Shown: piece by piece, positions 1 to 59,181 of the stretch
Position numbering within the stretch: the first letter of the stretch is position 1
Layout of the letters: the number at the start of each line of letters is the position of its first letter
Source of the DNA: a virus
IMG/VR virus record: IMGVR_UViG_3300027906_000015
Span: 1-59,181 of that record
Length of the DNA: 59,181 nucleotides
Strand: one strand, 5' to 3'
Position numbers and translations under genes: made by a program
Notes under the pieces: model-generated
The model's database searches: none
What the model was told of the DNA's origin: nothing
What the model saw: only the letters and a program-made list of their open reading frames with translations

Positions 1-1
1 T

Positions 2-1012
2 CCAGACACACTAAGTTCCGGGTATTCCGGACTTCAAATTAACGGATACGCATATCTTATTGGCCATAGTGGCGGCGACCATTACATAACGAATAATGCT
101 TATTTCAATAGTGGTTGGAAATACGGGAAAACATCTACAGCACAAAAAGTAGAGTTAGCAAGTGGTAGAATTACGTTAATGACAGCAGCTTCAGGTTCAG
201 CAGACGCTGCTATCACTTGGAACACAGGGTTAGTACAAGCTAGTGATGGCAGGATTGGTATAAATGAAGTATCACCAGATACTTTACTTCATATAGATGG
301 TAATTCAGCTAGTTCTAATACAGATGTACTTTCAGTATCTAACAAAGGAGTCACAACTATTGGTCATACTGCAGGAATGAGATTCCAATATAATACTGCG
401 GTTCCAGCAGCTATTAGAGCTAATTTAACTAATACTTCAAGTGGAGCAGGGGAATTAGGTTTTTATACATCACCTGATGGTACTGCTGGTAATTTAGATA
501 AACGTTTAACTATTTTAACAACAGAAACTTCTAGAGCTGTTACCCAGAGTCTAGGTGGACATTCTGTAGGTGATGGTAATACAGGTGATGTTCATAAACC
601 TGGAGTTAGAGTTTTAGGATGGTATAATGCCAACGCAAGTAACTCTTCAAATAGTTATTTACATCTTGTTACAAGTCTTTGGGGAGGAGGATCACCTCAC
701 GGTAATAGCCAATATATAATGGGTGGATGGGAAATTACTGGACATTCATACTCAACAAATGCAAGTTTTGGTAAATGTGGGGTTTTCTTCCATAACTGGT
801 CTGGTAGTGTTGCACCTGGATATAGTATAAATTATACTGGTTCATTTACTAACTTTGCTCATGTATATGTAAATTCAAGTGGTTATGTAACAGTAAGATT
901 GGCCGCAGCTGCATATAGAGGTTATTGGCTTGACCTTTACCAGGCAGGACATTATACAACAAGAGATATAAACGTAACAGCAGCAACATTTAGTAGCTCA
1001 TCAACATTATAG
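2..1012 (+). CDS. Tail fibre-like structural protein, C-terminal part
   Basis: The reading frame is open from the left edge of the window, so this is the 3' part of a longer gene. The first ATG at 179 is probably internal. The protein is rich in Ser, Thr, Gly and Asn, with the short beta-strand repeats typical of marine T4-like tail fibres; a stretch with GRIGINEVSPDTLLHIDG resembles the shaft repeats seen before many fibre tips. No S74 chaperone domain is visible at its end, unlike the next two large genes. It probably forms part of a fibre or adhesin on the virion surface. The exact fibre type cannot be told from sequence alone. Confidence 0.7.
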   Translation, partial: PDTLSSGYSGLQINGYAYLIGHSGGDHYITNNAYFNSGWKYGKTSTAQKVELASGRITLMTAASGSADAAITWNTGLVQASDGRIGINEVSPDTLLHIDGNSASSNTDVLSVSNKGVTTIGHTAGMRFQYNTAVPAAIRANLTNTSSGAGELGFYTSPDGTAGNLDKRLTILTTETSRAVTQSLGGHSVGDGNTGDVHKPGVRVLGWYNANASNSSNSYLHLVTSLWGGGSPHGNSQYIMGGWEITGHSYSTNASFGKCGVFFHNWSGSVAPGYSINYTGSFTNFAHVYVNSSGYVTVRLAAAAYRGYWLDLYQAGHYTTRDINVTAATFSSSSTL

Positions 1013-1020
1013 GAAATAAA

Positions 1021-1164
1021 ATGACAATAGAAGAAGCAAAAGAAGAATTAAAAAAACTGCCTTTTCCTGAATTATCAGAAGGCGATATAGTTTGGTACCC
1101 TGATGAAAATGGTCACAGATTTAAAAGAGAAAGTGATGAATGGGTATCATTTCCAGTAGAATAG
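1021..1164 (+). CDS. Small acidic protein of unknown function (47 aa)
   Basis: This short frame (starts MTIEEAKEELKKLPFPEL, ends EWVSFPVE) begins 8 bases after the upstream fibre gene and ends just before a late-promoter-like motif. The first half looks helical and acidic; the second half has a WYPDENGHRF segment. It has no recognisable family. Its position between two fibre genes suggests late co-expression, perhaps as a small accessory or chaperone for fibre assembly, but that is inference only. Confidence 0.55.
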   Translation: MTIEEAKEELKKLPFPELSEGDIVWYPDENGHRFKRESDEWVSFPVE

Positions 1165-1166
1165 GA

Positions 1167-1174
1167 CATAAATA
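1167..1174 (+). promoter_or_regulatory. Late promoter-like motif (CATAAATA)
   Basis: CATAAATA matches the T4 late consensus TATAAATA at 7 of 8 positions. Exactly 5 bases separate it from the ATG at 1180. In T4 the late start site lies about 6 bases past the motif, so the transcript would begin at the start codon. Confidence 0.55.
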
Positions 1175-1179
1175 GTAAT

Positions 1180-3786
1180 ATGGCATTAACAAAGATACCA
1201 GCACATTTAAGCTCAACACCGAGTATTTCGGATAGTGGAACATCAACCGCAATCACAATTGATTCAAGCGGTAATGTATCACTTGCTGGGAATTTAGCGG
1301 TAAGTGGTTCTACAACTACAGCAGATAACCTTAATTCAGTTGATAAAAATATAACCTTAAACTATCATGCATCAAATGATACTTCGGGTTCAGCTGATGG
1401 AGCTGGTATAACTATACAAGATGCAGTAGATGCTTCAACAAATGCATCTTTATATTGGAGAGCTTCAGACGATAAATTTATTTTCTCTCACCCATTAAGA
1501 ATGTTTGGTCAATTTGAATTACCAGATAATGTTAAATTAGTTGCAGGTGATGGTAATGATTTACAAATTTACCATGATGGTTCTCATAGTTATGTTAAAG
1601 ATAATGCACAAGGTAATTTAATACTTCAAGGTTCTAATTTAAGACTTGCTGAAACTGATGATACTTTATACGCATTTTTTACTAGTGGTGCTGGTGGAGA
1701 GTTTTACTATGATGGAAGTAAAAAGCTTGAAACAACAAGTACAGGAATACAAGTAACAGGCAACATCTCAAATACTTCTGGTAGCATGACTATAGACGTA
1801 GCAAGCCAAATTGTACTTGATGCTGATGGTGGACTAATACAACTTAAAGACGGCGGTACAGAATTTGCACAGTTAAAAAATAGTTCAAACGATTTTCAAA
1901 TTATCAGTATCGTAGATGACAAAGATATTATATTTAGAGGAAGTGACAACGGAACTTACTTCAATGCCCTTACCCTTGATATGTCAGATGCAGGGGCAGC
2001 TATTTTTGGAGGCGAAATAGTCGCAAACAAAGCCTTACGTTTACGAACAACAGATGACCAAGCTCAACAATGGTATGTCTATACTCATACAGATGATACG
2101 TTCCGTATTAATTACAATGGCGCGGGTTCAGACGTTTTAGTTATTGATACTAATGAAGACTCTACTTTCAATGGTGAGGTGACTATTAATGGTGGTTCTG
2201 ATGCTAACTTAAATTTAAAATCAGCTTCTTCAAGGTCCGGTGCATTCATAATGAAACCTGGCACAAGCACTGTAATGGGTTCGGCTTTAGTTTTAGCAGA
2301 TGAAAGTTATAGACTAGGTACAGCATCTAATTACCACCTACAGATGAATCAATCTGGTACAACTGTTATTAATGCAGATGGAGCTAATGTAGGTATAGGA
2401 ACTGCAAGTCCTGCTGCGAAATTAGACATAAGTGGTGACACTACTACTTGGGCAGGCATGTCCAAAATTTATTTTACTGATGTAAATTCAAATACAAGTA
2501 GTAGAAATTGGTCTATTGGGAATGGTGGTACTGCTTTTGGAGCATTATCTTTTATTGTCTCAAATGCAGCAGATGGAGTACCGGAAAACACAACTGGAAG
2601 TGCAGTTATGTCTATGGACGGGGTCAATAAGCGTGTTGGTATAAATGTAGCTCAACCATCAAAGGATTTAAGTGTAAGAGCTGCTAATGCTATAATCGCT
2701 GCAGAATCTACTGCAGATAGTCAAAGAATTGGATTTCAAGCTAAATATATAGAACACGGAAGCTTATACGGTAGTTTTGAATATACTACTGGGGATGCTC
2801 AATTATGGATTGATAATAATTTTACAGGAAATAATGGTGTTTACAGTAATATAAGATTTAGAAACAAAGAAAATGGGGGATCAACTCTAGTTGACCGTAT
2901 GATTATTGCGGGTTCAACTGGAAATGTAGGTATTGGAAATATTGAAGCTTCGCATAAACTTCATGTTGAAGCAAACGGGACTGGTGCTATTTCAGCGCTT
3001 CGTCTTGCAAATGAAAATACATCAGTAGGTGATGGGGCAAAACTTCTTTTTACTTCTGGAACTTCCACAAGTGGGGCAGGTATAGCAGGATATGGAACAG
3101 CTTTAAATGCAGCTGATTTAGTATTTTACGCTGGCGGGGATAACGAAAGAATGCGTATCCACGACAATGGTAGGGATTTTGATTTTAAATCAGACACAGT
3201 AGCTGGTTATACTCCGAATATAAATTTATACAGTATGACTACAGGCGCGTACTCTCCTCAAATTCATTTCTACACTAGGCATGTTACAGGAGGAGGCGAT
3301 TACCAGTGGCCAGCAGCTTCTATATTTACATCAGGTGCTTCTGGTTATTCAAGTGGAGCTTTATCAGGATATTTTAGAGTATATATTAGAGGTAAATTTG
3401 GAGAAAGCGCGGCTATAAATGCTTTAGATATAAATTCAAGTGGTTTAGTTTCAGGAGATTTAAATGATACATCTGATGTAGCGTTGAAAAAAGACATAAC
3501 TACTTTAAATGCCTCAGATAGTTTGACAGCTATTAAAGCTTTAAATCCTGTAACATTTAAATGGAAAGCAGATGACCGAGAAACTTCTGGGTTTATAGCA
3601 CAAGAGGTAGAAAAACATTTACCCAATGATGTAATAGGAGAAGATTGGAGGGCAGAAGATCCAGATTTAGAGAAAAATGATATAGGCTCAAAAGGTAAAG
3701 CAGTAAATACAGTAGGAATATTAGCCCATGCTGTTAAAGTAATACAAGAATTAGAAGCTAGAATAAAAGTTTTAGAGGATAAATAA
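1180..3786 (+). CDS. Tail fibre protein with C-terminal S74 chaperone domain
   Basis: This 868-residue virion protein has a long beta-rich shaft. The C-terminal region from about residue 764 ([17 protein letters not shown], then the [12 protein letters not shown] block) matches the Peptidase_S74 intramolecular chaperone family. In characterised members this domain trimerises, drives folding of the fibre and cuts itself off; the conserved Ser near the domain start (S in [12 protein letters not shown]) fits that scheme. The N-terminal region repeats the [13 protein letters not shown] type of motif found in other marine phage fibres. A coiled-coil tail closes the protein. It overlaps the next fibre gene by one base and is probably read from the late motif just upstream. 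Confidence 0.85.
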
Positions 3787-6485
3787 TGGCATATTCAAAA
3801 AATAGAAGAATAGCAGATTTAGTCGCATCAGACGGAACTATGGATGCGTCCAAATTAAAATCTGGTACAGTTACTCAAGCTCATTTACATTCATCACACG
3901 GTATTACTACAGCTCATATAGCTGAAGGTAGTAATAAATATTATACTGATGAAAGAGTAGATGATAGATCTAATTCTCTATTACAGGATGGTGCTAATAT
4001 ATCTCTTACATATGATGATTCAGCTGGCACACTTACCGTAGCAGCTACAGATACTAATACAACATATAGCGCTGGAACAGGATTAGCACTAAGTTCAACA
4101 ACATTCAGCTTATCACATTTAGGACTTCAATCGTTAAGTGATCCGAATGCTGATAGAATTGCATTTTGGGATGATTCAGCCGGTGCCTTTGCATGGTTAA
4201 CCATAGGATCTAATTTAACTTTATCTGGTACTACACTCTCCGGTGTAGCCGCTTATGGTGATTCAGATGTTGAATCTTATTTAGATTCAAATGGAACAAC
4301 ATTCCCAGATAATATAATGGCTCGATTTGGGTCTAGTAATGACTTTACTATAAAACATGATGGTAGTCATGCAAGATTAAATGTTGCTACAGGTAATTTT
4401 AACGTACAGACAAACGATTTTCATATTACAGATTCAAGTAATAGTTCTATAAGATTTAATGTTGACCATGATGGAGCCACTACACTATATCATAATGCTT
4501 CAGCAAAACTAGCTACTGCTTCAGATGGTATAGATGTTACTGGAAATACTAGTATGACAACTGGTCATTCAACTGGTAAATTTGCTGTTATGGCATCTGC
4601 AGTTCATGGTTCTTATGATTTTTACAATAATGGAACATCTTATTTTAATGGTGGTGTTGTTGTTGATGACCATTTACAAGTTACTGGAGGTAGTGCTCAA
4701 TTAACAGTTAATGGTAATGCTAGTATCACTGGTAATTTAACCGTAAGTGGTACAACTACAACTTTAAACACAGCCACATTAGAAGTTGCAGATTTAAATA
4801 TTGTAGTTGGTAAAAATGCTACAACAAGTTCAGCCACAAATGGAGCTGGATTAACATTCGGTGCTTGGTCATCGGGTACTATTCCTGCATTAATATGGCA
4901 TCATGGTAATAGTGCATTTAATTTTAATAAAGCTTTATCCGTAACTGGTAATATTGTAGTTACTGGAACAGTTGATGGAAGAGATATAGCTACTGATGGT
5001 ACTAAACTAGATGCAATAGAGGCAAGTGCTGATGTTACAGATGCTACAAACGTAGGAACAGCTTTAACAGCATTCAGCACAGGAACAGATACTGCTTCAA
5101 CAGATTTAATTCCATACTATGATGTAAGTGCATCAGCTTGGGAAAAAGGAACAGTAGCTAATGTAGCTTTACAAGGACCTACCGGATCAACAGGACCTAC
5201 TGGACCAACAGGACCGGCAGGACCTACGGGATCTACAGGATCAGCAGGTCCAACAGGACCAACAGGACCTTCAGGACCTTCAGGACCAGCAGGTAGTGAT
5301 GGAAATGATGGTGGAACTGGACCAACAGGTCCAACAGGACCCACTGGACCTTCAGGACCTACGGGACCAGCTGGTAGTGATGGAAGTGATGGAAGTGACG
5401 GAAGTGATGGTGGAACTGGACCGACCGGACCGACTGGGCCTACAGGACCAGCGGGAGGCACAGGACCCACCGGGCCTACAGGACCTACTGGACCATCAGG
5501 AACTAACGGAAGTAATGGTGGAACAGGACCTACAGGACCTACTGGGCCTACGGGACCGACCGGACCAAATGGAACAACAAGTGGTGTAGCAGTAGGACCA
5601 GCAACATTTTATGATTTCTATGGTACTGGAGGAAACTCTGGTGTACCAAATCATGCTTATGAGTTATATCAACAATCTGGTGGTTGGTCAAGTCCATTCC
5701 CTGACTTATTCATAGCATATCATACAGGTATTAGTCTTGGTGCTAATTCTAGTTATGATGGTATTAGATTCTATACTGATTATCCAATGTCAACTAGAGT
5801 ACTTCAAGTAAATGGTTCATCACACTATATCTATAAAGATGTTTGGATGCACACAGATGCTGGTGAAGGTATTTATTCATCTAGTCATAGTTTCCACTGG
5901 TACCCTAGAACTGTCGGTAGTTATGGATCAGCACAGTTAGGTGGTGCATCTGGTGGGTATTCTGGTATTGTGATGGACTCTGGTGGTGATGTCTGTATTG
6001 GTATGTTTGATACTGCAGGTAACGGTGGAACCTATAGACAAACTAATGGTAGATGGTATGACTATCATCATGTAAGTAATAATTGTACAGGTATTACTGC
6101 TTCAACTACTTCAAGTTCATATTCATTATATGTAACTGGCGCAATATATGCAACAGGTGATGTTGTTGGTTCTTCAGATAGAAGGTTAAAAAAGAATATA
6201 AATACTATTGAGAATGGTTTAGCTAAGGTCGAAAAACTAAGAGGTGTTACATACGAATGGAAAGACTCTGAAGAAACTGATTCAAAAAGTACAAACGTTA
6301 CGGAAGAAAGAATGGGACTTATCGCTCAGGAAGTTATAGATGTAATTCCTGAGGTAGTTACACATGATAAGGAAAATGATAGGTATGGTGTTTCATACGG
6401 TCATTTAACAGGATTACTTATTGAAGCAGTAAAAGATCTAAGCAATAAAGTTAAAGATTTAGAAAAAAAATTAGAGGAAAAATAA
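3786..6485 (+). CDS. Tail fibre protein with collagen-like stalk and S74 domain
   Basis: This 899-residue fibre has three parts: a beta-rich N-terminal region, a Gly-X-Y collagen-like stalk at about residues 462-598 (GPTGPTGP units with GSDGSDG inserts), and a globular region followed by an S74 chaperone domain from about residue 795 ([26 protein letters not shown]). It ends in a charged coiled coil. Phage collagen repeats form triple helices and are common in adhesins. The start codon overlaps the previous stop (TAATG), so translation is probably coupled. The tip domain between stalk and S74 is the likely receptor-binding part. Confidence 0.85.
5173..5580 (+). repeat. Collagen-like triplet repeat region
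   Basis: This in-gene tandem array has 9-base units resembling GGACCTACA, encoding Gly-Pro-Thr, interrupted by GATGGAAGT units encoding Asp-Gly-Ser. Wobble positions vary between copies, so selection seems to act on the protein repeat. The direct repeats could shorten or lengthen by recombination, changing stalk length. Long open frames on the other strand here are a by-product of the repeat. Confidence 0.85.
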
Positions 6486-6487
6486 TT

Positions 6488-6922
6488 ATGGCATTGAAAA
6501 TGAATTATACAGATAAAAGAGGAGATACCCATACAGATTCGTATTGGGCTATTTCTGATATGGATATATTTAAAAAATTACATACTAGTGAAGACTTAAT
6601 GAGAAAATCGCTTAATTTAGCAGATGGGGTAGATACCCATATAAAAGCAGCCGATAAAGATATAACCCCTGGATATTATGTTCATTTCACAGTTTGTGGC
6701 TTTAAAAGTAAAGCAGAAAGAGATGCTGGTAAACCACCAATTGCAATCGCTTTTGCTGTACCAACTAAACACCCAACGTGGTTCTGTTATATGGACGAAC
6801 ACAAAATAAACGAATTAGATGATATGAAATGGGATATTAGTTCACAAGCTAATATGTTAATTTCAGGATATGCACATTTAAAAACAATAGATTTTTTTAA
6901 AGACGCAACAGACGCGAGTTAA
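6488..6922 (+). CDS. Conserved-looking phage protein of unknown function (144 aa)
   Basis: This soluble protein of mixed alpha and beta character has no signal peptide or membrane segment. It starts MALKMNYTDKRGDTHTDSYW and contains a hydrophobic core strand, PIAIAFAVPTKHPTWFCYM. It starts two bases after the collagen-stalk fibre gene and ends six bases before the 2OG oxygenase, so it belongs to the late tail operon. It could be a small structural or fibre-associated protein. I do not recognise the family. Confidence 0.6.
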   Translation: MALKMNYTDKRGDTHTDSYWAISDMDIFKKLHTSEDLMRKSLNLADGVDTHIKAADKDITPGYYVHFTVCGFKSKAERDAGKPPIAIAFAVPTKHPTWFCYMDEHKINELDDMKWDISSQANMLISGYAHLKTIDFFKDATDAS

Positions 6923-6927
6923 TTATT

Positions 6928-7473
6928 ATGAGAGATATTTGGCAATTGTGGTCGGGAATTGTATCGGCCGAAGAGTGTGATTATATAATAAAAGCTGGGG
7001 AAGAAGCCCCAGAAGAAAAAGGAACAGTATATTCAAACCCTGAAGAAGGGGATGATGGTATAAGAAAAAGTAATATATCTTGGATTAGGAATAATCCAGA
7101 AATAGATAGAATCCAAAACTTCTTTTTTTCTGAAGCAAATAGAAATGCATTTGGATTTGATGTTAATTATATGCCAAGTGCCCAATTTGGAACTTATGGT
7201 AAAGGTGATTTTTATAATTGGCATCACGATGTAAATTGGGAATTAGATAGTGTATATGATAGAAAACTTTCTATTGTTATTCAATTAAGTGATCCAGATG
7301 ATTATGAAGGTGGGGATTTTGAATTTGGTAATATGTATGAACAACCAAAGGAGTTTAAAGAAAGAGGATCAGTTTTAGTTTTCCCTAGTTATATTCCACA
7401 TAGAGTGACAGAAATAACAAAGGGAACAAGAAAATCCTTAGTCAATTGGTTAGAAGGACCAAGGTGGAGATAA
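6928..7473 (+). CDS. 2-oxoglutarate/Fe(II)-dependent dioxygenase (PKHD type)
   Basis: This 181-residue enzyme has a double-stranded beta-helix fold. The iron ligands can be placed as H99 and D101 (in NWHHDVNW) and H158 (in YIPHRV), with R168 a few residues later as the 2-oxoglutarate anchor (TRKSLV). The strand LSIVIQLSDPDDYEGGDFEF is the usual prolyl-hydroxylase-like core. Enzymes of this type hydroxylate protein or nucleic acid side chains using O2 and 2-oxoglutarate. Such genes sit among tail genes in many marine T4-like phages. A role in modifying fibre proteins, including the collagen-like prolines next door, is attractive but unproven. Confidence 0.85.
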   Translation: MRDIWQLWSGIVSAEECDYIIKAGEEAPEEKGTVYSNPEEGDDGIRKSNISWIRNNPEIDRIQNFFFSEANRNAFGFDVNYMPSAQFGTYGKGDFYNWHHDVNWELDSVYDRKLSIVIQLSDPDDYEGGDFEFGNMYEQPKEFKERGSVLVFPSYIPHRVTEITKGTRKSLVNWLEGPRWR

Positions 7474-8202
7474 ATGACATTACAAAGTTCAGGCGCAATA
7501 TCGATAAGCCAGATAAAATCAGAATTAGGAAGTTCTAGTAATTCCCTAAGAACTTTATCGGCTGCAGCGGGTAAATCTGCCCCAGATGGAGTGAATGAAT
7601 TCTATGGTTATTCCCATGCTAATCCAATTCCTTATAGCTTATATACAAGAAATCACGGAAGTGGATTATGTATTCAAGCTTATAGATCAGTGACAGCTTC
7701 TATTGCAATGGTTTTCATCTATGTACCTTTTAGACTTTATAATGATGGAAGTAGTTTACATTGGCAAGTAAAAGAATCTAGTTCTTATTCAGCTCAAACT
7801 ACAAATAAATGGGATGCTAGTGGTAATGTTTCTACTGTAAGTACCTCTTGGGTAACATTAGCTTCTTGGACTGGTGCAACTGCAGGAATGGTTGATTGGT
7901 CTGGTTCAGCTTCCGGGGGCGGGGGTGGAACTTTTGGAACTGGATCTATAGGAGGAGATACGATACAAACTGGTGCAACATATGCAGCAGCTGATGCTAC
8001 TTGGAGAACATTAAGTAGTGGTCAATCAATGGGTTTTACTCTTCATGTTAGGAATACTGCAGAATGTTATGCTTCATCTACTAGATATTATACAGCAACA
8101 TTTCACAATATATACGGAAGAAGATCAGGGTATGATGATACCTCTATCGGATCTTTCCAGGCAAGGGGTGATGCAACTGCCACATCAAATAATTGTTTCT
8201 AA
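7474..8202 (+). CDS. Tail-associated structural protein, copy 1 of a duplicated pair
   Basis: This 242-residue Ser/Thr/Gly-rich protein begins with MTLQSSGAISISQIKSELG, an N-terminal pattern common in marine T4-like tail and baseplate decoration proteins. Its C-terminal half parallels the protein at 8588-9478: both carry a GQ(S/T)MG segment, a Cys-Tyr motif (ECYASSTR against ACYNSNTR), an RKSGY/RRSGY block, and end in SNNCF or SNNCL. It follows the oxygenase with no gap and overlaps the next gene by one base. It is probably a beta-sandwich virion protein exposed on the tail. Confidence 0.65.
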   Translation: MTLQSSGAISISQIKSELGSSSNSLRTLSAAAGKSAPDGVNEFYGYSHANPIPYSLYTRNHGSGLCIQAYRSVTASIAMVFIYVPFRLYNDGSSLHWQVKESSSYSAQTTNKWDASGNVSTVSTSWVTLASWTGATAGMVDWSGSASGGGGGTFGTGSIGGDTIQTGATYAAADATWRTLSSGQSMGFTLHVRNTAECYASSTRYYTATFHNIYGRRSGYDDTSIGSFQARGDATATSNNCF

Positions 8203-8579
8203 TGGATAAGTATAGATTAATACACGAAGAAGTTAAAGAGAATAGAATAGATGATTTAGTTCAATCTTTAACTATTGATATTATACTACAAAATGCAGAA
8301 AATGTAAACCAAAAAAATATAAAATATATTGATGAAAATGGAGATGAACAAACAGCACAACATTGGGATTATGAAAGTGCACCGGTAATATCAAATAGAA
8401 TAATTAATTATAATATCCCTTTTGAACATCAAACAAACCTAAGGAAAGGAACAGAACATCCCCATAATCATGAAGAAGAGATGAAATATCAAGAAAGATT
8501 TAGAAGCTGGGTAGAAGGTTATCAAGCAACAGAAGAATATATCACAGCAATGCGTGATTTAAACAATAAGGTGTTATAA
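8202..8579 (+). CDS. Small partner protein of the duplicated tail module, copy 1 (125 aa)
   Basis: The ATG at 8202 overlaps the preceding stop (TAATG), which is better supported than the longer TTG frame upstream. The protein is acidic and soluble (starts MDKYRLIHEEVKENRID) with a helical C-terminal end. The same arrangement recurs at 9478-9843, where another small protein overlaps the end of the paralogous large gene and shares an ISNRIINYNIPFE / ASWKIINREPLIG type of core and a C-terminal W..G...T/D..Y..A...L pattern. It may be a cognate chaperone or stalk partner of the larger protein. The function is unknown. Confidence 0.55.
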   Translation: MDKYRLIHEEVKENRIDDLVQSLTIDIILQNAENVNQKNIKYIDENGDEQTAQHWDYESAPVISNRIINYNIPFEHQTNLRKGTEHPHNHEEEMKYQERFRSWVEGYQATEEYITAMRDLNNKVL

Positions 8580-8582
8580 ATA
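8575..8582 (+). promoter_or_regulatory. Late promoter (TATAAATA)
   Basis: This is a perfect T4-type late motif overlapping the end of the upstream gene. It lies exactly 5 bases before the ATG at 8588, so a transcript starting at the usual late position would begin at the start codon. Confidence 0.75.
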
Positions 8583-8587
8583 GAAGT

Positions 8588-9478
8588 ATGGCTATACCAA
8601 CAACAGGAAATATATCAATTAAAACAGCAGCTGGGTCAGACAGATCCATAGACACTGCCGTAACTTCTACTAGTAGTGGAAGCTTAGTAACATTAAGTCA
8701 AAACTCTATAGAACATACTGGTGGAAGATCAACAATTACAAATGATACAAATAGTGCACCTTATAGTATGTTAGAATTTTCTGGTTATCAACACGAAATT
8801 GCTTTCCCAACAACAGGAAGATATCAATGTCAAAGAACAGACCAATCTGGTTATACTATTTATGGAGAGTCTAGTATAACATCTGGTGAACCACATGCCC
8901 GAGCATTAATATTATTTGCATTATATAATCATCCAAACCAAAATTCTGTTTATTTAGTATGTAAGAGAGGATACTGGGATACAGGGGATGATAATGCATA
9001 TGGATTGATGAGCAGTAGTTATTATTTAAACGGTAATACATCTGGTGTTGCAACATCCGGTAGTACAAGTTTTAGTGGATTTAATAATCAGACAAATCCA
9101 GGGGGAACAGGTTGGGAAGTACTTTGGTATATAAGTGATCAAGTTGATAGTGGTATTGAACCAAGCGCATTTAAAGTTAATTGGTCGGCCTCATCTTCTG
9201 GATCTGGTGGAAGTACTGGAATTATTGGAACTAGTAGTGCTTATGGATCAAGTTTTACATATGCTGCAGCTGATAATACTTGGCAAACATTAGGTAATGG
9301 TCAAACTATGGGATGGTACATATACGCACAATCTTTTGCAGCATGTTATAATTCAAACACAAGACATTCTTATGGAACTTTTGAAATTGATGCTAGAAAA
9401 TCAGGCTATGTCGATACAAGAGTAGTTAATTTTGATGCTCATATGAAAGCTACAGCCATTTCAAATAATTGTTTATAA
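8588..9478 (+). CDS. Tail-associated structural protein, copy 2 of a duplicated pair
   Basis: This 296-residue protein is paralogous in its C-terminal half to the protein at 7474-8202 (shared TYAAAD..W.TL..GQ.MG block and SNNC ending) and diverged in its N-terminal half (starts MAIPTTGNISIKTAAGS). It is rich in Ser, Gly, Tyr and Asn, typical of beta-structured virion surface proteins. It has its own late promoter 5 bases upstream and overlaps its small partner gene by one base. The duplication with divergence suggests two related tail decorations or host-recognition modules. Confidence 0.65.
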   Translation: MAIPTTGNISIKTAAGSDRSIDTAVTSTSSGSLVTLSQNSIEHTGGRSTITNDTNSAPYSMLEFSGYQHEIAFPTTGRYQCQRTDQSGYTIYGESSITSGEPHARALILFALYNHPNQNSVYLVCKRGYWDTGDDNAYGLMSSSYYLNGNTSGVATSGSTSFSGFNNQTNPGGTGWEVLWYISDQVDSGIEPSAFKVNWSASSSGSGGSTGIIGTSSAYGSSFTYAAADNTWQTLGNGQTMGWYIYAQSFAACYNSNTRHSYGTFEIDARKSGYVDTRVVNFDAHMKATAISNNCL

Positions 9479-9843
9479 TGAATTATCATTTTGATATAGA
9501 ATTAACACCCCAAAGAGATGGGAGTGATGTAGTTAAAACTGTAAAGGTTAAAGTTAATCGTTGGACTAATGAAGGGGAAATGACTCAAAGAGATAGTACA
9601 TACGTATCAAACTCTGGACTGAAAGCTTCATGGAAAATAATTAATAGAGAACCGCTTATAGGTTCAGAAGAATTTACATATACTGTACCAACCGATGATC
9701 AGACAGATATAATACCTACTGGTTATCCAAGGGCAGAAACAGATAATCATAAAAATTGGGCTGAGTTTTATAATAAATGGGAACTTGGTATAATAGAAGA
9801 TAGTGGATATTTAGCCGCGGTAGAAGAATTAAAGAAATTATGA
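9478..9843 (+). CDS. Small partner protein of the duplicated tail module, copy 2 (121 aa)
   Basis: It starts at the ATG overlapping the preceding TAA, by the same TAATG coupling as copy 1. The protein (starts MNYHFDIELTPQRDGSDVVK) begins with beta strands and ends in a helical segment (WELGIIEDSGYLAAVEELKKL). Similarity to the 125-residue protein at 8202-8579 is weak but the gene order and the C-terminal layout are the same. It is probably a partner or chaperone of the larger protein encoded just before it; no family is recognised. Confidence 0.55.
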   Translation: MNYHFDIELTPQRDGSDVVKTVKVKVNRWTNEGEMTQRDSTYVSNSGLKASWKIINREPLIGSEEFTYTVPTDDQTDIIPTGYPRAETDNHKNWAEFYNKWELGIIEDSGYLAAVEELKKL

Positions 9844-9844
9844 T

Positions 9845-9852
9845 TATAAATA
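9845..9852 (+). promoter_or_regulatory. Late promoter before the neck and packaging genes
   Basis: A perfect TATAAATA lies 19 bases before the gp13 start, followed by a GAGG ribosome-binding site. It probably starts the gp13-gp14-gp15 transcript. Confidence 0.75.
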
Positions 9853-9871
9853 GTAATAGAGGATAATATAA

Positions 9872-10957
9872 ATGGCTAAACCAAATTCAAGAGCAACATT
9901 AATATCATATGCTAAGAGAGCGTTAGGCCATCCTGTAATCGAAATTAATGTAGATGATGATCAGGTAGATGATAGAATTGATGAAGGATTACAATTTTAT
10001 CAAGAGTATCATGCTGATGCAGTTGAAAAAGTTTATTTAAAACACTTAGTATCTCCAACGGATCAAACTAATGGTTATATTTCAATACCAGAATTAGTTA
10101 CAAATGTTGTTAGAGTATTTCCACTAAGAGATGTTAATAATTCATCTGTAAGTATGTTTGATGCTAAATATCAAATGCACTTAAATGATATGTTCTCATT
10201 AGGATATATGGGATCACTATTAGAATATGAATTAAGTCAACAATGGTTATCAATGTTAGATATGATTATAGATTCAAATGATAAACATATAGATTTTAAT
10301 AGACATAGAAATACATTAAGAATTGATATGGATTGGTCTGAAGAAACAGATGCAGTTGCAGCAGAAACCGTTGTGGTAAAAGTTGTATCTAATAAATTTA
10401 CATGGAATGGCGAATCCAATCCAGAGAAAGCTTTAAGTAAAGGTGTGGTATATACCTTTGACCAATCTGACGCATCAAATAACGGACACGCATTAAAATT
10501 TTCTGAAACAGCTGATGGAACACATGGATCAGGAACAGAGTATACAAGTGGAGTGGTTGTTACTGGAACAGCTGGTCAAGCTGGAGCTAAAGTAACATTT
10601 ACAATACCAGAAGATGCACCTGATACACTATATTACTATTGTGGAAGTCATTCTAATATGGGTAATAAGCTTACATTAGCTATTAATTCAACATATCTAG
10701 TATTAGAATGTTATAGAATATTAGATCCAAATACATATACAGATGTATATAATGATTATTATTTAAAGAAATATGTTACTGCTCTTATTAAACAACAATG
10801 GGGACAAAACTTAATTAAATTTGAAGGGATGCAAATGCCTGGCGGAGTTACCTTCAACGGAAGACAAATATATGATGATGCAACTGCTGATTTAGAAAAA
10901 TTAGTAGAAGAAGCTAGGCTCAATTGGGAAGAACCGATTGACTTTATGACGGGATAA
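9872..10957 (+). CDS. 13: Neck protein gp13 with an inserted cupredoxin-like domain
   Basis: The N-terminal 155 residues (ALGHPVIEINVDDDQVDDR, LDMIIDSNDKHIDFNRHRNT) and the C-terminal 95 residues (YLKKYVTALIKQQWGQNLIK, MQMPGGVTFNGRQIYDDA) match T4-like gp13. gp13 forms part of the neck that closes the filled head and joins it to the tail. Between them, residues about 158-270 form an extra beta-rich domain. It has the ligand layout of a type 1 copper site: H206 (NNGHALKF), C257 and H260 (YYYCGSHSNMG) and M263. The fold call is from motif pattern, and copper binding is inference. It starts 28 bases after the previous gene with a good ribosome-binding site. Confidence 0.88.
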   Translation: MAKPNSRATLISYAKRALGHPVIEINVDDDQVDDRIDEGLQFYQEYHADAVEKVYLKHLVSPTDQTNGYISIPELVTNVVRVFPLRDVNNSSVSMFDAKYQMHLNDMFSLGYMGSLLEYELSQQWLSMLDMIIDSNDKHIDFNRHRNTLRIDMDWSEETDAVAAETVVVKVVSNKFTWNGESNPEKALSKGVVYTFDQSDASNNGHALKFSETADGTHGSGTEYTSGVVVTGTAGQAGAKVTFTIPEDAPDTLYYYCGSHSNMGNKLTLAINSTYLVLECYRILDPNTYTDVYNDYYLKKYVTALIKQQWGQNLIKFEGMQMPGGVTFNGRQIYDDATADLEKLVEEARLNWEEPIDFMTG

Positions 10958-10960
10958 ACA

Positions 10961-11890
10961 ATGGCTAGGAACGTATACTTCAGCCAAGCCGTTAAGTCCG
11001 AACAAAATCTTTACGAAGACTTAATCATAGAATCTTTAAAGATTTATGGACAAGACGCTTATTATCTACCTAGGACTATAATTACTAGAGATGATGTACT
11101 TGGGGAAGCTACTGGATCTAAATTTGATGATGCGTATATTATTGAAACCTATATTGAAGATATAGAAGGATTCGCAGGTTCAGGAGATTTATATTCTAAG
11201 TTTGGTCTAGAAATTAGAGACGAAGCAACATTCGTAATTTCTAAAAGACAATGGAACAAACTTATTGGTGTTTGGAATAACAGTGTTGATTATCCTATTC
11301 CTAATGAAGGAGATATTATATTCCTTCCAATGTCAAATAAATTCTTTGAGATTATGTTCGTTGAACATGAACAACCATTTTATCAATTATCTAACTTACC
11401 AGTATATAAATTACAATGTAGCTTATATGAATATAATGAAGAAGATTTCGAAACTGGTGTTGATGCAATTGATCTTACACAACAAAAATTATCTTATCAA
11501 CAAACAATAGATTATAGTACATCAAGCAATGCACATTATAGTATTGGAGAAATAGTTTCACAGGTAGTTTCAAGTGGTATTACAGTAACTGCTGAGGTTC
11601 AAACTGTTGATAAAACTTCAACTACTGCAGGATCAATTACAGTATCTAACATCGGGGTTACGGGAACAACCACAGCAACAGACTTTATTGTTTCAAGTAC
11701 TATACCATTAACAGGGAATACATCATCAACATCATGTAATATTATCAAGATATATGATATAGGTGATAATTCAGAAAATGTAATGCCATCGGATGGTGGA
11801 GCTGAGAACGTAGCATTTGAAGTAAGTGCAGATGGATTCTTAGATTTCAGCGAAGCAAATCCGTTTGGCGACCCATCGGATAACTACTAA
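10961..11890 (+). CDS. 14: Neck protein gp14
   Basis: This is the 309-residue gp14 homologue, which with gp13 completes the head-to-tail connector. Family landmarks include the N-terminus MARNVYFSQAVKSEQNLYED, the ALIYYLPRT-like IYGQDAYYLPRTIITRDDVLG block and the FELQYLP-type region around FYQLSNLPVYKLQCSLYEYNEEDFETG. A Thr/Ser-rich beta segment at about residues 195-265 looks like an added surface module relative to the compact family core. The gene starts three bases after gp13 and overlaps gp15 by one base. Confidence 0.88.
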   Translation: MARNVYFSQAVKSEQNLYEDLIIESLKIYGQDAYYLPRTIITRDDVLGEATGSKFDDAYIIETYIEDIEGFAGSGDLYSKFGLEIRDEATFVISKRQWNKLIGVWNNSVDYPIPNEGDIIFLPMSNKFFEIMFVEHEQPFYQLSNLPVYKLQCSLYEYNEEDFETGVDAIDLTQQKLSYQQTIDYSTSSNAHYSIGEIVSQVVSSGITVTAEVQTVDKTSTTAGSITVSNIGVTGTTTATDFIVSSTIPLTGNTSSTSCNIIKIYDIGDNSENVMPSDGGAENVAFEVSADGFLDFSEANPFGDPSDNY

Positions 11891-12858
11891 TGTTTGGATC
11901 ACACTTTTATCACGCAACAATGAGAAAATCCGTAGCGGTTTTCGGTACTATGTTTAACAATATATCAGTTGTTAGATTAAATGGTTCTGGTGGTATATTA
12001 AATCAAATTAAAGTTCCATTAGCTTATGGACCAAAAGAAAAATTCTTATCTAGGATAGACCAAGATACCCAAAGCGATGCAAGTATGGCAATTAAATTGC
12101 CTCGTATGTCCTTTGAAATAACATCACTATCTGTTGATACTAATAAAAAAGAAAATAAAAAGAATAAAATACATTATCAACATTCAACAGATGATAGTAA
12201 AAGACAGGTTATTCAAGCTCAAGTACCGTACAATATAGGTATGTCATTAAGTATAATGACCAAAAACCAAGATGATGGATTACAAATATTAGAACAAATA
12301 GTTCCATTCTTTCAACCCGATTATACAGTAACAATAAAACCTATTGATGGTTGGACTAATTTTAAACAAGATGTTCCTATCATTTTAAATGATGTAAATA
12401 TTGAAGATAGTTATGATGGTGATTATGTTACTAGAAGAGTATTAACTTATAATCTAAACTTTACTATGAAAATGACATTCTATTCTGGAACAACAGAAAT
12501 GAAAACTATTAAGAATATTGATATTGATTGGTTAAATAAAGCAGATAATATGTTCTTAGAAGGACAAAATTTTGAAGTTAATCCTTCAACAGCTGATAAA
12601 GAAGATAATTGGACAGTAACTTCTACAATGGATTATTTAAATGTACCTAGTACAATGACCTTAACATTATCAAGTGTTAGTGGTACATTCCAAGTTGCTG
12701 AAACAGTAACAGGTGGAACATCTGGTACTACAGCAAAAATTACTAATATATCTGGAACTACAGTTACTGTTTCAGATCCTACTGGATATTTCCAACAAAG
12801 TGAAACTATAACTGGAGGAACAAGTACAGCTACTGCCACATTAAATCAAGCTGTATAA
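11890..12858 (+). CDS. 15: Tail sheath stabiliser / tail terminator gp15
   Basis: This 322-residue protein is homologous to T4 gp15, which caps the tail tube and sheath before joining the head. It is recognised by MFGSHFYHATMRKSVAVFG, the PLAYGPKEKFLSRIDQD block and RRVLTYNLNFTMKMTFY. The last 70 residues or so carry repeats of the type GTFQVAETVTGGTSGTTAKI and GYFQQSETITGGTSTATATL, which lie beyond the usual domain and look like a repeated beta decoration. Its start overlaps the gp14 stop by one base. Confidence 0.88.
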   Translation: MFGSHFYHATMRKSVAVFGTMFNNISVVRLNGSGGILNQIKVPLAYGPKEKFLSRIDQDTQSDASMAIKLPRMSFEITSLSVDTNKKENKKNKIHYQHSTDDSKRQVIQAQVPYNIGMSLSIMTKNQDDGLQILEQIVPFFQPDYTVTIKPIDGWTNFKQDVPIILNDVNIEDSYDGDYVTRRVLTYNLNFTMKMTFYSGTTEMKTIKNIDIDWLNKADNMFLEGQNFEVNPSTADKEDNWTVTSTMDYLNVPSTMTLTLSSVSGTFQVAETVTGGTSGTTAKITNISGTTVTVSDPTGYFQQSETITGGTSTATATLNQAV

Positions 12859-12861
12859 ATA
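12854..12861 (+). promoter_or_regulatory. Late promoter before terminase genes
   Basis: A perfect TATAAATA overlaps the gp15 stop codon and sits 7 bases before the gp16 ATG, which would give a leader of only about two bases. Confidence 0.72.
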
Positions 12862-12868
12862 GTATATA

Positions 12869-13276
12869 ATGATTAATAAGAAAGATGCAATTGCTGAAAG
12901 ATTAGAAAAGAATCTTCCAGGAACAAAAAGATCTGATTATATTGATAAGAAAGATATAAAAGATGATTATGAATTTTCCCGTGATACTTACAAAGAATTA
13001 ATCGCAGTAGGTACACAATCCATGGATTCATTAGCCGAGCTCGCACGCGAGAGCGAGCACCCACGCGCATTCGAAGTATTATCTAATCACTTAAAATCCA
13101 TAGGTGATATCACAGATAAACTTATGAAACTACAAAAGAACAAAAAAGAATTAACACAGGATGATGTGAGAAAAGAAATAACTAATAACAATGTATTTGT
13201 TGGTAGTACAACAGAACTACAAAGAATGTTATTAGATACTAAAGATGATGTAATAGATGTCAAACCAGAGGATTAA
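12869..13276 (+). CDS. 16: Terminase small subunit gp16
   Basis: This 135-residue homologue of T4 gp16 is the ring-forming regulator that recognises DNA for packaging and stimulates the gp17 motor. The two central helices (YKELIAVGTQSMDSLAELA, AFEVLSNHLKSIGDITDKLM) form the expected antiparallel coiled coil, and the C-terminal NNNVFVGSTTELQRML segment is family-typical. The region coding for LARESEHPRAFEV is unusually GC-rich for this genome (13034-13076). The 3' end overlaps gp17 by 20 bases. Confidence 0.85.
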   Translation: MINKKDAIAERLEKNLPGTKRSDYIDKKDIKDDYEFSRDTYKELIAVGTQSMDSLAELARESEHPRAFEVLSNHLKSIGDITDKLMKLQKNKKELTQDDVRKEITNNNVFVGSTTELQRMLLDTKDDVIDVKPED

Positions 13277-14873
13277 GAATACTGAATTTGGTTACTTAGG
13301 CAATCCATCAGTTAAAAGAGATGGTGTTGTTAGTGATTTTACCAAAGAAGAAGTTATAGAATATCAAAAATGTATGAAGGATCCTTCGTACTTTGCTCGT
13401 ACCTATGTAAAAATTATATCTCTAGACGAGGGATTAGTTCCATTTAATTTATATGATTACCAAGAAAAAATGTTTAATCATTTTGGTGATAATAGATTTA
13501 GTATTGTATTAGCATGTAGACAAAGTGGTAAATCTATATCATCAGTGGTATATCTATTGTGGTATGCTTGTTTCCACCCAGAAAAAACTATAGCTATACT
13601 CGCGAACAAGGGCGCGGTCGCACGTGAGATGCTCGCGCGTATCACGCTCGCGCTTGAGAACTTACCATTCTTTTTACAACCTGGATGTAAAGCTTTAAAT
13701 AAAGGATCTTTAGAATTCAGTAATAATAGTAAGATAATAGCAGCTGCAACATCTGGTTCATCTATTCGTGGTTTATCAATTAATTTATTATTCCTAGATG
13801 AGTTTGCATTTGTAGAAAATGATGCTCAATTCTATACATCAACATATCCAGTAGTATCAGCAGGTAAAGATACACAAATAATAGTTACATCTACTGCAAA
13901 CGGTGTTGGTAATGTTTATCATAAACTGTGGGAAGGTGCTACAAATGGAACTAATGAATTTAAACCATTTAGAGTAGATTGGTGGGATGTACCAGGAAGA
14001 GATGATAAGTGGAAACAAGAAACAATTGCTAATACATCTGAATTACAATTCGAACAAGAATTTGGTAATACATTTCATGGTAAAGGTAATACATTAATAT
14101 CAGCTAATCATTTATTAGCACAAAAAGCTGTAGATCCTATTCAATATCAAGAAAATATATGGTTATATAAAGAACCTATAGAAGGACATGATTATATAAT
14201 AACAGTTGATGTAGCCAAGGGTAGAGGACAAGATTATAGTACATTTACTGTAATAGATGTAAGTACTAATCCATTCGATCAAGTAGTAGTATTCAGAGAT
14301 AATAATATATCACCTATGCTATTACCTGATATAATATACAAATACGCTAAAACATATAATGAAGCTTATATCATTGTAGAGTCGAATGATGCTGGTATTG
14401 TTGTATGTAATGGGTTATATTATGATTTAGAATATGAAAATATGTTTGTAGAATCCGCTATTAAAGCTAATGCTATTGGTGTTATGATGACCAGAAGGGT
14501 AAAAAGAATAGGATGTTCTACAATAAAAGATCTAATAGAACAAAAAAAATTAATGATATATGATGCAAATACCATAATAGAAATGGCTACATTTGTTGCA
14601 GTGGGTAAATCATATATGGCTAAAGCACCAAATCACGATGATTTAATGATGAATTTAGTCTTATTTGCATGGTTTACTACAACAGATATATTCCAATCTA
14701 TATCAGATATTGATATGAAAAATATGTTATATAATGAACAATTAAAAGCAATACAGGATGATATGTTACCATTTGGTCTTGTAAATGATGGACAAAGTAC
14801 AGATAAAGGCGAAGGAGATGGGGAAGGTAATGTGTGGTTTGAAGAAGATACCAAAACCACAGGATTATTTTAA
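13257..14873 (+). CDS. 17: Terminase large subunit gp17 (packaging ATPase and nuclease)
   Basis: This 538-residue DNA packaging motor has an N-terminal ATPase with Walker A CRQSGKS at 87-93 and Walker B LLFLDE at 177-182. The C-terminal RNase H-fold nuclease carries acidic residues D318 (ITVDVAKG), E375 (IIVESND) and an Asp in NHDDLMM at about 461. These match T4 gp17 in order and spacing, with no intron or frameshift. A second GC-rich island (13599-13661) lies just after Walker A. It starts inside the end of gp16, so the two are translationally coupled. Confidence 0.95.
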   Translation: MSNQRIKNTEFGYLGNPSVKRDGVVSDFTKEEVIEYQKCMKDPSYFARTYVKIISLDEGLVPFNLYDYQEKMFNHFGDNRFSIVLACRQSGKSISSVVYLLWYACFHPEKTIAILANKGAVAREMLARITLALENLPFFLQPGCKALNKGSLEFSNNSKIIAAATSGSSIRGLSINLLFLDEFAFVENDAQFYTSTYPVVSAGKDTQIIVTSTANGVGNVYHKLWEGATNGTNEFKPFRVDWWDVPGRDDKWKQETIANTSELQFEQEFGNTFHGKGNTLISANHLLAQKAVDPIQYQENIWLYKEPIEGHDYIITVDVAKGRGQDYSTFTVIDVSTNPFDQVVVFRDNNISPMLLPDIIYKYAKTYNEAYIIVESNDAGIVVCNGLYYDLEYENMFVESAIKANAIGVMMTRRVKRIGCSTIKDLIEQKKLMIYDANTIIEMATFVAVGKSYMAKAPNHDDLMMNLVLFAWFTTTDIFQSISDIDMKNMLYNEQLKAIQDDMLPFGLVNDGQSTDKGEGDGEGNVWFEEDTKTTGLF

Positions 14874-14874
14874 T

Positions 14875-14882
14875 TATAAATA
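14875..14882 (+). promoter_or_regulatory. Late promoter before tail sheath
   Basis: A perfect TATAAATA lies 64 bases before the gp18 ATG. The leader contains a possible 18-codon mini-ORF (14886-14942), whose stop overlaps the gp18 ribosome-binding region (GAGAGGATAAAG). This may matter for high-level expression of the sheath, but the mini-ORF is not annotated as a gene. Confidence 0.75.
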
Positions 14883-14946
14883 AGTATGAGTGAAAATAAC
14901 CATATTATGTTAACTTATAAACAAACCTTATTGAGAGGATAAAGCG

Positions 14947-16659
14947 ATGGCATTTCAAGTATCACCCGGAGTACAAGTCAAGGAAATTGACGCTACTTCC
15001 GTAGTACCTGCCGTTTCCACTAGCATTGGTGGAACCGCTGGGTCATTCAATTGGGGTCCAGTTCTAGAAGCAAAATTAATTAGTTCCGAACAAGAATTAA
15101 TTGATACGTTTGGAGAACCAGATGATAACACGTTTAAATATGTCTTAACAGCAGCATCATTTTTGAAATATGGTAACGCTCTAAGAGTTGTACGTGCAGA
15201 TTCTGGTCACTTAAACGCTACTGCAGATGGTAACGGACTCAAAATTAAAAATGATGCCCATTACGTTGATTCAAGCTATAATACTGGTGCAGGTTCTGTT
15301 GGACACTGGGCGGCTAAACACCCAGGAGCCAAAGGAAATAGTCTAAAAGTTTGTATCGTTACTGAAGGTGTTAATAGTTGGTCAAGTATTACATACGCGA
15401 CTGGCAAAAAATACTCTGAAGTTTTTGATGCAGCTCCTGGTACTAGTGAGTATGCTTCTAATTTAGGTAAAGGGTCTATAGGGGATGAGCTTCACGTTCT
15501 AGTTCTAGATGAAGATGGTTTATTCAGTGGAACAGCTAATACTGTTCTCGAAACTTTCTCTTTCTGTTCACAAGGATCTGATGCAAAAGCCTCAGACGGA
15601 ACTTCTAATTACTACGTAGATGTAGTTAATAATGGTTCTAAATACGTTAGATGGATGGATCATCCAAGTGCATTATCAAATGCAGGTTCTGCAATATCTG
15701 CAGCATCAAGTATAGCTGGTTCAACAACCGCTATAACTGATAGCTTAGCAGGTGGAACTGATGATAATGCTCCAACAGCAGCTGAAGTTGCAGCAGGATT
15801 CGATTTACTCGAAGATGCTGACACAGTAGATGTTGGATTACTATTTGCATATCCAGACGCTAATGGCGCAGAAACAATCGCAGAAGACTTAATCTCAATC
15901 GCAGCAGCAAGAAAAGACTGCATGGCATTTGTATCACCTCCGATAGCAGATTCGCAAGGATCCGCTGCACCGGACACAGATGTTATGGCATTTGCTAATG
16001 GACTTACATCTAGTTCTTATGCTTCTTGTGATTCAGGTGCAATCTATGTTTATGATAAGTACAATGATACTTATCGTTGGATAGGCGCAGCTGGTCATAT
16101 AGCTGGACTTTGTGCAGGAACAGACAGAGTTGCTGATGCATGGTTCTCACCAGCTGGTGTGAACAGAGGGCAATTATTAGGTGTTACTAAGCTAGCTTGG
16201 AACCCTACACAAGCCCAAAGAGATACGTTATACAAAGGTAGAGTTAATCCTATAGTTTCAATGCCTGGTCAAGGCACAATTCTATATGGAGATAAAACTC
16301 TATTAAGTAGACCTTCTGCATTCGATCGTATTAACGTTCGAAGATTATTCATAACTTTAGAAAAAGCTATATCAACAGCAGCTAAAGCTCAACTATTTGA
16401 ATTCAACGATGAATTCACTAGAGCTCAGTTCAAAAACTTGGTAGAGCCTTTCTTAAGAGATGTGAAAGGTCGTAGAGGACTAACTGATTTCAGAGTAGTC
16501 TGCGATGAAACAAATAATACAAGTCAAGTAATTGATGGTAATAACTTTGTAGCTGACATTTTTGTCAAGCCAAATAGATCTATCAACTATATTACATTGA
16601 ACTTTGTAGCAACAAGAACCGGCGTAGACTTCTCAGAAGTTGCTGGTACATCGAGTTAA
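14947..16659 (+). CDS. 18: Contractile tail sheath protein gp18
   Basis: This 570-residue protein is homologous to T4 gp18 (659 residues). It polymerises around the tail tube and contracts on infection. The N-terminus FQVSPGVQVKEIDATSVVPAV is the diagnostic sheath start. The C-terminal part (DRINVRRLFITLEKAISTAA, FIVDIFVKPNRSINYI-type end) is the conserved sheath core that links subunits. The variable middle (about 150-300, Ser/Ala-rich) is the outward-facing region and is shorter than in T4. A strong ribosome-binding site precedes the ATG. Confidence 0.95.
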   Translation: MAFQVSPGVQVKEIDATSVVPAVSTSIGGTAGSFNWGPVLEAKLISSEQELIDTFGEPDDNTFKYVLTAASFLKYGNALRVVRADSGHLNATADGNGLKIKNDAHYVDSSYNTGAGSVGHWAAKHPGAKGNSLKVCIVTEGVNSWSSITYATGKKYSEVFDAAPGTSEYASNLGKGSIGDELHVLVLDEDGLFSGTANTVLETFSFCSQGSDAKASDGTSNYYVDVVNNGSKYVRWMDHPSALSNAGSAISAASSIAGSTTAITDSLAGGTDDNAPTAAEVAAGFDLLEDADTVDVGLLFAYPDANGAETIAEDLISIAAARKDCMAFVSPPIADSQGSAAPDTDVMAFANGLTSSSYASCDSGAIYVYDKYNDTYRWIGAAGHIAGLCAGTDRVADAWFSPAGVNRGQLLGVTKLAWNPTQAQRDTLYKGRVNPIVSMPGQGTILYGDKTLLSRPSAFDRINVRRLFITLEKAISTAAKAQLFEFNDEFTRAQFKNLVEPFLRDVKGRRGLTDFRVVCDETNNTSQVIDGNNFVADIFVKPNRSINYITLNFVATRTGVDFSEVAGTSS

Positions 16660-16672
16660 GGGGGAGTAAGAC

Positions 16673-17203
16673 ATGGCAATATTAGGCATAGACGATTTTA
16701 AATCAAAGCTTACTGGCGGTGGTGCAAGACCTTCCTTATTTAAAGCGACTGTAAACTTTCCATCTTTCGTAGCTTCAGCAAACGTTGAACTTACTTCATT
16801 CTTATGCAAACAAGCTTCTATCCCAGCTTCAACCGTTAATGGTTTTGAAATTGGTTTCAGAGGAAGAAAAATTAAAATAGCAGGAGATAGAGTTTTTGAA
16901 AACTTATCACTTACTATTATTAATGATGCAGAATTTGATGTAAGAAAAGCTTTTGAAGAATGGATGAACGGCATTAACGAACACGTTAACAACACTGGAT
17001 TAACAGATTTAGGTGACTATTCTGCTGATGTAGTTGTTGAACAACTTAGAAAAGACGGATCTACTTCAAAGAGATACGACTTTAGAGGATGTTGGCCATC
17101 TTCCGTAGCAGCTATTGATCTTAATTACGATACAGTAGACTCTATAGAAGAATTCACAGTAGAACTACAGGTTCAATATTGGGAATCAGACACTACTTCG
17201 TAA
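16673..17203 (+). CDS. 19: Tail tube protein gp19
   Basis: This 176-residue protein stacks as hexamers to form the inner tail tube. Recognisable parts are FKATVNFPSFVASANVELTS, the inserted loop GFRGRKIKIAGDRVFENL, and the LTIINDAEFDVRKAFEEWMN strand-helix typical of the tube fold. It sits between sheath and portal, as in T4, with a GGGGGAG ribosome-binding site upstream. Another protein with the same kind of fold lies at 22644-23111. Confidence 0.93.
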   Translation: MAILGIDDFKSKLTGGGARPSLFKATVNFPSFVASANVELTSFLCKQASIPASTVNGFEIGFRGRKIKIAGDRVFENLSLTIINDAEFDVRKAFEEWMNGINEHVNNTGLTDLGDYSADVVVEQLRKDGSTSKRYDFRGCWPSSVAAIDLNYDTVDSIEEFTVELQVQYWESDTTS

Positions 17204-17207
17204 GTAG

Positions 17208-17215
17208 TATAAATA
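17208..17215 (+). promoter_or_regulatory. Late promoter before the portal gene
   Basis: A perfect TATAAATA begins five bases after the gp19 stop. The transcript would start with the hairpin at 17223-17244 before reaching the portal gene. Confidence 0.72.
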
Positions 17216-17222
17216 TGTTAGA

Positions 17223-17244
17223 AGAGGGGATTAATTTCCCCTCT
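17223..17244 (+). promoter_or_regulatory. Hairpin in the leader of the portal gene
   Basis: AGAGGGGA and TCCCCTCT form an 8-bp stem with a 6-base loop. No T-run follows, so it is a weak terminator. Its position just past the late start site suggests a 5' stabilising structure on the portal mRNA or a partial terminator for gp19. Confidence 0.55.
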
Positions 17245-17265
17245 GATAATATGAGGAATTAAAGT

Positions 17266-18750
17266 ATGGCAGAATTTTTTGGATTTGAAATAAACAGGAA
17301 GAGTTCTAATAAAACTCCTAGACCTTCCTTTGTACCTGATACCGAGGCGGATGGCGCTGGTGTCATACAATCTGGTGGGCATTTCGGTGTTTATCTCGAT
17401 CAAGATGGAGACAAGGTAAAAGGTGAAGTAGACCTTATAATGAAATATAGGGATATATCAGCTCAACCTGAATGTGATGCAGCAATTGAAGATATAGTTA
17501 ATGAAACAATTGTAGGAGATCACGATTCATCTCCTGTTGATTTAAGATTAGATGCTTTAGATGTATCTGATCAAATGAAAGAATCGATTAAACATGAATT
17601 TGATCAAATTTTAAAAATGATTAACTTCAATCAATACGCACATGATATATTCAGAAAGTGGTATGTTGATGGAAGATTACCTTATCATGTTATTATAGAC
17701 GAAGGATCACCTAGTAAAGGTATTAAAGAATTAAGATATATTGACCCAGCTAAATTAAGAAAGGTCAAAGAGATTGAAGAAAAAGAAGATCCTAAGACTG
17801 GTGCAAAGATAATCACCAAACAAGAAGAATACTTTATTTTCCAAGATAATAAATTGGAAAAACATAATCAGGGAGTTAAGATTCACCCTGATGCTATTAT
17901 ATACTGTACTTCAGGTCAATTAGATCCTGGAAGAACAAGAATCTTATCATATCTACATAAGGCTATTAAGCCAGTAAACCAATTAAGAATGATGGAAGAT
18001 TCTTTGGTTATCTACAGAATAAGTAGAGCACCAGAAAGAAGAATATTCTATATTGATGTTGGTAACTTACCAAAAGGTAAAGCAGAAGAATACCTTAAAA
18101 ACATTATGAACCAATATAGAAATAAATTGGTATATGATGCTAGTACAGGTGAGATTAAAGATGATAAAAAGCATATGAGTATGCTTGAGGATTTCTTCCT
18201 ACCAAGAAGAGAAGGTGGAAGAGGTACTGAAATATCTACATTACCAGGTGGTGAAAGCTTAGGTCAAATAGATGATATAATATATTTCCAAAAGAAATTA
18301 TATAAAGCTTTAAATGTTCCATTAAATAGATTAGAACAAGAAGCTCAATTTACTTTAGGAAGAAGCACAGAGATATCTAGAGATGAGGTTAAATTTAAGA
18401 AATTCATCGATAGATTAAGAAAAAGATTCTCAGACTTGTTTATGCAAGCATTAAGAACTCAGTTATTACTGAAGAAGATTATAACTAAACAAGATTGGGA
18501 AAGCTGGAAAGAAGAAATAACTTTCGATTTCATTGAAGATAACTACTTCAGTGAATTAAAAGAATCAGAAATGATTAGGGAAAGGTTCGAGATGTTAGCT
18601 ACATTAGATGAATATGTAGGTAAATATGTATCAAATGAGTGGATACGTAAACAAATATTACGTCAAACTGATGATGATATTCAAGAAATTGATAAACAAA
18701 TCGAAGCAGAACAAGAAGAAGATGGTGAAGATCTCGATCTTGACATCTAA
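17266..18750 (+). CDS. 20: Portal vertex protein gp20
   Basis: This 494-residue dodecameric portal nucleates prohead assembly and is the DNA channel. Conserved landmarks are the DIVNEAIV-like block AAIEDIVNETIVGDHDSSPV, the RKWYVDGRLPYHVIID strand, SYLHKAIKPVNQLRMMEDSL, YRISRAPERRIFYIDVGNLP, and the C-terminal FIDRLRKRFSDLFMQALRTQ helix. Length and order fit T4-like portals. It is followed within 6 bases by another late promoter that drives the scaffold genes. Confidence 0.95.
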   Translation: MAEFFGFEINRKSSNKTPRPSFVPDTEADGAGVIQSGGHFGVYLDQDGDKVKGEVDLIMKYRDISAQPECDAAIEDIVNETIVGDHDSSPVDLRLDALDVSDQMKESIKHEFDQILKMINFNQYAHDIFRKWYVDGRLPYHVIIDEGSPSKGIKELRYIDPAKLRKVKEIEEKEDPKTGAKIITKQEEYFIFQDNKLEKHNQGVKIHPDAIIYCTSGQLDPGRTRILSYLHKAIKPVNQLRMMEDSLVIYRISRAPERRIFYIDVGNLPKGKAEEYLKNIMNQYRNKLVYDASTGEIKDDKKHMSMLEDFFLPRREGGRGTEISTLPGGESLGQIDDIIYFQKKLYKALNVPLNRLEQEAQFTLGRSTEISRDEVKFKKFIDRLRKRFSDLFMQALRTQLLLKKIITKQDWESWKEEITFDFIEDNYFSELKESEMIRERFEMLATLDEYVGKYVSNEWIRKQILRQTDDDIQEIDKQIEAEQEEDGEDLDLDI

Positions 18751-18755
18751 ATTTT

Positions 18756-18763
18756 TATAAATA
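18756..18763 (+). promoter_or_regulatory. Late promoter before prohead core genes
   Basis: A perfect TATAAATA sits 19 bases before the small core-protein gene at 18783, with a CGAGGAAAA ribosome-binding region between. It probably drives the scaffold and protease operon. Confidence 0.75.
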
Positions 18764-18782
18764 AGAGTACGAGGAAAACTTT

Positions 18783-18968
18783 ATGAGTACAAATGAATTG
18801 ATTGATAATATCGCAAATAATGATAACGTAAAAGCAAATAAGAGTTTTGATTCCTTAATGAAATCAAAATTGAATGATGCTTTAGATGCAAAGAAGGTGG
18901 AAATAGCCTCTTCTGTGGGTAAATCAAACGATGAACCTGAAGCAATAGAAGAACCGGTAGAAGCCTAA
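18783..18968 (+). CDS. 67: Prohead core protein, gp67-like
   Basis: This 61-residue charged, helical protein sits between portal and protease, where T4 and marine relatives encode gp67. Its FDSLMKSKLNDALDAKKVEI helix matches the pattern of that small core family. The acidic C-terminal tail (EAIEEPVEA) contains candidate gp21 cleavage sites. gp67 homologues fill the scaffold core and are cut during head maturation. It overlaps the next gene by one base. The call rests on position and pattern, since the protein is short. Confidence 0.65.
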   Translation: MSTNELIDNIANNDNVKANKSFDSLMKSKLNDALDAKKVEIASSVGKSNDEPEAIEEPVEA

Positions 18969-19168
18969 TGTTATTCAGAGAGTTTCGAGAAAAGATAAAG
19001 ACTCAGCCAGTAGTAATTAAAAAGCTTGGAGACAATGTAGTCATTTTTAAAGAAAATGATATATACAAAGTTCAAATTGCTAATCAATTATTAGATGAGG
19101 ACTTTACTGATATTCTTGAAGCAGAAGAAGCTGGTATGGATTTTCTTAAATTATTAGAGGATAACTAA
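18968..19168 (+). CDS. 68: Prohead core protein, gp68-like
   Basis: This 66-residue protein (starts MLFREFREKIKTQP) lies in the T4 gene 68 position, directly before the protease gene and one base away from it. Its centre is beta-like (PVVIKKLGDNVVIFKENDIY) and its C-terminal end acidic and helical. In T4-like phages this slot encodes a minor scaffold component. The assignment is by position and general character rather than a diagnostic motif. Confidence 0.5.
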   Translation: MLFREFREKIKTQPVVIKKLGDNVVIFKENDIYKVQIANQLLDEDFTDILEAEEAGMDFLKLLEDN

Positions 19169-19169
19169 T

Positions 19170-19814
19170 ATGAAGTTAATATCAGAATACGTTGAATCTC
19201 CATTAGAGGTTATCGTAGAAAAGACAAATGGTAAAAAGAACCTTTATATAGAAGGTGTCTTTATGCAGGCCGAAAAGAAAAATAGAAACGGCCGAATATA
19301 TGAAAAAAAGATTTTAGAGAAAGCTGTTAGCAAATATGTTAAAGAACAGGTTTCTCAGGGAAGAGCAGTTGGAGAGTTAAATCATCCAGAAGGACCAACT
19401 GTAAACCTGGATAAAGTTTCACATAAAATTACGAACCTGGAATTCCAGGGAAATAATGTTTATGGAAAAGCATCAATACTTAAAACCCCAATGGGTCAAA
19501 TCGTAGAAGGTTTGCTCGAAGGTGGAGTTAAGCTTGGTGTATCAAGTCGTGGTATGGGAACTCTTGAGAACAGGAGAGATGGCGCGTATGTACGGGATGA
19601 CTTTATGTTAGCCTCCGTAGATATAGTCCAAGATCCCTCTGCACCTTCCGCTTTCGTTAACGGAATTATGGAAGGAGTAGACTGGATATGGGACAACGGC
19701 ATTTTGAAACCTCAAGACATTGAAGAAATTGAGACTGAAATTAAACGTGCTCCAATGAAGGCTTTGCCTGAATTGGAAATAAGGGCGTTTAAAAATTTCC
19801 TCTCTAAATTATAA
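19170..19814 (+). CDS. 21: Prohead core scaffold protease gp21
   Basis: This 214-residue serine protease of the T4 prohead (U9/S78-like, herpes-protease fold) cuts scaffold, capsid and internal proteins after (L/I)-X-Glu during maturation. The candidate triad is H72 (ELNHPEGP), S126 (GVSSRGMG) and D151 (ASVDIVQDPSAP). NRNGRIYEKKILEKAV is the conserved substrate-binding region. It sits immediately upstream of its substrates gp22 and gp23. The targeting-tag proteins at 54497-58502 are further candidate substrates. Confidence 0.93.
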   Translation: MKLISEYVESPLEVIVEKTNGKKNLYIEGVFMQAEKKNRNGRIYEKKILEKAVSKYVKEQVSQGRAVGELNHPEGPTVNLDKVSHKITNLEFQGNNVYGKASILKTPMGQIVEGLLEGGVKLGVSSRGMGTLENRRDGAYVRDDFMLASVDIVQDPSAPSAFVNGIMEGVDWIWDNGILKPQDIEEIETEIKRAPMKALPELEIRAFKNFLSKL

Positions 19815-19835
19815 ATTACTTTGGGAGACAAAGAT

Positions 19836-21053
19836 ATGTCTAATTTGACTAACACATATAAAAAAATAGTCGAAGGCGTCGAGCCCGAATCAGTAGAAGA
19901 AATTGCTGAGACTTTGGAAGTTGAAGTTCCTGTAGAGGAAGATCAAGTAGAAGAAGTTGTTGAAGCAACTGAAGAAGCTGAGGAAGAGCAAGTACAAGTT
20001 TCCGAAGAGGAAATTCAAGTTGATGAAGCTAAAGTAAAGGAAGATGATGACGAAGATGAAGATGAAGACGACGATGAAGAAGTCGAAGAATCTGCACCTA
20101 AGTTTGAAATGCCTAAAACTAAAGCTGGTATCATAAACGCCGCAGTCGACATGCTTAAAAAAGCACGCAAGCACGAAGCGCAAGAGCTATTCGCCAGGAT
20201 GGTCAAAGAAGTTGAAGAGTCAATCGACGACGGATCAGTAGATAAAGCTATTGGAAAAGTAAAAGCAGAAAAGGATAAGTCTATTAAGGCTAAACCTTCT
20301 GATGCTTCTGCTAAACAAGAAGCTGCTGATTGGTCTGAGGACTTGGATCTTATAGTTGCTAATGAAGCAACATTATCCGATGGATTCCGTGATAAAGCCT
20401 CTGCTATCTTCGAAGCTGCTTACCAAACAAAGGTAGGTGCTGAAATAGATAGACTTGAGTCTGAATATGCGCAAAATCTTGAATCTGAAGTAAAGGAAGT
20501 CCAAGAAGGCATCGTAGAGAAAGTAGATTCATACTTGAACTATGTTGTTGAAAATTGGATGAAAGAAAATGAAGTCGCAGTACAACAAGGTCTTAGGACT
20601 GAAATTGCTGAAGAATTCATGACTTCTTTACAATCAGTGTTCAAAGAACATTATATTGAAGTTCCAGAAGGTAAAGCTGACCTGATCGACGATTTAGCTG
20701 ATCAAGTTTCTGAACTGGAAGAACAGCTCAATAAAACCACTGAAGACAATATACAATTACACGAAAAAGCTCAATCTTTTGAAAGAGCGGAAATCGTGCG
20801 TAAGGCGTCTTCCGGCTTAGCAGATACAGAAGCTGAGAAACTAGCTGAACTAGTTGAAAGTGTAGAATTTGAAGATAGCGAAACTTTTGAAAATAAAGTT
20901 AATGTTATTAAAGATTCTTACTTTAAACAAGAAGTTAGCGAATCAACTGATGAATCTGATGCACTAGTAGGCGAAGATGGGGAAACACCTGTTGAATTAT
21001 CTTCAAATATGAATGCGTACTCTCAAGCCTTAACTAAATTTAATAACAAATAA
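19836..21053 (+). CDS. 22: Major prohead scaffold protein gp22
   Basis: The start is placed at ATG 19836 (MSNLTNTYKKIVEG), after GGGAGACAAAG; an in-frame TTG at 19821 is less likely. The product is 405 residues, highly acidic in residues 20-80 and helical and coiled-coil after that, as expected for a scaffold that is digested to peptides in the head. The KTKAGIINAAVDMLKKARKH block is typical of marine T4-like gp22. Several (L/I)-X-Glu sites are present for gp21. Confidence 0.9.
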   Translation: MSNLTNTYKKIVEGVEPESVEEIAETLEVEVPVEEDQVEEVVEATEEAEEEQVQVSEEEIQVDEAKVKEDDDEDEDEDDDEEVEESAPKFEMPKTKAGIINAAVDMLKKARKHEAQELFARMVKEVEESIDDGSVDKAIGKVKAEKDKSIKAKPSDASAKQEAADWSEDLDLIVANEATLSDGFRDKASAIFEAAYQTKVGAEIDRLESEYAQNLESEVKEVQEGIVEKVDSYLNYVVENWMKENEVAVQQGLRTEIAEEFMTSLQSVFKEHYIEVPEGKADLIDDLADQVSELEEQLNKTTEDNIQLHEKAQSFERAEIVRKASSGLADTEAEKLAELVESVEFEDSETFENKVNVIKDSYFKQEVSESTDESDALVGEDGETPVELSSNMNAYSQALTKFNNK

Positions 21054-21079
21054 TTGCAAACCTTATAGGGGAAAACAAA

Positions 21080-22393
21080 ATGTTTAATGCAGACAAAAAC
21101 TTAATTGAAAAATGGTCTCCAGTACTAGAGCACGAAAGCGCTCCAAGTATTGATGATCATTACAAAAAAAGTGTTACTGCACGTCTTCTTGAAAACCAAG
21201 AAGTAGCCCTACAAGAAGAAAGACAACAAAGATCTTTCAACATCTCAGAAGCAGCTGCTAACGTAACTGGATCTGGCGTTGATAATTTCGACCCTGTCTT
21301 AATCTCTCTTGTTAGACGTGCAATGCCTAATCTTATTGCTTATGATATCGCTGGCGTTCAGCCAATGAGTGGACCTACTGGTCTTATCTTCGCAATGAAA
21401 TCAAGGTATTCAACTCAAGGTGGTACTGAAGCACTATTTGATGAAGCTGACACAGACTTCTCAGGTACTGGCACACATCAAGCAGATCCAACTGGATTAG
21501 CTGGTGTAACTGATGCTGATACTGACGGAACAATCGGTGATCACGATACTTTATCAACTTTTGGTTCTGGTCTACCTACAGCTACTGCGGAAGCCCGTGG
21601 TACAACTGGTGGCGCTGGTGCGGCATTTGCAGAAATGGCTTTCTCAATCGAGAAATCAACTGTAACTGCTAAATCAAGAGCTCTAAAAGCAGAATACACA
21701 ATGGAATTAGCACAAGACCTTAAAGCTATTCATGGTCTTGACGCCGAAGGCGAACTAGCTAACATCCTAAGTGCAGAAATTCTAGCTGAAATCAACCGTG
21801 AAGTTGTAAGAACAATCTTATCGAAAGCTAAGCTTGGTGCTTTACAATCTTCAACTGCAACTTCTGGTATCTTTGATGTCGGAACTGACAGTGACGGTAG
21901 ATGGATGGCAGAGAAATTCAAAGGCCTAATTATGCAACTCGAAAGAGAAGCTAATGTTATCGCTAAAGAAACAAGACGTGGAAAAGGTAACTATGTTATC
22001 GTTTCTTCTGACGTTGCTTCAGCTTTAGCTGCATCAGGTATGATGGATTACGCTCCTGCACTATCAACTGGTCTTAACGTTGATGATACTGGCAACACAT
22101 TCGCTGGTGTTCTTAATGGAAGACTTAAAGTGTACATCGATCCATATGCAACTACAGACTTCGCGTGTGTAGGTTATAGAGGTGCAAACCCTTATGACGC
22201 TGGTATGTTCTATTGCCCATACGTTCCTTTAACTATGGTTAAAGCCGTTGGCGAAAGTGACTTCCAACCAAGGATCGGATTCAAAACTAGGTATGGCATG
22301 GTTGCTAACCCATTCGTCGGAACAGACGGAGTAGGTACTGACAGAGCTAACCCTTACTTTAGAATCTTCAGAGTTGATGACATAATGGTGTAA
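21080..22393 (+). CDS. 23: Major capsid protein gp23
   Basis: This 437-residue HK97-fold capsid protein is recognised by DNFDPVLISLVRRAMPNLIA, YDIAGVQPMSGPTGLIFAMK and the C-terminal TRYGMVANPF block. As in T4, an N-terminal peptide is probably removed by gp21; a matching site is I55-S56-E57 followed by AAAN. The gene shows slightly more GC-ending codons than its neighbours, consistent with very high expression. A strong terminator follows it. There is no perfect TATAAATA directly before it, so it is probably read from upstream late promoters. Confidence 0.96.
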   Translation: MFNADKNLIEKWSPVLEHESAPSIDDHYKKSVTARLLENQEVALQEERQQRSFNISEAAANVTGSGVDNFDPVLISLVRRAMPNLIAYDIAGVQPMSGPTGLIFAMKSRYSTQGGTEALFDEADTDFSGTGTHQADPTGLAGVTDADTDGTIGDHDTLSTFGSGLPTATAEARGTTGGAGAAFAEMAFSIEKSTVTAKSRALKAEYTMELAQDLKAIHGLDAEGELANILSAEILAEINREVVRTILSKAKLGALQSSTATSGIFDVGTDSDGRWMAEKFKGLIMQLEREANVIAKETRRGKGNYVIVSSDVASALAASGMMDYAPALSTGLNVDDTGNTFAGVLNGRLKVYIDPYATTDFACVGYRGANPYDAGMFYCPYVPLTMVKAVGESDFQPRIGFKTRYGMVANPFVGTDGVGTDRANPYFRIFRVDDIMV

Positions 22394-22416
22394 ACCGTTT
22401 TTCGAAACAACTTATT

Positions 22417-22446
22417 AAAGAGGGACTTCGGTCCCTCTTTTCTTGT
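22417..22446 (+). terminator. Rho-independent terminator after gp23
   Basis: A perfect 10-bp stem (AAAGAGGGAC with GTCCCTCTTT) is closed by a TTCG tetraloop and followed by TCTTGT. It is a classic strong terminator placed right after the major capsid gene. Confidence 0.9.
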
Positions 22447-22467
22447 GTAAACTAAGATTATAAAGTA

Positions 22468-22475
22468 TATAAATA
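22468..22475 (+). promoter_or_regulatory. Late promoter after the gp23 terminator
   Basis: A perfect TATAAATA lies exactly 5 bases before the ATG at 22481. Transcription would restart after the terminator and begin at the start codon, giving a leaderless message. Confidence 0.75.
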
Positions 22476-22480
22476 GTACT

Positions 22481-22660
22481 ATGAATGAAATAAAAAGAGA
22501 ATATTATGATAGCTTTGTTACTAGAATGTGGTTAGATTATTGTGATGAGAATAATGATCCTATATCCGCTCCTACTAGATTAACTCATGAAGAGTACGCA
22601 TCTAAATGGGGAGATTGGTTACTAGAGAAATACGACGAGAAATATGGCATTAACGGATAA
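22481..22660 (+). CDS. Small acidic protein of unknown function (59 aa)
   Basis: This short frame starts MNEIKREYYDSFVTRMWLDY and ends WLLEKYDEKYGING. It is acidic, aromatic-rich and probably helical. It lies between the gp23 terminator and the tail-tube-fold gene, overlapping the latter by 17 bases. It begins 5 bases after a perfect late promoter, which supports it as a real late gene. No family is recognised. Confidence 0.6.
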   Translation: MNEIKREYYDSFVTRMWLDYCDENNDPISAPTRLTHEEYASKWGDWLLEKYDEKYGING

Positions 22661-23111
22661 TAAAAACTTTCTTAGCCCAGTTGGCTATACCTTAAAAATA
22701 GATTCTGCATTTGCGAATACAGAGTATTTTTGTACTGCAGCTACATTACCTGGTATAGGTATATCATCTGTAGATACTCCTTATAAAGGGGTTAATCTAG
22801 GTATGACTGGGGATCGAATGACCTTCGAAGATTTCAGTATAACATTTAATGTTACAGAAAACATGGAAAACTATATTGAGATATGGGATTGGATTAAAAA
22901 CTTAGCTACATTAAAAGAAGCCGAAAAAGATTGGAAGTATGATGCTAGGTTAATGATATTAACTTCACATAATAATCCACAAAAGGAAATAGTATTCCAC
23001 GATCTTTTTCCAACCTCTTTATCAGCTATAGAGTTTAATGCTCAATCTACTGATATAGAATATGTACAGGCTTCAGTAACTTTTAAGTACTCATACTTTG
23101 AAATAATATAA
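22644..23111 (+). CDS. Tail-tube-fold protein, probable gp3-like tail completion protein
   Basis: This 155-residue protein follows the tube fold: an N-terminal FCTAATLPGIGISSV strand pair, a loop (KGVNLGMTGDRM), then FEDFSITFNVTENMENYIEI with a helix (WDWIKNLATL), and late beta strands. gp19-type tube and gp3/gp54-type tube-capping proteins share this layout. Marine T4-like genomes usually have gp3 just after gp23, which favours tail completion. I cannot rule out another baseplate or tube protein. It is the last gene before the early promoter of uvsY. Confidence 0.6.
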   Translation: MALTDNKNFLSPVGYTLKIDSAFANTEYFCTAATLPGIGISSVDTPYKGVNLGMTGDRMTFEDFSITFNVTENMENYIEIWDWIKNLATLKEAEKDWKYDARLMILTSHNNPQKEIVFHDLFPTSLSAIEFNAQSTDIEYVQASVTFKYSYFEII

Positions 23112-23119
23112 TTTAAGGG

Positions 23120-23148
23120 TTTACTTTTTAAGTAAACTGTGGTATAAT
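23120..23148 (+). promoter_or_regulatory. Early sigma70-type promoter of uvsY
   Basis: TTTACT at 23120 and TATAAT at 23143 are separated by 17 bases, with TGTGG before the -10. The -35 lies in a palindrome, GTTTACTT...AAGTAAAC. The -10 ends 7 bases before the uvsY ATG, so the message has almost no leader. This is the first of ten near-identical + strand copies in the window. Confidence 0.9.
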
Positions 23149-23155
23149 AGACATT

Positions 23156-23599
23156 ATGAATATAGAATCTTTACTCGAAATGTGGAAGAAAGATGCGCAG
23201 ATAGATGAAATGGCATTAGATGAAGCATCACGCGAATCCGCAAAATTACACTCCAAATATCTTGATTTATACTCTAAATCAAAACTCAGATTAAAAAAAC
23301 TAGAATTAGACTTTAAACCTTTATTGAGAGATAAGTTTCTCCATTATGGTGGTAAGTTATCCCAAGACGAATTAGATACTAAAGGATGGGAATATGATCC
23401 TTTAAATGGATTAACTGTTCTTAAAGGTGATATGGATAAATGGTATGATGCTGATCCTATTATACAGGAACATCAATTAAAGATAGCTATGCAAGAAGAA
23501 ATAGTTAATGTATTAAAAGAGATAATGGATAATATAAAATGGCGTCATCAGAATATTAAGAATATGATTGAATGGCGTAAATTTACTAGTGGCATATAA
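23156..23599 (+). CDS. uvsY: Recombination mediator UvsY
   Basis: This 147-residue helical protein is homologous to T4 UvsY. UvsY loads the UvsX recombinase on gp32-coated single-stranded DNA. The N-terminus MNIESLLEMWKKDAQID, then the SAKLHSKYLDLYSKSKLRLK helix and the C-terminal IKWRHQNIKNMIEWRKF are family hallmarks; the protein forms hexamers. It has its own early promoter with essentially no leader. It heads the recombination cluster that includes uvsW, gp47 and gp46. Confidence 0.92.
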   Translation: MNIESLLEMWKKDAQIDEMALDEASRESAKLHSKYLDLYSKSKLRLKKLELDFKPLLRDKFLHYGGKLSQDELDTKGWEYDPLNGLTVLKGDMDKWYDADPIIQEHQLKIAMQEEIVNVLKEIMDNIKWRHQNIKNMIEWRKFTSGI

Positions 23600-24482
23600 A
23601 ATACATGATTTTAAATATGAATGGAAGGGCAACTTCGGTCACGCTCGCGCGTGCATAGAAACAGCTTTAGATTTAATAGATCATAGTGAATATCATCTCA
23701 ATATCTGGAATCATACAGATTTAACTAAAATCCCCCACCAAGAAGCTTTAATTGTTAAGCCTACTGCACCTACTTCAAAACATTTTGTGATTGATGATTT
23801 AGGTTATGCTAATAGTTCTTGTTTAGCATTTAATGAACCATTTGAAGTAGAAATGAGAGAATGGGTTGATACAGATCATAATGCAATAAAAGCTTTAATT
23901 GAAACTAAAGCTAATAAGTGGGATGATTCTGCTATACTTAAATGGCGAAAACCTAAAAACGTACCAAGAAATCATACATTAGTTATTGGCCAAATGCCTA
24001 AGGATGAAACAGTAGAAGGATTTGGATTTGGTGGACATATTAGAAAATTAGATCTAATAGTAGAAAGATTAGTTAAAGAAACAGATTATCCTATTGTAGT
24101 TAAAATGCATCCTAAGTTACAAAAGAGAGATAGATTAATAGAGAAATGGAGAACGTGGGGTGTTGATGTAAGAGAAGGATTTGAATCTATACATGATATA
24201 CTACCGCGCACACGCGTAGCCATTATAGATAATAGTACTGCTGGAATAGAATGTTTGATGCACAGTGTACCTATTATAAGTTATGGTTGGCCAGAATATC
24301 ATTGGGTTACAAAGAAATTACAAGTACTACCCCAACTCCCTAGGTTAGTTAAAGATTTATCATGGTATCAAAAAGAATATGCAGATAATTTTATATCATG
24401 GTATATACATGAATACCTATGTTATGATGTTAATAGTACTGAAAGAAGATTAAAAGAAATATTGGAATCATGGAAACTGTAA
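23568..24482 (+). CDS. Glycosyltransferase-like protein
   Basis: This protein of about 300 residues has a C-terminal half resembling a GT-B or capsular-polysaccharide-type nucleotide-sugar site: DYPIVVKMHPKLQKRDR, a middle strand RVAIIDNSTAGIECLMHSVP and then IISYGWPEYHW. That S/N-T-A-G-I-E-x-L-x-x-x-x-P-(I/V)-I pattern is common in such enzymes. A GTG at 23589 is an alternative start to the ATG at 23568; neither has a strong ribosome-binding site. It overlaps uvsY and uvsW, so it is coupled to recombination genes. Possible roles are DNA base or surface glycosylation; the substrate is unknown. Confidence 0.55.
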   Translation: MNGVNLLVAYKIHDFKYEWKGNFGHARACIETALDLIDHSEYHLNIWNHTDLTKIPHQEALIVKPTAPTSKHFVIDDLGYANSSCLAFNEPFEVEMREWVDTDHNAIKALIETKANKWDDSAILKWRKPKNVPRNHTLVIGQMPKDETVEGFGFGGHIRKLDLIVERLVKETDYPIVVKMHPKLQKRDRLIEKWRTWGVDVREGFESIHDILPRTRVAIIDNSTAGIECLMHSVPIISYGWPEYHWVTKKLQVLPQLPRLVKDLSWYQKEYADNFISWYIHEYLCYDVNSTERRLKEILESWKL

Positions 24483-25945
24483 TAGTAAATAAGGTTAATG
24501 AAACATTCTTACAAATAGAATGTGAACCTAGTACTGAAAGAGAATTATCAGAGCATTTCTGTTTTTATGTACCTGGATATAAGTTCATGCCCGCGTACCG
24601 CAACCGCGTGTGGGATGGTAAAATACGTTTATTTGATATGCGTAAAAAGACTTTATATGTTGGGTTATATCATTATTTAAAAGAATTTTGTGAAGAAAGG
24701 GATTATAGTTTAGTCTCAGATATAAATCTATTACCTGAGTATAATGATGATTTAGTAGAGGCTACGTTAGAAGAAACAACGTTACCCAGTCATATATCAC
24801 CAAGGGATTACCAGTTAAACGCGCTTAGGCACGCGCTACGGAGCTCTAAATCGCTGTTATTATCACCTACAGCATCAGGTAAGTCATTAATCATCTATTT
24901 ATTGGTAAAACACTACCTAAAATATAATGATAATAAAGTCTTAATTATTGTACCTACAACATCATTAGTTGAACAAATGTATAGTGATTTCTCAGAATAT
25001 TCTAAAGAAGATAATACATTTGATATAGAAAAATTAGGACATAAGATATATGGTGGAGCAGATAGAACAACAGATAAAAGAATAATTATATCCACCTGGC
25101 AATCCCAACATAAGTTACAAGCTAATATGTTTAAAAATTATGGTATGGTAATAGGAGATGAAGCACATCAATTTAAAGCTAAATCCCTTACCTCTATTAT
25201 GGAGAAATGTGTTAATGCACAATATAAGATTGGTACTACTGGAACATTAGATGGAACACAAACACATCAATTAGTATTAGAAGGATTATTTGGTCCAGTA
25301 TTTAAAGTTACAACTACTAAAGCTTTAATGGATAGAGATGAATTAGCTAAGTTAGATATTCAAATATTATTATTAAAGTATAAAGAAGATTTCTGTAAAC
25401 ATATATCAAAAGCTAAGTATCAGGAAGAATTAGATTTTATTGTAGGATATACCCCCCGCAATAATTTTATCAGTAACTTAGCATTAGATCAAAAAGGAAA
25501 TACTTTAATATTATTTAATTATGTAGAGAAACATGGTAAACCTCTTCATGATATGTTAAAAGATAAGATTGAAAAAGATAGAAAACTATTTTATGTTTCA
25601 GGCGAAACACCTGTAGATGATAGAGAACAAATAAGAGCTATCACTGAGAAAGAAAATAATGCAGTTATTGTTGCTTCACTTGGAACGTTTTCTACTGGGG
25701 TTAATATAAAAAGATTACATAATTTAATATTTGCTTCACCTTCTAAATCCCAAATAAGAGTATTACAAAGTATAGGTAGAGGACTTCGTGTGAGTGGAGA
25801 TAGTATAAATACTACTGTATATGATATAGCTGATGATCTTCACTATAAATCGAAGAAGAATTATACCTTAGATCATGCAGCAGAAAGAATTAAAATATAT
25901 TCAAAAGAAAAATTTAAATACAAAATTTACGAGATAAATATATAA
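24470..25945 (+). CDS. uvsW: DNA/RNA helicase UvsW
   Basis: This 491-residue superfamily 2 helicase has an N-terminal DNA-binding region like T4 UvsW (PGYKFMPAYRNRVWDGKIRL), then the helicase core: SPTASGKS at 132-139, DEAH at 230-233, and motif VI QSIGRGLRVSG near 440. UvsW remodels branched DNA, R-loops and stalled forks and helps shift origin to recombination-dependent replication. It overlaps the upstream gene by 13 bases. Two GC-rich islands fall in its N-terminal half (24590-24614, 24820-24846). Confidence 0.93.
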   Translation: METVIVNKVNETFLQIECEPSTERELSEHFCFYVPGYKFMPAYRNRVWDGKIRLFDMRKKTLYVGLYHYLKEFCEERDYSLVSDINLLPEYNDDLVEATLEETTLPSHISPRDYQLNALRHALRSSKSLLLSPTASGKSLIIYLLVKHYLKYNDNKVLIIVPTTSLVEQMYSDFSEYSKEDNTFDIEKLGHKIYGGADRTTDKRIIISTWQSQHKLQANMFKNYGMVIGDEAHQFKAKSLTSIMEKCVNAQYKIGTTGTLDGTQTHQLVLEGLFGPVFKVTTTKALMDRDELAKLDIQILLLKYKEDFCKHISKAKYQEELDFIVGYTPRNNFISNLALDQKGNTLILFNYVEKHGKPLHDMLKDKIEKDRKLFYVSGETPVDDREQIRAITEKENNAVIVASLGTFSTGVNIKRLHNLIFASPSKSQIRVLQSIGRGLRVSGDSINTTVYDIADDLHYKSKKNYTLDHAAERIKIYSKEKFKYKIYEINI

Positions 25946-25946
25946 T

Positions 25947-26345
25947 ATGGATAACCAATTACCTATACGTCATTTCAAATTAGTTAATGGTGAAGAACTA
26001 GTAGCTTTAATTAAAGAGAAAGATGATGGAACATTCACAATAGAAAGACCATATGTAGTAAAGAATAATCTGATTGGAGGATTTGCATTTCTACCTTGGT
26101 TCCCTTTCTCATCCCAAAAACTATTTAAAATTGCTCGAACTAGTATACTCCATCACGTTGAGATTGATGAAGATATTAAACAAGAGTATATTAAGTTAGC
26201 AACCGGAGCTTTAAAGCCTCGTGCTAAAACTCCTTTGATTAATGATGATCAGTTTATGGCTGATCTAGATGAATATATAAATGAAACTTATGATGAACTT
26301 GAACCCGTCCTTCTTGAGGAACCAAAGAAAGAAACTATTCATTAG
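25947..26345 (+). CDS. Sm-like (LSm-fold) phage protein, copy 1
   Basis: This 132-residue protein begins with a beta-barrel-like segment (RHFKLVNGEELVALIKEKDD, then TIERPYVV, GGFAFLPWFPF) followed by an acidic helical tail. The same pattern (LxxGEExxAxI, a P at the third strand, FxPxxPxx) recurs in the 95-residue protein at 40345, so the two are paralogues. The layout resembles Sm/LSm small beta-barrels, suggesting RNA or single-stranded DNA binding, but that is inference. It starts one base after uvsW and is the last gene before the divergent promoter pair. Confidence 0.55.
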   Translation: MDNQLPIRHFKLVNGEELVALIKEKDDGTFTIERPYVVKNNLIGGFAFLPWFPFSSQKLFKIARTSILHHVEIDEDIKQEYIKLATGALKPRAKTPLINDDQFMADLDEYINETYDELEPVLLEEPKKETIH

Positions 26346-26373
26346 TGTCTCTCTGTCCTTGGGACGACAATAT

Positions 26374-26402
26374 ATTATACCACACTTTTTGTCATTTGTA
26401 AA
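26374..26402 (-). promoter_or_regulatory. Minus-strand early promoter, antisense to the uvsW region
   Basis: Read on the minus strand, TTTACA (26402 to 26397), 17 bases and TATAAT (26379 to 26374) form a full copy of the early promoter, including GGGGG before the -35 and GTGTGG before the -10. It points left into 25947-26345 and uvsW, where no convincing minus-strand gene exists. It probably makes antisense or regulatory RNA. Confidence 0.85.
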
Positions 26403-26428
26403 CCCCCTAAATGAAATAAAAAAGGGGA

Positions 26429-26457
26429 TTTACTTTTCAACAAAACTATGGTATAAT
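26429..26457 (+). promoter_or_regulatory. Early promoter of gp55-gp47-gp46
   Basis: TTTACT and TATAAT are separated by 17 bases, with CTATGG before the -10. It is divergent from the minus-strand promoter, the two -35 boxes being about 26 bases apart. It drives the late sigma factor gene, so it is a key switch from early to late expression. Confidence 0.9.
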
Positions 26458-26479
26458 AGAGCCTTTATGGAGAATAATT

Positions 26480-27061
26480 ATGGCCAAACGTGCTGATGCA
26501 AAGAAAAAGCCCCACTATATCAATAACAAAGATTTCTCTCTAGCTGTTGTTGAATATGTTAAAAGTGTAAATAAAGCTAGAGAAAAAGATAAACCTGATC
26601 CTAAAGTAACTGATTATATTGCTACATCTTTTTTAAAGATCTCAGAAGGATTAAGTCATAGACCTAATTTTGTTAGGTATACATACAGGGAAGAAATGGT
26701 AATGGATGCTGTTGAAAACTGTTTAAGAGCTATCGGCAATTATAATATTGAAACCGCTACTCGTACAGGTAAACCCAATGCATTCTCTTACTTTACCCAA
26801 ATATGTTATTTTGCCTTTATCAGAAGAATTGCTAAAGAAAAGAAACAGCAAGATATTAAAATGAAGTTTATTGAAAAGATGGGTATTGAGGACTTTACTC
26901 AAATGGGTATGGATGAAGCTGGTGCAGCTGAAACTATGGCATATGTTGATACTCTTCGACAAAGAATTAGTACCGTTAGAGCTAAAGATGTTGCAGTGAA
27001 AGATTTTGCTGTTAAAGAAAAGAAAAAAGAAAAAGAAAAGCTAGAACTTTTCATGGGATAA
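26480..27061 (+). CDS. 55: Late-transcription sigma factor gp55
   Basis: This 193-residue homologue of T4 gp55 (185 residues) directs host RNA polymerase to TATAAATA late promoters with the gp45 clamp as activator. The FVRYTYREEMVMDAVENCLRA and NAFSYFTQICYFAFIRRIAK segments correspond to sigma region 2 helices. The C-terminal end is Lys-rich and finishes in LELFMG, a likely clamp-binding peptide. It starts at the ATG after a GGAG site, and its presence matches the many TATAAATA motifs in the window. Confidence 0.93.
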   Translation: MAKRADAKKKPHYINNKDFSLAVVEYVKSVNKAREKDKPDPKVTDYIATSFLKISEGLSHRPNFVRYTYREEMVMDAVENCLRAIGNYNIETATRTGKPNAFSYFTQICYFAFIRRIAKEKKQQDIKMKFIEKMGIEDFTQMGMDEAGAAETMAYVDTLRQRISTVRAKDVAVKDFAVKEKKKEKEKLELFMG

Positions 27062-27062
27062 T

Positions 27063-28124
27063 ATGAAGATAGCAATATTAAATGACACGCATTGCGGTGT
27101 CCGGAACTCAAGCGATATATTCTTACAATATCAAGAACGATTCTACGAGGAGATATTCTTTCCTTATTTAAAAGAACATAATATAAAACACATACTTCAC
27201 CTAGGAGATTACTATGAACACAGAAAGTTCGTTAACTTTAAAGCGCTTAATGCTAATAGGAAGCATTTTCTTGAGCCTATGCGCGATGCAGGTATTACCA
27301 TGGATATTATTCCCGGAAATCATGACGTCTACTTTAAAAATACAAATGAACTGTGTAGCCTCAAAGAGCTGCTTGGCTATTTCACCTCCAATATAAACAT
27401 TGTAATGAAACCAACCGTATTAGATTACGATGGTTTAGGTGTAGCAGTTATACCATGGATTAATAATGGTAACTATCAAGAGTATACAGATTTTGCTTTA
27501 AACTGTGAAGCAGATATACTAGGCGCACATTTAGAATTAAAAGGATTCGATATGATGGCAGGTATATCTAATCCACATGGTATGAATGCAGATATATTTA
27601 ATAGATTCGAAATGGTCCTTACTGGTCATTTTCATACTAAATCTAGTAGAGAGAATATACATTATCTTGGTTCACAAATGGAATTTACTTGGGCAGATGT
27701 AGATGATCCTAAGTACTTTCACGTGCTGGACACCGATAAGAGGGAAATAGAGCCCGTTAGAAACCCGATAACGATATTTAAAAAGTTCGTTTATGATGAC
27801 GAAACAGTGGATTATAACAATATAGATATAAGTGAATTCGAAAAAAAGTTTATAAAGGTTATTGTATTAAACAAAAATGATCTTTATATGTTTGATAAAT
27901 TTGTAGATAAGCTACAGAGTATAGAAACCTATGAACTAAAGATAGCAGAGAACTTCGAAGAGTTTTTAGGCGAAAGTGTACAGGATGAAAAAGTATCCTT
28001 AGAAGATACTACAGAAATGCTCGACTCATATGTTGATGCAGTAGAAACAGACCTAGATAAGGATCACATAAAAGTGAAATTAAGGAAGCTTTATACAGAA
28101 GCTCAAAATCTCGAGGTATTATGA
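27063..28124 (+). CDS. 47: Recombination endonuclease subunit gp47 (Mre11/SbcD-like)
   Basis: This 353-residue metallophosphoesterase has D8 and H10 (LNDTHCG), D49 (HLGDYYEH), N86-H87 (PGNHDVYF) and a late GHFHTKS motif supplying the metal ligands. With gp46 it resects DNA ends for recombination-dependent replication and degrades host DNA. It starts one base after gp55 and overlaps gp46 by four bases, so the two subunits are made together. Confidence 0.95.
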   Translation: MKIAILNDTHCGVRNSSDIFLQYQERFYEEIFFPYLKEHNIKHILHLGDYYEHRKFVNFKALNANRKHFLEPMRDAGITMDIIPGNHDVYFKNTNELCSLKELLGYFTSNINIVMKPTVLDYDGLGVAVIPWINNGNYQEYTDFALNCEADILGAHLELKGFDMMAGISNPHGMNADIFNRFEMVLTGHFHTKSSRENIHYLGSQMEFTWADVDDPKYFHVLDTDKREIEPVRNPITIFKKFVYDDETVDYNNIDISEFEKKFIKVIVLNKNDLYMFDKFVDKLQSIETYELKIAENFEEFLGESVQDEKVSLEDTTEMLDSYVDAVETDLDKDHIKVKLRKLYTEAQNLEVL

Positions 28125-29836
28125 TACAGTTTAAATCATGTAGGTGGAAGAACTTCTTATCCACCGGTAACGAATATATAGATATAAATTTAGAAAAATC
28201 CCCCACAACATTAATAGTAGGCCAAAACGGTTCAGGTAAATCTACTTTACTTGACGCTCTTTCATTCGGCTTATTTGGTAAACCACATAGAGATATAAAT
28301 AAAAATCAGTTGATTAACTCAGTCAATGGTAAGAAAACTGTTGTTGAGGTAGAATTTGAAATTGGAAACAAATTATTTAAAATAGTAAGAGGAATCAAAC
28401 CTAATAAGTTTGAAATATACAAAGATGGAAAAATTATCAATCAAGCATCGAATGCAAGAGATTATCAAAAGTTTCTTGAACAAAATATACTTAAACTTAA
28501 CCATAAATCCTTTCATCAAATTGTGGTACTCGGAAGCTCTTCTTTTATTCCTTTTATGCAGTTACCTGCTTGGTCAAGGCGTGAAGTTATAGAAGATCTT
28601 TTAGATATTGGTATCTTCTCTAAGATGAACCAACTACTAAGAGAAAGGAATGCAAACATTAAAGATCAATTAGTTGATCTAGGGCACAGACTAGAATTAA
28701 CTAAAACTAAAATGGCTTCACAAGAGAAGTACATTAAAGATCTACAAGGTATAAACAAAGATCAAATTAATCAAAAGAGAGATTCAATCCGTACGCATAA
28801 ACAAGAGATTAACACTTTATTTGATGAATCTAAAAAGCTAGGAAAGAATCTCTCTGCCAGTATGGTAACTGAAGAAGGTAATTACCAGAAACAAATGGAT
28901 CAGATAGCAAATATCAAATCCCATAACTTACAATTAAATAGTGAGATAAAGAAATTAGTTAAAGAAGCTAAGTTCTATGAAGATAATGATAATTGTCCAA
29001 CATGCGATCAAAGTATTGAACCCGAACTTAAGAATGAAAAGATCGAATCAGTAAAAACAACAGCAGCCGAGGTACAATCTGAAAAAGAAGATTTACAAAG
29101 AAAGTTATCAGTGTTATCAACCACAACTACAGAGATCAATAAGAACCTTGATAATCTTAGAGCTAAGCAGAATAAGATTAATTCGAACAACGATTCTATA
29201 TCTCTATTACAGAAAGAGATTGATAAGATACAAAAGGAAATTAATAAACTATCTGGCCAAACCGGTGATGTTAAAACAGCAAAAGATAGCTTATCTCAAC
29301 TAAGAGATAATAAAGATGATCTAACAGAAGATAAGTTAAAGTATACAGAAGAAAGAACCTATAATGAAGTGATAGGGGAAATGCTTAAAGATACTGGTAT
29401 TAAAACCAAAGTAGTTAAGCAATATCTCCCAGTTATGAATAGATTGATTAATGAATACCTACAGGTTCTAGACTTCTTTGTAGCATTTCATTTAGATGAA
29501 AACTTTAATGAAACCATTAGATCTAGACACAGGGACACGTTTAATTATGCATCCTTTTCCGAAGGTGAGAAACAAAGGATTGATCTGTCCCTGTTGTTTA
29601 CTTGGCGTCAAATAGCCAAAATGAAAAACTCTGCAGCTACTAACCTATTGGTATTAGATGAAACATTTGATAGTTCATTAGATATAGATGGTATAGAAAG
29701 CTTAACCAAGATATTAAGTACCTTAGATTCAGATTCTAATGTGTTTATCATATCCCACAAGGGTGATGTGCTAGAGAACAAATTCCGCTCTAAAATAGAG
29801 TTCTGGAAGGATAGAAACTTCTCGAAAATCAGATAA
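28121..29836 (+). CDS. 46: Recombination ATPase subunit gp46 (Rad50/SbcC-like)
   Basis: This 571-residue SMC-type ATPase has Walker A GQNGSGKST at 34-42, a long coiled coil interrupted by the zinc hook CPTC at 292-295, ABC signature FSEGEKQ at 479-485 and Walker B LLVLDE at 509-514, followed by an H-loop (IISHKGD). It forms the gp46-gp47 complex that processes DNA ends. The domain order and length fit the T4 protein. Confidence 0.95.
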   Translation: MIQFKSCRWKNFLSTGNEYIDINLEKSPTTLIVGQNGSGKSTLLDALSFGLFGKPHRDINKNQLINSVNGKKTVVEVEFEIGNKLFKIVRGIKPNKFEIYKDGKIINQASNARDYQKFLEQNILKLNHKSFHQIVVLGSSSFIPFMQLPAWSRREVIEDLLDIGIFSKMNQLLRERNANIKDQLVDLGHRLELTKTKMASQEKYIKDLQGINKDQINQKRDSIRTHKQEINTLFDESKKLGKNLSASMVTEEGNYQKQMDQIANIKSHNLQLNSEIKKLVKEAKFYEDNDNCPTCDQSIEPELKNEKIESVKTTAAEVQSEKEDLQRKLSVLSTTTTEINKNLDNLRAKQNKINSNNDSISLLQKEIDKIQKEINKLSGQTGDVKTAKDSLSQLRDNKDDLTEDKLKYTEERTYNEVIGEMLKDTGIKTKVVKQYLPVMNRLINEYLQVLDFFVAFHLDENFNETIRSRHRDTFNYASFSEGEKQRIDLSLLFTWRQIAKMKNSAATNLLVLDETFDSSLDIDGIESLTKILSTLDSDSNVFIISHKGDVLENKFRSKIEFWKDRNFSKIR

Positions 29837-29893
29837 TCTGACAAATACTGACGATTTGTTACGATTTTTTTCAACTTTTTTGCATTTAGGGGG

Positions 29894-29922
29894 TTTACAA
29901 GGGGCCAAAAATGTGGTATAAT
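29894..29922 (+). promoter_or_regulatory. Early promoter of the metallopeptidase/vWA gene
   Basis: TTTACA, 17 bases and TATAAT are followed by GGTACCCATATTCAAT. The sequence from the G-tract to the downstream CATATTCAAT is nearly identical to that at 32212, before the CobS-like partner gene. Confidence 0.9.
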
Positions 29923-29956
29923 GGTACCCATATTCAATTAAAAAGTAAGGAGTTTA

Positions 29957-32161
29957 ATGAATCATAATAAAACAATCGCAAGGCTACTCGCAAAAGAGAA
30001 CCTAACTATCCAGCACGGTAACTATAAAACCGCTTGGTTTGATATTAAAAATAGAACCCTAGGTCTTCCTCTTTGGAAAGATATGGGAAAAGATACTTAT
30101 GACCTTTTTATAGGTCACGAGGTCGGTCACGCGCTATATACTCCATATGAAGGTTGGCATGATTCACCTGAGAAAATCGAAGGTGTACCAAGATCTTATA
30201 TGAATGTTATAGAAGATGCACGTATAGAAAAATTCGTACAAAGAGATTATCCAGGATTAGTTGGTTCTTTTAGAAGAGGATATGCTGATCTATTAGATAG
30301 AGAATTCTTTGGTGATATAGATGATTTAGATTATGAAAGAGTTAAGCTTATAGATAAGATAAACCTAAAAGCTAAGTTAGGTAATATGGTCGATGTACCA
30401 TTCAAACCTGAAGAGAAAGCTTTCTTTGATAGAGCATTTACTACTACTACATTCGAAGAGGTAGTTCAGCTTTGCAGAGATATCTTAGCTTATACCCAAG
30501 AAAATCAATCTGAGTTATTAGAGAAACCTGAGGACAACGGACCAGATCTTGAATTACCTGAAGATGGTGAACAAGAAATGGAAAATGATCCTACTAGCTC
30601 TGGTCATGATGATTATATGCCAGGAGAAGAAAATGAAGAAGAAAAAACTAACACATCTTCAAGTGAAACTTCTGATGAGGGAGAAAAAGAAGAATCAGGA
30701 TCTACCTCCAATTCTTCCGATGAAGAACCTACTGAAGAAGGCCAAGCAAAAGATAGTGAAGCTAGTACAGAGCCTGAAAAAGATGAAGATACTTCAATCA
30801 CTGATGAGATATTTAGAAGAGCAGAAAGAAACCTAATAGATGGTGATGAAATTCGAGGCCAAAGTCTTTATATGAGAGAACCTAATAAAGAGGCTAGAAA
30901 AGAGATACTAATATCCTATAAAGAACTAAAAGAATCCCGCGATAAAGCATGGAAGTGTTATGCTGGTGATGAAGATATGTATCAAACAGCTCTTGCAAAA
31001 CATAAATCTGAATATAAATCTTATTATAAAGAAGTTAAGAAAGCTTCAAATTATGCAGTGAAAGAATTCGAAATGAGAAAAGCTGCTTACCAATGGTCAA
31101 GAGCTCAAACTGCTAAATCAGGTTCTTTGGACGTGAATAAAGTTTGGTCTTATAAAACAAACGAAGATATATTTGCTAGAGTTACACATTTAGCTGATGC
31201 TAAGAATCATGGTATGATATTATTCATCGATTATTCTGGTTCTATGTGTTCTACTTTACATGATGTTATAGATCAACTTATTCATTTGGTTGTTTTCTGC
31301 AAAACAGTTAACATACCATTTGACGTATATGCTTTTACTACTGCTAGACAAGATAGAGATCTAAGCAAATTCAGAGATGGTGAAGTTGATATGACTGGGG
31401 TTAACTTACCTCTTTTAACTAGTTCTTCTTTAAATAAAAAAGACTTTGAGGAATCATTATTCGGTCTTTATATGAGAAAGGTAACTAATGAACAAAGATG
31501 GAATTGGGATGATCCATCTCAAATAAACGAATATGCAGTAACTGGTAAAGTAGAAGAACTTGGTTCTACTCCATTAAATGATGCTTTAATAATTGGTCAT
31601 AGATTGATCAAAGAATTTAAAGCTAAGCACGCAGTTCAAAAAATGAATTTGGTCGTATTATCTGATGGAGATTCAAATGGTCTTTATTCCTATACTGATC
31701 ACTCATTGAATGCTGAAAAAGTAAGAACATCATATAGTGGTTCAGTCTTAGAAATCGATGGGAAACAATTAAAACATGATGGCGGAAAAGGAAGAGATCT
31801 AACATCAGTACTTCTAAAAAATATCCAAAAAAGATATAATTGCAGAACCTTAGGTTTCTTTATTTCAGATAGTCACCATGATTGGAGATCAAAGATTTGG
31901 CAAGCTTATGATGGATTTAAAGATTTTAAAGAGGTCAATAAAGAATACAGAAAGTTCAAATGTGTTTCTATTGATAATACTTTAGGATATAGCAATTTCT
32001 ATATGGTAAAAGGACATGGTAATCTTTCAACAGATGCTGATGAGTTCAGTGCTACTAGTGAAGATTCTATAGCTAAGATTAGAACTTCGTTTAAAAAGTT
32101 CTCTTCTTCTAAGAAGAATAACAAGACGATTTTAACGAACTTTGGTAAGGCAGTAGCTTAA
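29957..32161 (+). CDS. CobT-like protein with zinc-peptidase motif and vWA domain
   Basis: This 734-residue protein has an HExxH zinc-protease motif at 54-58 (GHEVGHALY) and a downstream NVIEDARIE at 84-91 that can supply the third ligand, as in gluzincins. A long acidic, Ser/Glu-rich linker runs from about 186 to 285. A C-terminal von Willebrand A domain carries the metal-binding DYSGS at 425-429 and LSDGDSNG. vWA proteins of the CobT type partner with CobS/MoxR AAA+ ATPases, and the next gene encodes one. In marine phages this pair is often labelled cobalt chelatase, but the peptidase motif argues for protein remodelling or processing. Confidence 0.8.
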   Translation: MNHNKTIARLLAKENLTIQHGNYKTAWFDIKNRTLGLPLWKDMGKDTYDLFIGHEVGHALYTPYEGWHDSPEKIEGVPRSYMNVIEDARIEKFVQRDYPGLVGSFRRGYADLLDREFFGDIDDLDYERVKLIDKINLKAKLGNMVDVPFKPEEKAFFDRAFTTTTFEEVVQLCRDILAYTQENQSELLEKPEDNGPDLELPEDGEQEMENDPTSSGHDDYMPGEENEEEKTNTSSSETSDEGEKEESGSTSNSSDEEPTEEGQAKDSEASTEPEKDEDTSITDEIFRRAERNLIDGDEIRGQSLYMREPNKEARKEILISYKELKESRDKAWKCYAGDEDMYQTALAKHKSEYKSYYKEVKKASNYAVKEFEMRKAAYQWSRAQTAKSGSLDVNKVWSYKTNEDIFARVTHLADAKNHGMILFIDYSGSMCSTLHDVIDQLIHLVVFCKTVNIPFDVYAFTTARQDRDLSKFRDGEVDMTGVNLPLLTSSSLNKKDFEESLFGLYMRKVTNEQRWNWDDPSQINEYAVTGKVEELGSTPLNDALIIGHRLIKEFKAKHAVQKMNLVVLSDGDSNGLYSYTDHSLNAEKVRTSYSGSVLEIDGKQLKHDGGKGRDLTSVLLKNIQKRYNCRTLGFFISDSHHDWRSKIWQAYDGFKDFKEVNKEYRKFKCVSIDNTLGYSNFYMVKGHGNLSTDADEFSATSEDSIAKIRTSFKKFSSSKKNNKTILTNFGKAVA

Positions 32162-32211
32162 TGGGTTATATCCTTATGAGAAAAAAGTATAAAAAAAGTT
32201 CAAAAAGGGGG

Positions 32212-32240
32212 TTTACAAAGGCCCAAAAGTGTGGTATAAT
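32212..32240 (+). promoter_or_regulatory. Early promoter of the CobS-like ATPase gene
   Basis: TTTACA, 17 bases and TATAAT, then GGTACCCATATTCAAT. It is a near copy of the promoter at 29894, indicating matched expression of the two partner genes. A TAAGGAG-like site (GAGGAG) lies before the ATG. Confidence 0.9.
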
Positions 32241-32279
32241 GGTACCCATATTCAATAAAACTGAGGAGTTAATTTAATT

Positions 32280-33458
32280 ATGAATGATATGAAAAAATCC
32301 ACCGAGATAATACTGGAAGAACTCGTAAAAAGAAATCCAGATTCAACTGAGTTTAAAACTCAACAAATCACTTCAACTGCTGCTGATCTAGGCTATAAAA
32401 AGTCTGATTACTTACCTTTGATAAACGGTGAGTTTAGATCTAGAGTTGGTTGGTATAACCTAGCACATTTGGTTGAACCTCTAAGACAGGAACAATCTAA
32501 TGTTCTTCCTTTACCAACACAAGCGGTAGCGATGGCACCACAATCAGTGGTTAATAAAGAAAGAACCTTCGCAGAAGTTGATTCAACTTTCGTAGCTTGG
32601 GGAGCTTACGCTGATATAATAAAAGTTATCAAATCAGAAATGTTTTATCCAGTTTATATATCTGGTCTTTCTGGTAATGGTAAAACCTTTATGGTCGAGC
32701 AAGCAGCTGCTAAGCTTAATAGAGAATTCATTAGAGTTCAAATCAATCCAGAAACGGATGAAGATGATTTACTTGGTGGATTTAGATTAGTTAATGGTGA
32801 AACAGTATTCGCCAAAGGTCCAGTACTAAAAGCAATGGAGAATGGAGCTATCCTTCTTCTTGATGAGATTGATAGAGCCACTAACAAGATCATGTGCTTA
32901 CAAGGTATCTTGGAAGGTAAACCAGTACTAGTTAAAAAGACTGGTGAGGTTGTTAAGCCAGCTAAAGGTTTCAATGTTATAGCTACTGCGAACACTAAAG
33001 GTAAAGGTTCCGATGATGGAAGATTTACAGCAGCTTCTATAATCGATGAAGCTTTCCTAGAAAGATTTACTATATCAGTAGATCAAAAGTTTGCTTCTCC
33101 ATCAGTTGAGAAGAAAATTCTTAATAAGCATTTTGATAAGTTCGGTGCTTCTGATCCTGAGTTTACAGATAAGCTTATTGATTGGGCTGATATTATTCGT
33201 AAAACATTCTACGATGATGGTGTTGATGAAGTTATTTCAACTAGAAGGCTTTGCCATATAGTTCAAACTTACTCTATCTTTAAAGATAGAATGAAAGCTA
33301 TCAACCTATGTATTAATAGATTCGATGATGATACAATCGAAGCTTTCTTAGATCTTTATACTAAGGTCGATTCTGGAGTTAATATGGATCTCGAAAATGA
33401 GCATCCAGATTATGATCCTGAAGAAAGAGCTAACGAGGAATATAATGACAAAATCTAA
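32280..33458 (+). CDS. cobS: CobS/MoxR-like AAA+ ATPase
   Basis: This 392-residue AAA+ protein has Walker A GLSGNGKT at 129-136, Walker B ILLLDEID at 191-198, and a sensor region VIATANTKGKGSDDGRF. In the CobS/MoxR family the ATPase hexamer acts with a vWA partner to remodel a client. The family name in phages is cobS, but no cobalamin genes are nearby, so a role in B12 synthesis is doubtful. The vWA/peptidase gene just upstream is the obvious partner. An ATG at 32289 is an alternative start. Confidence 0.85.
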   Translation: MNDMKKSTEIILEELVKRNPDSTEFKTQQITSTAADLGYKKSDYLPLINGEFRSRVGWYNLAHLVEPLRQEQSNVLPLPTQAVAMAPQSVVNKERTFAEVDSTFVAWGAYADIIKVIKSEMFYPVYISGLSGNGKTFMVEQAAAKLNREFIRVQINPETDEDDLLGGFRLVNGETVFAKGPVLKAMENGAILLLDEIDRATNKIMCLQGILEGKPVLVKKTGEVVKPAKGFNVIATANTKGKGSDDGRFTAASIIDEAFLERFTISVDQKFASPSVEKKILNKHFDKFGASDPEFTDKLIDWADIIRKTFYDDGVDEVISTRRLCHIVQTYSIFKDRMKAINLCINRFDDDTIEAFLDLYTKVDSGVNMDLENEHPDYDPEERANEEYNDKI

Positions 33459-33756
33459 AGAGGTCTATAGAATAGACTATAAGTTTAACGAAGGGGAGCT
33501 GGTAAGACAGCTCCGCGATTACATTGATAATACCTATGATTCACATTATAGCAAAAACAAATTCCAATCTACGGAATTTATTGTTGATTGTGGACATGGG
33601 ATAGGGTTTGCTATAGGTAATATTCTTAAATACGCACAGCGTTATGGAAGAAAAGGATTACCCGAAGATCATAGGTCTGATCTTATGAAAGTATTACACT
33701 ATGCGATTATTGCGTTATCAATTCATGATGAGGAAAATGATAATGCAAATAAGTAA
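33445..33756 (+). CDS. DUF3310-like protein (103 aa)
   Basis: The ATG at 33445 (MTKSKEVYRIDY), within the end of the CobS-like gene, is preferred to the longer upstream frame. The DCGHGIGFAIGNILKYAQRYGRK stretch and the DLMKVLHYAIIAL helix match the DUF3310 phage family, sometimes called nucleotide kinase in annotations, though no kinase motif is visible. It overlaps gp45 by 14 bases and so is expressed with the clamp. Confidence 0.65.
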   Translation: MTKSKEVYRIDYKFNEGELVRQLRDYIDNTYDSHYSKNKFQSTEFIVDCGHGIGFAIGNILKYAQRYGRKGLPEDHRSDLMKVLHYAIIALSIHDEENDNANK

Positions 33757-34414
33757 AGAAACGTTAGAAGTACTAAGCAACTTCGCCTCGATTAATCCTA
33801 ATATATTGATTAGTCCAGGTCAACAGCTTAAAACAATTGCTGAAGCCAAAAACATTATGGCATCAGCCGAGATTACTGAGGACTTTCCGCAGGAGTTTGG
33901 GATTTATGATTTACATGAATTCTTGTCTGTGCTTGGGTTAGTGGATGATCCCAACCTAGACTTTAGCGATGATAGCGTGAAGGTCCTTGGTTCAGGTGCC
34001 AATGTTAAATATTTCTATTCACAAAAAGAAATGTTAACTACACCTGAGAAAGAAATCAATATGCCAGATCCTGAACTATCGTTCAATATAACAATTGATC
34101 AAATGGATAGTTTACGCAGAGCATCATCAGTGTTAGCTCATGATGAGTTATTAATCACTGGTGTTGATGGAGTTATTAAAGCTGAGGTATATGATCCTCA
34201 GGATAAAACTTCAAATGTATTTAGTTTAACCTTAGATGAAACTAATGCTTGTACTAAGGCATTTAAATTCATCTTTAGTATACCAAATCTAAAGCTCTTT
34301 AAAGGAGATTACTATGTGAATATAAGTTCTAAGTTAATCTCATATTGGACAAATTCAGATTATCCAATAAATTATTTTATAGCTTTAGAGAACGGATCAC
34401 AGTTTGACGTATAA
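33743..34414 (+). CDS. 45: DNA polymerase sliding clamp gp45
   Basis: This 223-residue clamp is homologous to T4 gp45 (228 residues). The start at 33743 (MQISKETLEVLSNFASINP) lines up with the T4 N-terminus; longer frames upstream are overlap. The trimeric ring tethers gp43 to DNA and also activates late transcription through gp55. NVFSLTLDETNACTKAFKF and the C-terminal YFIALENGSQFDV are consistent with the family. The gene is followed by a late promoter that overlaps its stop region. Confidence 0.92.
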   Translation: MQISKETLEVLSNFASINPNILISPGQQLKTIAEAKNIMASAEITEDFPQEFGIYDLHEFLSVLGLVDDPNLDFSDDSVKVLGSGANVKYFYSQKEMLTTPEKEINMPDPELSFNITIDQMDSLRRASSVLAHDELLITGVDGVIKAEVYDPQDKTSNVFSLTLDETNACTKAFKFIFSIPNLKLFKGDYYVNISSKLISYWTNSDYPINYFIALENGSQFDV

Positions 34415-34417
34415 ATA
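34410..34417 (+). promoter_or_regulatory. Late promoter after gp45
   Basis: A perfect TATAAATA overlaps the gp45 stop codon. It would transcribe a leader of about 90 bases carrying a hairpin (34457-34481) before the 83-residue gene, and possibly the clamp-loader genes late in infection. Confidence 0.65.
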
Positions 34418-34456
34418 CATGTATAAGAATTTCTCATTTAATTATGAGGATAAGGT

Positions 34457-34481
34457 GGAAGGTGCGAATGATCGGCCTTCC
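34457..34481 (+). promoter_or_regulatory. Leader hairpin upstream of the 83-aa gene
   Basis: GGAAGG and CCTTCC pair across a 13-base loop. No T-run follows. It is a candidate 5' structure in the leader of the message made from the late promoter at 34410. Confidence 0.4.
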
Positions 34482-34510
34482 GGAATTAGTCTACTTGCAA
34501 GGAGAAAAAA

Positions 34511-34762
34511 ATGACTGAAGAAGTAGTAAACCAAGAGCAAGGCCAAGCTCCAGGGTTATCCCTCCAAGACATCGCAACAGCCGTGCAGATTATTGATATC
34601 TGTTCGAGGCGTGGTGGATTCGAAGGTAACGAATTGGCTGCAGTTGGTGGCTTAAGAGAAAGATTTGTTTCTTTCGTTCAAGCTAACACAGCTAAAGATG
34701 GTGAAGCACCACAGGGCGAAGTCCCAGTTGCTGAAGCCGAAGAAGATTCAGTAGAATCTTAA
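34511..34762 (+). CDS. Conserved small phage protein of unknown function (83 aa)
   Basis: A helical core (LSLQDIATAVQIIDICSRRG, then NELAAVGGLRERFVSFVQA) is followed by an acidic disordered tail (EVPVAEAEEDSVES). A strong AGGAG site precedes the ATG. Similar small proteins occur near the clamp genes of marine T4-like phages, but I know of no function. It is bracketed by two RNA hairpins, suggesting high or separately controlled expression. Confidence 0.65.
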   Translation: MTEEVVNQEQGQAPGLSLQDIATAVQIIDICSRRGGFEGNELAAVGGLRERFVSFVQANTAKDGEAPQGEVPVAEAEEDSVES

Positions 34763-34768
34763 TTGATC

Positions 34769-34787
34769 GGGGGAGTATATCTCCCCC
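34769..34787 (+). terminator. GC-rich hairpin, possible terminator or RNA processing site
   Basis: GGGGGAG and CTCCCCC form a perfect 7-bp stem with a TATAT loop, seven bases after the stop of the 83-residue gene. The following sequence (ACATTATTATATA) is AT-rich but not a clean T-run, so termination may be partial. Confidence 0.55.
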
Positions 34788-34809
34788 ACATTATTATATA
34801 GGAAACATT

Positions 34810-35076
34810 ATGGAAACAAGTGAAAAGCACAGATTATTAACAGCCTTAAAGAAAGGCACGGTTACGGTCACCTTTCAAAAGATCGACACAGGCGAACTCA
34901 GAGTTATGCCTTGTACCCTCAACCCCGTAGTTCTAGAAGCTAATGAAGCTCCAATAAACTTCGATAAGATATCCGCAGATGATATGGAACATTTTCCAGT
35001 ATGGTCTTTGGATAAGAATCAATGGAGAAGTTTTAGATTAGATACTGTGAAAGGTTGGGAGGTTCTAGGTGAATGA
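34810..35076 (+). CDS. DUF2693/WYL_2-like SH3-barrel protein (88 aa)
   Basis: This small beta-barrel protein starts METSEKHRLLTALKKGTVTV. The alternation VTVTFQKIDTGELRVMPCTL and the C-terminal VWSLDKNQWRSFRLDTVKGW fit the DUF2693 (WYL_2, Sm-like/SH3) family found in T4-like phages. In these phages it commonly sits next to clamp-loader genes. Nucleic acid or replisome binding is possible but untested. It overlaps gp44 by 8 bases. Confidence 0.65.
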   Translation: METSEKHRLLTALKKGTVTVTFQKIDTGELRVMPCTLNPVVLEANEAPINFDKISADDMEHFPVWSLDKNQWRSFRLDTVKGWEVLGE

Positions 35077-36010
35077 ATTTCTCTGGGTAGAAAAGTATAG
35101 ACCTCAGCTCATACAAGATTGTATATTACCTAATTCAATAAAGAAAACTTTCGAAGATATTGTTAACGGAGGTGAACTGCACAATATGCTTCTCACCGGC
35201 ACAGCCGGCACAGGTAAAACTACAATTGCAAAAGCACTTTGCTATGAGCTCGGTTTAGATTACTTAATGATTAACGGATCAGAAGAATCCGGAATTGATA
35301 CACTAAGAACAAAGATAAAACAATTCGCATCAAGCGTATCTCTTTCGGGTGGATACAAGGTGGTTATACTAGATGAAGCTGATTATCTAAACCCCCAGTC
35401 CACCCAACCTGCTCTCAGAGCATTCATGGAAGAATTCTCTTCGAATTGTAGATTCATTCTTACGTGTAATTTTAAGAATAGAATTATTGAACCACTACAT
35501 TCAAGATGTGCAGTGGTAGAATTTAATATCCCTAAAAAGGATATGCCAGAATTATGTATGGAATTCCTTGATAGGTGTTGTTACATTTTAAATTGTGAAG
35601 GACCAATTACATATGATAAAGAAGTTATAGCTGAATTAATATTGAAACACCAACCAGATTGGCGTAGGGTTATTAATGAATTACAAAGGCATTCAGCTTC
35701 AGGTAAAATTGAATCAAGTATATTAATACATCAGATAGCGGATTCAGCTATCGTAGATTTAATTACTTACCTTAAGACGAAGAACTTTAAAGCTATGAGA
35801 CAATGGGTAGCAGACAATATGGATGCTGAACCAGCTTCAATCTTTAGGAAGTTATATGATGCTATGAATGATAGGGTTGAACCTAAATCGATTCCACAAT
35901 TAGTATTAATATTAGCTGATTATCAATATAAGAATGCTTTTGTTGCAGATCATGAATTGAATATGGTTGCATGTTTAACAGAAGCTATGACACAGGTACA
36001 ATTTAAATGA
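35069..36010 (+). CDS. 44: Clamp loader large subunit gp44
   Basis: This 313-residue AAA+ ATPase has Walker A GTAGTGKT at 44-51, Walker B LDEADYL starting near 101, and the SRC arginine-finger motif at 145-147. Four copies with one gp62 load the gp45 clamp. It is expressed between DUF2693 and a short coiled-coil protein with overlaps at both ends. Confidence 0.95.
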   Translation: MNEFLWVEKYRPQLIQDCILPNSIKKTFEDIVNGGELHNMLLTGTAGTGKTTIAKALCYELGLDYLMINGSEESGIDTLRTKIKQFASSVSLSGGYKVVILDEADYLNPQSTQPALRAFMEEFSSNCRFILTCNFKNRIIEPLHSRCAVVEFNIPKKDMPELCMEFLDRCCYILNCEGPITYDKEVIAELILKHQPDWRRVINELQRHSASGKIESSILIHQIADSAIVDLITYLKTKNFKAMRQWVADNMDAEPASIFRKLYDAMNDRVEPKSIPQLVLILADYQYKNAFVADHELNMVACLTEAMTQVQFK

Positions 36011-36180
36011 AACAAGACGATACAGTAAAGATATTAGAAAAGAATGTAAGAGATCTACAAAGCCAATTAGTAGAATGCCATAAGAGGGTTGCAGAACTAA
36101 ATGATATGGTTAATAAATTACATAAACTTAATACTGAACAACAAGCACAATTGAGTTATTATAAGAATGAATCCATTTGA
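36007..36180 (+). CDS. Small coiled-coil protein (57 aa)
   Basis: This frame (MKQDDTVKILEKNVRDLQSQ, ending YYKNESI) overlaps the gp44 stop by ATGA and the gp62 start by 14 bases. The heptad pattern of Leu, Val and Ile is continuous, so the whole protein should be one coiled coil. Tight overlap with clamp-loader subunits suggests a replisome-associated or regulatory peptide. No family is recognised. Confidence 0.6.
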   Translation: MKQDDTVKILEKNVRDLQSQLVECHKRVAELNDMVNKLHKLNTEQQAQLSYYKNESI

Positions 36181-36556
36181 GTATGTAAAAGCAATCAATA
36201 CCACCAAGAAAGATATAATGGTGGATGATATAGCTGAGAAAGATTACAATGCTTTTATGGTGAACAGATCTTTATCTAATTTCCAAGATACTATATTATA
36301 TGCAAATCTAATGAACCAATATCATCATCTAGATGCGCGTCTTCAATTTGATTTTTTCATAAATACTATAAAGAAGAAAAATAGATTCTCTAAATGGTTA
36401 AAACCGCTCAATTATGAGAACTTAGAGATAATAAAGGAATATTATGGGTATAGCAATGAGAAAGCTAAATCCGTTTTATCATTACTAAATAATAATCAAA
36501 TTGAAGATTTGAAGAGAAGGATTTATAAAGGTGGAAGAACAAAACAAACCAGTTAA
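36167..36556 (+). CDS. 62: Clamp loader small subunit gp62
   Basis: This 129-residue protein is shorter than T4 gp62 (187 residues) but typical of marine relatives. It starts MNPFEYVKAINTTKKDIMVD and carries the DYNAFMVNRSLSNFQDTILY and FSKWLKP blocks. It bridges the gp44 subunits in the clamp loader. It overlaps the coiled-coil gene before it and regA after it. Confidence 0.88.
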   Translation: MNPFEYVKAINTTKKDIMVDDIAEKDYNAFMVNRSLSNFQDTILYANLMNQYHHLDARLQFDFFINTIKKKNRFSKWLKPLNYENLEIIKEYYGYSNEKAKSVLSLLNNNQIEDLKRRIYKGGRTKQTS

Positions 36557-36959
36557 CGATTGGGTTCCTGCGGACATGCTGGAAATCACATTAAACGAAC
36601 CCGATGACTTTCTTAAGGTAAGAGAGACATTGACAAGAATAGGAGTAGCTTCTAGAAAAGATAATAAGCTATTTCAATCATGTCATATCTTACATAAACA
36701 AGGACGTTATTTCATAGTACATTTCAAAGAATTATTCTTATTAGATGGGAAACCTTCCAATCTAGTGGAGAATGATGTGCAGCGTAGGAATACTATCGCT
36801 ACACTATTAGCTGATTGGGGATTAGTTACAATTATTAATCCTGAGTTAGCAAAGGATATAGCACCACTTCGTCAGGTTAAGGTAATATCTTACAAAGACA
36901 AACATATGTGGGAACTATGTCCAAAATATAATATAGGTAATTCTCAAAGTAAAGAGTAA
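36531..36959 (+). CDS. regA: Translational repressor RegA
   Basis: RegA binds the initiation regions of early mRNAs and represses their translation. The MLEITLNEPDDFLKVRETLT start, FQSCHILHKQGRYFIVHFKE core and ELCPKYNIGN end match T4 RegA closely. The GTG at 36531 gives 142 residues; an ATG at 36576 lines up with the T4 N-terminus and may be the true start. It directly follows gp62, as in T4. Confidence 0.92.
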   Translation: MEEQNKPVNDWVPADMLEITLNEPDDFLKVRETLTRIGVASRKDNKLFQSCHILHKQGRYFIVHFKELFLLDGKPSNLVENDVQRRNTIATLLADWGLVTIINPELAKDIAPLRQVKVISYKDKHMWELCPKYNIGNSQSKE

Positions 36960-36964
36960 TTACG

Positions 36965-36972
36965 TATAAATA
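36965..36972 (+). promoter_or_regulatory. Late promoter of hsp20 with structured leader
   Basis: A perfect TATAAATA is followed by a leader carrying GGAAC...GTTCC pairing (36981-37002) and then an AGGAGG site at 37023. The hairpin sits well upstream of the ribosome-binding site. Confidence 0.7.
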
Positions 36973-37036
36973 TATACTGAGGAACGCCGAGGGTCGGGTT
37001 CCCAATAACCTTGCTATTTAATAGGAGGAAATGAAA

Positions 37037-37489
37037 ATGGTAAGAAACACAATGAACGTACCACGTTCACTATTCGTAGGCTTTGATAGTCTATTCGATG
37101 AGTTGGAGAGAATTCATTCTTCAGCTAGATCAAACGATAACTATCCACCACATAATGTGGTTAAGATCGATGAGGAGAAGTTCCTAATTGAGTTAGCTTT
37201 AGCTGGCTTCAAGAAAGAAGACATTCACGTTGAAGTTAAAGATGGTATTCTTAAGATCAAAGGCGAAATGAGTAATGACGATCGTGAGTTCGTATACAAA
37301 GGTATTTCATCCCGCAAATTTGAGAAGAGCTTCCGCCTCTCAGAGTTCTGCGTAATAGATGGTGCCGATTTCGAGGATGGTATACTCGTAGTTTACGCTA
37401 GAGTAGAACTTCCAAAAGAAAGGCGTCCAAGGAAGATCGATATAGGATCTACTGGGGCATCAACAAAGAAATCATTTAATATAAAATGA
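37037..37489 (+). CDS. hsp20: Small heat-shock protein Hsp20
   Basis: This 150-residue alpha-crystallin-domain chaperone starts at ATG 37037, which lies 8 bases from a perfect AGGAGG, while ATG 37031 is only two bases away. The NVVKIDEEKFLIELALAGFK opening, the DIHVEVKDGILKIKGE strand and the FRLSEFCVIDGADFEDGILV region with the C-terminal Leu-Pro strand fit Hsp20. Phage Hsp20 genes are common in marine T4-like phages. A late promoter suggests a role in virion assembly or late stress protection. Confidence 0.92.
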   Translation: MVRNTMNVPRSLFVGFDSLFDELERIHSSARSNDNYPPHNVVKIDEEKFLIELALAGFKKEDIHVEVKDGILKIKGEMSNDDREFVYKGISSRKFEKSFRLSEFCVIDGADFEDGILVVYARVELPKERRPRKIDIGSTGASTKKSFNIK

Positions 37490-37541
37490 TGAATTAGAGA
37501 AACCTAGTAGAAAAGTTTAACTTATTTACTAGGAGATTGAA

Positions 37542-37658
37542 ATGGGCTACATTAGAAAGCACAAGCAATCAATTAGATCCGGTTTCGAATTCATCTTAAT
37601 CCTTACCCTAACTATAGGGGTAGGACCAGGATTATTATTCTTAGCTGGACTTAATTAA
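37542..37658 (+). CDS. Small membrane peptide (38 aa)
   Basis: A short basic N-terminus (MGYIRKHKQSIRSG) is followed by one transmembrane segment (FILILTLTIGVGPGLLFLAG). AGGAGA lies 5 bases upstream. The frame ends just before the hairpin at 37667. It could be an inner-membrane peptide acting on the host or on lysis timing; no family is recognised. Confidence 0.6.
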   Translation: MGYIRKHKQSIRSGFEFILILTLTIGVGPGLLFLAGLN

Positions 37659-37666
37659 TATCAGTG

Positions 37667-37688
37667 AACCCCTAAGAAATTAGGGGTT
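37667..37688 (+). terminator. Hairpin with GAAA loop before the polymerase promoter
   Basis: AACCCCTAA and TTAGGGGTT form a 9-bp stem closed by a GAAA tetraloop. It ends inside the -35 box of the gp43 promoter, so it may terminate hsp20-region transcription while overlapping the next promoter. Confidence 0.6.
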
Positions 37689-37715
37689 TACATTTGACTT
37701 GAACTATGGTATAAT
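37687..37715 (+). promoter_or_regulatory. Early promoter of gp43
   Basis: TTTACA, 17 bases and TATAAT. The -10 ends 9 bases before the polymerase ATG, so the mRNA leader would be about three bases and no ribosome-binding site fits in it. Confidence 0.9.
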
Positions 37716-37724
37716 AGACACATT

Positions 37725-40289
37725 ATGAATTTTTATACGAACGTATCTCGTTATGGCAATATGTTACTCTATCGTGGAGTAGAAAATGGCAAACGAGTCC
37801 AAAAGAAAATCAAATACAAACCTACACTCTACGTAGGAACAAACAAAGCAACCAAATGGAAATCCTTTACTGGGGTTCCTGTTGCTCCTGTCCAATTCGA
37901 ATCTATGAGAGATGCTAAGAATTGGATTAAAGAAAACGAACATGTAGCAGGTAGGCATATCTTCGGTAATACCAGATATCAATCCTGCTTAATTAATGAT
38001 CTATTCCCAGGTGAAATAGAATTCGATAGAAACCTAATCAATGTTACTTCAATTGATATTGAGGTTCAATCTGATGATGGATTTCCTGAGCCTGGTCCAG
38101 CATTAAAAACTGTAACAGCTATTTGTCTTAAAAATAATATTGATAACACTTATTATGTTTGGGGCTTAGGTGATTATAATGTAGATGCTTCTTATATGAA
38201 AACCAATCGTGTGGTCTATAAGAAATGTGTAGATGAAAAAGAATTACTAATTGAATTTATTAATCACTGGGCTACACCTTCACATACACCTGATATTGTT
38301 ACTGGTTGGAACTCTAAGTTCTTTGATATACCTTATCTGGTTAATAGAATTAGAAGAGTATTTGGTCCAGATCTTGGCGAAGAGAATATTAAAAAGCTTT
38401 CCCCTTGGGGCATGGTCGAACGAAGAGAAGCTAGAATAGCATACAAATCGATGAATCGAGATGAAACATATGAATTCCAGGGAATATCCCAAATGGATTA
38501 TATGGAAGTTTTTAAGAAGTTTGGCTATGCCTATGGGCAACAAGAATCATATTCTCTTAATAATATTGCTCACGTAGTACTTGGTGAAACTAAACTATCC
38601 TATGAAGAACATGGTACATTGTATAACTTATACCAAGCTGATCACCAAAAGTTTATTGATTATAATATTAAAGATGTAGAATTAGTAGATCGATTCGAAG
38701 ATAAAATGGGATTGATTACTCTTGCTCTTACTATAGCATATCGTGGTGGTGTTAACTATAATGATGTGTTTGGTACTACTGCAATTTGGGATACAATCAT
38801 ACATCGTGATTTATATGCTGATAATATTATCATGCCATTCCCGAAAGATCCCCAAGAGAAAACAACTTATGCTGGTGGATATGTTAAAGATCCTCAGATA
38901 GGTTTACATAATCATGTAGTTAGCTTTGACCTTAATTCACTGTATCCTTCCCTAATTATGCAATACAATATGTCACCTGAAACTATAGCTAACGGAGAAA
39001 TGGTTAATGTTGATGTAAATTCTATGCTTGAAGGTAAGCAAAAAGTATACAAAGATGGTTATGGATTATGTGCTAATGGCCAATACTTCCATACTGAAAA
39101 ACAAGGTGTACTTCCTAAGATCGTAGAAGAAATGTACAGTGAACGGGTAGAAGTTAAAAAGCAAATGTTGGATTCACAAAAAGAATTACAAAAAGCTGAT
39201 CCGGAAGATAAGCAAGAAATCTATAGAATACAAAGAGATATATCTCATGCAGAAAATAGACAAATGGCAATTAAGATTCTTCTTAATAGTTTATATGGTG
39301 CTCTAGGTAATCGTTATTTTAGATTCTTTGATCAAAGAATTGCTGAAGGTATTACTTTATCTGGCCAATTGATTATCCGTTGGGGTGAACAATCTATTAA
39401 TAGATACCTAAATAAGCTGCTTCAGACCAACAGAGATTACGTCTTAGCAATCGATACCGATTCCCTATATATTGGGTTAGGTCCATTGGTAGAACAGTTT
39501 AAACCAAGTAATCCAATTGACTTCTTAGATAATGTATGTAAAGAATTAGAAAAAGTATTCATTGATTGCTATGAAAACATCTATCAAAGATATGGTGGTA
39601 TTGAAAATACAATGGTTATGGGTAGAGAAGTTATTGCTGATAGAGGAATATACTTAGCTAAGAAAAGATATATTCTAAATGTAGTTGATAACGAAGGTGT
39701 TAGATTTAAAGTTCCAAAGATTAAAACAATTGGTGTTGAAGCTAACAAATCATCTACACCCGAAGCTTGCCGTAAAGCTTTAATAGAAATGTTTAAAGTT
39801 ATTATCAGTAAAGAAGAAATAGATGTACAAGAAGCTATAGCTCAATTCAAATCTCACTTCTTTACTTTACCCCCGCACGAGATAGCTTTTCCAAGAGGGG
39901 TAAATAATATAACAGGATTCGAAGATACGATCACTTATAAGAATCAAGCTGGTGAAACTATAACCAACAAAACTTATAAGAAAGGAACACCAATACATGT
40001 TCGTGGATCCTTACTTTATAATTGGCAAAGAGAGAAATTGAATTTGATGAAATATCCTAACCTTAGAAATGGCGATAAGATCAAATTTACATATCTTACA
40101 ACCCCAAATCCAATCAAAGAAAATGTTATTGCATTTCCAGACTATTTGCCGGAGGAATTCGGATTACATGATTATGTTGATTATGAGATGCAATTCCAAA
40201 AAACTTTCATCGATGCTATATCCCCTATCCTTAATGCAGTAGGTTGGCATCCTGAGAAGGTTTCTACGTTAGAGGATTTCTTTGGATAA
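37725..40289 (+). CDS. 43: Replicative DNA polymerase gp43 (family B)
   Basis: This 854-residue polymerase (T4 898) has a 3'-5' exonuclease with D111 and E113 (SIDIEV). Polymerase motifs are A with D402 (DLNSLYPS), B around 517-525 (KILLNSLYG) and C with D577 and D579 (IDTDSLY). The C-terminal end (STLEDFFG) is the usual clamp-binding peptide. No intein, intron or split is present, unlike some T4 relatives. An early promoter lies directly before the start codon. Confidence 0.96.
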   Translation: MNFYTNVSRYGNMLLYRGVENGKRVQKKIKYKPTLYVGTNKATKWKSFTGVPVAPVQFESMRDAKNWIKENEHVAGRHIFGNTRYQSCLINDLFPGEIEFDRNLINVTSIDIEVQSDDGFPEPGPALKTVTAICLKNNIDNTYYVWGLGDYNVDASYMKTNRVVYKKCVDEKELLIEFINHWATPSHTPDIVTGWNSKFFDIPYLVNRIRRVFGPDLGEENIKKLSPWGMVERREARIAYKSMNRDETYEFQGISQMDYMEVFKKFGYAYGQQESYSLNNIAHVVLGETKLSYEEHGTLYNLYQADHQKFIDYNIKDVELVDRFEDKMGLITLALTIAYRGGVNYNDVFGTTAIWDTIIHRDLYADNIIMPFPKDPQEKTTYAGGYVKDPQIGLHNHVVSFDLNSLYPSLIMQYNMSPETIANGEMVNVDVNSMLEGKQKVYKDGYGLCANGQYFHTEKQGVLPKIVEEMYSERVEVKKQMLDSQKELQKADPEDKQEIYRIQRDISHAENRQMAIKILLNSLYGALGNRYFRFFDQRIAEGITLSGQLIIRWGEQSINRYLNKLLQTNRDYVLAIDTDSLYIGLGPLVEQFKPSNPIDFLDNVCKELEKVFIDCYENIYQRYGGIENTMVMGREVIADRGIYLAKKRYILNVVDNEGVRFKVPKIKTIGVEANKSSTPEACRKALIEMFKVIISKEEIDVQEAIAQFKSHFFTLPPHEIAFPRGVNNITGFEDTITYKNQAGETITNKTYKKGTPIHVRGSLLYNWQREKLNLMKYPNLRNGDKIKFTYLTTPNPIKENVIAFPDYLPEEFGLHDYVDYEMQFQKTFIDAISPILNAVGWHPEKVSTLEDFFG

Positions 40290-40295
40290 AGGGGG

Positions 40296-40324
40296 TTTAC
40301 ATTTAATTAAAACTGTGGTATAAT
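40296..40324 (+). promoter_or_regulatory. Early promoter after gp43
   Basis: TTTACA, 17 bases and TATAAT, with ACTGTGG before the -10. It begins 7 bases after the gp43 stop and leads to an operon starting with the second Sm-like gene, with a GAGG site before its ATG. Confidence 0.9.
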
Positions 40325-40344
40325 ATACCCATTGAGGAAAAAAT

Positions 40345-40632
40345 ATGAAAATAAAATTATTAAGATTAACATCAGGTGAAGAAATTATAGCTGAAATAGC
40401 TAATACATCTGAAGATAGTTATCTAATCAAAGATGCTATTGTTATGATACCAGCTGGTGAAGGTAGAATAGGTTTTATGCCTTTCTTACCTTATACTGAA
40501 GCTAAAGATGGAATATCAATTAGAAAACAAGATGTTATGTTTATTGTTGATCCAATAGAAGATTTAATAGATCAGTTTAGACAAGCTAGATCTGGAATAC
40601 AAACACCACCAAAAGGAATTATTACAGGATGA
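40345..40632 (+). CDS. Sm-like (LSm-fold) phage protein, copy 2
   Basis: This 95-residue protein starts MKIKLLRLTSGEEIIAEIAN and continues IKDAIVMIPAGEGRIGFMPF. It shares the strand order and the GEExxAxI and F(M/L)PxxP motifs with the 132-residue protein at 25947 but lacks its acidic tail. Both look like small five-strand barrels of the Sm type and could bind RNA. It overlaps the MazG-like gene by four bases. Confidence 0.55.
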   Translation: MKIKLLRLTSGEEIIAEIANTSEDSYLIKDAIVMIPAGEGRIGFMPFLPYTEAKDGISIRKQDVMFIVDPIEDLIDQFRQARSGIQTPPKGIITG

Positions 40633-41036
40633 GTTGGGTAAAAGATATAGAAGATATGCAGGATAAATTCGGCGTTCGTAAATGGGTAGAAGATCCTAAA
40701 AATAAAGAACACCTTAAAACCTTCCTAGATTTTAGAATTGATTTTATAAGAGAAGAACTAGAAGAAACAGAAGCAGCCTTAGTTAATATGGATGGAGAAG
40801 AAATAGTTGATGGACTAATTGATTTATGCGTAGTAGCTATTGGAACACTTTTGGCATTCGGTGTTGATGCCGATAAAGCTTGGGACGAAGTTCATAAAGC
40901 TAATATGTCAAAAGAAATAGGAATTAAGAAAGAAAGACCTAATCCTTTAGGACTTCCAGACTTAGCCAAACCAGAGGGTTGGCAACCTCCTTCACATAAA
41001 GGTAACCATGGGGATCTCACTAACAATATTCGATAG
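40629..41036 (+). CDS. MazG-like nucleotide pyrophosphohydrolase
   Basis: This 135-residue all-alpha NTP pyrophosphatase family protein has the metal-binding pattern in REELEETEAAL (Glu42-46) and EEIVDGLIDL (E58, D61, D65). These enzymes cut nucleoside triphosphates to monophosphates. T4 gp56 dCTPase belongs to the same superfamily, so a dCTP- or dUTP-removing role would fit the dCMP-hydroxymethylase-like gene at 45770. The substrate is not determined by sequence. It overlaps the next gene by 29 bases. Confidence 0.7.
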   Translation: MSWVKDIEDMQDKFGVRKWVEDPKNKEHLKTFLDFRIDFIREELEETEAALVNMDGEEIVDGLIDLCVVAIGTLLAFGVDADKAWDEVHKANMSKEIGIKKERPNPLGLPDLAKPEGWQPPSHKGNHGDLTNNIR

Positions 41037-41925
41037 TATATACGATAACAAAACTGTAAAACGTATGGACTATGAATCATTCGAGCAATTCGAATCGGTT
41101 CTCTATAGATTAGCTGAAGGAAATAAATATGAAAAGAAAGCTGATGCACCGCTTATTAGTCCGGCTATATATAAACCTGACACGACTCGGGCGAACGAGA
41201 ATGTTCTTGCTTGGGGTGGTTTTGGTATTGTGGACGTTGATGATTTCAGTGGTGATATAAAGGAGATAGAAAAGAAATATGAAACTTATAAGTATGTTTG
41301 TTATAGCACTGCAAGCAGTAGCGTTAACAGCCCTAAGTTTAGGCTTGTCTTTCCTCTTAATAAATTTATTGATAAAACTGATATCAAGCATTTTTGGTAC
41401 GCATTAAATAAAGAGATAGGAGATATAGCAGATGCCCAAACAAAAGACCTCTCACGTATGTATTACGTTCCCTCAAAATACAAAAACTCATTCAACTTCA
41501 TATTCTCCCACGATGGAGAAATTATGGACCCAGATGAAATTATGGCAAAGCACAAATACATCGTACCATCTGAAAACTTTTACGATAGACTTCCAGATGC
41601 CATTAAAAAAGGATTAATGGAACATCGTAAAGGTCAATTAACAAATACAGATATATCATGGACAGGATATAAAGATTGTCCGTTCGTTAATCAAAAGAAA
41701 ATCCAACAATATAAAGGTTTAAATGAAGGTTGGTATTATGCAATGTATCAATTGATGGTATCAATAGCTGGTAATGCTATAACTAAAGGTTATCCAATTA
41801 CAGCAAAAGAAATAGAATTTATAATTAGAGATTTAGATTCAGAAACAGGGAATTGGTATGTTAAAAGACCAATTAGCAAAGAAGCAGAACGAGCTATTGA
41901 GTTCGTATTTAGGAAAAACATTTAA
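41008..41925 (+). CDS. AEP-like primase (primase-polymerase family)
   Basis: This 305-residue protein shows archaeo-eukaryotic primase layout: an acidic pair D76 and D78 (GIVDVDDF), a second motif in CYSTASSSVNSPKFRLVFPL around 98-117, and a third in KDLSRMYYVPS near 146-156. The C-terminal half is helical. T4 uses a DnaG-type primase, gp61, which is not seen in this window, so this gene could supply or supplement priming. The histidine of the usual second motif is not visible, which lowers certainty. It overlaps the MazG-like gene and the next small gene. Confidence 0.55.
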   Translation: MGISLTIFDSIYDNKTVKRMDYESFEQFESVLYRLAEGNKYEKKADAPLISPAIYKPDTTRANENVLAWGGFGIVDVDDFSGDIKEIEKKYETYKYVCYSTASSSVNSPKFRLVFPLNKFIDKTDIKHFWYALNKEIGDIADAQTKDLSRMYYVPSKYKNSFNFIFSHDGEIMDPDEIMAKHKYIVPSENFYDRLPDAIKKGLMEHRKGQLTNTDISWTGYKDCPFVNQKKIQQYKGLNEGWYYAMYQLMVSIAGNAITKGYPITAKEIEFIIRDLDSETGNWYVKRPISKEAERAIEFVFRKNI

Positions 41926-42026
41926 TGGAATTATTATTTTATATGGGTATGTTATTTTGGGGATTTTATCTCTTAGTAACTGAAGATATTGAAGATGTTA
42001 AAAGAGATTTTGGGATTAAAGATTAA
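41925..42026 (+). CDS. Small membrane peptide (33 aa)
   Basis: This short frame has an N-terminal hydrophobic segment (LLFYMGMLFWGFYLLV) and an acidic tail (TEDIEDVKRDFGIKD). It is linked to its neighbours by one-base TAATG overlaps on both sides, which supports it being translated. Its function is unknown. Confidence 0.45.
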   Translation: MELLFYMGMLFWGFYLLVTEDIEDVKRDFGIKD

Positions 42027-42157
42027 TGGATTTTAATACAATATTTGCTATCATTCTAACTATTTTAGCAGGGTTTGTGGTATATATGCAGCTTCATGTT
42101 ATGCGAGAACAACGTGAGAAAAGACATATACCATTATTTTGGGAAAAAAAGAAATGA
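42026..42157 (+). CDS. Small membrane protein (43 aa)
   Basis: One predicted membrane segment (IFAIILTILAGFVVYMQL) is followed by a basic tail (REQREKRHIPLFWEKKK). Its stop codon is directly followed by the first base of the tRNA gene. It and the preceding 33-residue peptide form a pair of tiny membrane proteins upstream of the lysin-like gene, so a role in lysis is possible but unproven. Confidence 0.5.
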   Translation: MDFNTIFAIILTILAGFVVYMQLHVMREQREKRHIPLFWEKKK

Positions 42158-42233
42158 GGGGCTGTAGCTCAGTAGGGAGAGCGACTGGTTTGCATCCAGT
42201 AGGTCGTAGGTTCGATTCCTATCAGCTCCACCA
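42158..42233 (+). tRNA. tRNA-Ala (anticodon TGC)
   Basis: This is a 76-base cloverleaf: acceptor GGGGCTG with CAGCTCC, D stem GCTC/GAGC, anticodon stem ACTGG/CCAGT with loop TTTGCAT, T stem GTAGG/CCTAT with TTCGATT, and CCA encoded. The TGC anticodon reads GCA and other Ala codons by wobble. It lies flush against the preceding stop codon, so it is probably processed from the operon transcript. Confidence 0.95.
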
Positions 42234-42239
42234 AAACTT

Positions 42240-42491
42240 ATGAATATTGAATTAGCATTATTACAAAACAGACAATGTGTATATGGAACATACGCAGAAG
42301 TAGAAGCATATGCAGAAGAAATAGATTCATGCGTAGAAAGATATTTGGATCACGTAAATCCTTCAACAGTTCAAAAGAATTTTGAATATGTAGGAAAAGG
42401 ATCTGATCCTTATGCAGTAGCAAAACAATTCTATGAATTAGATGAAGAAGGGTTTGCTATAGGTGTTAAAAAGTACAAGGAGAAATTTTGA
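42240..42491 (+). CDS. Hypothetical protein (83 aa)
   Basis: This soluble, mostly helical acidic protein starts MNIELALLQNRQCVYGTYAE and ends EEGFAIGVKKYKEKF. It begins six bases after the tRNA and overlaps the lysin-like gene. It has no recognised motif and no membrane segment. Co-expression with the lysin gene is the only clue. Confidence 0.55.
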   Translation: MNIELALLQNRQCVYGTYAEVEAYAEEIDSCVERYLDHVNPSTVQKNFEYVGKGSDPYAVAKQFYELDEEGFAIGVKKYKEKF

Positions 42492-43000
42492 ATAAGAATA
42501 GAAAATGGTTTGATATAATATGTGGAACATTAGTTTTTATTGCACTAATATTAGTAGCAAATAAAGCATGGGGATATGATGAGGACGGAGGAAGATATTG
42601 CTTAGCACAAAATATTTATTTTGAAGCTGGTAATCAACCATTCTCAGGTAAAGTAGCAGTAGCAAATGTTACAATGAATCGTGTAGATGATTTACAATTC
42701 CCAAATGAAATATGTGATGTAGTATATCAAACAAAAGAATGGAAAGAATCTTGGAGAGGTACAAAGATACCAGTAAGAGGACAATGCCAATTTAGTTGGT
42801 TCTGTGATGGTAAATCAGATGAACCTAAAGATTCAATTACATGGCTAGAATCAATTAGAATAGCCGATTTAATATTACAAGAAAATGTTATTGATATAAC
42901 AGATGGTGCATTATATTACCACGCAGATTATATCTATCCATATTGGGCTGATCATCTAGAAAGATTAGTTCAAATTGAAGCACATATCTTTTATAAATAG
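42488..43000 (+). CDS. SleB/CwlJ-type cell-wall hydrolase (candidate endolysin)
   Basis: This 170-residue protein has an N-terminal membrane or signal-anchor segment (GTLVFIALILVANKAWG) and a Hydrolase_2 domain. AQNIYFEAGNQPFSGKVAVA contains the likely catalytic E46; VTMNRV, CQFSWFCDG and ALYYHADY are further family motifs. Such lytic enzymes cut peptidoglycan. The start is a TTG at 42488, fixed by AGGAG 5-7 bases upstream and by TTGA overlap with the previous stop. The signal anchor suggests a SAR-type endolysin released to the periplasm. Confidence 0.8.
   Translation: MNKNRKWFDIICGTLVFIALILVANKAWGYDEDGGRYCLAQNIYFEAGNQPFSGKVAVANVTMNRVDDLQFPNEICDVVYQTKEWKESWRGTKIPVRGQCQFSWFCDGKSDEPKDSITWLESIRIADLILQENVIDITDGALYYHADYIYPYWADHLERLVQIEAHIFYK
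42992..42999 (+). promoter_or_regulatory. Late promoter overlapping the lysin stop
   Basis: A perfect TATAAATA shares its last bases with the TAG stop of the hydrolase gene. An AGAGGA site lies between it and the ATG at 43018. Confidence 0.65.
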
Positions 43001-43017
43001 AATTAGAGGAATAAATT

Positions 43018-43536
43018 ATGCCAAGAAAGAGTAAAAATAAAACAATTAGAAAGGTAGCTAAAGAAACTAAAGTTTCTGAATCAGCTGTACCACAATCTGA
43101 AGTTACTAAAACAATTAAAATTAGAAAAGAAACTACCCCATATGAGGAACTTCAATTCCTAGGTGAGTGGTTAGCTCAAGAATATTTAAGTGTAGAGCTT
43201 AATTATAATCCTCTAGAAGAACATCATCCAACTAGGAATAATAAATTACAAGCATGTGATGGAAAAGATCCTAATGGAAGATCTGTAGAAATTAGAACTA
43301 TGAAAAGATCTGGAACTAATTTCGTATTATCTAAAGATGATCTTAAAGCATTTAAGGAAGCTGAAAGAAGTGTTATATGTGAATATACCAATGCTAATAC
43401 TATTGGAATGTGGGAAATTACAAATATATCTATTCAAGAAAAGAATAAAGAGCTAAGGCTTCCTGTTAAACAATTACAATTATTACTCTCTTTCGACAAT
43501 CAAGAGTTTGCCGAAAAGATGAGAGCTAAGGGGTAA
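43018..43536 (+). CDS. Putative PD-(D/E)XK-like protein, possibly inactive
   Basis: This 172-residue protein has a basic, Lys-rich N-terminal tail (1-40), then E50 in FLGEWLAQEYL, Asp residues in ACDGKDPNG (81, 84), and VEIRT at 90-94. This spacing parallels the clearer nuclease-fold protein at 43989 (E68, D86, VEIKT at 95-99), but the catalytic Lys is replaced by Arg. It may be an inactive or altered member of the fold, or a DNA-binding protein. It is followed after three bases by the thermonuclease gene. Confidence 0.4.
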   Translation: MPRKSKNKTIRKVAKETKVSESAVPQSEVTKTIKIRKETTPYEELQFLGEWLAQEYLSVELNYNPLEEHHPTRNNKLQACDGKDPNGRSVEIRTMKRSGTNFVLSKDDLKAFKEAERSVICEYTNANTIGMWEITNISIQEKNKELRLPVKQLQLLLSFDNQEFAEKMRAKG

Positions 43537-43539
43537 AAC

Positions 43540-43965
43540 ATGTACGAGTATATGGCAACAATAACAAAAGTAGTAGATGGGGATACAGCTAAGGTAGATG
43601 TAGATCTAGGATTTGGTATGTCTTATAAGAATCAAACAGTAAGGTTCTTTGGGATTGATACTGAAGAATCTAGAACAAGAGATCTTACAGAAAAATGGTA
43701 TGGTAAACTAGCTGCTCAATTTGTAAAAGATAGATTGATTGTTGGAGAAAAATATAAAATGACAACAGCAATCGATAAAGGAAAGTTCGGAAGAATATTA
43801 GGAACTTTTTATTGTGAAGATGAAAATGGTGAATATAACCTTAATGAAAGAATGGTTGAATTGAATCATGCGGTAGCATACTTCGGTCAATCAAAAGAAG
43901 ATATTCAGGAAGGTCATATGGCTAATAGACAAAGATTAGCACAAAGGGGTTTACAACCAGAGTAA
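43540..43965 (+). CDS. Thermonuclease (SNase-like)
   Basis: This 141-residue staphylococcal-nuclease-fold protein has VVDGDTAKV, VRFFGIDTEE with R35 and E43, and DKGKFGRILGTF with R85 matching the catalytic Arg-Glu-Arg set; D21 and D40 can hold calcium. There is no signal peptide, so it acts in the cytoplasm, probably on host or unmodified DNA, or on RNA. Its 3' end contains the -35 of the next early promoter. Confidence 0.85.
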   Translation: MYEYMATITKVVDGDTAKVDVDLGFGMSYKNQTVRFFGIDTEESRTRDLTEKWYGKLAAQFVKDRLIVGEKYKMTTAIDKGKFGRILGTFYCEDENGEYNLNERMVELNHAVAYFGQSKEDIQEGHMANRQRLAQRGLQPE

Positions 43966-43978
43966 ACTGTGGTATAAT
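43950..43978 (+). promoter_or_regulatory. Early promoter of the nuclease-methyltransferase pair
   Basis: TTTACA, 17 bases and TATAAT, with GTTTAC...GTAAAC symmetry at the -35 like the uvsY promoter. The -10 ends 10 bases before the ATG at 43989, giving a leader of about four bases. Confidence 0.9.
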
Positions 43979-43988
43979 ACACTATATT

Positions 43989-44471
43989 ATGATTGAAAAA
44001 TTTGGAATAACTACAAAAGAAACCTTCGACGACAAAATATTAACCCAAGAAAGTTTACAGTGGATTGAAGAAGAATCCTCTCGAATAGCTTCAGGAGTTA
44101 TAGAAGGTAATGTAAGCCGGAATTCTTTAACTGGCAAATATAGAACGTATGAAGATATTAAATCAGATGCCAAAAATGGATTAGTAGCTGAAGCTTATCT
44201 TATACAAGAATATAACTATACAGATAATCCAAAAAGATTTCATGATATAATTACACCAGAAGGTATAGAAGTTGAAATCAAAACTTATAATGGGCATTCA
44301 ATTGCAACCCGATATAACCAAATTTTAAGACTGGAATCACGTAAAACAAAATACCAACATGTTCTTATGTTTAAAAGAACTGATGGGGTTTATACGTTTG
44401 ATTCTTATTGGAAACATAATAATGATACTAGATTGTATGAGGAAGTGAAATGGGGAAATTCAACACATTAA
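43989..44471 (+). CDS. PD-(D/E)XK-fold nuclease-like protein
   Basis: This 160-residue protein has E68 in GLVAEAYL, D86 in FHDIITPEG and E96-I-K98 in VEIKTY. This is the arrangement of restriction-endonuclease-fold enzymes. The C-terminal part (YQHVLMFKRTDGVYTFDSYW) looks like the closing strands. It overlaps the methyltransferase-like gene by 22 bases, which recalls a restriction-modification pair, although phage recombination or host-DNA-degrading nucleases are equally possible. Confidence 0.65.
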   Translation: MIEKFGITTKETFDDKILTQESLQWIEEESSRIASGVIEGNVSRNSLTGKYRTYEDIKSDAKNGLVAEAYLIQEYNYTDNPKRFHDIITPEGIEVEIKTYNGHSIATRYNQILRLESRKTKYQHVLMFKRTDGVYTFDSYWKHNNDTRLYEEVKWGNSTH

Positions 44472-45391
44472 AAAAGTTTAGCACATCAGATGTGCGAACT
44501 GCAATGATTTATTCAAGAGATGAGATACCTGAAGATTATCATGGTAAAGATGTTATTATAGGTGAATGGTTAGGAGAATTATTCCATACACTTACAGATC
44601 AATACTATACCCAAAGTATGAGATCTCAATACTATTATCCAGATGTAAAACCAGAAGGTGGATTCGATAAACACATTTGTCCAGGTCACTGGCAAGGTTA
44701 TAGATGGGCAGTTCAAAACTTTACTGATTACGGAGATTGGGTTTTAGATCCAACAGTTGGTACAGGAACAGCGGTTGTAGAATCTATTAACCACAACAGA
44801 AATGCTATAGGAATAGAATTAGAATTCTCAGAGATTACAAGAAGAACAATACAAACACAATATGATCGTGCTAATGAAGTTGGAAGTGTAGTTCCTTTAG
44901 GTAAGGGAACAATAATAGAAGGTGATGCTAGGGATCTAGATGATCATGTTGGTGATCAAATGTTTGATATGATTATCAATGGAACACCTTATCCAGTTCT
45001 TGGAGGAGGTCAATCAGATGCACCAGAAAGAGGATATACCTCTGCAGGAAGAGGAGCAACAATTCAATATCAAAAGGATAAAAACGTTGGAGTATTAAAA
45101 GGTCAAGTATACTGGGATACGATCTTAGCAATCTATTCAGCTGCTATAAATAAACTAAAGCCCGGTGGAAAATTTATTACTCTTATCAAAGATCCAACTC
45201 AAAACAAAGAACCATATCTTTTACATAAAATGGTAGCTGATATGCTCATGGAAAATCTTCCAGTAAAACCTTATGGAACATTTGTTCATAGACATTTACC
45301 ACAAACATTGTTTATGAATACATATCCAAAAAGATACCCCGAAGTGAACTTACCCCTATACCAAACTGGAACTGTACTAGAAAAAATATAG
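44450..45391 (+). CDS. DNA methyltransferase-like protein with unusual motif IV
   Basis: This 313-residue Rossmann methyltransferase has SAM-binding motif I DPTVGTGT at 100-107, with NRNAIGIELE following. The position of the catalytic (D/N/S)PP(Y/F) motif holds NGTPYP at 177-182. The LKPGGKFITLIKD strand is present. The substitution of the first proline in motif IV is unusual for active DNA amino-methyltransferases, so activity or target may differ. The start ATG follows GAGGAAG and lies inside the nuclease-like gene. It could modify phage DNA or act on the modified pyrimidine predicted from 45770. Confidence 0.65.
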   Translation: MGKFNTLKKFSTSDVRTAMIYSRDEIPEDYHGKDVIIGEWLGELFHTLTDQYYTQSMRSQYYYPDVKPEGGFDKHICPGHWQGYRWAVQNFTDYGDWVLDPTVGTGTAVVESINHNRNAIGIELEFSEITRRTIQTQYDRANEVGSVVPLGKGTIIEGDARDLDDHVGDQMFDMIINGTPYPVLGGGQSDAPERGYTSAGRGATIQYQKDKNVGVLKGQVYWDTILAIYSAAINKLKPGGKFITLIKDPTQNKEPYLLHKMVADMLMENLPVKPYGTFVHRHLPQTLFMNTYPKRYPEVNLPLYQTGTVLEKI

Positions 45392-45393
45392 GG

Positions 45394-45422
45394 TTTACAA
45401 ATGGTCAATTATGTGGTATAAT
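45394..45422 (+). promoter_or_regulatory. Early promoter of the modified-nucleotide operon
   Basis: TTTACA, 17 bases and TATAAT with TATGTGG before the -10, three bases after the methyltransferase stop. It drives the DUF1599-like, dCMP-hydroxymethylase-like, amidotransferase and dCMP deaminase genes. Confidence 0.9.
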
Positions 45423-45441
45423 AGACCTAAAGGAAAATATT

Positions 45442-45789
45442 ATGAAACCATTAAATATATTAAAAAATGCTGCTGACTTAATTGTCAGTAAAGGCAATGA
45501 TTACCAAAATCCTAAATCTAGGATTCGCCAAGCAGATTATTATCCAAACGGTGCTCAAACCATTTTAGATATAATGACCGGTAAAGTTAATCGTATGCAT
45601 TCTGTTTTAGATGCTATGCGAGATGATGAAAACTATGTAGAGAACTTTGAATCACTTCACGATTCAGCAGTAGATCTAATTAACTATGCAGCTTTCTTTG
45701 CTGCTTATCTTGATTATGATATTGATGGACAAGATCCTAGTCGAGATATATTCAACAGGATTAAAGATATTGAAAGCGAAAGATCTTAA
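45442..45789 (+). CDS. DUF1599/Nmad1-like protein (115 aa)
   Basis: This helical protein has a GNDYQNPKSRIRQADYYPNG block, a DIMTGKVNRMHSVLD helix and NFESLHDSAVDLINYAAFFA. This order resembles DUF1599, called nucleotide modification associated domain 1, and the wider all-alpha NTP pyrophosphatase folds. It lies directly before and partly overlaps the dCMP-hydroxymethylase-like gene, which fits a nucleotide-modification role. Family assignment is from pattern only. Confidence 0.55.
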   Translation: MKPLNILKNAADLIVSKGNDYQNPKSRIRQADYYPNGAQTILDIMTGKVNRMHSVLDAMRDDENYVENFESLHDSAVDLINYAAFFAAYLDYDIDGQDPSRDIFNRIKDIESERS

Positions 45790-46498
45790 AGAAGGGTTAT
45801 ATCGACTTCGTGAGAAATTACTTAACGAAGGATATATTATTGAAACAGAAAGATGGCAAGGTGGTACTGATCATCCTGCTTTCTTAGAAATACTACATGC
45901 TGATATGGTTTGTCCAATGTCAGATACAGCTGAAGAAGCAAATGATTTATTAGGAGCTGTTCAACCATGGGCAGATGAACACTTCGAAGAAAGAGTTGGT
46001 GGTATACCTTGTAACCCACCGCCAAGTCATGTACACTGGTTAAAAGATACAGATAAATATTTAATGGATGAAGCATTTTCTCATTCTTATCCAGAAAGAA
46101 TGTGGCAAGATACAGAACAAATGGGTGTTAGATTTAATATTGCTAATCTAAATACTGCAGTAGAATTACTTAAAAAAGAACCTACAACAAGACAATGTTA
46201 TATACCAATATGGTTTCCAGAAGATGGTACGGCCGCTCTCGCGGGCGAACGCGTCCCGTGCACGTTCGGGTGGCACTTTATGTTACGAGATAATAAATTA
46301 CATTGCGCGTACCACATGCGCTCGTGCGATGTTATGCGTCATTTACATAATGATTTATATTTTGCTAATAGATTATGTTTATGGTTAATAGAACAAACAG
46401 GATTAGATGCAGTACCTGGTACTATACACTTTAGTGCTAGTTCTTTACATTGCTTCGAAGTAGACAAATATTCTTTAAATCAAATAGTAAACGGATAA
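45770..46498 (+). CDS. 42: dCMP hydroxymethylase-like enzyme (thymidylate synthase family)
   Basis: This 242-residue protein starts at the TTG at 45770 (AGGA nearby), giving almost the length of T4 gp42 (246). The nucleophile is C164 (RVPCTFGW) and RSCD is at 184-187. The residue that is Asn in thymidylate synthase and selects dUMP is Asp here, D195 in HLHNDLYFA, aligned without gaps and as in T4 gp42 (RNDYAW). The late SASSLHCFEVDKY also matches gp42 better than ThyA. It should therefore act on dCMP, adding hydroxymethyl or methyl at C5 with folate. Two GC-rich islands (46230-46275, 46304-46329) cover the active-site codons. Confidence 0.75.
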   Translation: MKAKDLKEGLYRLREKLLNEGYIIETERWQGGTDHPAFLEILHADMVCPMSDTAEEANDLLGAVQPWADEHFEERVGGIPCNPPPSHVHWLKDTDKYLMDEAFSHSYPERMWQDTEQMGVRFNIANLNTAVELLKKEPTTRQCYIPIWFPEDGTAALAGERVPCTFGWHFMLRDNKLHCAYHMRSCDVMRHLHNDLYFANRLCLWLIEQTGLDAVPGTIHFSASSLHCFEVDKYSLNQIVNG

Positions 46499-47850
46499 TG
46501 TGCGGATTTATAATACACGAAAAAACAACTAAAGAAAACTCTTTACAAAAAATAGGACAAATGTCCTACAGAGGATTACCTGAATATGTAGGGTATCAAC
46601 ATTGGAAAGGTTATGATATGGCTCATACATCTTTACCAATGGTTGATCCAGATCCTAAGATTTCTATTCAACCTATACAAGATCATCCGTGGGAATCTCC
46701 TTCAATGTTCGTTGGAGAAATATTTAATTGGAGAGAGTTCGGTGATTTTGAAAATGATGCTTATATGTTACATCGGGTATTTAAAGAAAACCTAGCTGAA
46801 AATGGTAGTTTAAATATACCACACGTACATGATATCTGGCATTATTTTGATGGTTTCTGGTCTTTTATTACCTTTATTGAAGATCAACCTATTATATTTA
46901 CAGATTTCTTAGGAATTAAACCTGTTTATTATAGAGCAGATCAATTTGCAGCAGCATCAGAACCAAGGGTATTACTTTCATATGGAGAAGTTACACCAAA
47001 CTATTTACATCTTTCAAATGTAATGAAATGGGGTTATGATCCAACAGGTGGAACACCTTGGAATGAAATCAGGCAATTAAAAGCAGGACATTTTCTTTAT
47101 AAAGGTAAAGAAGTATGTTATTGGGATTGGAATAAAGTTCCTTTAATGAATCTCAGAGATGATTTAAGTCAGGCAGTTAATCTAAGATTAGGTGGATTTA
47201 GAGATGCTAGTATCTTATTAAGTGGTGGATTAGATTCATCTATCATATATGGATTAATAAAAGAACAAGGATTACATATAACCCCAATACATGTAAACAA
47301 TCATGAACATAATTATGCAGCTTTAGTTGCAGGTGATGATAAGTTAGTTGAAGTTAATTTAAATAATGTTGGTGATTATGAAGCAGTAGAAATACATCAA
47401 AGTCCTGTAGATTTAGGATCAGTTAAACCCCAAATAGCTATGGCTAGAGAATTAGATAATTTAAATTTTAGAAATGTTTTAACTGGTGATGGTGCTGATG
47501 AATTATTTGGTGGGTATAGTAGAGCAAAAGATTATGATAGCCAATTAAGTGATGTATTCTTAGAATTACCTTATTATCATTTACCTAAATTAGATAGAAC
47601 TATGATGGAACAAACAGTAGAATTACGTGCACCATTCTTAGCTCCATCAGTTATTTGCCACGCATTAAATACACCATATGCAGAAAGGAATGGTGAAAAG
47701 AAAGTATTAAAGAAAATATTTGCTGATCTAGTACCAGACGAAATTCTTGATAGAGAAAAGCATGCACTCAAAACAGACCAAATAAGGAAGGATCCTATGA
47801 AACAAAGACAAATCAATATGACAATTTGGAGAGATTTAAATGGGTTCTAA
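46498..47850 (+). CDS. asnB: Asparagine synthase-like glutamine amidotransferase
   Basis: The ATG at 46498 overlaps the previous stop and makes Cys2 the N-terminal nucleophile (MCGFIIHEK), as class II amidotransferases need. The product is 450 residues, shorter than bacterial AsnB. The PP-loop is SILLSGGLDSSIIYGL and the second synthetase motif TGDGADELFGGYSR. It could make asparagine, but its place between the dCMP-hydroxymethylase-like and dCMP deaminase genes also allows amidation of a modified pyrimidine or precursor. Both Gln and ATP sites look intact. Confidence 0.82.
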   Translation: MCGFIIHEKTTKENSLQKIGQMSYRGLPEYVGYQHWKGYDMAHTSLPMVDPDPKISIQPIQDHPWESPSMFVGEIFNWREFGDFENDAYMLHRVFKENLAENGSLNIPHVHDIWHYFDGFWSFITFIEDQPIIFTDFLGIKPVYYRADQFAAASEPRVLLSYGEVTPNYLHLSNVMKWGYDPTGGTPWNEIRQLKAGHFLYKGKEVCYWDWNKVPLMNLRDDLSQAVNLRLGGFRDASILLSGGLDSSIIYGLIKEQGLHITPIHVNNHEHNYAALVAGDDKLVEVNLNNVGDYEAVEIHQSPVDLGSVKPQIAMARELDNLNFRNVLTGDGADELFGGYSRAKDYDSQLSDVFLELPYYHLPKLDRTMMEQTVELRAPFLAPSVICHALNTPYAERNGEKKVLKKIFADLVPDEILDREKHALKTDQIRKDPMKQRQINMTIWRDLNGF

Positions 47851-48292
47851 TACGAAATACGATCACAGATATTTAGATTTAGCCAAGTTCTTTTCTACAT
47901 GGTCGAAAGACCCGAGCGCGCAGATAGGCGCGGTCGCGATAGGAGATAAAGGTCAAGTATTAGCCCAAGGGTATAATGGATTTCCTAGAAAGGTAGAAGA
48001 AACAGAATTAAGATTAAATGTAAGAGAAACAAAATACAAATATGTAGTTCATGCTGAAATGAATTGCATATACAATGCTTCATATAATGGAGCTAATTTA
48101 GATGGTAGCACGATGTACGTATACGGACTTCCCGTATGTCATGAGTGTGCAAAAGCCATTATTCAAGTTGGTATAAAAAGAGTAGTTATACCATTTGATC
48201 ATTTCACTAAGGTACCTGAGAGATGGATGGAATCTATCAAACTATCTCAAGGTATGTTTAATGAAGCTGGAGTCGAATATGATTCCATTTAG
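47840..48292 (+). CDS. cd: dCMP deaminase
   Basis: This 150-residue zinc deaminase has the HAE motif (VVHAEMNCIYNA) and the LPVCHECAKAII cysteine pair. It converts dCMP to dUMP, feeding dTTP synthesis and lowering dCTP. T4 carries the same enzyme alongside dCMP hydroxymethylase, and the two compete for dCMP. A GC-rich island (47911-47939) covers the conserved DPSAQIGAVAIGD region. It overlaps the amidotransferase by 11 bases. Confidence 0.92.
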   Translation: MGSNTKYDHRYLDLAKFFSTWSKDPSAQIGAVAIGDKGQVLAQGYNGFPRKVEETELRLNVRETKYKYVVHAEMNCIYNASYNGANLDGSTMYVYGLPVCHECAKAIIQVGIKRVVIPFDHFTKVPERWMESIKLSQGMFNEAGVEYDSI

Positions 48293-48296
48293 GGGG

Positions 48297-48325
48297 TTTA
48301 CTTTTGTCCAAAAGTGTGGTATAAT
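48297..48325 (+). promoter_or_regulatory. Early promoter of peroxiredoxin, bS21 and uvsX
   Basis: TTTACT, 17 bases and TATAAT with AAAGTGTGG before the -10, five bases after the dCMP deaminase stop. A GGAGG site follows before the ATG at 48362. It probably also serves uvsX and gp41. Confidence 0.9.
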
Positions 48326-48361
48326 AGACCCTATTATTAACCAATCTAACGGAGGATATAT

Positions 48362-48877
48362 ATGTTAGGTGTAAATGAACAGTTTCCAGAGTTTGCTATG
48401 AATGTAGTTAAACCCTATGGAAACGAAATGACAAGTATAACTGAAGAAGATCTTGAAGGATCTTGGACAGTAATATACTTTTACCCAAAAGATTTTACAT
48501 TCATTTGTCCTACTGAGATAGCTGAATTCGATGGAATTCCAGCTGAAGAAGCCAGAGTTATTGGTATCTCAGGAGATAATGAATTCTGTAAAGTTGCTTG
48601 GAAAGAAACCAATTCAATGATTAGTGATATTAATCATGAGTTAGGTGCAGATTGTGGTTTAAATTTAACAAACGATTGTGGAATTGTAGAGCACGATGAA
48701 GGTGTAGCATTAAGAGCAACATTTATCTTAGATGAAGATAATGTAGTAAAATATGCTCAAGCTAATGCCTTAGATACAGGTAGAAATGCTAATGAAGTTT
48801 TAAGAACTTTAAGAGCACTCAAAGCTGGTGGGCTAACCGGATGTAGTTGGAACCCAGGGGAGGAGTTCGTTGCCTAG
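48362..48877 (+). CDS. Peroxiredoxin (AhpC/TSA family)
   Basis: This 171-residue 2-Cys peroxiredoxin has peroxidatic C49 in [13 protein letters not shown] and likely resolving C161 in [11 protein letters not shown]. It reduces peroxides at the expense of thioredoxin-like donors. Its place at the head of the bS21-uvsX operon, under an early promoter, suggests it protects the infected cell from oxidative damage, which is useful in sunlit seawater. It is an uncommon gene in T4-like phages and probably acquired from a bacterium. Confidence 0.88.
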
Positions 48878-49121
48878 TGTTGATCTAAGACCTCGAAAGA
48901 GGCATCCCCGGGATAAACGTCCAGCTAGACCTATGCCCTTTGATGTTGCATTACGTAAGTTTAAAAAGCAATGTGAAAAAGCTGGAATTGTACAAGAAGT
49001 TCGAAGAAGAGAATACTTTGAAAAACCTTGTCAAAAAAGGATTAGGAAAAAAGCAGAAGGAAGAGCTCGCTGGAAAAAGAAAGAAGCTTCAATGGCATTA
49101 AGACCTGAAAGGAGGTACTGA
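48870..49121 (+). CDS. rpsU: Ribosomal protein bS21
   Basis: This 83-residue basic protein has a core ([20 protein letters not shown], then [11 protein letters not shown]) that is diagnostic for small-subunit protein S21. It has a longer C-terminal basic tail than most. The TTG start at 48870 has GGAGG seven bases before it and overlaps the peroxiredoxin stop. bS21 sits near the anti-Shine-Dalgarno end of 16S rRNA. Phage copies can replace the host protein and may alter which mRNAs are translated. Confidence 0.93.
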
Positions 49122-49122
49122 T

Positions 49123-50172
49123 ATGGGTGTAATGGATAAACTTAAAAAGAATTCAAAGATTAAAACAACAGATGTTTTAGCTGATTCTTTATTCTTTAAA
49201 GATGTGGATCAAATAACAACCTCAGTGCCTATGATAAACGTTGCTTTATCTGGTGATAAAGATGGCGGATTATCTGCAGGGTTAACTGTGTTAGCTGGTC
49301 CTTCAAAACATTTTAAAACATCATTTGCGTTATTAATCGCAGCTGATTATTTAAAAAAGTATGATGATGCTGTATTATTATTCTACGATTCAGAATTTGG
49401 TTCACCCCAAAGTTATTTTGAATCATTTGGAATTGATACTAATAGAGTATTACATACTCCTATCACTGATGTTGAACAACTTAAGTTTGATCTAGTTAAT
49501 CAACTAGAAGCATTAGAAAGGAAAGAAAAGGTAATTGTTATAATAGATTCTATCGGTAATTTAGCATCCAAAAAAGAATTGGAAGATGCTTTAAATGAAA
49601 AATCGGTAGCTGATATGTCAAGAGCCAAGGCGCTAAAAGGATTATTTAGAATGGTCACACCATATTTAACTATGAAAGATATTCCTCTTTTAGCTGTTAA
49701 TCATACCTATCAAGAGATGGGACTGTTTCCAAAAGCTATTGTGAGTGGAGGTACTGGTATCTACTACTCAGCTGATAATATATGGATTATTGGAAGACAA
49801 CAACAGAAGAAGGGAACAGAAGTTACAGGATATAATTTTGTTATCAATGTTGAAAAATCGAGATTTGTTCGAGAAAAGTCTAAGGTTCCTATTGGAGTTT
49901 CTTGGAATGGTGGTATTGAGCGTTACTCTGGTCTTCTGGACGTTGCTCTTGCTGGCGGCTATGTCGCTAAGCCTAACGTTGGTTGGTATTGCCGTGTTAA
50001 TAGAGAAACTGGAGAACTCATCGATCCTAAGTGCCGTGAAAAGGACACTCTCAACGAGGAGTTTTGGTCACCAATTTTTGAAGAGACAGACTTCAGTGAA
50101 TTCATTAAAGGTCACTACCAAATTGGACAAGTCCCCCTTCTAGATGTCGAACTAGATATAGAGGAAGAATAA
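49123..50172 (+). CDS. uvsX: UvsX recombinase (RecA-like)
   Basis: This 349-residue strand-exchange protein has Walker A GPSKHFKT at 59-66, Walker B in VIVIIDSIGNLAS, and the DNA-binding loop region around KAIVSGGTGIYYSADNIWII. It acts with UvsY (23156) in recombination-dependent replication and repair. The acidic C-terminus (VELDIEEE) is typical. An AGGAGG-type site at the end of bS21 provides its initiation signal. Confidence 0.95.
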   Translation: MGVMDKLKKNSKIKTTDVLADSLFFKDVDQITTSVPMINVALSGDKDGGLSAGLTVLAGPSKHFKTSFALLIAADYLKKYDDAVLLFYDSEFGSPQSYFESFGIDTNRVLHTPITDVEQLKFDLVNQLEALERKEKVIVIIDSIGNLASKKELEDALNEKSVADMSRAKALKGLFRMVTPYLTMKDIPLLAVNHTYQEMGLFPKAIVSGGTGIYYSADNIWIIGRQQQKKGTEVTGYNFVINVEKSRFVREKSKVPIGVSWNGGIERYSGLLDVALAGGYVAKPNVGWYCRVNRETGELIDPKCREKDTLNEEFWSPIFEETDFSEFIKGHYQIGQVPLLDVELDIEEE

Positions 50173-50528
50173 TGGAAATTACAATCGAAGACTATCAATT
50201 GGTAGAATCAAACGATGTAGAATTCTATGGTGTTAAACTAACTACAGGTAAGTGGAAAGATGTCATATACATATATGGTGAGGTAAAAATAAAAGAATCA
50301 CCAGAACTGGATATAGCAACACTAGCATTTACCTATAACATCACAGATTCGGCAAGTTTCGAAGAAGAAGATCTTATTAATGATATAGACTTTCGAAACT
50401 ATATAGGCGGAGTACTTCAGCACATAATGGAAGACTCTTTAGATTATGCAGAAGAAAATAATGTAGGAATAATTGGAATTGGACATAACGAATCAAATAC
50501 AGACACACATACTGAATCATCTGATTAA
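50172..50528 (+). CDS. Conserved phage protein between uvsX and gp41 (118 aa)
   Basis: A beta-rich N-terminal half (MEITIEDYQLVESNDVEFYG, then VIYIYGEVKIKES and LAFTYNIT) precedes an acidic helical segment and a Ser/Thr/Asp-rich tail. Marine T4-like phages commonly have a gene of this size in this slot, but its function is unknown. It overlaps uvsX by one base and gp41 by 56 bases, so it is tied to replication genes. Confidence 0.65.
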   Translation: MEITIEDYQLVESNDVEFYGVKLTTGKWKDVIYIYGEVKIKESPELDIATLAFTYNITDSASFEEEDLINDIDFRNYIGGVLQHIMEDSLDYAEENNVGIIGIGHNESNTDTHTESSD

Positions 50529-51870
50529 TGATGAGGATTACTGCAGAAGAGTAATACCTTTTCTTAAGAAAGATTATTTCGAAGGAACACATAAAGTTGT
50601 GTTTGACCTTATTGTTAGTTTTGTAGCTAAACATAATAAGATTCCTTCAGGTAAAATATTAGAATTAGAACTTAAGAAAGTTAGTGCTAGTGATGATGTA
50701 TTAACTCAATCTAATAATCTTATAGATGAAATAAAAGTTAAATCTGATATAGAGATAGATTACTTAGTTGATGAATCGGAAAAGTGGTGTAGAGATAGAG
50801 CAATCTATAATGCCATAATGGAATCGATTCAGATCATTGATGGAAAAGGAAAAGATAAAGGTGAAGGAGCAATTCCAGAAATACTATCGAATGCTTTGGG
50901 TGTTAATTTTGATCCAAATATTGGTCACGATTATATCGATAACTCTTCGGACAGATTCGATTTCTATAACACAACCGAAACAAGAATCCCGTGGGATTTA
51001 GATTACTTTAATAAAATAACGAAAGGTGGTTTACCGAATAAAACCTTGAACATCGCCATGGCAGGTACCGGTGTAGGTAAATCACTTTTCATGTGCCATT
51101 GTGCAGCAGCTAATTTAGAGATAGGTAAAAACGTTCTTTATATTACTATGGAAATGGCAGAAGAAAGGATTGCAGAAAGAATCGATGCAAACCTTATGGA
51201 TTACCCAATCCAACAATTAAATACATTACCTAAAAATGTATTCGATTCTAAGATACAAAACATTGCGAAAGCTTCTATAGGTAAACTTATAGTGAAAGAA
51301 TATCCAACAGGAGCAGCGCATACAGGTCATTTTAGAGCTTTATTAAATGAGCTCAAATTGAAAAAGAATTTCATGCCAGATATCATTTATATTGATTATC
51401 TGAATATTTGTGCTTCTAGTCGCGTCCGTGGGCTCGGTGGAAGTATAAATACTTACTCATATGTTAAATCTATTGCGGAAGAGTTAAGAGGTTTAGCAGT
51501 TGAGTTTAATGTCCCAATCGTGAGTGCAACGCAAACGACTAGATCTGGTTATAGTAATACTGATGTAGGATTAGAGGACACTTCGGAATCATTTGGTTTG
51601 CCAGCGACGGCCGACCTCATGTTCGCTTTGATTAGTACAGAGGAACTTGAGGATTTAGGTCAGATACTAGTAAAACAATTGAAAAATCGTTATAACGATC
51701 CAACTAAATACAAGCGTTTTGTAGTTGGTATAGATCGTTCCCGCATGAAGTTATACGATGTAGAGGAGTCAGCCCAAACTGATATTATATCAGATCTTGG
51801 TCCTGATAAACCAATAAATAAATTCGGGGAAGGCGAAGTAAAAGATCCTTACTCTGAATTTAAAATATAA
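50473..51870 (+). CDS. 41: Replicative DNA helicase gp41 (DnaB family)
   Basis: This hexameric 5'-3' helicase of about 465 residues has Walker A AGTGVGKS at 197-204, Walker B in DIIYIDYLNIC, and the conserved NVLYITMEMAEERIAERIDA and PATADLMFALI segments, which match T4 gp41. No ATG is available near the conserved N-terminus (HILNHLINDEDYCRR), so the start is a TTG at 50473 or 50479 inside the previous gene. The T4 partner primase gp61 is not in this window. Confidence 0.93.
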   Translation: MELDITNQIQTHILNHLINDEDYCRRVIPFLKKDYFEGTHKVVFDLIVSFVAKHNKIPSGKILELELKKVSASDDVLTQSNNLIDEIKVKSDIEIDYLVDESEKWCRDRAIYNAIMESIQIIDGKGKDKGEGAIPEILSNALGVNFDPNIGHDYIDNSSDRFDFYNTTETRIPWDLDYFNKITKGGLPNKTLNIAMAGTGVGKSLFMCHCAAANLEIGKNVLYITMEMAEERIAERIDANLMDYPIQQLNTLPKNVFDSKIQNIAKASIGKLIVKEYPTGAAHTGHFRALLNELKLKKNFMPDIIYIDYLNICASSRVRGLGGSINTYSYVKSIAEELRGLAVEFNVPIVSATQTTRSGYSNTDVGLEDTSESFGLPATADLMFALISTEELEDLGQILVKQLKNRYNDPTKYKRFVVGIDRSRMKLYDVEESAQTDIISDLGPDKPINKFGEGEVKDPYSEFKI

Positions 51871-51882
51871 CGAGGAAAATAT

Positions 51883-52059
51883 ATGTTAGTAAAAGCAAAA
51901 GATTGGATAATGGAAAGAGTCAGTGAAAGAACTAGTCTCGACGGCGCTATGTTAATAGCAGTTGGCGGATCAGTTATTTTATTTGGTGGACTAGCTAAAT
52001 TGTTAGCTTGGGTCGCTGTACTCTGGGGTATCTTTACCCTAGTTAAGGCGGAGGCGTAA
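51883..52059 (+). CDS. Small membrane protein (58 aa)
   Basis: An amphipathic N-terminal helix (VKAKDWIMERVSERTSLDG) is followed by one or two membrane segments (AMLIAVGGSVILFGGLAKLL, AWVAVLWGIFTLV). CGAGGAAAA precedes the ATG. It sits between gp41 and the outer-membrane protein gene. It could anchor replication to the membrane or act in host takeover; no family is recognised. Confidence 0.6.
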   Translation: MLVKAKDWIMERVSERTSLDGAMLIAVGGSVILFGGLAKLLAWVAVLWGIFTLVKAEA

Positions 52060-52061
52060 GC

Positions 52062-52679
52062 ATGAAACAGTTTCTAGCAACCATCTTATTGATGGCAGGA
52101 TTATCTACTTCAGTTAATGCTGCAGACTTTTCAGGTTCGCTTGGATGGTCTTCAGATTATATCTGGAGAGGTGTATCCCAAAATGCTAATAATCCAGCAC
52201 TTCATATCGACTTAGCGGTTGAACATGAAGGTTGGTATTTAGGTACTTGGGCAAGTCATACTGATTTAGGAATGGACAATTCTTACGAATACGATTTTTA
52301 TGGAGGCTACGATATGAAGCTTACAGATAAATTGTTAGTAGGAGGAGGATTCTTACAATATAATTATAACGGCGGTATTGAAAAAGTTACTGAACTATTC
52401 GTAGGTGGTAGCTATGCAGATATGGTTGAATTATGGTATTATGTTGATCATGAGAATTCTGATCTTTCGTATTTAGATACGAAGGTTAAAGTACCATTTA
52501 TATCCGTTGTTGATTTACACTTAAACTACGGCAAATGGAAAGATGGTGATGATGTTATCGGATTCACACTTTCAAAACAGCTGAATGATAACTTTGGAAT
52601 AAACCTTATGGTTTTGGAAGAAGCTAGACATGGTAAATTCATGGATTCAGCTGCTTTAGGATTTACTTATAATTTCTAA
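52062..52679 (+). CDS. Outer-membrane beta-barrel protein (Gcw_chp/TIGR02001-like)
   Basis: This 205-residue protein has a clear signal peptide (MKQFLATILLMAGLSTSVNA, cut before ADFS). Alternating strands follow, beginning FSGSLGWSSDYIWRGVSQ, the signature of the proteobacterial Gcw_chp family. The C-terminus ends in a Tyr-Asn-Phe strand (LGFTYNF), the usual signal for outer-membrane insertion. A phage protein in the host outer membrane could block superinfection, mask a receptor or alter permeability. GGAGG lies before the ATG. It is followed by a terminator. Confidence 0.75.
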   Translation: MKQFLATILLMAGLSTSVNAADFSGSLGWSSDYIWRGVSQNANNPALHIDLAVEHEGWYLGTWASHTDLGMDNSYEYDFYGGYDMKLTDKLLVGGGFLQYNYNGGIEKVTELFVGGSYADMVELWYYVDHENSDLSYLDTKVKVPFISVVDLHLNYGKWKDGDDVIGFTLSKQLNDNFGINLMVLEEARHGKFMDSAALGFTYNF

Positions 52680-52702
52680 AGTTCACGAAAAAGTGACGAA
52701 AG

Positions 52703-52726
52703 GGGGGTTTACAAACCCCCTTTTTT
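52703..52726 (+). terminator. Terminator embedded in a promoter
   Basis: GGGGGTT and AACCCCC form a 7-bp stem with a TACA loop followed by six T. It ends the outer-membrane protein operon. The same bases supply the -35 box and most of the spacer of the next early promoter. Confidence 0.8.
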
Positions 52727-52736
52727 GTGGTATAAT
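52708..52736 (+). promoter_or_regulatory. Early promoter fused with the terminator
   Basis: TTTACA, 17 bases (including AACCCCCTTTTTT and GTGG) and TATAAT. It drives the small-gene operon starting at 52770, with TAAGGAG as the ribosome-binding site. Confidence 0.9.
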
Positions 52737-52769
52737 AGACCTATATAAAATAAAAAAGTAAGGAGAATT

Positions 52770-53144
52770 ATGCAACAACTAGAAAAACTAAACGAAAAAA
52801 TTGATCTTCTATGTGAAAATATTGTAAAAGCACATGATGAAGATTTCCCAAGCTTAGCGGGTAAACTTTCAGTTAACGCTAAAAAAGGACAAAAATTTAT
52901 CAAAATCATTAGACAAGATAATGATGGTTCTGGTAGATCAGTATGGGGTTTTATTAACTTAAAACATTCTGATTTCGAAGTTGGTGATATACTTTTAGCA
53001 AAGAGTTGGGCAGCTCCAGCTCTTAATAAAGCAAGAGGTAATTTATTATCTGCACCTTATATCGTTAAAGGTATGAGACAGTATGGTCCAGGATACTTAT
53101 CTGGATATTGTGCAGGTGGAAAAAGAGATGGAGGTTTAGTATAA
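52770..53144 (+). CDS. Conserved small phage protein of unknown function (124 aa)
   Basis: An N-terminal helix (QQLEKLNEKIDLLCENIVKA) is followed by a compact beta domain (KFIKIIRQDN, SVWGFINLKHSDFEVGDILL, AKSWAAPALNKARGNLL). The middle resembles a family of small marine phage proteins with a SVxxFx(D/N) strand and an (A/S)SWAAPA-type motif. No catalytic residues stand out. It is the first gene after an early promoter with a strong ribosome-binding site, so it is probably abundant early in infection. Confidence 0.6.
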   Translation: MQQLEKLNEKIDLLCENIVKAHDEDFPSLAGKLSVNAKKGQKFIKIIRQDNDGSGRSVWGFINLKHSDFEVGDILLAKSWAAPALNKARGNLLSAPYIVKGMRQYGPGYLSGYCAGGKRDGGLV

Positions 53145-53344
53145 TGAGTCACCCAGTAAATGATATGATAGCAGATGAAGCTATTCAAATATTTGATTCT
53201 ATGAGCTTTGATGAGCAAATGGAAAAAATGAAAGGTTGGTCTTATGATCCTTTTAACTCAATGAGTGGTAAAGATCAAAGAGAATGCTTCGCTGTTAATA
53301 AAATATTTGAAGAAATGATGGAAAGACCAGGTCCTCACGGATAA
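53144..53344 (+). CDS. Hypothetical protein (66 aa)
   Basis: The ATG at 53144 overlaps the previous stop (TAATG) and is preferred over an upstream in-frame start. The protein is acidic and helical (MSHPVNDMIADEAIQIFDSM, ending EEMMERPGPHG). Its function is unknown. Translational coupling to the 124-residue protein suggests a shared role. Confidence 0.55.
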   Translation: MSHPVNDMIADEAIQIFDSMSFDEQMEKMKGWSYDPFNSMSGKDQRECFAVNKIFEEMMERPGPHG

Positions 53345-53354
53345 GGAAATTAAT

Positions 53355-53642
53355 ATGGAATTTGATAAAAAAGAATTAGAAAATTCAAAAAGGATATTTA
53401 AATCCGCAACACCAAAATATACCGTTGATTGGTATATTAAATGGATAGCAAGCTCGTTTGTTTTAGGAGCAATGTCTATTAGAGGTATTGAAGGATTACA
53501 ACAAACGGATTTAATATTATCCTTAATCGGGGTAACAGGATGGTTAACCGTTTCTATCTTATGGAAAGATAGAGCACTTATAATGCTAAATGGTGCAGGT
53601 TTACTATTCTTAATTAAAAATTTAGCAGAAAGGATATTTTAG
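53355..53642 (+). CDS. Membrane protein of unknown function (95 aa)
   Basis: A charged N-terminal 30 residues are followed by two or three membrane segments: WIASSFVLGAMSIRGI, LILSLIGVTGWLTVSILW and LIMLNGAGLLFLIKNL. It probably sits in the inner membrane with a cytoplasmic N-terminus. It lies in the early operon with the PseT-like phosphatase. No family is recognised. Confidence 0.6.
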   Translation: MEFDKKELENSKRIFKSATPKYTVDWYIKWIASSFVLGAMSIRGIEGLQQTDLILSLIGVTGWLTVSILWKDRALIMLNGAGLLFLIKNLAERIF

Positions 53643-53644
53643 TA

Positions 53645-54076
53645 ATGGATAGAAAAGCAATAATTGTAGATATTGATGGTACTGTTGCAACTCATTATGA
53701 TGCTGATGGAAATCAAACTAGAGAACATCACGATTATTCTCAGGTTGGAACAGATCTTCCTATACAGCCTATAATTGATCTTGTAAAAATGTATGAAGAT
53801 AAAGGTTATCATATAATCTTTGTTTCAGGTAGAATGGATCATTGCAGACAAGATACTATTCAATGGTTAATAGATCATGATGTTCCTTTTGATGAATTAT
53901 TCATGAGAAGGTTCAAAGATTTTAGAGCTGATGATATTGTTAAAGAAGAGATATATAGAGCATATATTGAAGAACAATATAATGTTGAAATTGTTCTTGA
54001 CGATAGAAACAGAGTTGTTGATATGTGGAGAAGAATTGGATTAAGAGTTCTTCAAGTAGCTGAAGGTGATTTTTAA
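53645..54076 (+). CDS. Polynucleotide 3'-phosphatase domain, PseT-like, without kinase
   Basis: This 143-residue HAD-family phosphatase has D9 and D11 in VDIDGT, a SGRMD strand, and the C-terminal IVLDDRNRVVDMWRRIGLRV block, which closely matches the phosphatase half of T4 PseT (Pnkp). The P-loop kinase half of PseT is absent, so this is a stand-alone 3'-phosphatase domain. It probably heals 3' ends of cut RNA or DNA, for example after host tRNA anticodon cleavage, before ligation. It overlaps the next gene by one base. Confidence 0.85.
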   Translation: MDRKAIIVDIDGTVATHYDADGNQTREHHDYSQVGTDLPIQPIIDLVKMYEDKGYHIIFVSGRMDHCRQDTIQWLIDHDVPFDELFMRRFKDFRADDIVKEEIYRAYIEEQYNVEIVLDDRNRVVDMWRRIGLRVLQVAEGDF

Positions 54077-54279
54077 TGGGTCGACCACTAATGATAAGAT
54101 ACCATTCAGTTGAAACCTTTGATGATGATAAGATACTCCCTCACAGAATGAGGGAGATATCTGATCAATTGAAAAAAGAAGAGCCTGGTTCTGAAATAGA
54201 TTTTTATACTAGACAATGGGCTACAGGGAAATGGGAGTTGAAATATACCATATGGAAACCTGGCATACAATCATCTTAA
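54076..54279 (+). CDS. Hypothetical protein (67 aa)
   Basis: This small mixed alpha/beta protein starts MGRPLMIRYHSVETFDDDKI and ends ELKYTIWKPGIQSS. It is coupled to the phosphatase by a TAATG overlap and overlaps the following membrane-protein gene by 28 bases. It has no recognisable motif. Confidence 0.5.
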   Translation: MGRPLMIRYHSVETFDDDKILPHRMREISDQLKKEEPGSEIDFYTRQWATGKWELKYTIWKPGIQSS

Positions 54280-54446
54280 TAATATTTGGTGGTGCATTTG
54301 GCTGGCATATGTATCGAGTAGGTATGCGTGCTGGAGCTGAAGGTATGATTAATAAATTACGAGAACTAAAAGTTATATCCTACGACAATAGGGGACATGT
54401 TCGACCTAATCCCTTTTGGGAAGAACATCAGAAACCAAAGAATTAA
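54252..54446 (+). CDS. Small membrane protein (64 aa)
   Basis: The start at 54252 (METWHTIILIIFGGAFGWHM) places one membrane segment at the very N-terminus, as expected; longer frames from 54216 or 54231 are possible. A helical tail (MRAGAEGMINKLRELKVISY) faces the cytoplasm. Its function is unknown. It is the last gene of the early operon before the late promoter at 54452. Confidence 0.5.
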   Translation: METWHTIILIIFGGAFGWHMYRVGMRAGAEGMINKLRELKVISYDNRGHVRPNPFWEEHQKPKN

Positions 54447-54451
54447 TTTGT

Positions 54452-54459
54452 ATAAATAG
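54452..54459 (+). promoter_or_regulatory. Late promoter of the capsid-tag gene block
   Basis: A perfect TATAAATA lies 37 bases before the ATG at 54497. It indicates that the block from 54497 rightward is expressed late, like virion genes. Confidence 0.78.
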
Positions 54460-54496
54460 ACGTATAACTTTTTATTTTTAATGGGAAATATGTTTA

Positions 54497-55903
54497 ATGC
54501 GTTTTAGTTCATATATAAAACAACCGCTAGTAGAAGCAGTAAAACTAACTCCGTCTGAGTTAGAAAAGCAAAACTCTAGAACAAAAGAAGATCGAATTGA
54601 CATCCTTACAAGATTAATAAAGGATAAAACTCCTTTAGAACTTGCAAAAGGTGGATCTTTCACGGTTGGAGAAATAGAATCAGCATTAGTTAATTGCGCA
54701 TTATTTAAAAAGAATCCTGACCATTTCGGAAAGGTTGGTTTCCCTCTTATAGCAACAGATGGAACCGAATATAAATCAAATGATCTAGCTAAATCCAAAG
54801 TATTTGGAGGAGGCGTTGGTGGTGCTGGTTCTGGTACCAAAGATACAGAAAGAAATGAATCACATAACGCGTGTATGATGCGCGCGGTAGTTGATGATGG
54901 ATATAATAATGATTTAGATCATTTTAATGATGAGCGTATAGCTCAAGCTTATAAAGATAATGGATCAGCTAATATATCTGCAAATACAGATAAGATATTA
55001 GAAACCCCAGAGAATTGGTGGTTATCATCTTATATTATATCTAAATTCTTAGCAGAAAAAGGATATATTAATAAAGATCAAATTTTTGATCGTGGTGGTC
55101 CTGGTATGACCTTAGTATATGCTCTTAAAAATGAAGCATATAGAAACAATGGATTTAAACCATTAAAAGATGATAAGTGGAATCCAGGAGATGTATGGGC
55201 AATAGAAGATGGATTAGATCTTAAATCAGAATTAGATACTTCCTCAGTAGGTGCATTTAATAGATCAATAATGAATTTATTTGTTGATAGAAAATTAGTT
55301 GCTATATCATTGAAAGGTCCTGAATCAAAATCCCCACCTCCTAATTCAACATATAATCTTAAACAACCACCTGAATCCCCAGTACATAAACTTAAAGAAA
55401 TTAAATTAGAATCCGGACGTGGTGACTTCTGGTCAGCAAAAGGAATGGAAATAGTTTATGATACAGGTTCAATGACCTTTAAAGATAACTCTCCAGGTGG
55501 AACAAACAAAGCTGAAATAAAAGGTAAGAAAGCCCGTGGTGGTGGATTATCTTGGGGTATTATGATAGAATTTATAAAGAGAGAAGCTAGAAGAGCTCCA
55601 CCAGAACACGCAAAAGGAATTAAACCAACCGCTAAAAAAATAGCAAAAGGTAATGCTAGAGCTACTAAATTAATGTTTGGTTTATTTAATCATTTCTACC
55701 CAAGTGTACCTGAAAAGGAATTCAAAGAAGAATTAGCTAAGAAAGATTGGACGTGGATCTCAGCTAAACTTGGTGCTTTATACGTTGCTTATTACTTATC
55801 TAAGAATACTGGAACTAAAGCTAATGCAATGATAACTAATTTCGTTAACTACGCTGGATCTGATTTATTAGATTCTAGTACATATATTAAAGTAGGAAAA
55901 TAA
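54497..55903 (+). CDS. Late protein with capsid-targeting-like N-terminus (468 aa)
   Basis: The first 14 residues, MRFSSYIKQPLVEA, match a tag shared by the next three genes, and L-V-E fits the (L/I)-X-Glu cleavage rule of the gp21 protease. The body has no family I can name. It contains HNACMMRAVVDDG, a Pro/Ser-rich stretch (ESKSPPPNSTYNLKQPPESP), KLESGRGDFWSAKGMEIVYD-like strands and a basic region (REARRAPPEHAKGIKP). The product may be packaged in the head and injected. It overlaps the next gene by one base. Confidence 0.6.
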   Translation: MRFSSYIKQPLVEAVKLTPSELEKQNSRTKEDRIDILTRLIKDKTPLELAKGGSFTVGEIESALVNCALFKKNPDHFGKVGFPLIATDGTEYKSNDLAKSKVFGGGVGGAGSGTKDTERNESHNACMMRAVVDDGYNNDLDHFNDERIAQAYKDNGSANISANTDKILETPENWWLSSYIISKFLAEKGYINKDQIFDRGGPGMTLVYALKNEAYRNNGFKPLKDDKWNPGDVWAIEDGLDLKSELDTSSVGAFNRSIMNLFVDRKLVAISLKGPESKSPPPNSTYNLKQPPESPVHKLKEIKLESGRGDFWSAKGMEIVYDTGSMTFKDNSPGGTNKAEIKGKKARGGGLSWGIMIEFIKREARRAPPEHAKGIKPTAKKIAKGNARATKLMFGLFNHFYPSVPEKEFKEELAKKDWTWISAKLGALYVAYYLSKNTGTKANAMITNFVNYAGSDLLDSSTYIKVGK

Positions 55904-57144
55904 TGGAATCATTTAAAACATTTAAACAACCCCTACAAGAAGCAAAGAATACTCATATGACCCATATAGAGGATTTAGTTCTTGATGGAGGAGTCAAGGG
56001 AGCCAGACAAGCGATTTTAGCGCTCAGATCACTAAGAGACATGCTTGCTGGGAACACACCCACTGCTGCTGATATCACAGTTAAATGGGACGGTGCTCCC
56101 GCCGTATTCGCAGGTATAGATCCTAGTGATGGAGAATTCTTCGTTGCTAAGAAAGGTATATTTGCAAAAAATTCCAAGGTATATAAATCGCATGATGATA
56201 TAGATGCTGATACCTCTGGGGATTTAGCTAAAAAACTTAAATTGGCTTATGACCATTTAAAAGACTTGGGCATCGATGGTGTTATCCAAGGCGATTTTAT
56301 GTTCGATAAAAAAGATTTAGGTTCTGAAAAAATAAATGGAGTTAAATATACTACATTTCATCCTAATACTATAATGTATGCAATACCTGTAGGAACGCCT
56401 TTAGAAAAGAAAATAAAGAAAGCAAAGATAGGTATTGTTTGGCATACCAAATATAAAGGATCATCATTTGAAACAATGAATGCGGAATTTGGTGTAGAGA
56501 TTTCTTCTAAGTTAAAAAGTTCTTCTAAAGTTTGGCAAGTAGATGCAACATTACCACAACAAGAAGGTGCGGTATTAGATGCAGATGATACGAAAGCAGT
56601 TACAACAGCATTATCTAATGCAGGTAAAACATTCAAAAAGATTGCTTCATCTACCCTAAAAGAAATAGAAGAAGATTCAGAATTAAACTTATTAATCAAT
56701 ACTTTTAATAATACAAAGGTAAGAGCAGCAGAAAGAATTACTAATCCAAAAAAACATGTTAAAGAATTAATCGATTGGGTTAACCTCAGATACTATAAAC
56801 AAAAAGAAAAATTAAGTTCTGATAAAGGTAAAGCTGGTGTTGATGCAAAAAAAGAAAGAATTATGACATTTTTCTCAACGAAAAACAAAAAAAATCTTGA
56901 AAATGTCTTTAATTTACAGAATTACATCGTGGATGCGAAATTAATTATTATAAATAAACTAAACGGTCTAAGTAATATTGGAACGTTTTTAAAAACTAAG
57001 TCCGGATTTAAAGTAACCAACCCAGAAGGTTTTGTTGCTATAGATCGTATGGAAGGTGGAGCGGTTAAGTTAGTTGATAGATTAGAATTTTCTACAAATA
57101 ACTTTTCTGCCGATATAATAAAAGGCTGGGATAATCCAGGCTAG
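55903..57144 (+). CDS. Ligase-superfamily (nucleotidyltransferase) protein with capsid-tag N-terminus
   Basis: This 413-residue protein has the covalent nucleotidyltransferase layout: K61-W-D-G (motif I, VKWDGAPAV), a following FVAKKGIF strand, DGVIQGDFMF (motif III-like), NPEGFVAID at 373-381 (motif IV-like) and AVKLVDR at 387-393 (motif V-like). This suggests an ATP-dependent DNA or RNA ligase or end-capping enzyme; marine phage homologues are, I believe, annotated DUF6267. The N-terminus MESFKTFKQPLQEA carries the shared tag with an L-Q-E cleavage site. It may be packaged and act on the entering genome. Confidence 0.65.
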   Translation: MESFKTFKQPLQEAKNTHMTHIEDLVLDGGVKGARQAILALRSLRDMLAGNTPTAADITVKWDGAPAVFAGIDPSDGEFFVAKKGIFAKNSKVYKSHDDIDADTSGDLAKKLKLAYDHLKDLGIDGVIQGDFMFDKKDLGSEKINGVKYTTFHPNTIMYAIPVGTPLEKKIKKAKIGIVWHTKYKGSSFETMNAEFGVEISSKLKSSSKVWQVDATLPQQEGAVLDADDTKAVTTALSNAGKTFKKIASSTLKEIEEDSELNLLINTFNNTKVRAAERITNPKKHVKELIDWVNLRYYKQKEKLSSDKGKAGVDAKKERIMTFFSTKNKKNLENVFNLQNYIVDAKLIIINKLNGLSNIGTFLKTKSGFKVTNPEGFVAIDRMEGGAVKLVDRLEFSTNNFSADIIKGWDNPG

Positions 57145-57160
57145 ATGGGACCAAGGATAA

Positions 57161-57529
57161 ATGCAATCATTTAAAGAGTACATAGAATTCGACGAAGCCA
57201 TGACAATGGCTACCCGAATGAAAATGAAAGCAGCATTCCGAAAAAATAAAGCTAAGATAGCTTTAGGAAGAAAAAAAGCTGCGAAGAAACTCGCCTCCCC
57301 AGAAAAGCTTAAAGCAAGAGCTACAAAGCAAGCCCGAAACGTCCTAATTAAAAAACTTCTTAAGAATAAAGATAAGAAGCAATTATCATATGCTGAAAGA
57401 CAAGCTTTAGAAATTAAGATGGCTAAAAAACAGGGTGCTATAATGAAGATAGCTAAAAAGCTTTTACCCGCAGTAAAAAAAGCAGATAGAGAAAAAATGA
57501 AAGCGAGGCGAAATGACACATCAAGTTAA
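57161..57529 (+). CDS. Highly basic late protein with capsid-tag N-terminus (122 aa)
   Basis: The tag MQSFKEYIEFDEA is followed by a protein extremely rich in Lys, Ala and Arg (KAAFRKNKAKIALGRKKAAK, and so on), with no acidic clusters. This composition resembles phage internal head proteins and histone-like DNA-binding proteins. It probably binds the packaged genome. It overlaps the next gene by 17 bases. F-D-E is a weaker gp21 site than the L-X-E sites of its neighbours. Confidence 0.65.
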   Translation: MQSFKEYIEFDEAMTMATRMKMKAAFRKNKAKIALGRKKAAKKLASPEKLKARATKQARNVLIKKLLKNKDKKQLSYAERQALEIKMAKKQGAIMKIAKKLLPAVKKADREKMKARRNDTSS

Positions 57530-58502
57530 ATCATTCTCAGATTATTTAAAAGAAGATACAAATGAAATAACATTTGCATTCGGTAGATTTAATCCACCAA
57601 CAAGTGGACATGAAAAATTAATGAATGCGGTAAAGAAGTTATCAAGAGGTGGGACATATAGAATATATCCAAGCCAATCTCAAGATGCTAAAAAGAATCC
57701 GCTAGATTTTAAACTTAAAGTTAAGTTTATGAGAAAGATGTTTCCTAAACATGCTAGGAACATTATGAAAGATACAGGAATGAGAACAGCATTTGATGTT
57801 ATTGTTGCTTTATATGATCAAGGATATACTCAAGTTACATTTGTAGCTGGTGAAGATAGAGTTATAGAATTTGATAAACTCTTTAACAAATATAATGGTA
57901 CAAAAGGAAGACATGGTTTTTATCAATTTAAAAATGGTGTTAAAGTTGTAAGCGCGGGAGCGCGTGACCCAGACGCAGAAGGTGTTGAGGGTATGTCAGC
58001 TTCTAAACTAAGAGCAGCAGCTAGTGATAATGATTTAAAACTTTTTGCTAAAGGTATGCCAAAAGGATTTAAAGAAGTTGAAAATCTATTCAATGCAGTT
58101 AGAGCAGGAATGGGTTTAAAAGAATCGAAAGATTATAGAAAGCATGTACAATTAGAAAAGGTTTCCGATAGAAGAGAAGATTATATAAAAGGAAAACTAT
58201 TTAAAACTGGTGATGATGTTATAGTTAAAGAAAGCCAAGAGGTTGGAAAGATTACAGTTCTTGGAGCTAACTATGTTATGGTTGATTTTGGAAATGAAAC
58301 CAAAAAAAGATGTTGGCTCGAAGATATAGAATTATTCGAGACATTGGAAACAATGGCTGGAGAATGGGGTACTGATAAATCAGTTAAAACTTATCAAAAG
58401 GATACTCCAGGACAAAAAGAGATTTTAGATTTCAATAAGTTTATTCTTAATAATAAGAAAAAATTTAAAGAAGAAAATAAACAAAGATGGAAAAAAAGCT
58501 AA
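57513..58502 (+). CDS. Cytidylyltransferase-fold nucleotidyltransferase with capsid-tag N-terminus
   Basis: This 329-residue protein has a tag-like start (MTHQVKSFSDYLKEDTNE, with L-K-E). A Rossmann-type nucleotidyltransferase domain follows: FGRFNPPTSGHEKLM gives the HxGH-like T-S-G-H signature, VTFVAGEDRVIEF a middle strand, and GMSASKLRAAA the ISSTxxR-like motif. Relatives make NAD or CDP-linked compounds. The C-terminal 130 residues are a separate charged region. A GC-rich island (57951-57977) codes for SAGARDPDA. Its substrate is unknown. Confidence 0.72.
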   Translation: MTHQVKSFSDYLKEDTNEITFAFGRFNPPTSGHEKLMNAVKKLSRGGTYRIYPSQSQDAKKNPLDFKLKVKFMRKMFPKHARNIMKDTGMRTAFDVIVALYDQGYTQVTFVAGEDRVIEFDKLFNKYNGTKGRHGFYQFKNGVKVVSAGARDPDAEGVEGMSASKLRAAASDNDLKLFAKGMPKGFKEVENLFNAVRAGMGLKESKDYRKHVQLEKVSDRREDYIKGKLFKTGDDVIVKESQEVGKITVLGANYVMVDFGNETKKRCWLEDIELFETLETMAGEWGTDKSVKTYQKDTPGQKEILDFNKFILNNKKKFKEENKQRWKKS

Positions 58503-58516
58503 TAAGCGAGGGCAAT

Positions 58517-59181
58517 ATGAAAAACGAAAAGGGGAATATGTCCGGATCAAAGCTCACAGGGCAAGAGATCAGTACATATTTTAGAAAAAATCCTAAAGCA
58601 AAAGCAGTTAAAAAAGCTGTTGAGATTGCTTTAGATCACGGCGGAGCTATGAACTACGCAATTAAGGAAATAGAAAAACTTAAAAGAGGTTTATCGAAAC
58701 ATCCTGAAGTAAAGAAAGCATTAGACTATGCTAACTTCGAAAGTGTACAAAAAGAATCTGTTCAACTTTATGGTAAAATAATTAGTGAAAATTATACACG
58801 TAATTTCGAAACACTATGTCAATCACTTAAGTTAAATGGTATTCAGCAAAAGATACTAGATGATTTTATTCATAAAGGAAGAATAAGAGATCAATACGTA
58901 GGAAGAGTAGCTGGATCTAAAAAAGAAACTAGAATATTTGCAGGTAAAAAGAAATTCTCAGGATCAATAGATAATAGAAGCGAAGCATTAATGAACGCCC
59001 TCAAAGTTAATGCTAAACAAAAATCTATTCTTGATGCTTACCTCAAAACTGGAAAGGTTATTGGAAAATATACTGGTTCGATTGCTGGTTCAACTAAAGA
59101 TACTAAATCATATACTGGATTTAGAGGATTCAAAGAACATTTTGAAATAGAAGAAAAGGTTGGTAAAATGAGATCTTGGAG
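58517..59181 (+). CDS. Late hypothetical protein with internal repeats, 3' end cut by window
   Basis: 221 codons are visible and the frame runs off the right edge. The protein is basic and helical with a two-fold internal repeat: residues about 105-145 (ILDDFIHKGRIRDQYVGRVA) and 163-205 (ILDAYLKTGKVIGKYTGSIA), each ending in a GS(K/T)K(E/D)T and aromatic-Gly segment. An ATG at 58538 is an alternative start. It follows the nucleotidyltransferase in the same late block but lacks the shared N-terminal tag. No family is recognised. Confidence 0.6.
   Translation, partial: MKNEKGNMSGSKLTGQEISTYFRKNPKAKAVKKAVEIALDHGGAMNYAIKEIEKLKRGLSKHPEVKKALDYANFESVQKESVQLYGKIISENYTRNFETLCQSLKLNGIQQKILDDFIHKGRIRDQYVGRVAGSKKETRIFAGKKKFSGSIDNRSEALMNALKVNAKQKSILDAYLKTGKVIGKYTGSIAGSTKDTKSYTGFRGFKEHFEIEEKVGKMRSW

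Follow-up and report, generated by a model that had tools for sequence, protein, structure and literature searches.

A predicted cupredoxin domain with a complete set of type 1 copper ligands is inserted in a gp13-type phage neck protein

The gp13-type neck protein encoded in the virus record IMGVR_UViG_3300027906_000015 is interrupted by a domain of about 115 residues, in which a histidine is followed by a cysteine, a second histidine and a methionine, in the order of the ligands of type 1 copper proteins. This raises the questions of what the domain is, whether it binds a metal and what it could do on a phage neck. We analysed the whole stretch of 59,181 nucleotides, called here the window, which is a complete virus record in itself. 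The genes and domain limits considered are the following.

9872..10957, + strand: gp13-type neck protein (head-tail adaptor Ad2), 361 aa, identified by PHROG 211 and by its fold match to T4 gp13
about 10337..10693, + strand: inserted stretch, aa 156-274, in place of a 9-residue hairpin, delimited in the gp13 alignment
10355..10687, + strand: core of the cupredoxin-fold domain, aa 162-272, delimited with AlphaFold, Foldseek and VIA
10961..11890, + strand: gp14-like neck protein (head closure Hc2), adjoining gp13, identified by PF11649 (E 2e-33)

Membership of the host protein in the gp13 family (PHROG 211) is indicated by its profile, its fold and the gp14-like gene next to it. In a profile search, PHROG 211 'head-tail adaptor Ad2' matched residues 2-353 with an E of 2.6e-37. 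The full-length AlphaFold model, with a pLDDT of 75 overall and a scaffold that is only partly well modelled and poor in its middle, matched the solved structures of T4 gp13 (9mkb, 9lu4-9lu7) with Foldseek E values down to 1e-11 and a VIA Z score of about 16. The gp14-like protein is expected to form the partner ring of the window gp13. The surroundings are a T4-like structural cluster comprising terminase, sheath, portal and major head protein genes, and gene order is shared with T4 as is the scaffold fold. In the T4 virion, gp13 forms a dodecameric ring, in which the swing domain contacts the portal and gp23 and domain III binds fibritin; segment 193-238 is fibritin-binding (PMC12270204).

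The limits of the insert were determined in an alignment of 44 gp13 proteins, 29 without and 15 with an insert. Between W155 and Y275 there are 120 residues in the window protein and 113-128 in the insert-bearing proteins, as compared to exactly 9 in all 29 insert-less homologs. The insertion is flanked by a strand ending in MDW and by another starting with Y-[LI]-[VI]-x-E. Scaffold identity to insert-less forms is 54-73%, and the domain has therefore been cleanly inserted into a hairpin which, in T4 terms, would be part of the swing domain, in the peripheral ring of the gp13 dodecamer. A first-pass annotation of the DNA had already described gp13 as split in this way; its limits, 10343-10681, took in most of the insert and fell slightly short of the full stretch at both ends. 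Among 50,697 phage records, none had a single gp13 place covering 80% of the query, so that the insertion has so far been seen here only in metagenomic contigs; no cultured phage in the collection has a cupredoxin insert in gp13. In a domain tree from which the ligand columns were left out, and which is short of columns, the gp13 cupredoxins cluster together with a support of 83, in keeping with a single acquisition. The insert is under purifying selection, weaker than that on the scaffold (dN/dS of 0.10-0.35 in ligand-bearing pairs, versus 0.05-0.12 for the remaining gp13); it is constrained but faster evolving, as for an exposed part.

An AlphaFold model of the domain alone, built from an alignment of 102 copies, reached a pLDDT of 93 and a pTM of 0.85. 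The best 20 Foldseek matches in the PDB were all cupredoxin-fold copper proteins, including rusticyanin (E 6e-4), amicyanin (E 2e-3), the cupredoxin domain of a three-domain nitrite reductase, pseudoazurin, laccase and nitrous oxide reductase. With VIA, the best match was the cupredoxin domain of a copper nitrite reductase (2.4 Å over 96 residues), with a Z score of 9.0 that is above, but not far above, the scores of common sandwiches. The predicted model is a Greek-key beta-sandwich matched over the whole domain, as in the cupredoxin superfamily. Rusticyanin (1rcy, 2cak) and the Hyphomicrobium copper nitrite reductase domain (2dv6) are the closest in structure (E 6e-4, Z about 8-9, 96-103 residues at 2.4-3.0 Å); however, they are only 11-22% identical to the window domain and are periplasmic electron carriers or enzyme domains.

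Sequence links to known cupredoxins are more distant. The window copy has no significant match in Pfam or NCBIfam and does not reach the cut-off of Pfam Copper-bind (PF00127), which 9 of 31 family members match weakly (best E 0.002). A direct link by sequence to solved cupredoxins was sought and none was found; an intermediate was needed, L309, a cellular member from a Woeseiaceae genome. L309 scores 24.0 bits against Copper-bind when the region is scored and 20.4 in a whole-protein scan, the cut-off being 21.2, and in the PDB it matches plastocyanins best (E from 8e-4), with the Cys and the second His aligned. A single profile-profile comparison with pseudoazurin-like proteins from the same cellular genomes was weak (23% probability, E 9e-4), with C, H and M aligned. 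Because the window copy lacks a Pfam match of its own and is linked only through L309, we file it as a cupredoxin fold with a type 1 ligand set, and not as a member of PF00127. It shares with amicyanin and pseudoazurin the fold and an upstream His followed by C-x2-H-x2-M, to which YQCTPHAMM of the pseudoazurin-like proteins is comparable. Unlike them, it belongs to a virion protein, has no signal peptide and falls below the Pfam threshold. Furthermore, the family shows a conserved G-T-E-Y-T-[TS]-G-V stretch that was not seen in the aligned cupredoxins.

Four residues of the domain are the predicted metal ligands.

10487..10489, + strand: H206, predicted first His ligand, in an H-x3-F context as in the plastocyanins aligned to L309, from sequence and ligand-column conservation
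10640..10642, + strand: C257, predicted Cys ligand and the only Cys of the domain, from sequence, model and conservation
10649..10651, + strand: H260, predicted second His ligand, from sequence and conservation
10658..10660, + strand: M263, predicted axial Met ligand, from sequence and conservation

In the model, H206 (domain residue 49) is located just ahead of strand 51-54, and C257 closes the penultimate strand (95-100 in domain numbering), with H260 and M263 in the loop that leads to the last strand (108-114). As modelled, this is the arrangement of type 1 copper proteins, with one His followed by Cys, His and Met in the loop after the penultimate strand. The first-pass annotation had named these four residues in type 1 order and spacing, and had left the cupredoxin fold to be checked by structure prediction and fold comparison; both readings held. 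The C-x2-H-x2-M spacing, which we take to be that of amicyanin, occurs at only two other places in a six-frame translation of the window, both in stop-broken frames, and no further copy of the cupredoxin-like domain was found there. The residue after the first His, usually Asn in cupredoxins, is Pro or Ala in this family, and HMMER and hhalign set the first His 2 or 3 residues off. Two other assignments were discarded. H218 is a conserved His, but it is still present in ligand-less copies such as L104. An intradomain disulphide involving C257 was rejected because each of the 83 four-ligand copies has exactly one Cys per domain; the only other Cys of gp13, C280, is in a scaffold strand where Cys is frequent in insert-less gp13s also.

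Conservation of the ligands was evaluated on IMG/VR copies gathered in two ways, by a whole-domain search and by a DNA pattern for G-T-E-Y-T-T-x-V-T, which contains no ligand. Among 101 non-redundant viral copies, all four ligands are kept in 83, one in 7 and none in 11, with no copy keeping two or three. If the ligands were independent, about 50 copies would have four and 0.07 none. The 75 copies fetched only by the pattern, irrespective of ligands, gave the same picture (60 with four, 6 with one, 9 with none). The mean correlation was 0.87 among the four ligand columns as compared to 0.11 for other pairs of conserved columns, and in 20,000 random draws of four columns this level was never reached. 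On the domain tree, in which one copy scored as ligand-less (L129) is a poorly aligned fragment, at least five changes of ligand state fall on well-supported branches, and parsimony gives 10. The four ligands are thus kept together or lost together, repeatedly, as one would expect if selection acted on a metal site. In ligand-less copies the remainder of the domain is still conserved. Two of them are found in gp13: L008 (4484-4789) retains only the first His and L017 (2390-2701) retains none, and they offer natural metal-free comparators for the gp13 domain. Taken from sequence, the all-or-none pattern suggests that most copies have a use for the metal, and the ligand-less ones that the module can be useful without it. 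Metal binding by the window domain is probable.

The same domain is widespread outside gp13. The first-pass annotation had noted that similar segments seem to recur in marine phage structural proteins, and this proved correct, with more than 100 homologous copies of the domain. By tblastn, 137 annotated phage records carry the domain, nearly all from marine hosts or marine samples, with Synechococcus, Prochlorococcus, Pelagibacter and Methylophilales among the hosts or groups; the proteins are annotated as tail fibre, baseplate wedge, gp9 connector, virion structural or hypothetical protein. Four phage proteins were checked for ligands. Full sets were found in S-TIM5, in Pelagibacter phage Mosig and in gp9 of P-RSM4, and of the two copies in the gp10-type protein of P-RSM4, one is full and the other lacks Cys and Met. 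Each of these proteins thus has at least one full-ligand copy of the family found in the window gp13; however, they are tail fibre, baseplate or portal-adjacent proteins, annotated just as structural or tail. In the phage Mosig (L312:229-1465), whose host is not a cyanobacterium, genes for heme oxygenase and phycocyanobilin:ferredoxin oxidoreductase directly precede the neck gene. Proteins of about 3,000 residues with six cupredoxin-like copies, of which only some have ligands, are encoded in L225 (1098-8633, - strand) and L140. The viral predicted-structure library BFVD contains the same family, mostly in cyanophages, together with two single-domain pithovirus proteins from LCPAC records (A0A481Z6J5 and A0A481Z7Q7, 124 and 133 residues), which match the domain model with E values of 2e-6 and 8e-6.

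Beyond what the first-pass annotation had covered, the domain is also a cellular family, found in predicted lipoproteins of marine bacteria and archaea. In GTDB genomes, the best 80 of 145 loci include Marine Group II archaea, SAR86, other marine gammaproteobacteria, flavobacteria and Pelagibacteraceae. Part of these contigs could be of viral origin; long ones, like the 1.19 Mb contig of L298, are cellular. Several cellular members are short proteins with an apparent lipoprotein signal, judged by eye, followed by the domain, and others carry the domain at the C-terminus of a protein with collagen-like or cadherin-like repeats. Apparent lipoproteins, with one domain each, alone or after such repeats, were seen in SAR86 (L273, L277, L285), gammaproteobacteria (L271, L246, L261) and Marine Group II archaea (L233, L247, L235). 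The cellular copies are apparently a surface protein family of ocean microbes, for which we found no Pfam entry of its own. In phages, the domain is a mobile module of marine tail, baseplate and neck proteins. That the insert is beyond chance is confirmed by its more than 100 homologues, by ligands conserved as a set and by the cupredoxin fold obtained with AlphaFold and Foldseek.

Other gp13s carry unrelated modules in other loops, a further point that the first reading had not included. About 75 extra residues are present near residue 64 in seven of them (L363:55-1029, L364, L365, L370, L375, L376, L383), and about 120 in the same loop of the L360 protein (3001-4104). The former insert is a repeat-like FxVGExxTGGTSGAxA module, and that of L360 is longer and beta-rich. 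In the gp13s of L327 (1185-2138), L330, L326 and L336, about 70 extra residues follow the strand after the cupredoxin site, as a TLTGNTSSNTVVGTxTxF module after the last strand. The gp13 ring thus serves different lineages as a platform for mounting modules of different kinds. T4 gp13 has no cupredoxin domain, as the first-pass annotation had stated, and has instead its own fibritin-binding segment 193-238. By our reading this segment would be located one loop beyond the cupredoxin site, in the same loop as the L327-type module. MAFFT set part of it at the cupredoxin loop, an alignment that we rejected, since equating the T4 strand IIVE with the marine LVLE/IIVE moves the segment one loop later.

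We consider it likely that the insert is a cupredoxin module with intact type 1 ligands, displayed at the head-tail junction for adhesion or docking, with a selection-kept metal site that is filled after assembly or lysis. The site of acquisition would be the last beta-hairpin in gp13's peripheral (swing) domain, and the module would be displayed around the head-tail junction, in up to 12 copies per virion if gp13 is dodecameric as in T4. We infer outward display from the peripheral place of this domain on the ring in T4 and from how varied the modules tolerated by gp13 are; since gp13 takes different modules in other loops, display on the neck is the likely role. The domain would then serve as a surface module for adhesion or docking, common to its tail, neck and cell-surface versions. 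Bacterial cytoplasm contains little free copper. The metal would be copper, and because phage proteins fold in that copper-poor compartment, the site would most likely be filled after assembly or lysis. The metal could tune partner binding, bring copper to the host or take part in redox chemistry. It would be dispensable for the basic role of the module, as ligand-less copies persist, also in gp13.

Alternatively, the domain might brace the neck against the capsid vertex or dock neck fibres, and not face the outside world. Going by the order of elements and not by superposition, the hairpin that receives the insert, located between the last two strands ahead of the next helix, is similar to the head-joining loop in neck 1 of phage Milano (PMC10491603), and the following loop in T4 is the one that holds fibritin, in a protein whose swing domain also makes contact with the portal and gp23 (PMC12270204). 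However, such a clamp would be senseless in the tail fibres, baseplate proteins and cell-surface lipoproteins that bear the same domain, and most gp13s do without it. We regard this function as possible but doubtful.

It is unlikely that the fold is simply a sturdy, metal-free beta-sandwich for adhesion or display, with ligands that are leftovers or needed for folding. Ligand-less copies of several lineages do keep the remaining domain and the cytoplasm is poor in copper; nevertheless, four residues distant in sequence are kept or lost jointly (83 versus 18 copies, with nothing between), whereas leftovers would decay singly, and the window copy has all four. The metal-free state, which the first-pass annotation had allowed for, may thus apply to relatives that lost the site, such as L008 and L017, while the all-or-none pattern favours a working site in the window copy.

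Virion copper could also act as a lure, aiding binding to copper-uptake or copper-storing proteins of the host surface, as a counterpart of the Trojan-horse role proposed for the iron-binding HxH motifs of phage tail fibres (PMC11705849). The ligand set is kept by selection and the domain is frequent in host-contact proteins, but the neck is not a host-contact tip and ligand-less copies would be blind. To our knowledge there is no host receptor for such a lure, which we find improbable. Very unlikely is a protective redox function, in which type 1 copper would clear oxidants such as superoxide in the vicinity of the sealed genome and so prolong virion life in sunlit water: the ligand set is retained and the relatives indicate a marine setting, but we saw no sign of a partner or of an open coordination site, and an amicyanin-like ligand set suits electron transfer. 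An immunoglobulin-like or carbohydrate-binding beta-sandwich of chance likeness, as could be suspected from the top Pfam match of the window copy (CBM_4_9, an insignificant E of 0.05), is disfavoured to the point of being hardly credible, given the fold search, the ligand set and a score of L309 above the Copper-bind cut-off.

If the metal site of the cupredoxin module is filled, the virions of many marine phages are copper proteins. A copper nitrite reductase is known from viruses, where it is a metabolic gene (PMC8115048). The HxH iron sites, shown for T4 gp37 and proposed for marine tail fibres, are virion metal sites too, but they are octahedral His sites of a trimeric fibre, with no cupredoxin fold, Cys or Met (PMC11705849). 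We found no account of virion cupredoxin domains in the open-access literature; subscription papers were outside the search, so an earlier description is possible. Tentatively, and with less than even confidence, we suggest that marine phages as a group may put type 1 copper sites in their virions (neck, baseplate and fibres), with a module common to surface lipoproteins of the community, and use copper for attachment or particle survival. Copper would then join the iron already proposed for tail fibres and give chemical access to attachment in phages that are difficult to work with. Moreover, part of the organically bound copper in sea water would be a structured pool made up of phage particles, which bears on copper speciation. 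The question is directly testable, since the domain is present in the cultured phages P-RSM4, S-TIM5 and Mosig.

Several neighbours of gp13 in the window also deserve mention. The gp14-like protein has an additional Thr/Ser-rich C-terminal part past its T4_neck-protein match (10-188). The next gene (11890-12858), gp15-type by position only, ends in ETVTGGTSGTTAKI and ETITGGTSTATATL repeats that resemble the module inserted in the L363-type gp13s. Upstream of gp13, two gene pairs that look similar, each with one larger and one smaller member (7474-8202 with 8193-8579, and 8588-9478 with 9469-9843), occupy the place of the fibritin gene in T4, and their larger genes have look-alike ends (YTATFHNIYGRRSGYDD / YGTFEIDARKSGYVD). 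A 2OG-Fe(II) oxygenase gene (PHROG 61) is located at 6928-7473, within the structural gene cluster. Two large fibre-like proteins (1180-3786 and 3786-6485) each have a terminal intramolecular chaperone (Peptidase_S74), and the second contains collagen repeats.

Follow-up and report, generated by a model that had tools for sequence, protein, structure and literature searches.

The window (the whole stretch of DNA analysed, 59,181 nucleotides of an IMG/VR virus record) is a 59 kb fragment, recognisable as part of a T4-like phage from its terminase, portal, sheath, clamp, clamp loader, polymerase, UvsX and gp41-type helicase genes. The annotated match with the best coverage of the window is Phage C48C1, assigned to the Kyanoviridae. 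The locus of interest is bounded on the left by a DNA polymerase gene of the T4 gp43 type (37725..40289, + strand; phrog_262) and on the right by uvsX (49123..50172, +; phrog_97 and T4 gene order), with a gp41-type helicase gene at 50473..51870 (+; phrog_19). The gene order of T4 in this region is 43-42-(bgt)-uvsX-40-41. An operon containing a thymidylate synthase (TS) homologue, here called TS-D, is placed between the polymerase and uvsX in the window, and the TS-D gene therefore occupies the T4 gene 42 slot. The same slot in Phage C48C1 instead carries genes for a DNA methyltransferase, a primase, a nucleotide-sugar epimerase and a UDP-glucose dehydrogenase, so its content varies among relatives. 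The last two genes (L001, 17979-19879) give the impression of a slot in which modification or sugar genes are exchanged.

The conserved module around TS-D consists of methylase-like, Nmad1-like, TS-D, AsnB-like and dCMP deaminase genes; the AsnB-like, Nmad1-like and methylase-like genes were absent from the initial annotation of this DNA. TS-D (45770..46498, +) has the TS fold and carries Asp where E. coli ThyA (EcThyA) has Asn177; from PF00303, phrog_160, an AF2 model and its residues it is predicted to be a dCMP C5-modifying enzyme. The methylase-like gene (44450..45391, +) encodes a divergent amino-methyltransferase-like protein (PF01555, 4.6e-8) with the motif DPTVGTGT and, in the alignment, an altered motif IV, TPYP. 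Motif I is intact in this protein and motif IV reads TPYP or NPYP; the gene is tied to TS-D in several backgrounds and is also found directly 5' of TS in a non-T4 contig. The protein could act on cytosine N4.

The product of the Nmad1-like gene (45442..45789, +) is a small DUF1599-like protein that may be a nucleotide pyrophosphatase. The window member has DUF1599 as its best-scoring family (E 0.021), and all 7 members match it (best E 6.8e-4); against PF07659 the window member scores 15.6 bits, where the gathering score is 25. Homologues with 53% identity are present in Serratia phages Muldoon, PS2 and SP1 and in Cronobacter phage VP8. In Muldoon the gene is directly 5' of a gp42-type TS, after which come a hypothetical protein, glucosyltransferases and uvsX; the layout is that of the window, except that glucosyltransferases take the place of AsnB. 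Among the genes of the window that were scanned there was no glycosyltransferase. Homologues of T4 gp1 and gp56 were not found in four relatives, a negative that carries no weight as the search was run without a positive control. The dCMP deaminase gene (47840..48292, +) is supported by PF00383 (1.5e-18) and phrog_174 (7e-40). An AhpC/TSA peroxiredoxin gene (48362-48877) is just 3' of the operon, and an AhpC/TSA gene is present in only some of the relatives.

TS-D and its substrate

The TS-D frame is open from 45770 to 46498 and encodes 242 aa from a putative TTG start. It matches PF00303 (Thymidylat_synt) over its C-terminal half with E 1.6e-8 and 34.5 bits, where the cut-off is 24.3, and phrog_160 'thymidylate synthase' over residues 57-239 with E 7e-33. 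The profile score above the cut-off and an invariant catalytic Cys164 place it in the thymidylate synthase superfamily, and by its sequence it is a divergent member of phrog_160. The AF2 model (pLDDT 85, pTM 0.86) is closest to MilA among solved structures (Z 20.5), then to HY126 AfhB with dCMP (Z 20.1); ThyA structures score about 18-19, and Z differences below 1 are treated as ties. The gene is found in dozens of syntenic contigs of uncultured viruses and is under purifying selection (Ks 0.23 and Ka 0.012 against L003; Ks 0.79 and Ka 0.096 against L004).

The active-site codons at 46221-46330 have a GC3 of 0.64 within an otherwise AT-rich gene (GC3 0.14). This rise is weaker in close relatives and fades in distant ones. 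An overlapping element hidden within the GC-rich patch was considered and rejected, there being no extra synonymous conservation. Further short GC-rich islands are present at 47911-47970, in the dCMP deaminase gene, and at 13591-13670, in the terminase gene, with similar strings GGCGCGGTCGC, in a genome of 34% GC.

Residues were assigned from an alignment of E. coli ThyA, the ThyA of phage contig G006, T4 gp42, the Muldoon TS, the RB69 protein and relatives. The TS-D block RVPC164TFGWHFMLRDNKLHCAYHMRSC186D187VMRHLHND195 aligns with E. coli ThyA. The codon of Cys164, the predicted nucleophile (EcThyA C146, T4 gp42 C148), is at 46259..46261 (+), and both Cys164 and Tyr107, the equivalent of T4 gp42 Tyr96, are invariant among the aligned homologues. 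It had been proposed that Asp195 (codon 46352..46354, +; T4 gp42 D179) stands at the dUMP-selecting Asn of TS, and this is borne out: it aligns to Asn177 of E. coli, and Asp rather than the Asn of a dUMP-specific ThyA is found in 35/35 aligned homologues and 78/78 distinct sequences, an invariance that argues against chance. The likeness of the neighbouring residues to T4 gp42 was likewise confirmed, the gp42 block DFMCTNTVQYLIRDKKINAVVNMRSNDVVFGFRND sharing 'CT', 'MRS.DV' and 'ND' with TS-D.

Other positions also depart from ThyA. At the EcThyA His147 position there is Thr in the window and Thr (67) or Ser (11) among the 78 distinct homologues; at the Gln165 position there is Met in the window, with Met (70) or Ile (8) among the same homologues. 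The second phosphate-binding Arg position is Gln142 in TS-D. Retained residues of EcThyA are Arg at 126, Cys at 146, Ser at 167 and Asp at 169, the last of which contacts the pterin in EcThyA. The C-terminal part of ThyA after His207/Tyr209, which has a role in methyl formation, is absent, as TS-D stops about 15 residues past the His227 equivalent.

A phage TS with Asp at position 177 is already known to be tied to cytosine modification, from T4 gp42 and from MetaGPA, where positions 177 and 147 best separate the TS of modified-cytosine contigs from those of unmodified contigs (PMC8670742). The sugar is addressed by the MilA study, in which Ser and Arg at two ribose-contacting positions accompany deoxyribonucleotides and a preference for dCMP (PMC5175136). 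MilA shares the Asp with TS-D (Asp186 equivalent), but has Ala176 and Lys133, the marks of a CMP hydroxymethylase that contacts ribose, whereas TS-D has Ser185 and Arg141, the type seen in enzymes that use deoxynucleotides.

Several relatives of the window have a separate route to dTMP. ThyX lies nearby in three related contigs that carry the TS-D/AsnB pair (G002, G003 and G004), and a ThyX homologue was seen in 39 fetched loci, not all of them on contigs distinct from these three. A second, canonical TS is found in two relatives that are more distant and have no AsnB; it is a full ThyA with Asn177 in G006 and is truncated at the contig end in G005. TS-D is therefore not the sole dTMP route in these relatives. 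ThyX was not found in the window, a 59-kb fragment. Pelagimyophage group C has been described with two thymidylate synthases and a dCMP deaminase, the latter read as feeding both (PMC7029224).

Taken with the gene-42 slot and the separate dTMP synthases, Asp195, Thr/Ser at 147, Met/Ile at 165 and Ser185/Arg141 make dCMP very likely to be the substrate of TS-D. It is highly improbable that TS-D works on dUMP like any thymidylate synthase in spite of its Asp, with AsnB making asparagine for the infected cell. Relatives in cultured phages are annotated as thymidylate synthase and the adjacent dCMP deaminase would feed dUMP; however, positions 147, 165 and 177 jointly differ from ThyA, and ThyX or a canonical ThyA is present separately in several relatives.

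The AsnB-like gene and its linkage to TS-D

The AsnB-like gene (46498..47850, +; PF00733, 1e-30) begins with an ATG that overlaps the TS-D stop by 1 nt, and encodes class II amidotransferase-like and ATP-pyrophosphatase domains. The order nmad1-TS-asnB-dcd-uvsX is found in most close relatives, by tblastn over the fetched contigs. In nearly all cases the AsnB start and the TS stop overlap, by 1 or 16 nt, or the start comes at most a few nt after the stop. Among the 71 TS loci that run on for 1.5 kb or more downstream, 56 have AsnB no more than 120 nt away, and in one more it is 3.5 kb off. Looked at from the other gene, TS is directly upstream in 51 of 61 newly named AsnB-profile loci, which is all 51 of those with upstream DNA; the other 10 have AsnB beginning within 128 nt of the contig end, leaving no room for TS to be seen. 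Since the loci are related and some contigs are common to both sets, these counts are not independent.

The linkage extends to non-T4 phages and to different DNA polymerases. One independent background (L065) has a phrog_1252 polymerase and the order methylase-TS-AsnB-deaminase. Another (L072) has a phrog_17 polymerase, a thymidylate-kinase-like gene, AsnB and then a hydrolase of phrog_18404, to which the window Nmad1-like gene also belongs. At L054 (8717-10856) AsnB is absent and TS-D is followed by a nucleoside-kinase-like gene, a dCMP deaminase and a C5-cytosine methylase (PF00145).

The AF2 model of the AsnB-like protein (pLDDT 83, pTM 0.87) matches 1ct9 with Z 34.6 and TsnB9 with Z 32.5. 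As in AsnB and its paralogues, which include beta-lactam synthetase and the hydroxyamidotransferase TsnB9, there is a two-domain fold with Cys1, Asp98, SGGLDS and Lys449. The SGGLDS loop and Lys449 of the ATP-pyrophosphatase site are present in 15/15 sequences (one with Ile for Leu), and GxGxDE is kept. The glutamine pocket differs from that of the AsnB family: while Cys1 and Asp98 remain, Arg49 is found in 1/15, its position being mostly Ser or Ala, and Asn74 in 0/15, with Val in 13/15. The protein thus appears to have a working synthetase half and a changed glutaminase half, and its use of glutamine is doubtful. It is also unlike the family in being a phage-specific protein of about 450 aa that is linked to TS-D. 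That it is a plain asparagine-making auxiliary gene is disfavoured by the altered pocket and by its strict linkage to TS-D rather than to amino-acid genes.

A cellular origin for the gene was considered and set aside, as one scan of genome contigs gave remote relatives only (21-41%, short or full length). Close homologues in annotated phage records were not found at E 1e-5, with weak ones appearing only at E up to 10. Nothing relevant linking AsnB to phage base modification was found in the literature searched, whose coverage excluded subscription papers, and the TS-AsnB pair, being absent from that literature, looks undescribed. A parallel is found in the MetaGPA 5-hydroxymethylcytosine carbamoyltransferase systems, which like the TS-D operon combine a TS with Asp177, a pyrophosphohydrolase and a dCMP deaminase with a tailoring enzyme; the latter is a carbamoyltransferase there and AsnB-like here, and AsnB-type terms were not found in the text of that report (PMC8670742).

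The reaction at C5 and a proposed pathway

TS-D and T4 gp42 have about 21% identity by profile alignment. They share the TS fold, the catalytic Cys, the Tyr, the Asp179 equivalent, the Thr after the Cys and the Met before the Arg, and both are without a long C-terminal part and are found between the polymerase and uvsX. They differ at the second phosphate Arg, which is Gln142 in TS-D, and in that AsnB follows TS-D instead of a glucosyltransferase. They differ also at Asp145, which gp42 requires for hydroxymethylation, where it activates the attacking water (PMC6400193). This position is an invariant Arg161 in TS-D, which should therefore not be classed with the T4-type enzymes, even if it may well work in a similar way. 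Glu60 is described as conserved across TS, CH and dCH enzymes (PMC6400193), and the catalytic Glu58/60 position aligns with Val64 of TS-D by both MAFFT and HHalign; Glu70 or the invariant Glu74, in the next helix, may act as its substitute. The earlier reading of this locus as the source of a C5-modified dCMP is thus upheld as regards a dCMP-type enzyme, from the active site, the gene-42 slot and the dTMP synthases of relatives, but with Asp145 replaced and Val64 aligned at the Glu60 position, a function like that of T4 gp42 is less certain.

The replacement of the water-activating Asp145 would also suit a dCMP methylase, making 5-methyl-dCMP as in phage Xp12, with 5-methylcytosine in the DNA and an unrelated role for AsnB. 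The Asn-to-Asp change alone converts ThyA into a dCMP methylase, according to the literature as quoted in PMC8670742. Such an enzyme is nevertheless unlikely here, TS-D being without the long C-terminal part of ThyA, and, if a bare methyl group were the end product, it would be difficult to see why an AsnB-like ligase is so strictly linked.

The RB69 gp42-like protein and HY126 AfhB also have the TS fold with the dCMP-type Asp and Thr, and the RB69 protein has been reported to make 5-hydroxy-dCMP, for Mosigvirus (PMC13390438). A 5-hydroxy-dCMP synthase of this type, flavin-linked and using no one-carbon unit, would leave a C5 oxygen that is then decorated. It would suit the position of AfhB as one of the two closest folds to the TS-D model and the want of a placeable equivalent of the folate-activating Glu of T4, given Val64 at the aligned position. 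However, the RB69 protein has Asn at the folate-contacting EcThyA D169 position, where TS-D keeps Asp (Asp187, invariant in 78/78 distinct homologues), which counts toward the use of folate by TS-D; Asn169 as a marker of 5-hydroxy-dCMP synthases is our reading of one sequence, that of RB69. In addition, the RB69 gene is beside sugar-nucleotide genes, of which none is recognised in the window operon. This alternative is as improbable as methylation.

Hydroxymethylation of dCMP as in T4 is our best guess from the sequences, placed ahead of methylation and hydroxylation, which rank about equally. The explanation that is probably correct is one in which TS-D makes 5-hydroxymethyl-dCMP, the AsnB-like ligase elaborates it, and a hypermodified cytosine is present in the DNA. 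TS-D would bind dCMP and add a one-carbon group at C5, most likely giving 5-hydroxymethyl-dCMP by a T4 gp42-type reaction. Cys164 would attack C6, Asp195 would hold and protonate N3, and water would trap the C5 methylene. Once phosphorylated, the product would serve in replication. The Nmad1-like protein, acting as a pyrophosphatase, would together with the dCMP deaminase hold down the level of ordinary dCTP and provide dCMP and dUMP. The co-translated AsnB-like ligase would spend ATP in elaborating the C5 group or in making a compound that is joined to it. Its tight coupling to TS-D suggests that its target is hydroxymethyl-cytosine as made by TS-D, or a group attached to that product; this is the weakest step of the pathway. 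The resulting hypermodified cytosine would resist host nucleases.

More tentatively, and at somewhat less than even odds, TS-D and the AsnB-like protein may form an undescribed pathway, in which AsnB, its glutaminase pocket remodelled, creates a bond of amide or other acyl type, either on the C5 substituent itself or for it. The outcome would be a new DNA base, widespread in marine T4-like phages and present also in unrelated phages. The AsnB partner points beyond the known glycosyl and carbamoyl decorations.

Cytosine modification had been thought unusual for a marine T4-like phage. This fits the phages of a 2010 survey, in which gene 42 is listed for T-even phages, JS98-type phages, RB69, CC31 and Acinetobacter and Aeromonas phages (PMC2993671), but not the dozens of syntenic uncultured contigs that carry TS-D. 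If the proposed pathway is correct, a modified base takes the place of cytosine in a large group of uncultured marine T4-like phages. This would bear on how marine phages escape nucleases and on the under-sampling of phage DNA by methods that dislike modified bases, and some pelagimyophage 'second thymidylate synthases' may be cytosine-modifying enzymes.

Full-length relatives of TS-D with 33-42% identity are found among the phrog_160 proteins of Mycobacterium phage Muddy, Gordonia phages and Serratia phage Serbin. Among the relatives checked, the Muddy and Serbin TS have the Asp, the Thr, Arg161 and Gln142 as in TS-D. Their neighbours are thymidylate kinase, dUTPase and polymerase I, with no AsnB annotated, unlike the window. 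Because of this Asp, some 'thymidylate synthase' annotations in phrog_160 may need a second look. With a dCMP-type Asp in the Muddy and Serbin enzymes (L146, 5968-6741; L147, 5980-6852), these phages possibly contain modified cytosine.

Follow-up and report, generated by a model that had tools for sequence, protein, structure and literature searches.

A T4-type capsid-targeting sequence probably marks a cassette of four unrelated proteins in a marine T4-like phage

We propose that the N-terminus common to four consecutive phage proteins is a T4-type capsid-targeting sequence (CTS), and that the proteins bearing it would be packaged, cut by the gp21 protease and injected as in T4; we put the probability of this reading at roughly 0.88. 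Since four unrelated proteins begin with a T4 head-loading tag, the virus very probably carries enzymes in its particle and, by analogy with T4, very probably sends them into the host along with the phage DNA. The window, that is, the whole stretch of DNA that was analysed, is 59,181 nt long (IMG/VR record IMGVR_UViG_3300027906_000015).

Four consecutive genes with a common N-terminal tag

The cassette (54497-58502) consists of four consecutive ORFs, all on the + strand, and the ORFs, order, coordinates and tag pattern given in the initial annotation were all verified. The first gene (54497..55903, +) encodes a 468-aa protein (phrog_1462; N-terminus MRFSSYIKQPLVEA), a predicted head cargo. It is followed by a 413-aa DUF6267 protein (55903..57144, +; PF19782, phrog_455; N-terminus MESFKTFKQPLQEA), in which a KWDGAPA motif is invariant, by a very basic protein of 122 aa (57161..57529, +; N-terminus MQSFKEYIEFDEA), also predicted as cargo, and by an NMNAT/cytidylyltransferase-like enzyme (57513..58502, +; phrog_395) with GRFNPPTSGH and MSASKLR motifs and a C-terminal extension. 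This last gene probably starts at the ATG at 57513 (MTHQVKSFSDYLKED, with GAGG upstream) rather than at the GTG at 57525; its relatives, too, have 1-5 residues ahead of SF. The four proteins fall in different Pfam/PHROG families and are unrelated apart from the leader.

The four N-termini follow the pattern M-x(1-5)-[F/L]-x-x-[Y/F/H]-...-[L/I]-x-E-[A/S/D]. With an arrow for the predicted cut, the tags are MRFSSYIKQPLVE↓A in the 468-aa protein (54497..54538, +), MESFKTFKQPLQE↓A in the DUF6267 protein (55903..55944, +), MQSFKEYIEFDEA in the basic protein (57161..57199, +) and MTHQVKSFSDYLKE↓D in the cytidylyltransferase (57513..57557, +). Leave-family-out scores, for which each family was scored with a position-specific model built from the remaining three, were 12.3, 18.7 and 13.8 for the first, second and fourth tags, and the tag of the basic protein scored 16.6. 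None of the other 70 called genes in the window had a model score of at least 10, fewer than 0.01% of random protein positions reached the level of the cassette tags, and 14 of 22400 trials with shuffled N-termini gave a score at or above the threshold. Moreover, a loose N-terminal pattern, [FYL]xx[FYH]...[LIVMF]xE, which occurs at 2.3% of arbitrary positions in the window's proteins (380/16592), matched exactly the four cassette genes among the 74 called.

The tag is a disordered extension of 10-15 residues placed before unrelated folded domains; it has hydrophobic or aromatic residues near positions 4 and 7, followed by (L/I)xE↓A. Residues 1-11 of the AlphaFold model of the 468-aa protein have a pLDDT below 50, the tag residues are disordered in both predicted models (468-aa protein and DUF6267), and the conserved domain of DUF6267 starts at residue 15-16, after the tag.

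T4 internal head proteins are cut by gp21 after (L/I)-X-Glu. This site is present in three of the four proteins (LVE↓A and LQE↓A, plus LKE↓D in the cytidylyltransferase), but the basic protein has FDE↓A at the end of its tag, where P3 is not L/I. The families behave likewise: those of the 468-aa protein, DUF6267 and the cytidylyltransferase have L/I at P3, E at P1 and mostly A, also S, E or D, at P1', and that of the basic protein has mostly Q/A/N, with no hydrophobic residue, at P3. Judged from its sequence, the basic protein has the targeting part and yet may be packaged uncleaved.

The tag in related phages

Comparison of the N-termini across hundreds of IMG/VR relatives revealed that the tag is kept in all four mutually unrelated families. 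Its pattern is constant even though the length and the precise sequence differ from one relative to another, and we therefore consider that selection acts on the tag itself. The related loci contained about 35 clusters of tagged proteins, a count in which some clusters were merged through low-complexity matches; P-loop kinases and a PAP2 phosphatase are among the tagged proteins. All tagged ORFs of these loci lie on the cassette strand, a statistic of limited weight because most loci were oriented by the cassette itself. In cyanophages, the DUF6267 genes neighbouring the cytidylyltransferase often have no tag, but the DUF6267 protein of Methylophilales phage Melnitz is tagged.

KQPLxEA is common to the tags of the first two cassette proteins. 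Despite this, within-genome tag similarity is mixed (DUF6267-cytidylyltransferase, p 0.0016; DUF6267-basic protein, p 0.007; 468-aa protein-DUF6267, p 0.90), and duplication of the tag is therefore not claimed.

The predicted cargo proteins

The 468-aa protein matched nothing in the PDB, either by sequence or by fold, and has fold homologues in cyanophages. The initial annotation had called the second protein ligase-like, and this holds at the level of motifs only. VKWDGAPA and EGFVA...AVKLVDR are near-invariant among DUF6267 relatives, S-CREM2 gp87 has KIDG/EGFV/IKLVDR, and the ATP-dependent DNA/RNA ligase superfamily is defined by a KxDG motif I, motif IV (EGxV) and motif V (KxV/K). However, a fold search with a model of moderate quality (pLDDT 75.6) gave no fold match, and profile comparison with the T4 ligases was also empty; on the motifs, DUF6267 is a possible nucleotidyltransferase/ligase-like enzyme.

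The 122-aa basic protein is probably a DNA-binding or DNA-condensing cargo; in phage DLP_6 it is fused to the cytidylyltransferase. By motifs and profile, the product of the gene at 57513 is a member of the NMNAT/cytidylyltransferase superfamily. It matches phrog_395 at 2.4e-78, the Pfam PF01467 match of 17.3 bits being under the 21-bit cut-off, and both superfamily motifs, [H/T]xGH and ISxTxxR-like, are present; among its relatives, GR[FY]NPP[TH]xGH occurs in 137/141 and an ISxTxxR-like motif in 131/141.

Head-assembly genes and likeness to the T4 targeting sequence

The same genome encodes the proteins that would process and receive tagged cargo. The gene at 19170..19814 (+), already annotated as gp21, matches PF03420 (E 1.5e-42), has the GELNHPEGP and GVSSRG regions, and is the expected tag cleaver. 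It is followed by a gp22-type core scaffold (19821..21053, +; PF25623, 9e-62), on which the tags are likely to dock, and by the gp23 major capsid protein (21080..22393, +; PF07068, 2.4e-142), with a gp21 site of its own (NISE↓AAANVTG). The late promoter reported at 54452 was also found: a T4-type late -10 element, TATAAATA, lies upstream of the cassette as an exact match (54451..54458, +). The 17 copies of TATAAATA in the window are not above chance (13.3 expected), and enrichment by number was rejected; the element is significant only by position, 10 of the 17 sites, including that of the cassette, lying 5-90 nt ahead of the start of a gene (p about 2e-6).

The suggested likeness to T4 internal head proteins was borne out. 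When a model built from the marine tags only was applied to T4, IPI, IPII and IPIII ranked 2nd to 4th among 802 ORFs. Mapping of the T4 CTS found residues 4 and 7 essential for capsid targeting and assigned processing to residues 8 and 10 (PMC9026906). The conserved aromatics at 4 and 7 of the marine tags coincide with the former, and their hydrophobic and Glu positions with the latter.

Published virion proteomes as an independent check

In the S-CREM2 virion proteome (PMC10665884 Table 3), model scores of at least 12 were found in 4/52 virion-detected and 0/167 undetected proteins (hypergeometric p about 0.003, or 0.012 without the cytidylyltransferase, computed by hand from the counts). With a cut-off of 10 the counts were 4/52 and 1/167 (p 0.012), and the loose pattern alone separated weakly (6/52 virion against 5/167 non-virion proteins, p 0.024). 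The top four tag scores all belonged to non-structural proteins detected in the virion. Virions of S-SM1, S-CREM2 and S-SCSM1 contain tagged cytidylyltransferase homologues (PMC3037559, PMC10665884, PMC9602691), and a cytidylyltransferase/NMNAT is likewise reported as virion-associated in S-CBWM1. The proteome matches cover homologues of two of the four cassette families, the cytidylyltransferase and the 468-aa protein. The homologue of the latter, S-SCSM1_90, is annotated as a virion protein and has no recognisable tag; the tag is therefore not strictly required for this family.

Could the tag be a shared assembly peptide for a purpose other than head loading, such as docking its proteins to a component of the tail, baseplate or replisome, so that virion detection reflects attachment elsewhere? 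Some tagged genes do adjoin replication genes in relatives, and mass spectrometry does not locate a protein within the virion. We consider this improbable, because the tag fits the T4 CTS in sequence and in its mapped key residues, the model recovers the T4 internal head proteins, and the S-CREM2 high scorers include no tail or baseplate protein. Slightly less probable still is that the tag is an inherited relic on proteins that stay cytoplasmic after synthesis and contaminate virion preparations. Carry-over was raised by the S-CREM2 and S-SCSM1 authors themselves, who note that abundant enzymes may co-purify with CsCl-purified virions (PMC10665884, PMC9602691), and the cleavage site of the basic protein is non-canonical. 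A relic would not be expected to keep its pattern through hundreds of sequences of varying composition and length, nor does it fit the absence of S-CREM2 scores of at least 12 among undetected proteins; in the same table, the untagged DUF6267 homologue of S-CREM2 was not detected in the virion. Finally, chance or low-complexity likeness among AT-rich, lysine-rich phage proteins, for which the loose pattern's frequency of about 2% of positions might speak, is contradicted by the background rates, by the restriction of the tag to four consecutive genes, by the shuffles, by conservation in relatives and by the recovery of the T4 internal proteins.

Proposed mechanism and significance

Under a T4-type capsid-targeting sequence, and by analogy with T4, the two aromatics would dock each tagged protein on the scaffold core late in infection, the capsid shell would close around the docked cargo, and gp21 would cleave it after (L/I)xE. 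The mature cargo would remain in the head alongside the DNA and be injected at the next infection. Less certainly, it would act ahead of any phage gene expression, with NAD or related nucleotides as the target of the NMNAT-like enzyme, a nucleotidyl-transferring role for its partner DUF6267, and the incoming DNA as the target of the basic protein. The marine cassette would then be an exchangeable cargo set, of which the window displays four members.

More broadly, it is likely that marine T4-like (Kyanoviridae-type) phages generally use the T4 CTS to address cargo, and that it marks an exchangeable cassette whose injected effectors and enzymes, mutually unrelated, number in the dozens. Cargo listed under such an address comprises NMNAT-like proteins, DUF6267, Zeta-toxin-like kinases, PAP2 phosphatase, SAM hydrolase, an APH-like kinase and possibly Cas9. 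Cyanophage virion proteomes repeatedly hold enzymes without a structural role, and their authors were undecided between cargo and contaminants; a general address, if true, would account for these enzymes. Which proteins abundant ocean phages inject could therefore be read from sequence alone, the tag flagging likely cargo and predicting many new cargo proteins. The tag also hints at what these phages deliver during the opening minutes of infection: NAD or nucleotide metabolism, kinases and SAM removal.

Comparison with known systems

Like the marine proteins, T4 IPI, IPII and IPIII start with a propeptide of ~10-20 residues that has aromatics at 4 and 7 and a gp21 site of the form (I/L)xE↓A, and are unrelated beyond it. 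The T4 internal proteins, however, are small and basic and, where their function is known, inhibit Type IV restriction (PMC12373910), whereas a single cassette of this marine Kyanoviridae-type phage encodes a DUF6267 protein of 413 aa, a protein of 468 aa and an NMNAT-like enzyme as predicted cargo. T4 Alt resembles the predicted cargo in being an enzyme, an ADP-ribosyltransferase, that is packed in the head core, cut by gp21 and injected (PMC9026906), but the F4/Y7 pattern is absent from its short propeptide, MELITE. According to the abstracts, the ejection proteins of SPN3US/phiKZ-type phages are also head cargo that enters the cell and has its propeptide cut by the prohead protease (PMC5694885, PMC7411985). 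The available sections of the S-SM1, S-CREM2, S-SCSM1 and S-CBWM1 virion papers (PMC3037559, PMC10665884, PMC9602691) mention no packaging mechanism or tag. Capsid targeting is known from T4, and its use on a cassette of enzymes in marine T4-like phages appears to be new.

A T4-type leader on four consecutive genes

The window record is a marine T4-like phage of 59,181 bases, in which portal, gp21 protease (PF03420, 1.5e-42), gp22-type scaffold (PF25623), gp23 (PF07068) and, by a weak match, gp67 follow one another in their customary order. The gp23 has its own gp21 motif, NISE|AAA. The four cassette ORFs of the initial annotation are all present, consecutive and on the same (plus) strand: a 468-aa protein (p1, 54497-55903), a DUF6267 protein (55903-57144), a basic protein (57161-57529) and a cytidylyltransferase (57513-58502). 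Translation of the latter probably starts at the ATG at 57513, four codons ahead of the GTG first proposed.

A simple targeting pattern matched 4 of the 74 called genes, exactly those of the cassette. Using a position-specific model trained, for each tag, on the other three families only, the tags scored 12.3, 18.7, 16.6 and 13.8 in gene order; none of the 70 remaining window genes reached 10, and a score of 12 is attained at fewer than 0.01% of random protein positions. Tag residues are disordered in both AlphaFold models (468-aa protein and DUF6267), and the conserved domain of DUF6267 starts directly after the tag.

Shortly upstream of the cassette lies a polynucleotide kinase-type HAD phosphatase (53645-54076; PF25109, 1.2e-48). 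Positions 52062-52679 encode a protein predicted to be secreted. It matches Gcw_chp (PF09694, 7.9e-13), a family from bacteria with no assigned function, here met in the genome of a phage. The ORF after the cassette (58487-59179), open at the contig end, has neither a tag nor a confident family match; it starts MEKKLISEG, although its real start may differ.

The tag is kept on unrelated proteins

Apart from the tag, the four proteins fall into separate families: the 468-aa protein into phrog_1462, the second into DUF6267/phrog_455 and the fourth into cytidyltransferase phrog_395, while the basic protein matches phrog_23027. Comparison of N-termini across relatives, which had been proposed from the start, was performed on 80 IMG/VR loci per protein. 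Letters and length of the tag differ, and [F/L]xx[Y/F/H] near positions 4 and 7 is mostly kept in all four families, a pattern of this kind occurring in 76/82, 101/129, 67/84 and 129/131 distinct relatives (p1, DUF6267, basic, cytidylyltransferase). Three families also have the gp21 motif, with L or I at P3, E at the cut and mostly A (or S, E, D) next. In the basic family the targeting portion is preserved but P3 is not hydrophobic, so its members may stay uncleaved.

The predicted likeness to the T4 internal head protein leader was borne out. Among 802 T4 ORFs, a model built from marine tags alone ranked IPI, IPII and IPIII 2nd, 3rd and 4th. The conserved marine positions coincide with those that a review of T4 genetics reports for the IPIII capsid-targeting sequence (CTS): residues 4 and 7, which direct targeting, and 8 and 10, which direct processing (PMC9026906). 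Some relatives of the basic protein start MKTFKEF, as does IPI. Judged by sequence, the marine tag is the T4 CTS.

Separately, T4 gene 61.1 (L294:18966-19130, 54 aa, MKTFKEFIKEDM) has a tag score above IPI-IPIII, and its product may belong with the internal proteins of T4 as well.

A variable set of predicted cargo

The fetched loci contain 1,120 tagged ORFs (redundancy included) in 35 clusters, with up to nine per locus; when N-termini were shuffled, 14 of 22,400 trials gave a score that high. Zeta-toxin/AAA_33 kinases, PAP2 phosphatase and DUF5754-like proteins are among the tagged cargo. The closest relative carries an additional tagged DUF5754-like gene between cassette genes one and two; therefore, the cargo set changes through gain and loss. 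The p1-DUF6267-basic-cytidylyltransferase order was found in 109 loci. In S-PM2 the cytidylyltransferase is joined to DUF6267 and in DLP_6 to the basic domain, fusions which suggest that these three proteins work together.

In phage C48C1 (L002:9613-11022) the annotated cytidyltransferase start, 9679, drops the tag, and the in-frame start 9613 gives MIKNFSQYLLEE. Mis-annotated starts may hide such tags in other phages. The DUF6267 and cytidylyltransferase homologues of P-HM2 (L304:4025-5793) lack tags, making them natural untagged controls.

Tagged proteins in published virions

Published virion proteomes lend independent support to packaging. Mass spectrometry detected 52 virion proteins in S-CREM2 (PMC10665884, Table 3), a phage excluded from model training. 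The four S-CREM2 proteins scoring at least 12 (cytidylyltransferase, APH/ChoK-like kinase, ORF13 and SAM hydrolase) are all listed, and none of the 167 undetected proteins scores that high. Its DUF6267 homologue is untagged and absent from the detected proteins. The virion cytidylyltransferases of S-SM1 and S-SCSM1 start MKKFSAFLNEA and MKSFLQFLKEA, respectively; the S-SCSM1 homologue of the 468-aa protein is an annotated virion protein with no recognisable tag. In two of these proteome papers the authors allow for contamination; the tag argues against this.

Note that the Cas9-like S-CREM2 gp12 (L298:7704-10313), listed among the detected proteins, has a tag-like LRFASFMAEA that lies at residues 17-26, inward of its annotated start. 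Packaging of a Cas9, if true, would be remarkable.

Possible roles, and comparison with T-even phages

The fourth protein, initially annotated as a nucleotidyltransferase, carries the GRFNPPTSGH and ISxTxxR-like motifs of NMNAT/cytidylyltransferases. For the second, proposed to be ligase-like, invariant KWDGAPA and near-invariant EGFVA and AVKLVDR suggest such a nucleotidyltransferase, although fold search and profile comparison both failed to confirm this. The 468-aa protein has a confident predicted fold (pLDDT 88) and homologues in cyanophages; no PDB relatives were found. On the best reading, which is an inference, the cargo would serve early takeover or counter-defence, for instance by supporting NAD or nucleotide pools, and the basic protein would act on the entering DNA.

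CTS-bearing internal proteins of T-even phages are known, having been found via their signal (PMC12373910), and the T4 review suggests that proteins of many kinds may use the CTS as a general route (PMC9026906). Our literature search found no paper applying the CTS to marine T4-like phages or linking it to enzymes in cyanophage virions. What thus appears new is the address of the T-even CTS proteins on the enzyme-rich cassette of marine T4-like phages.
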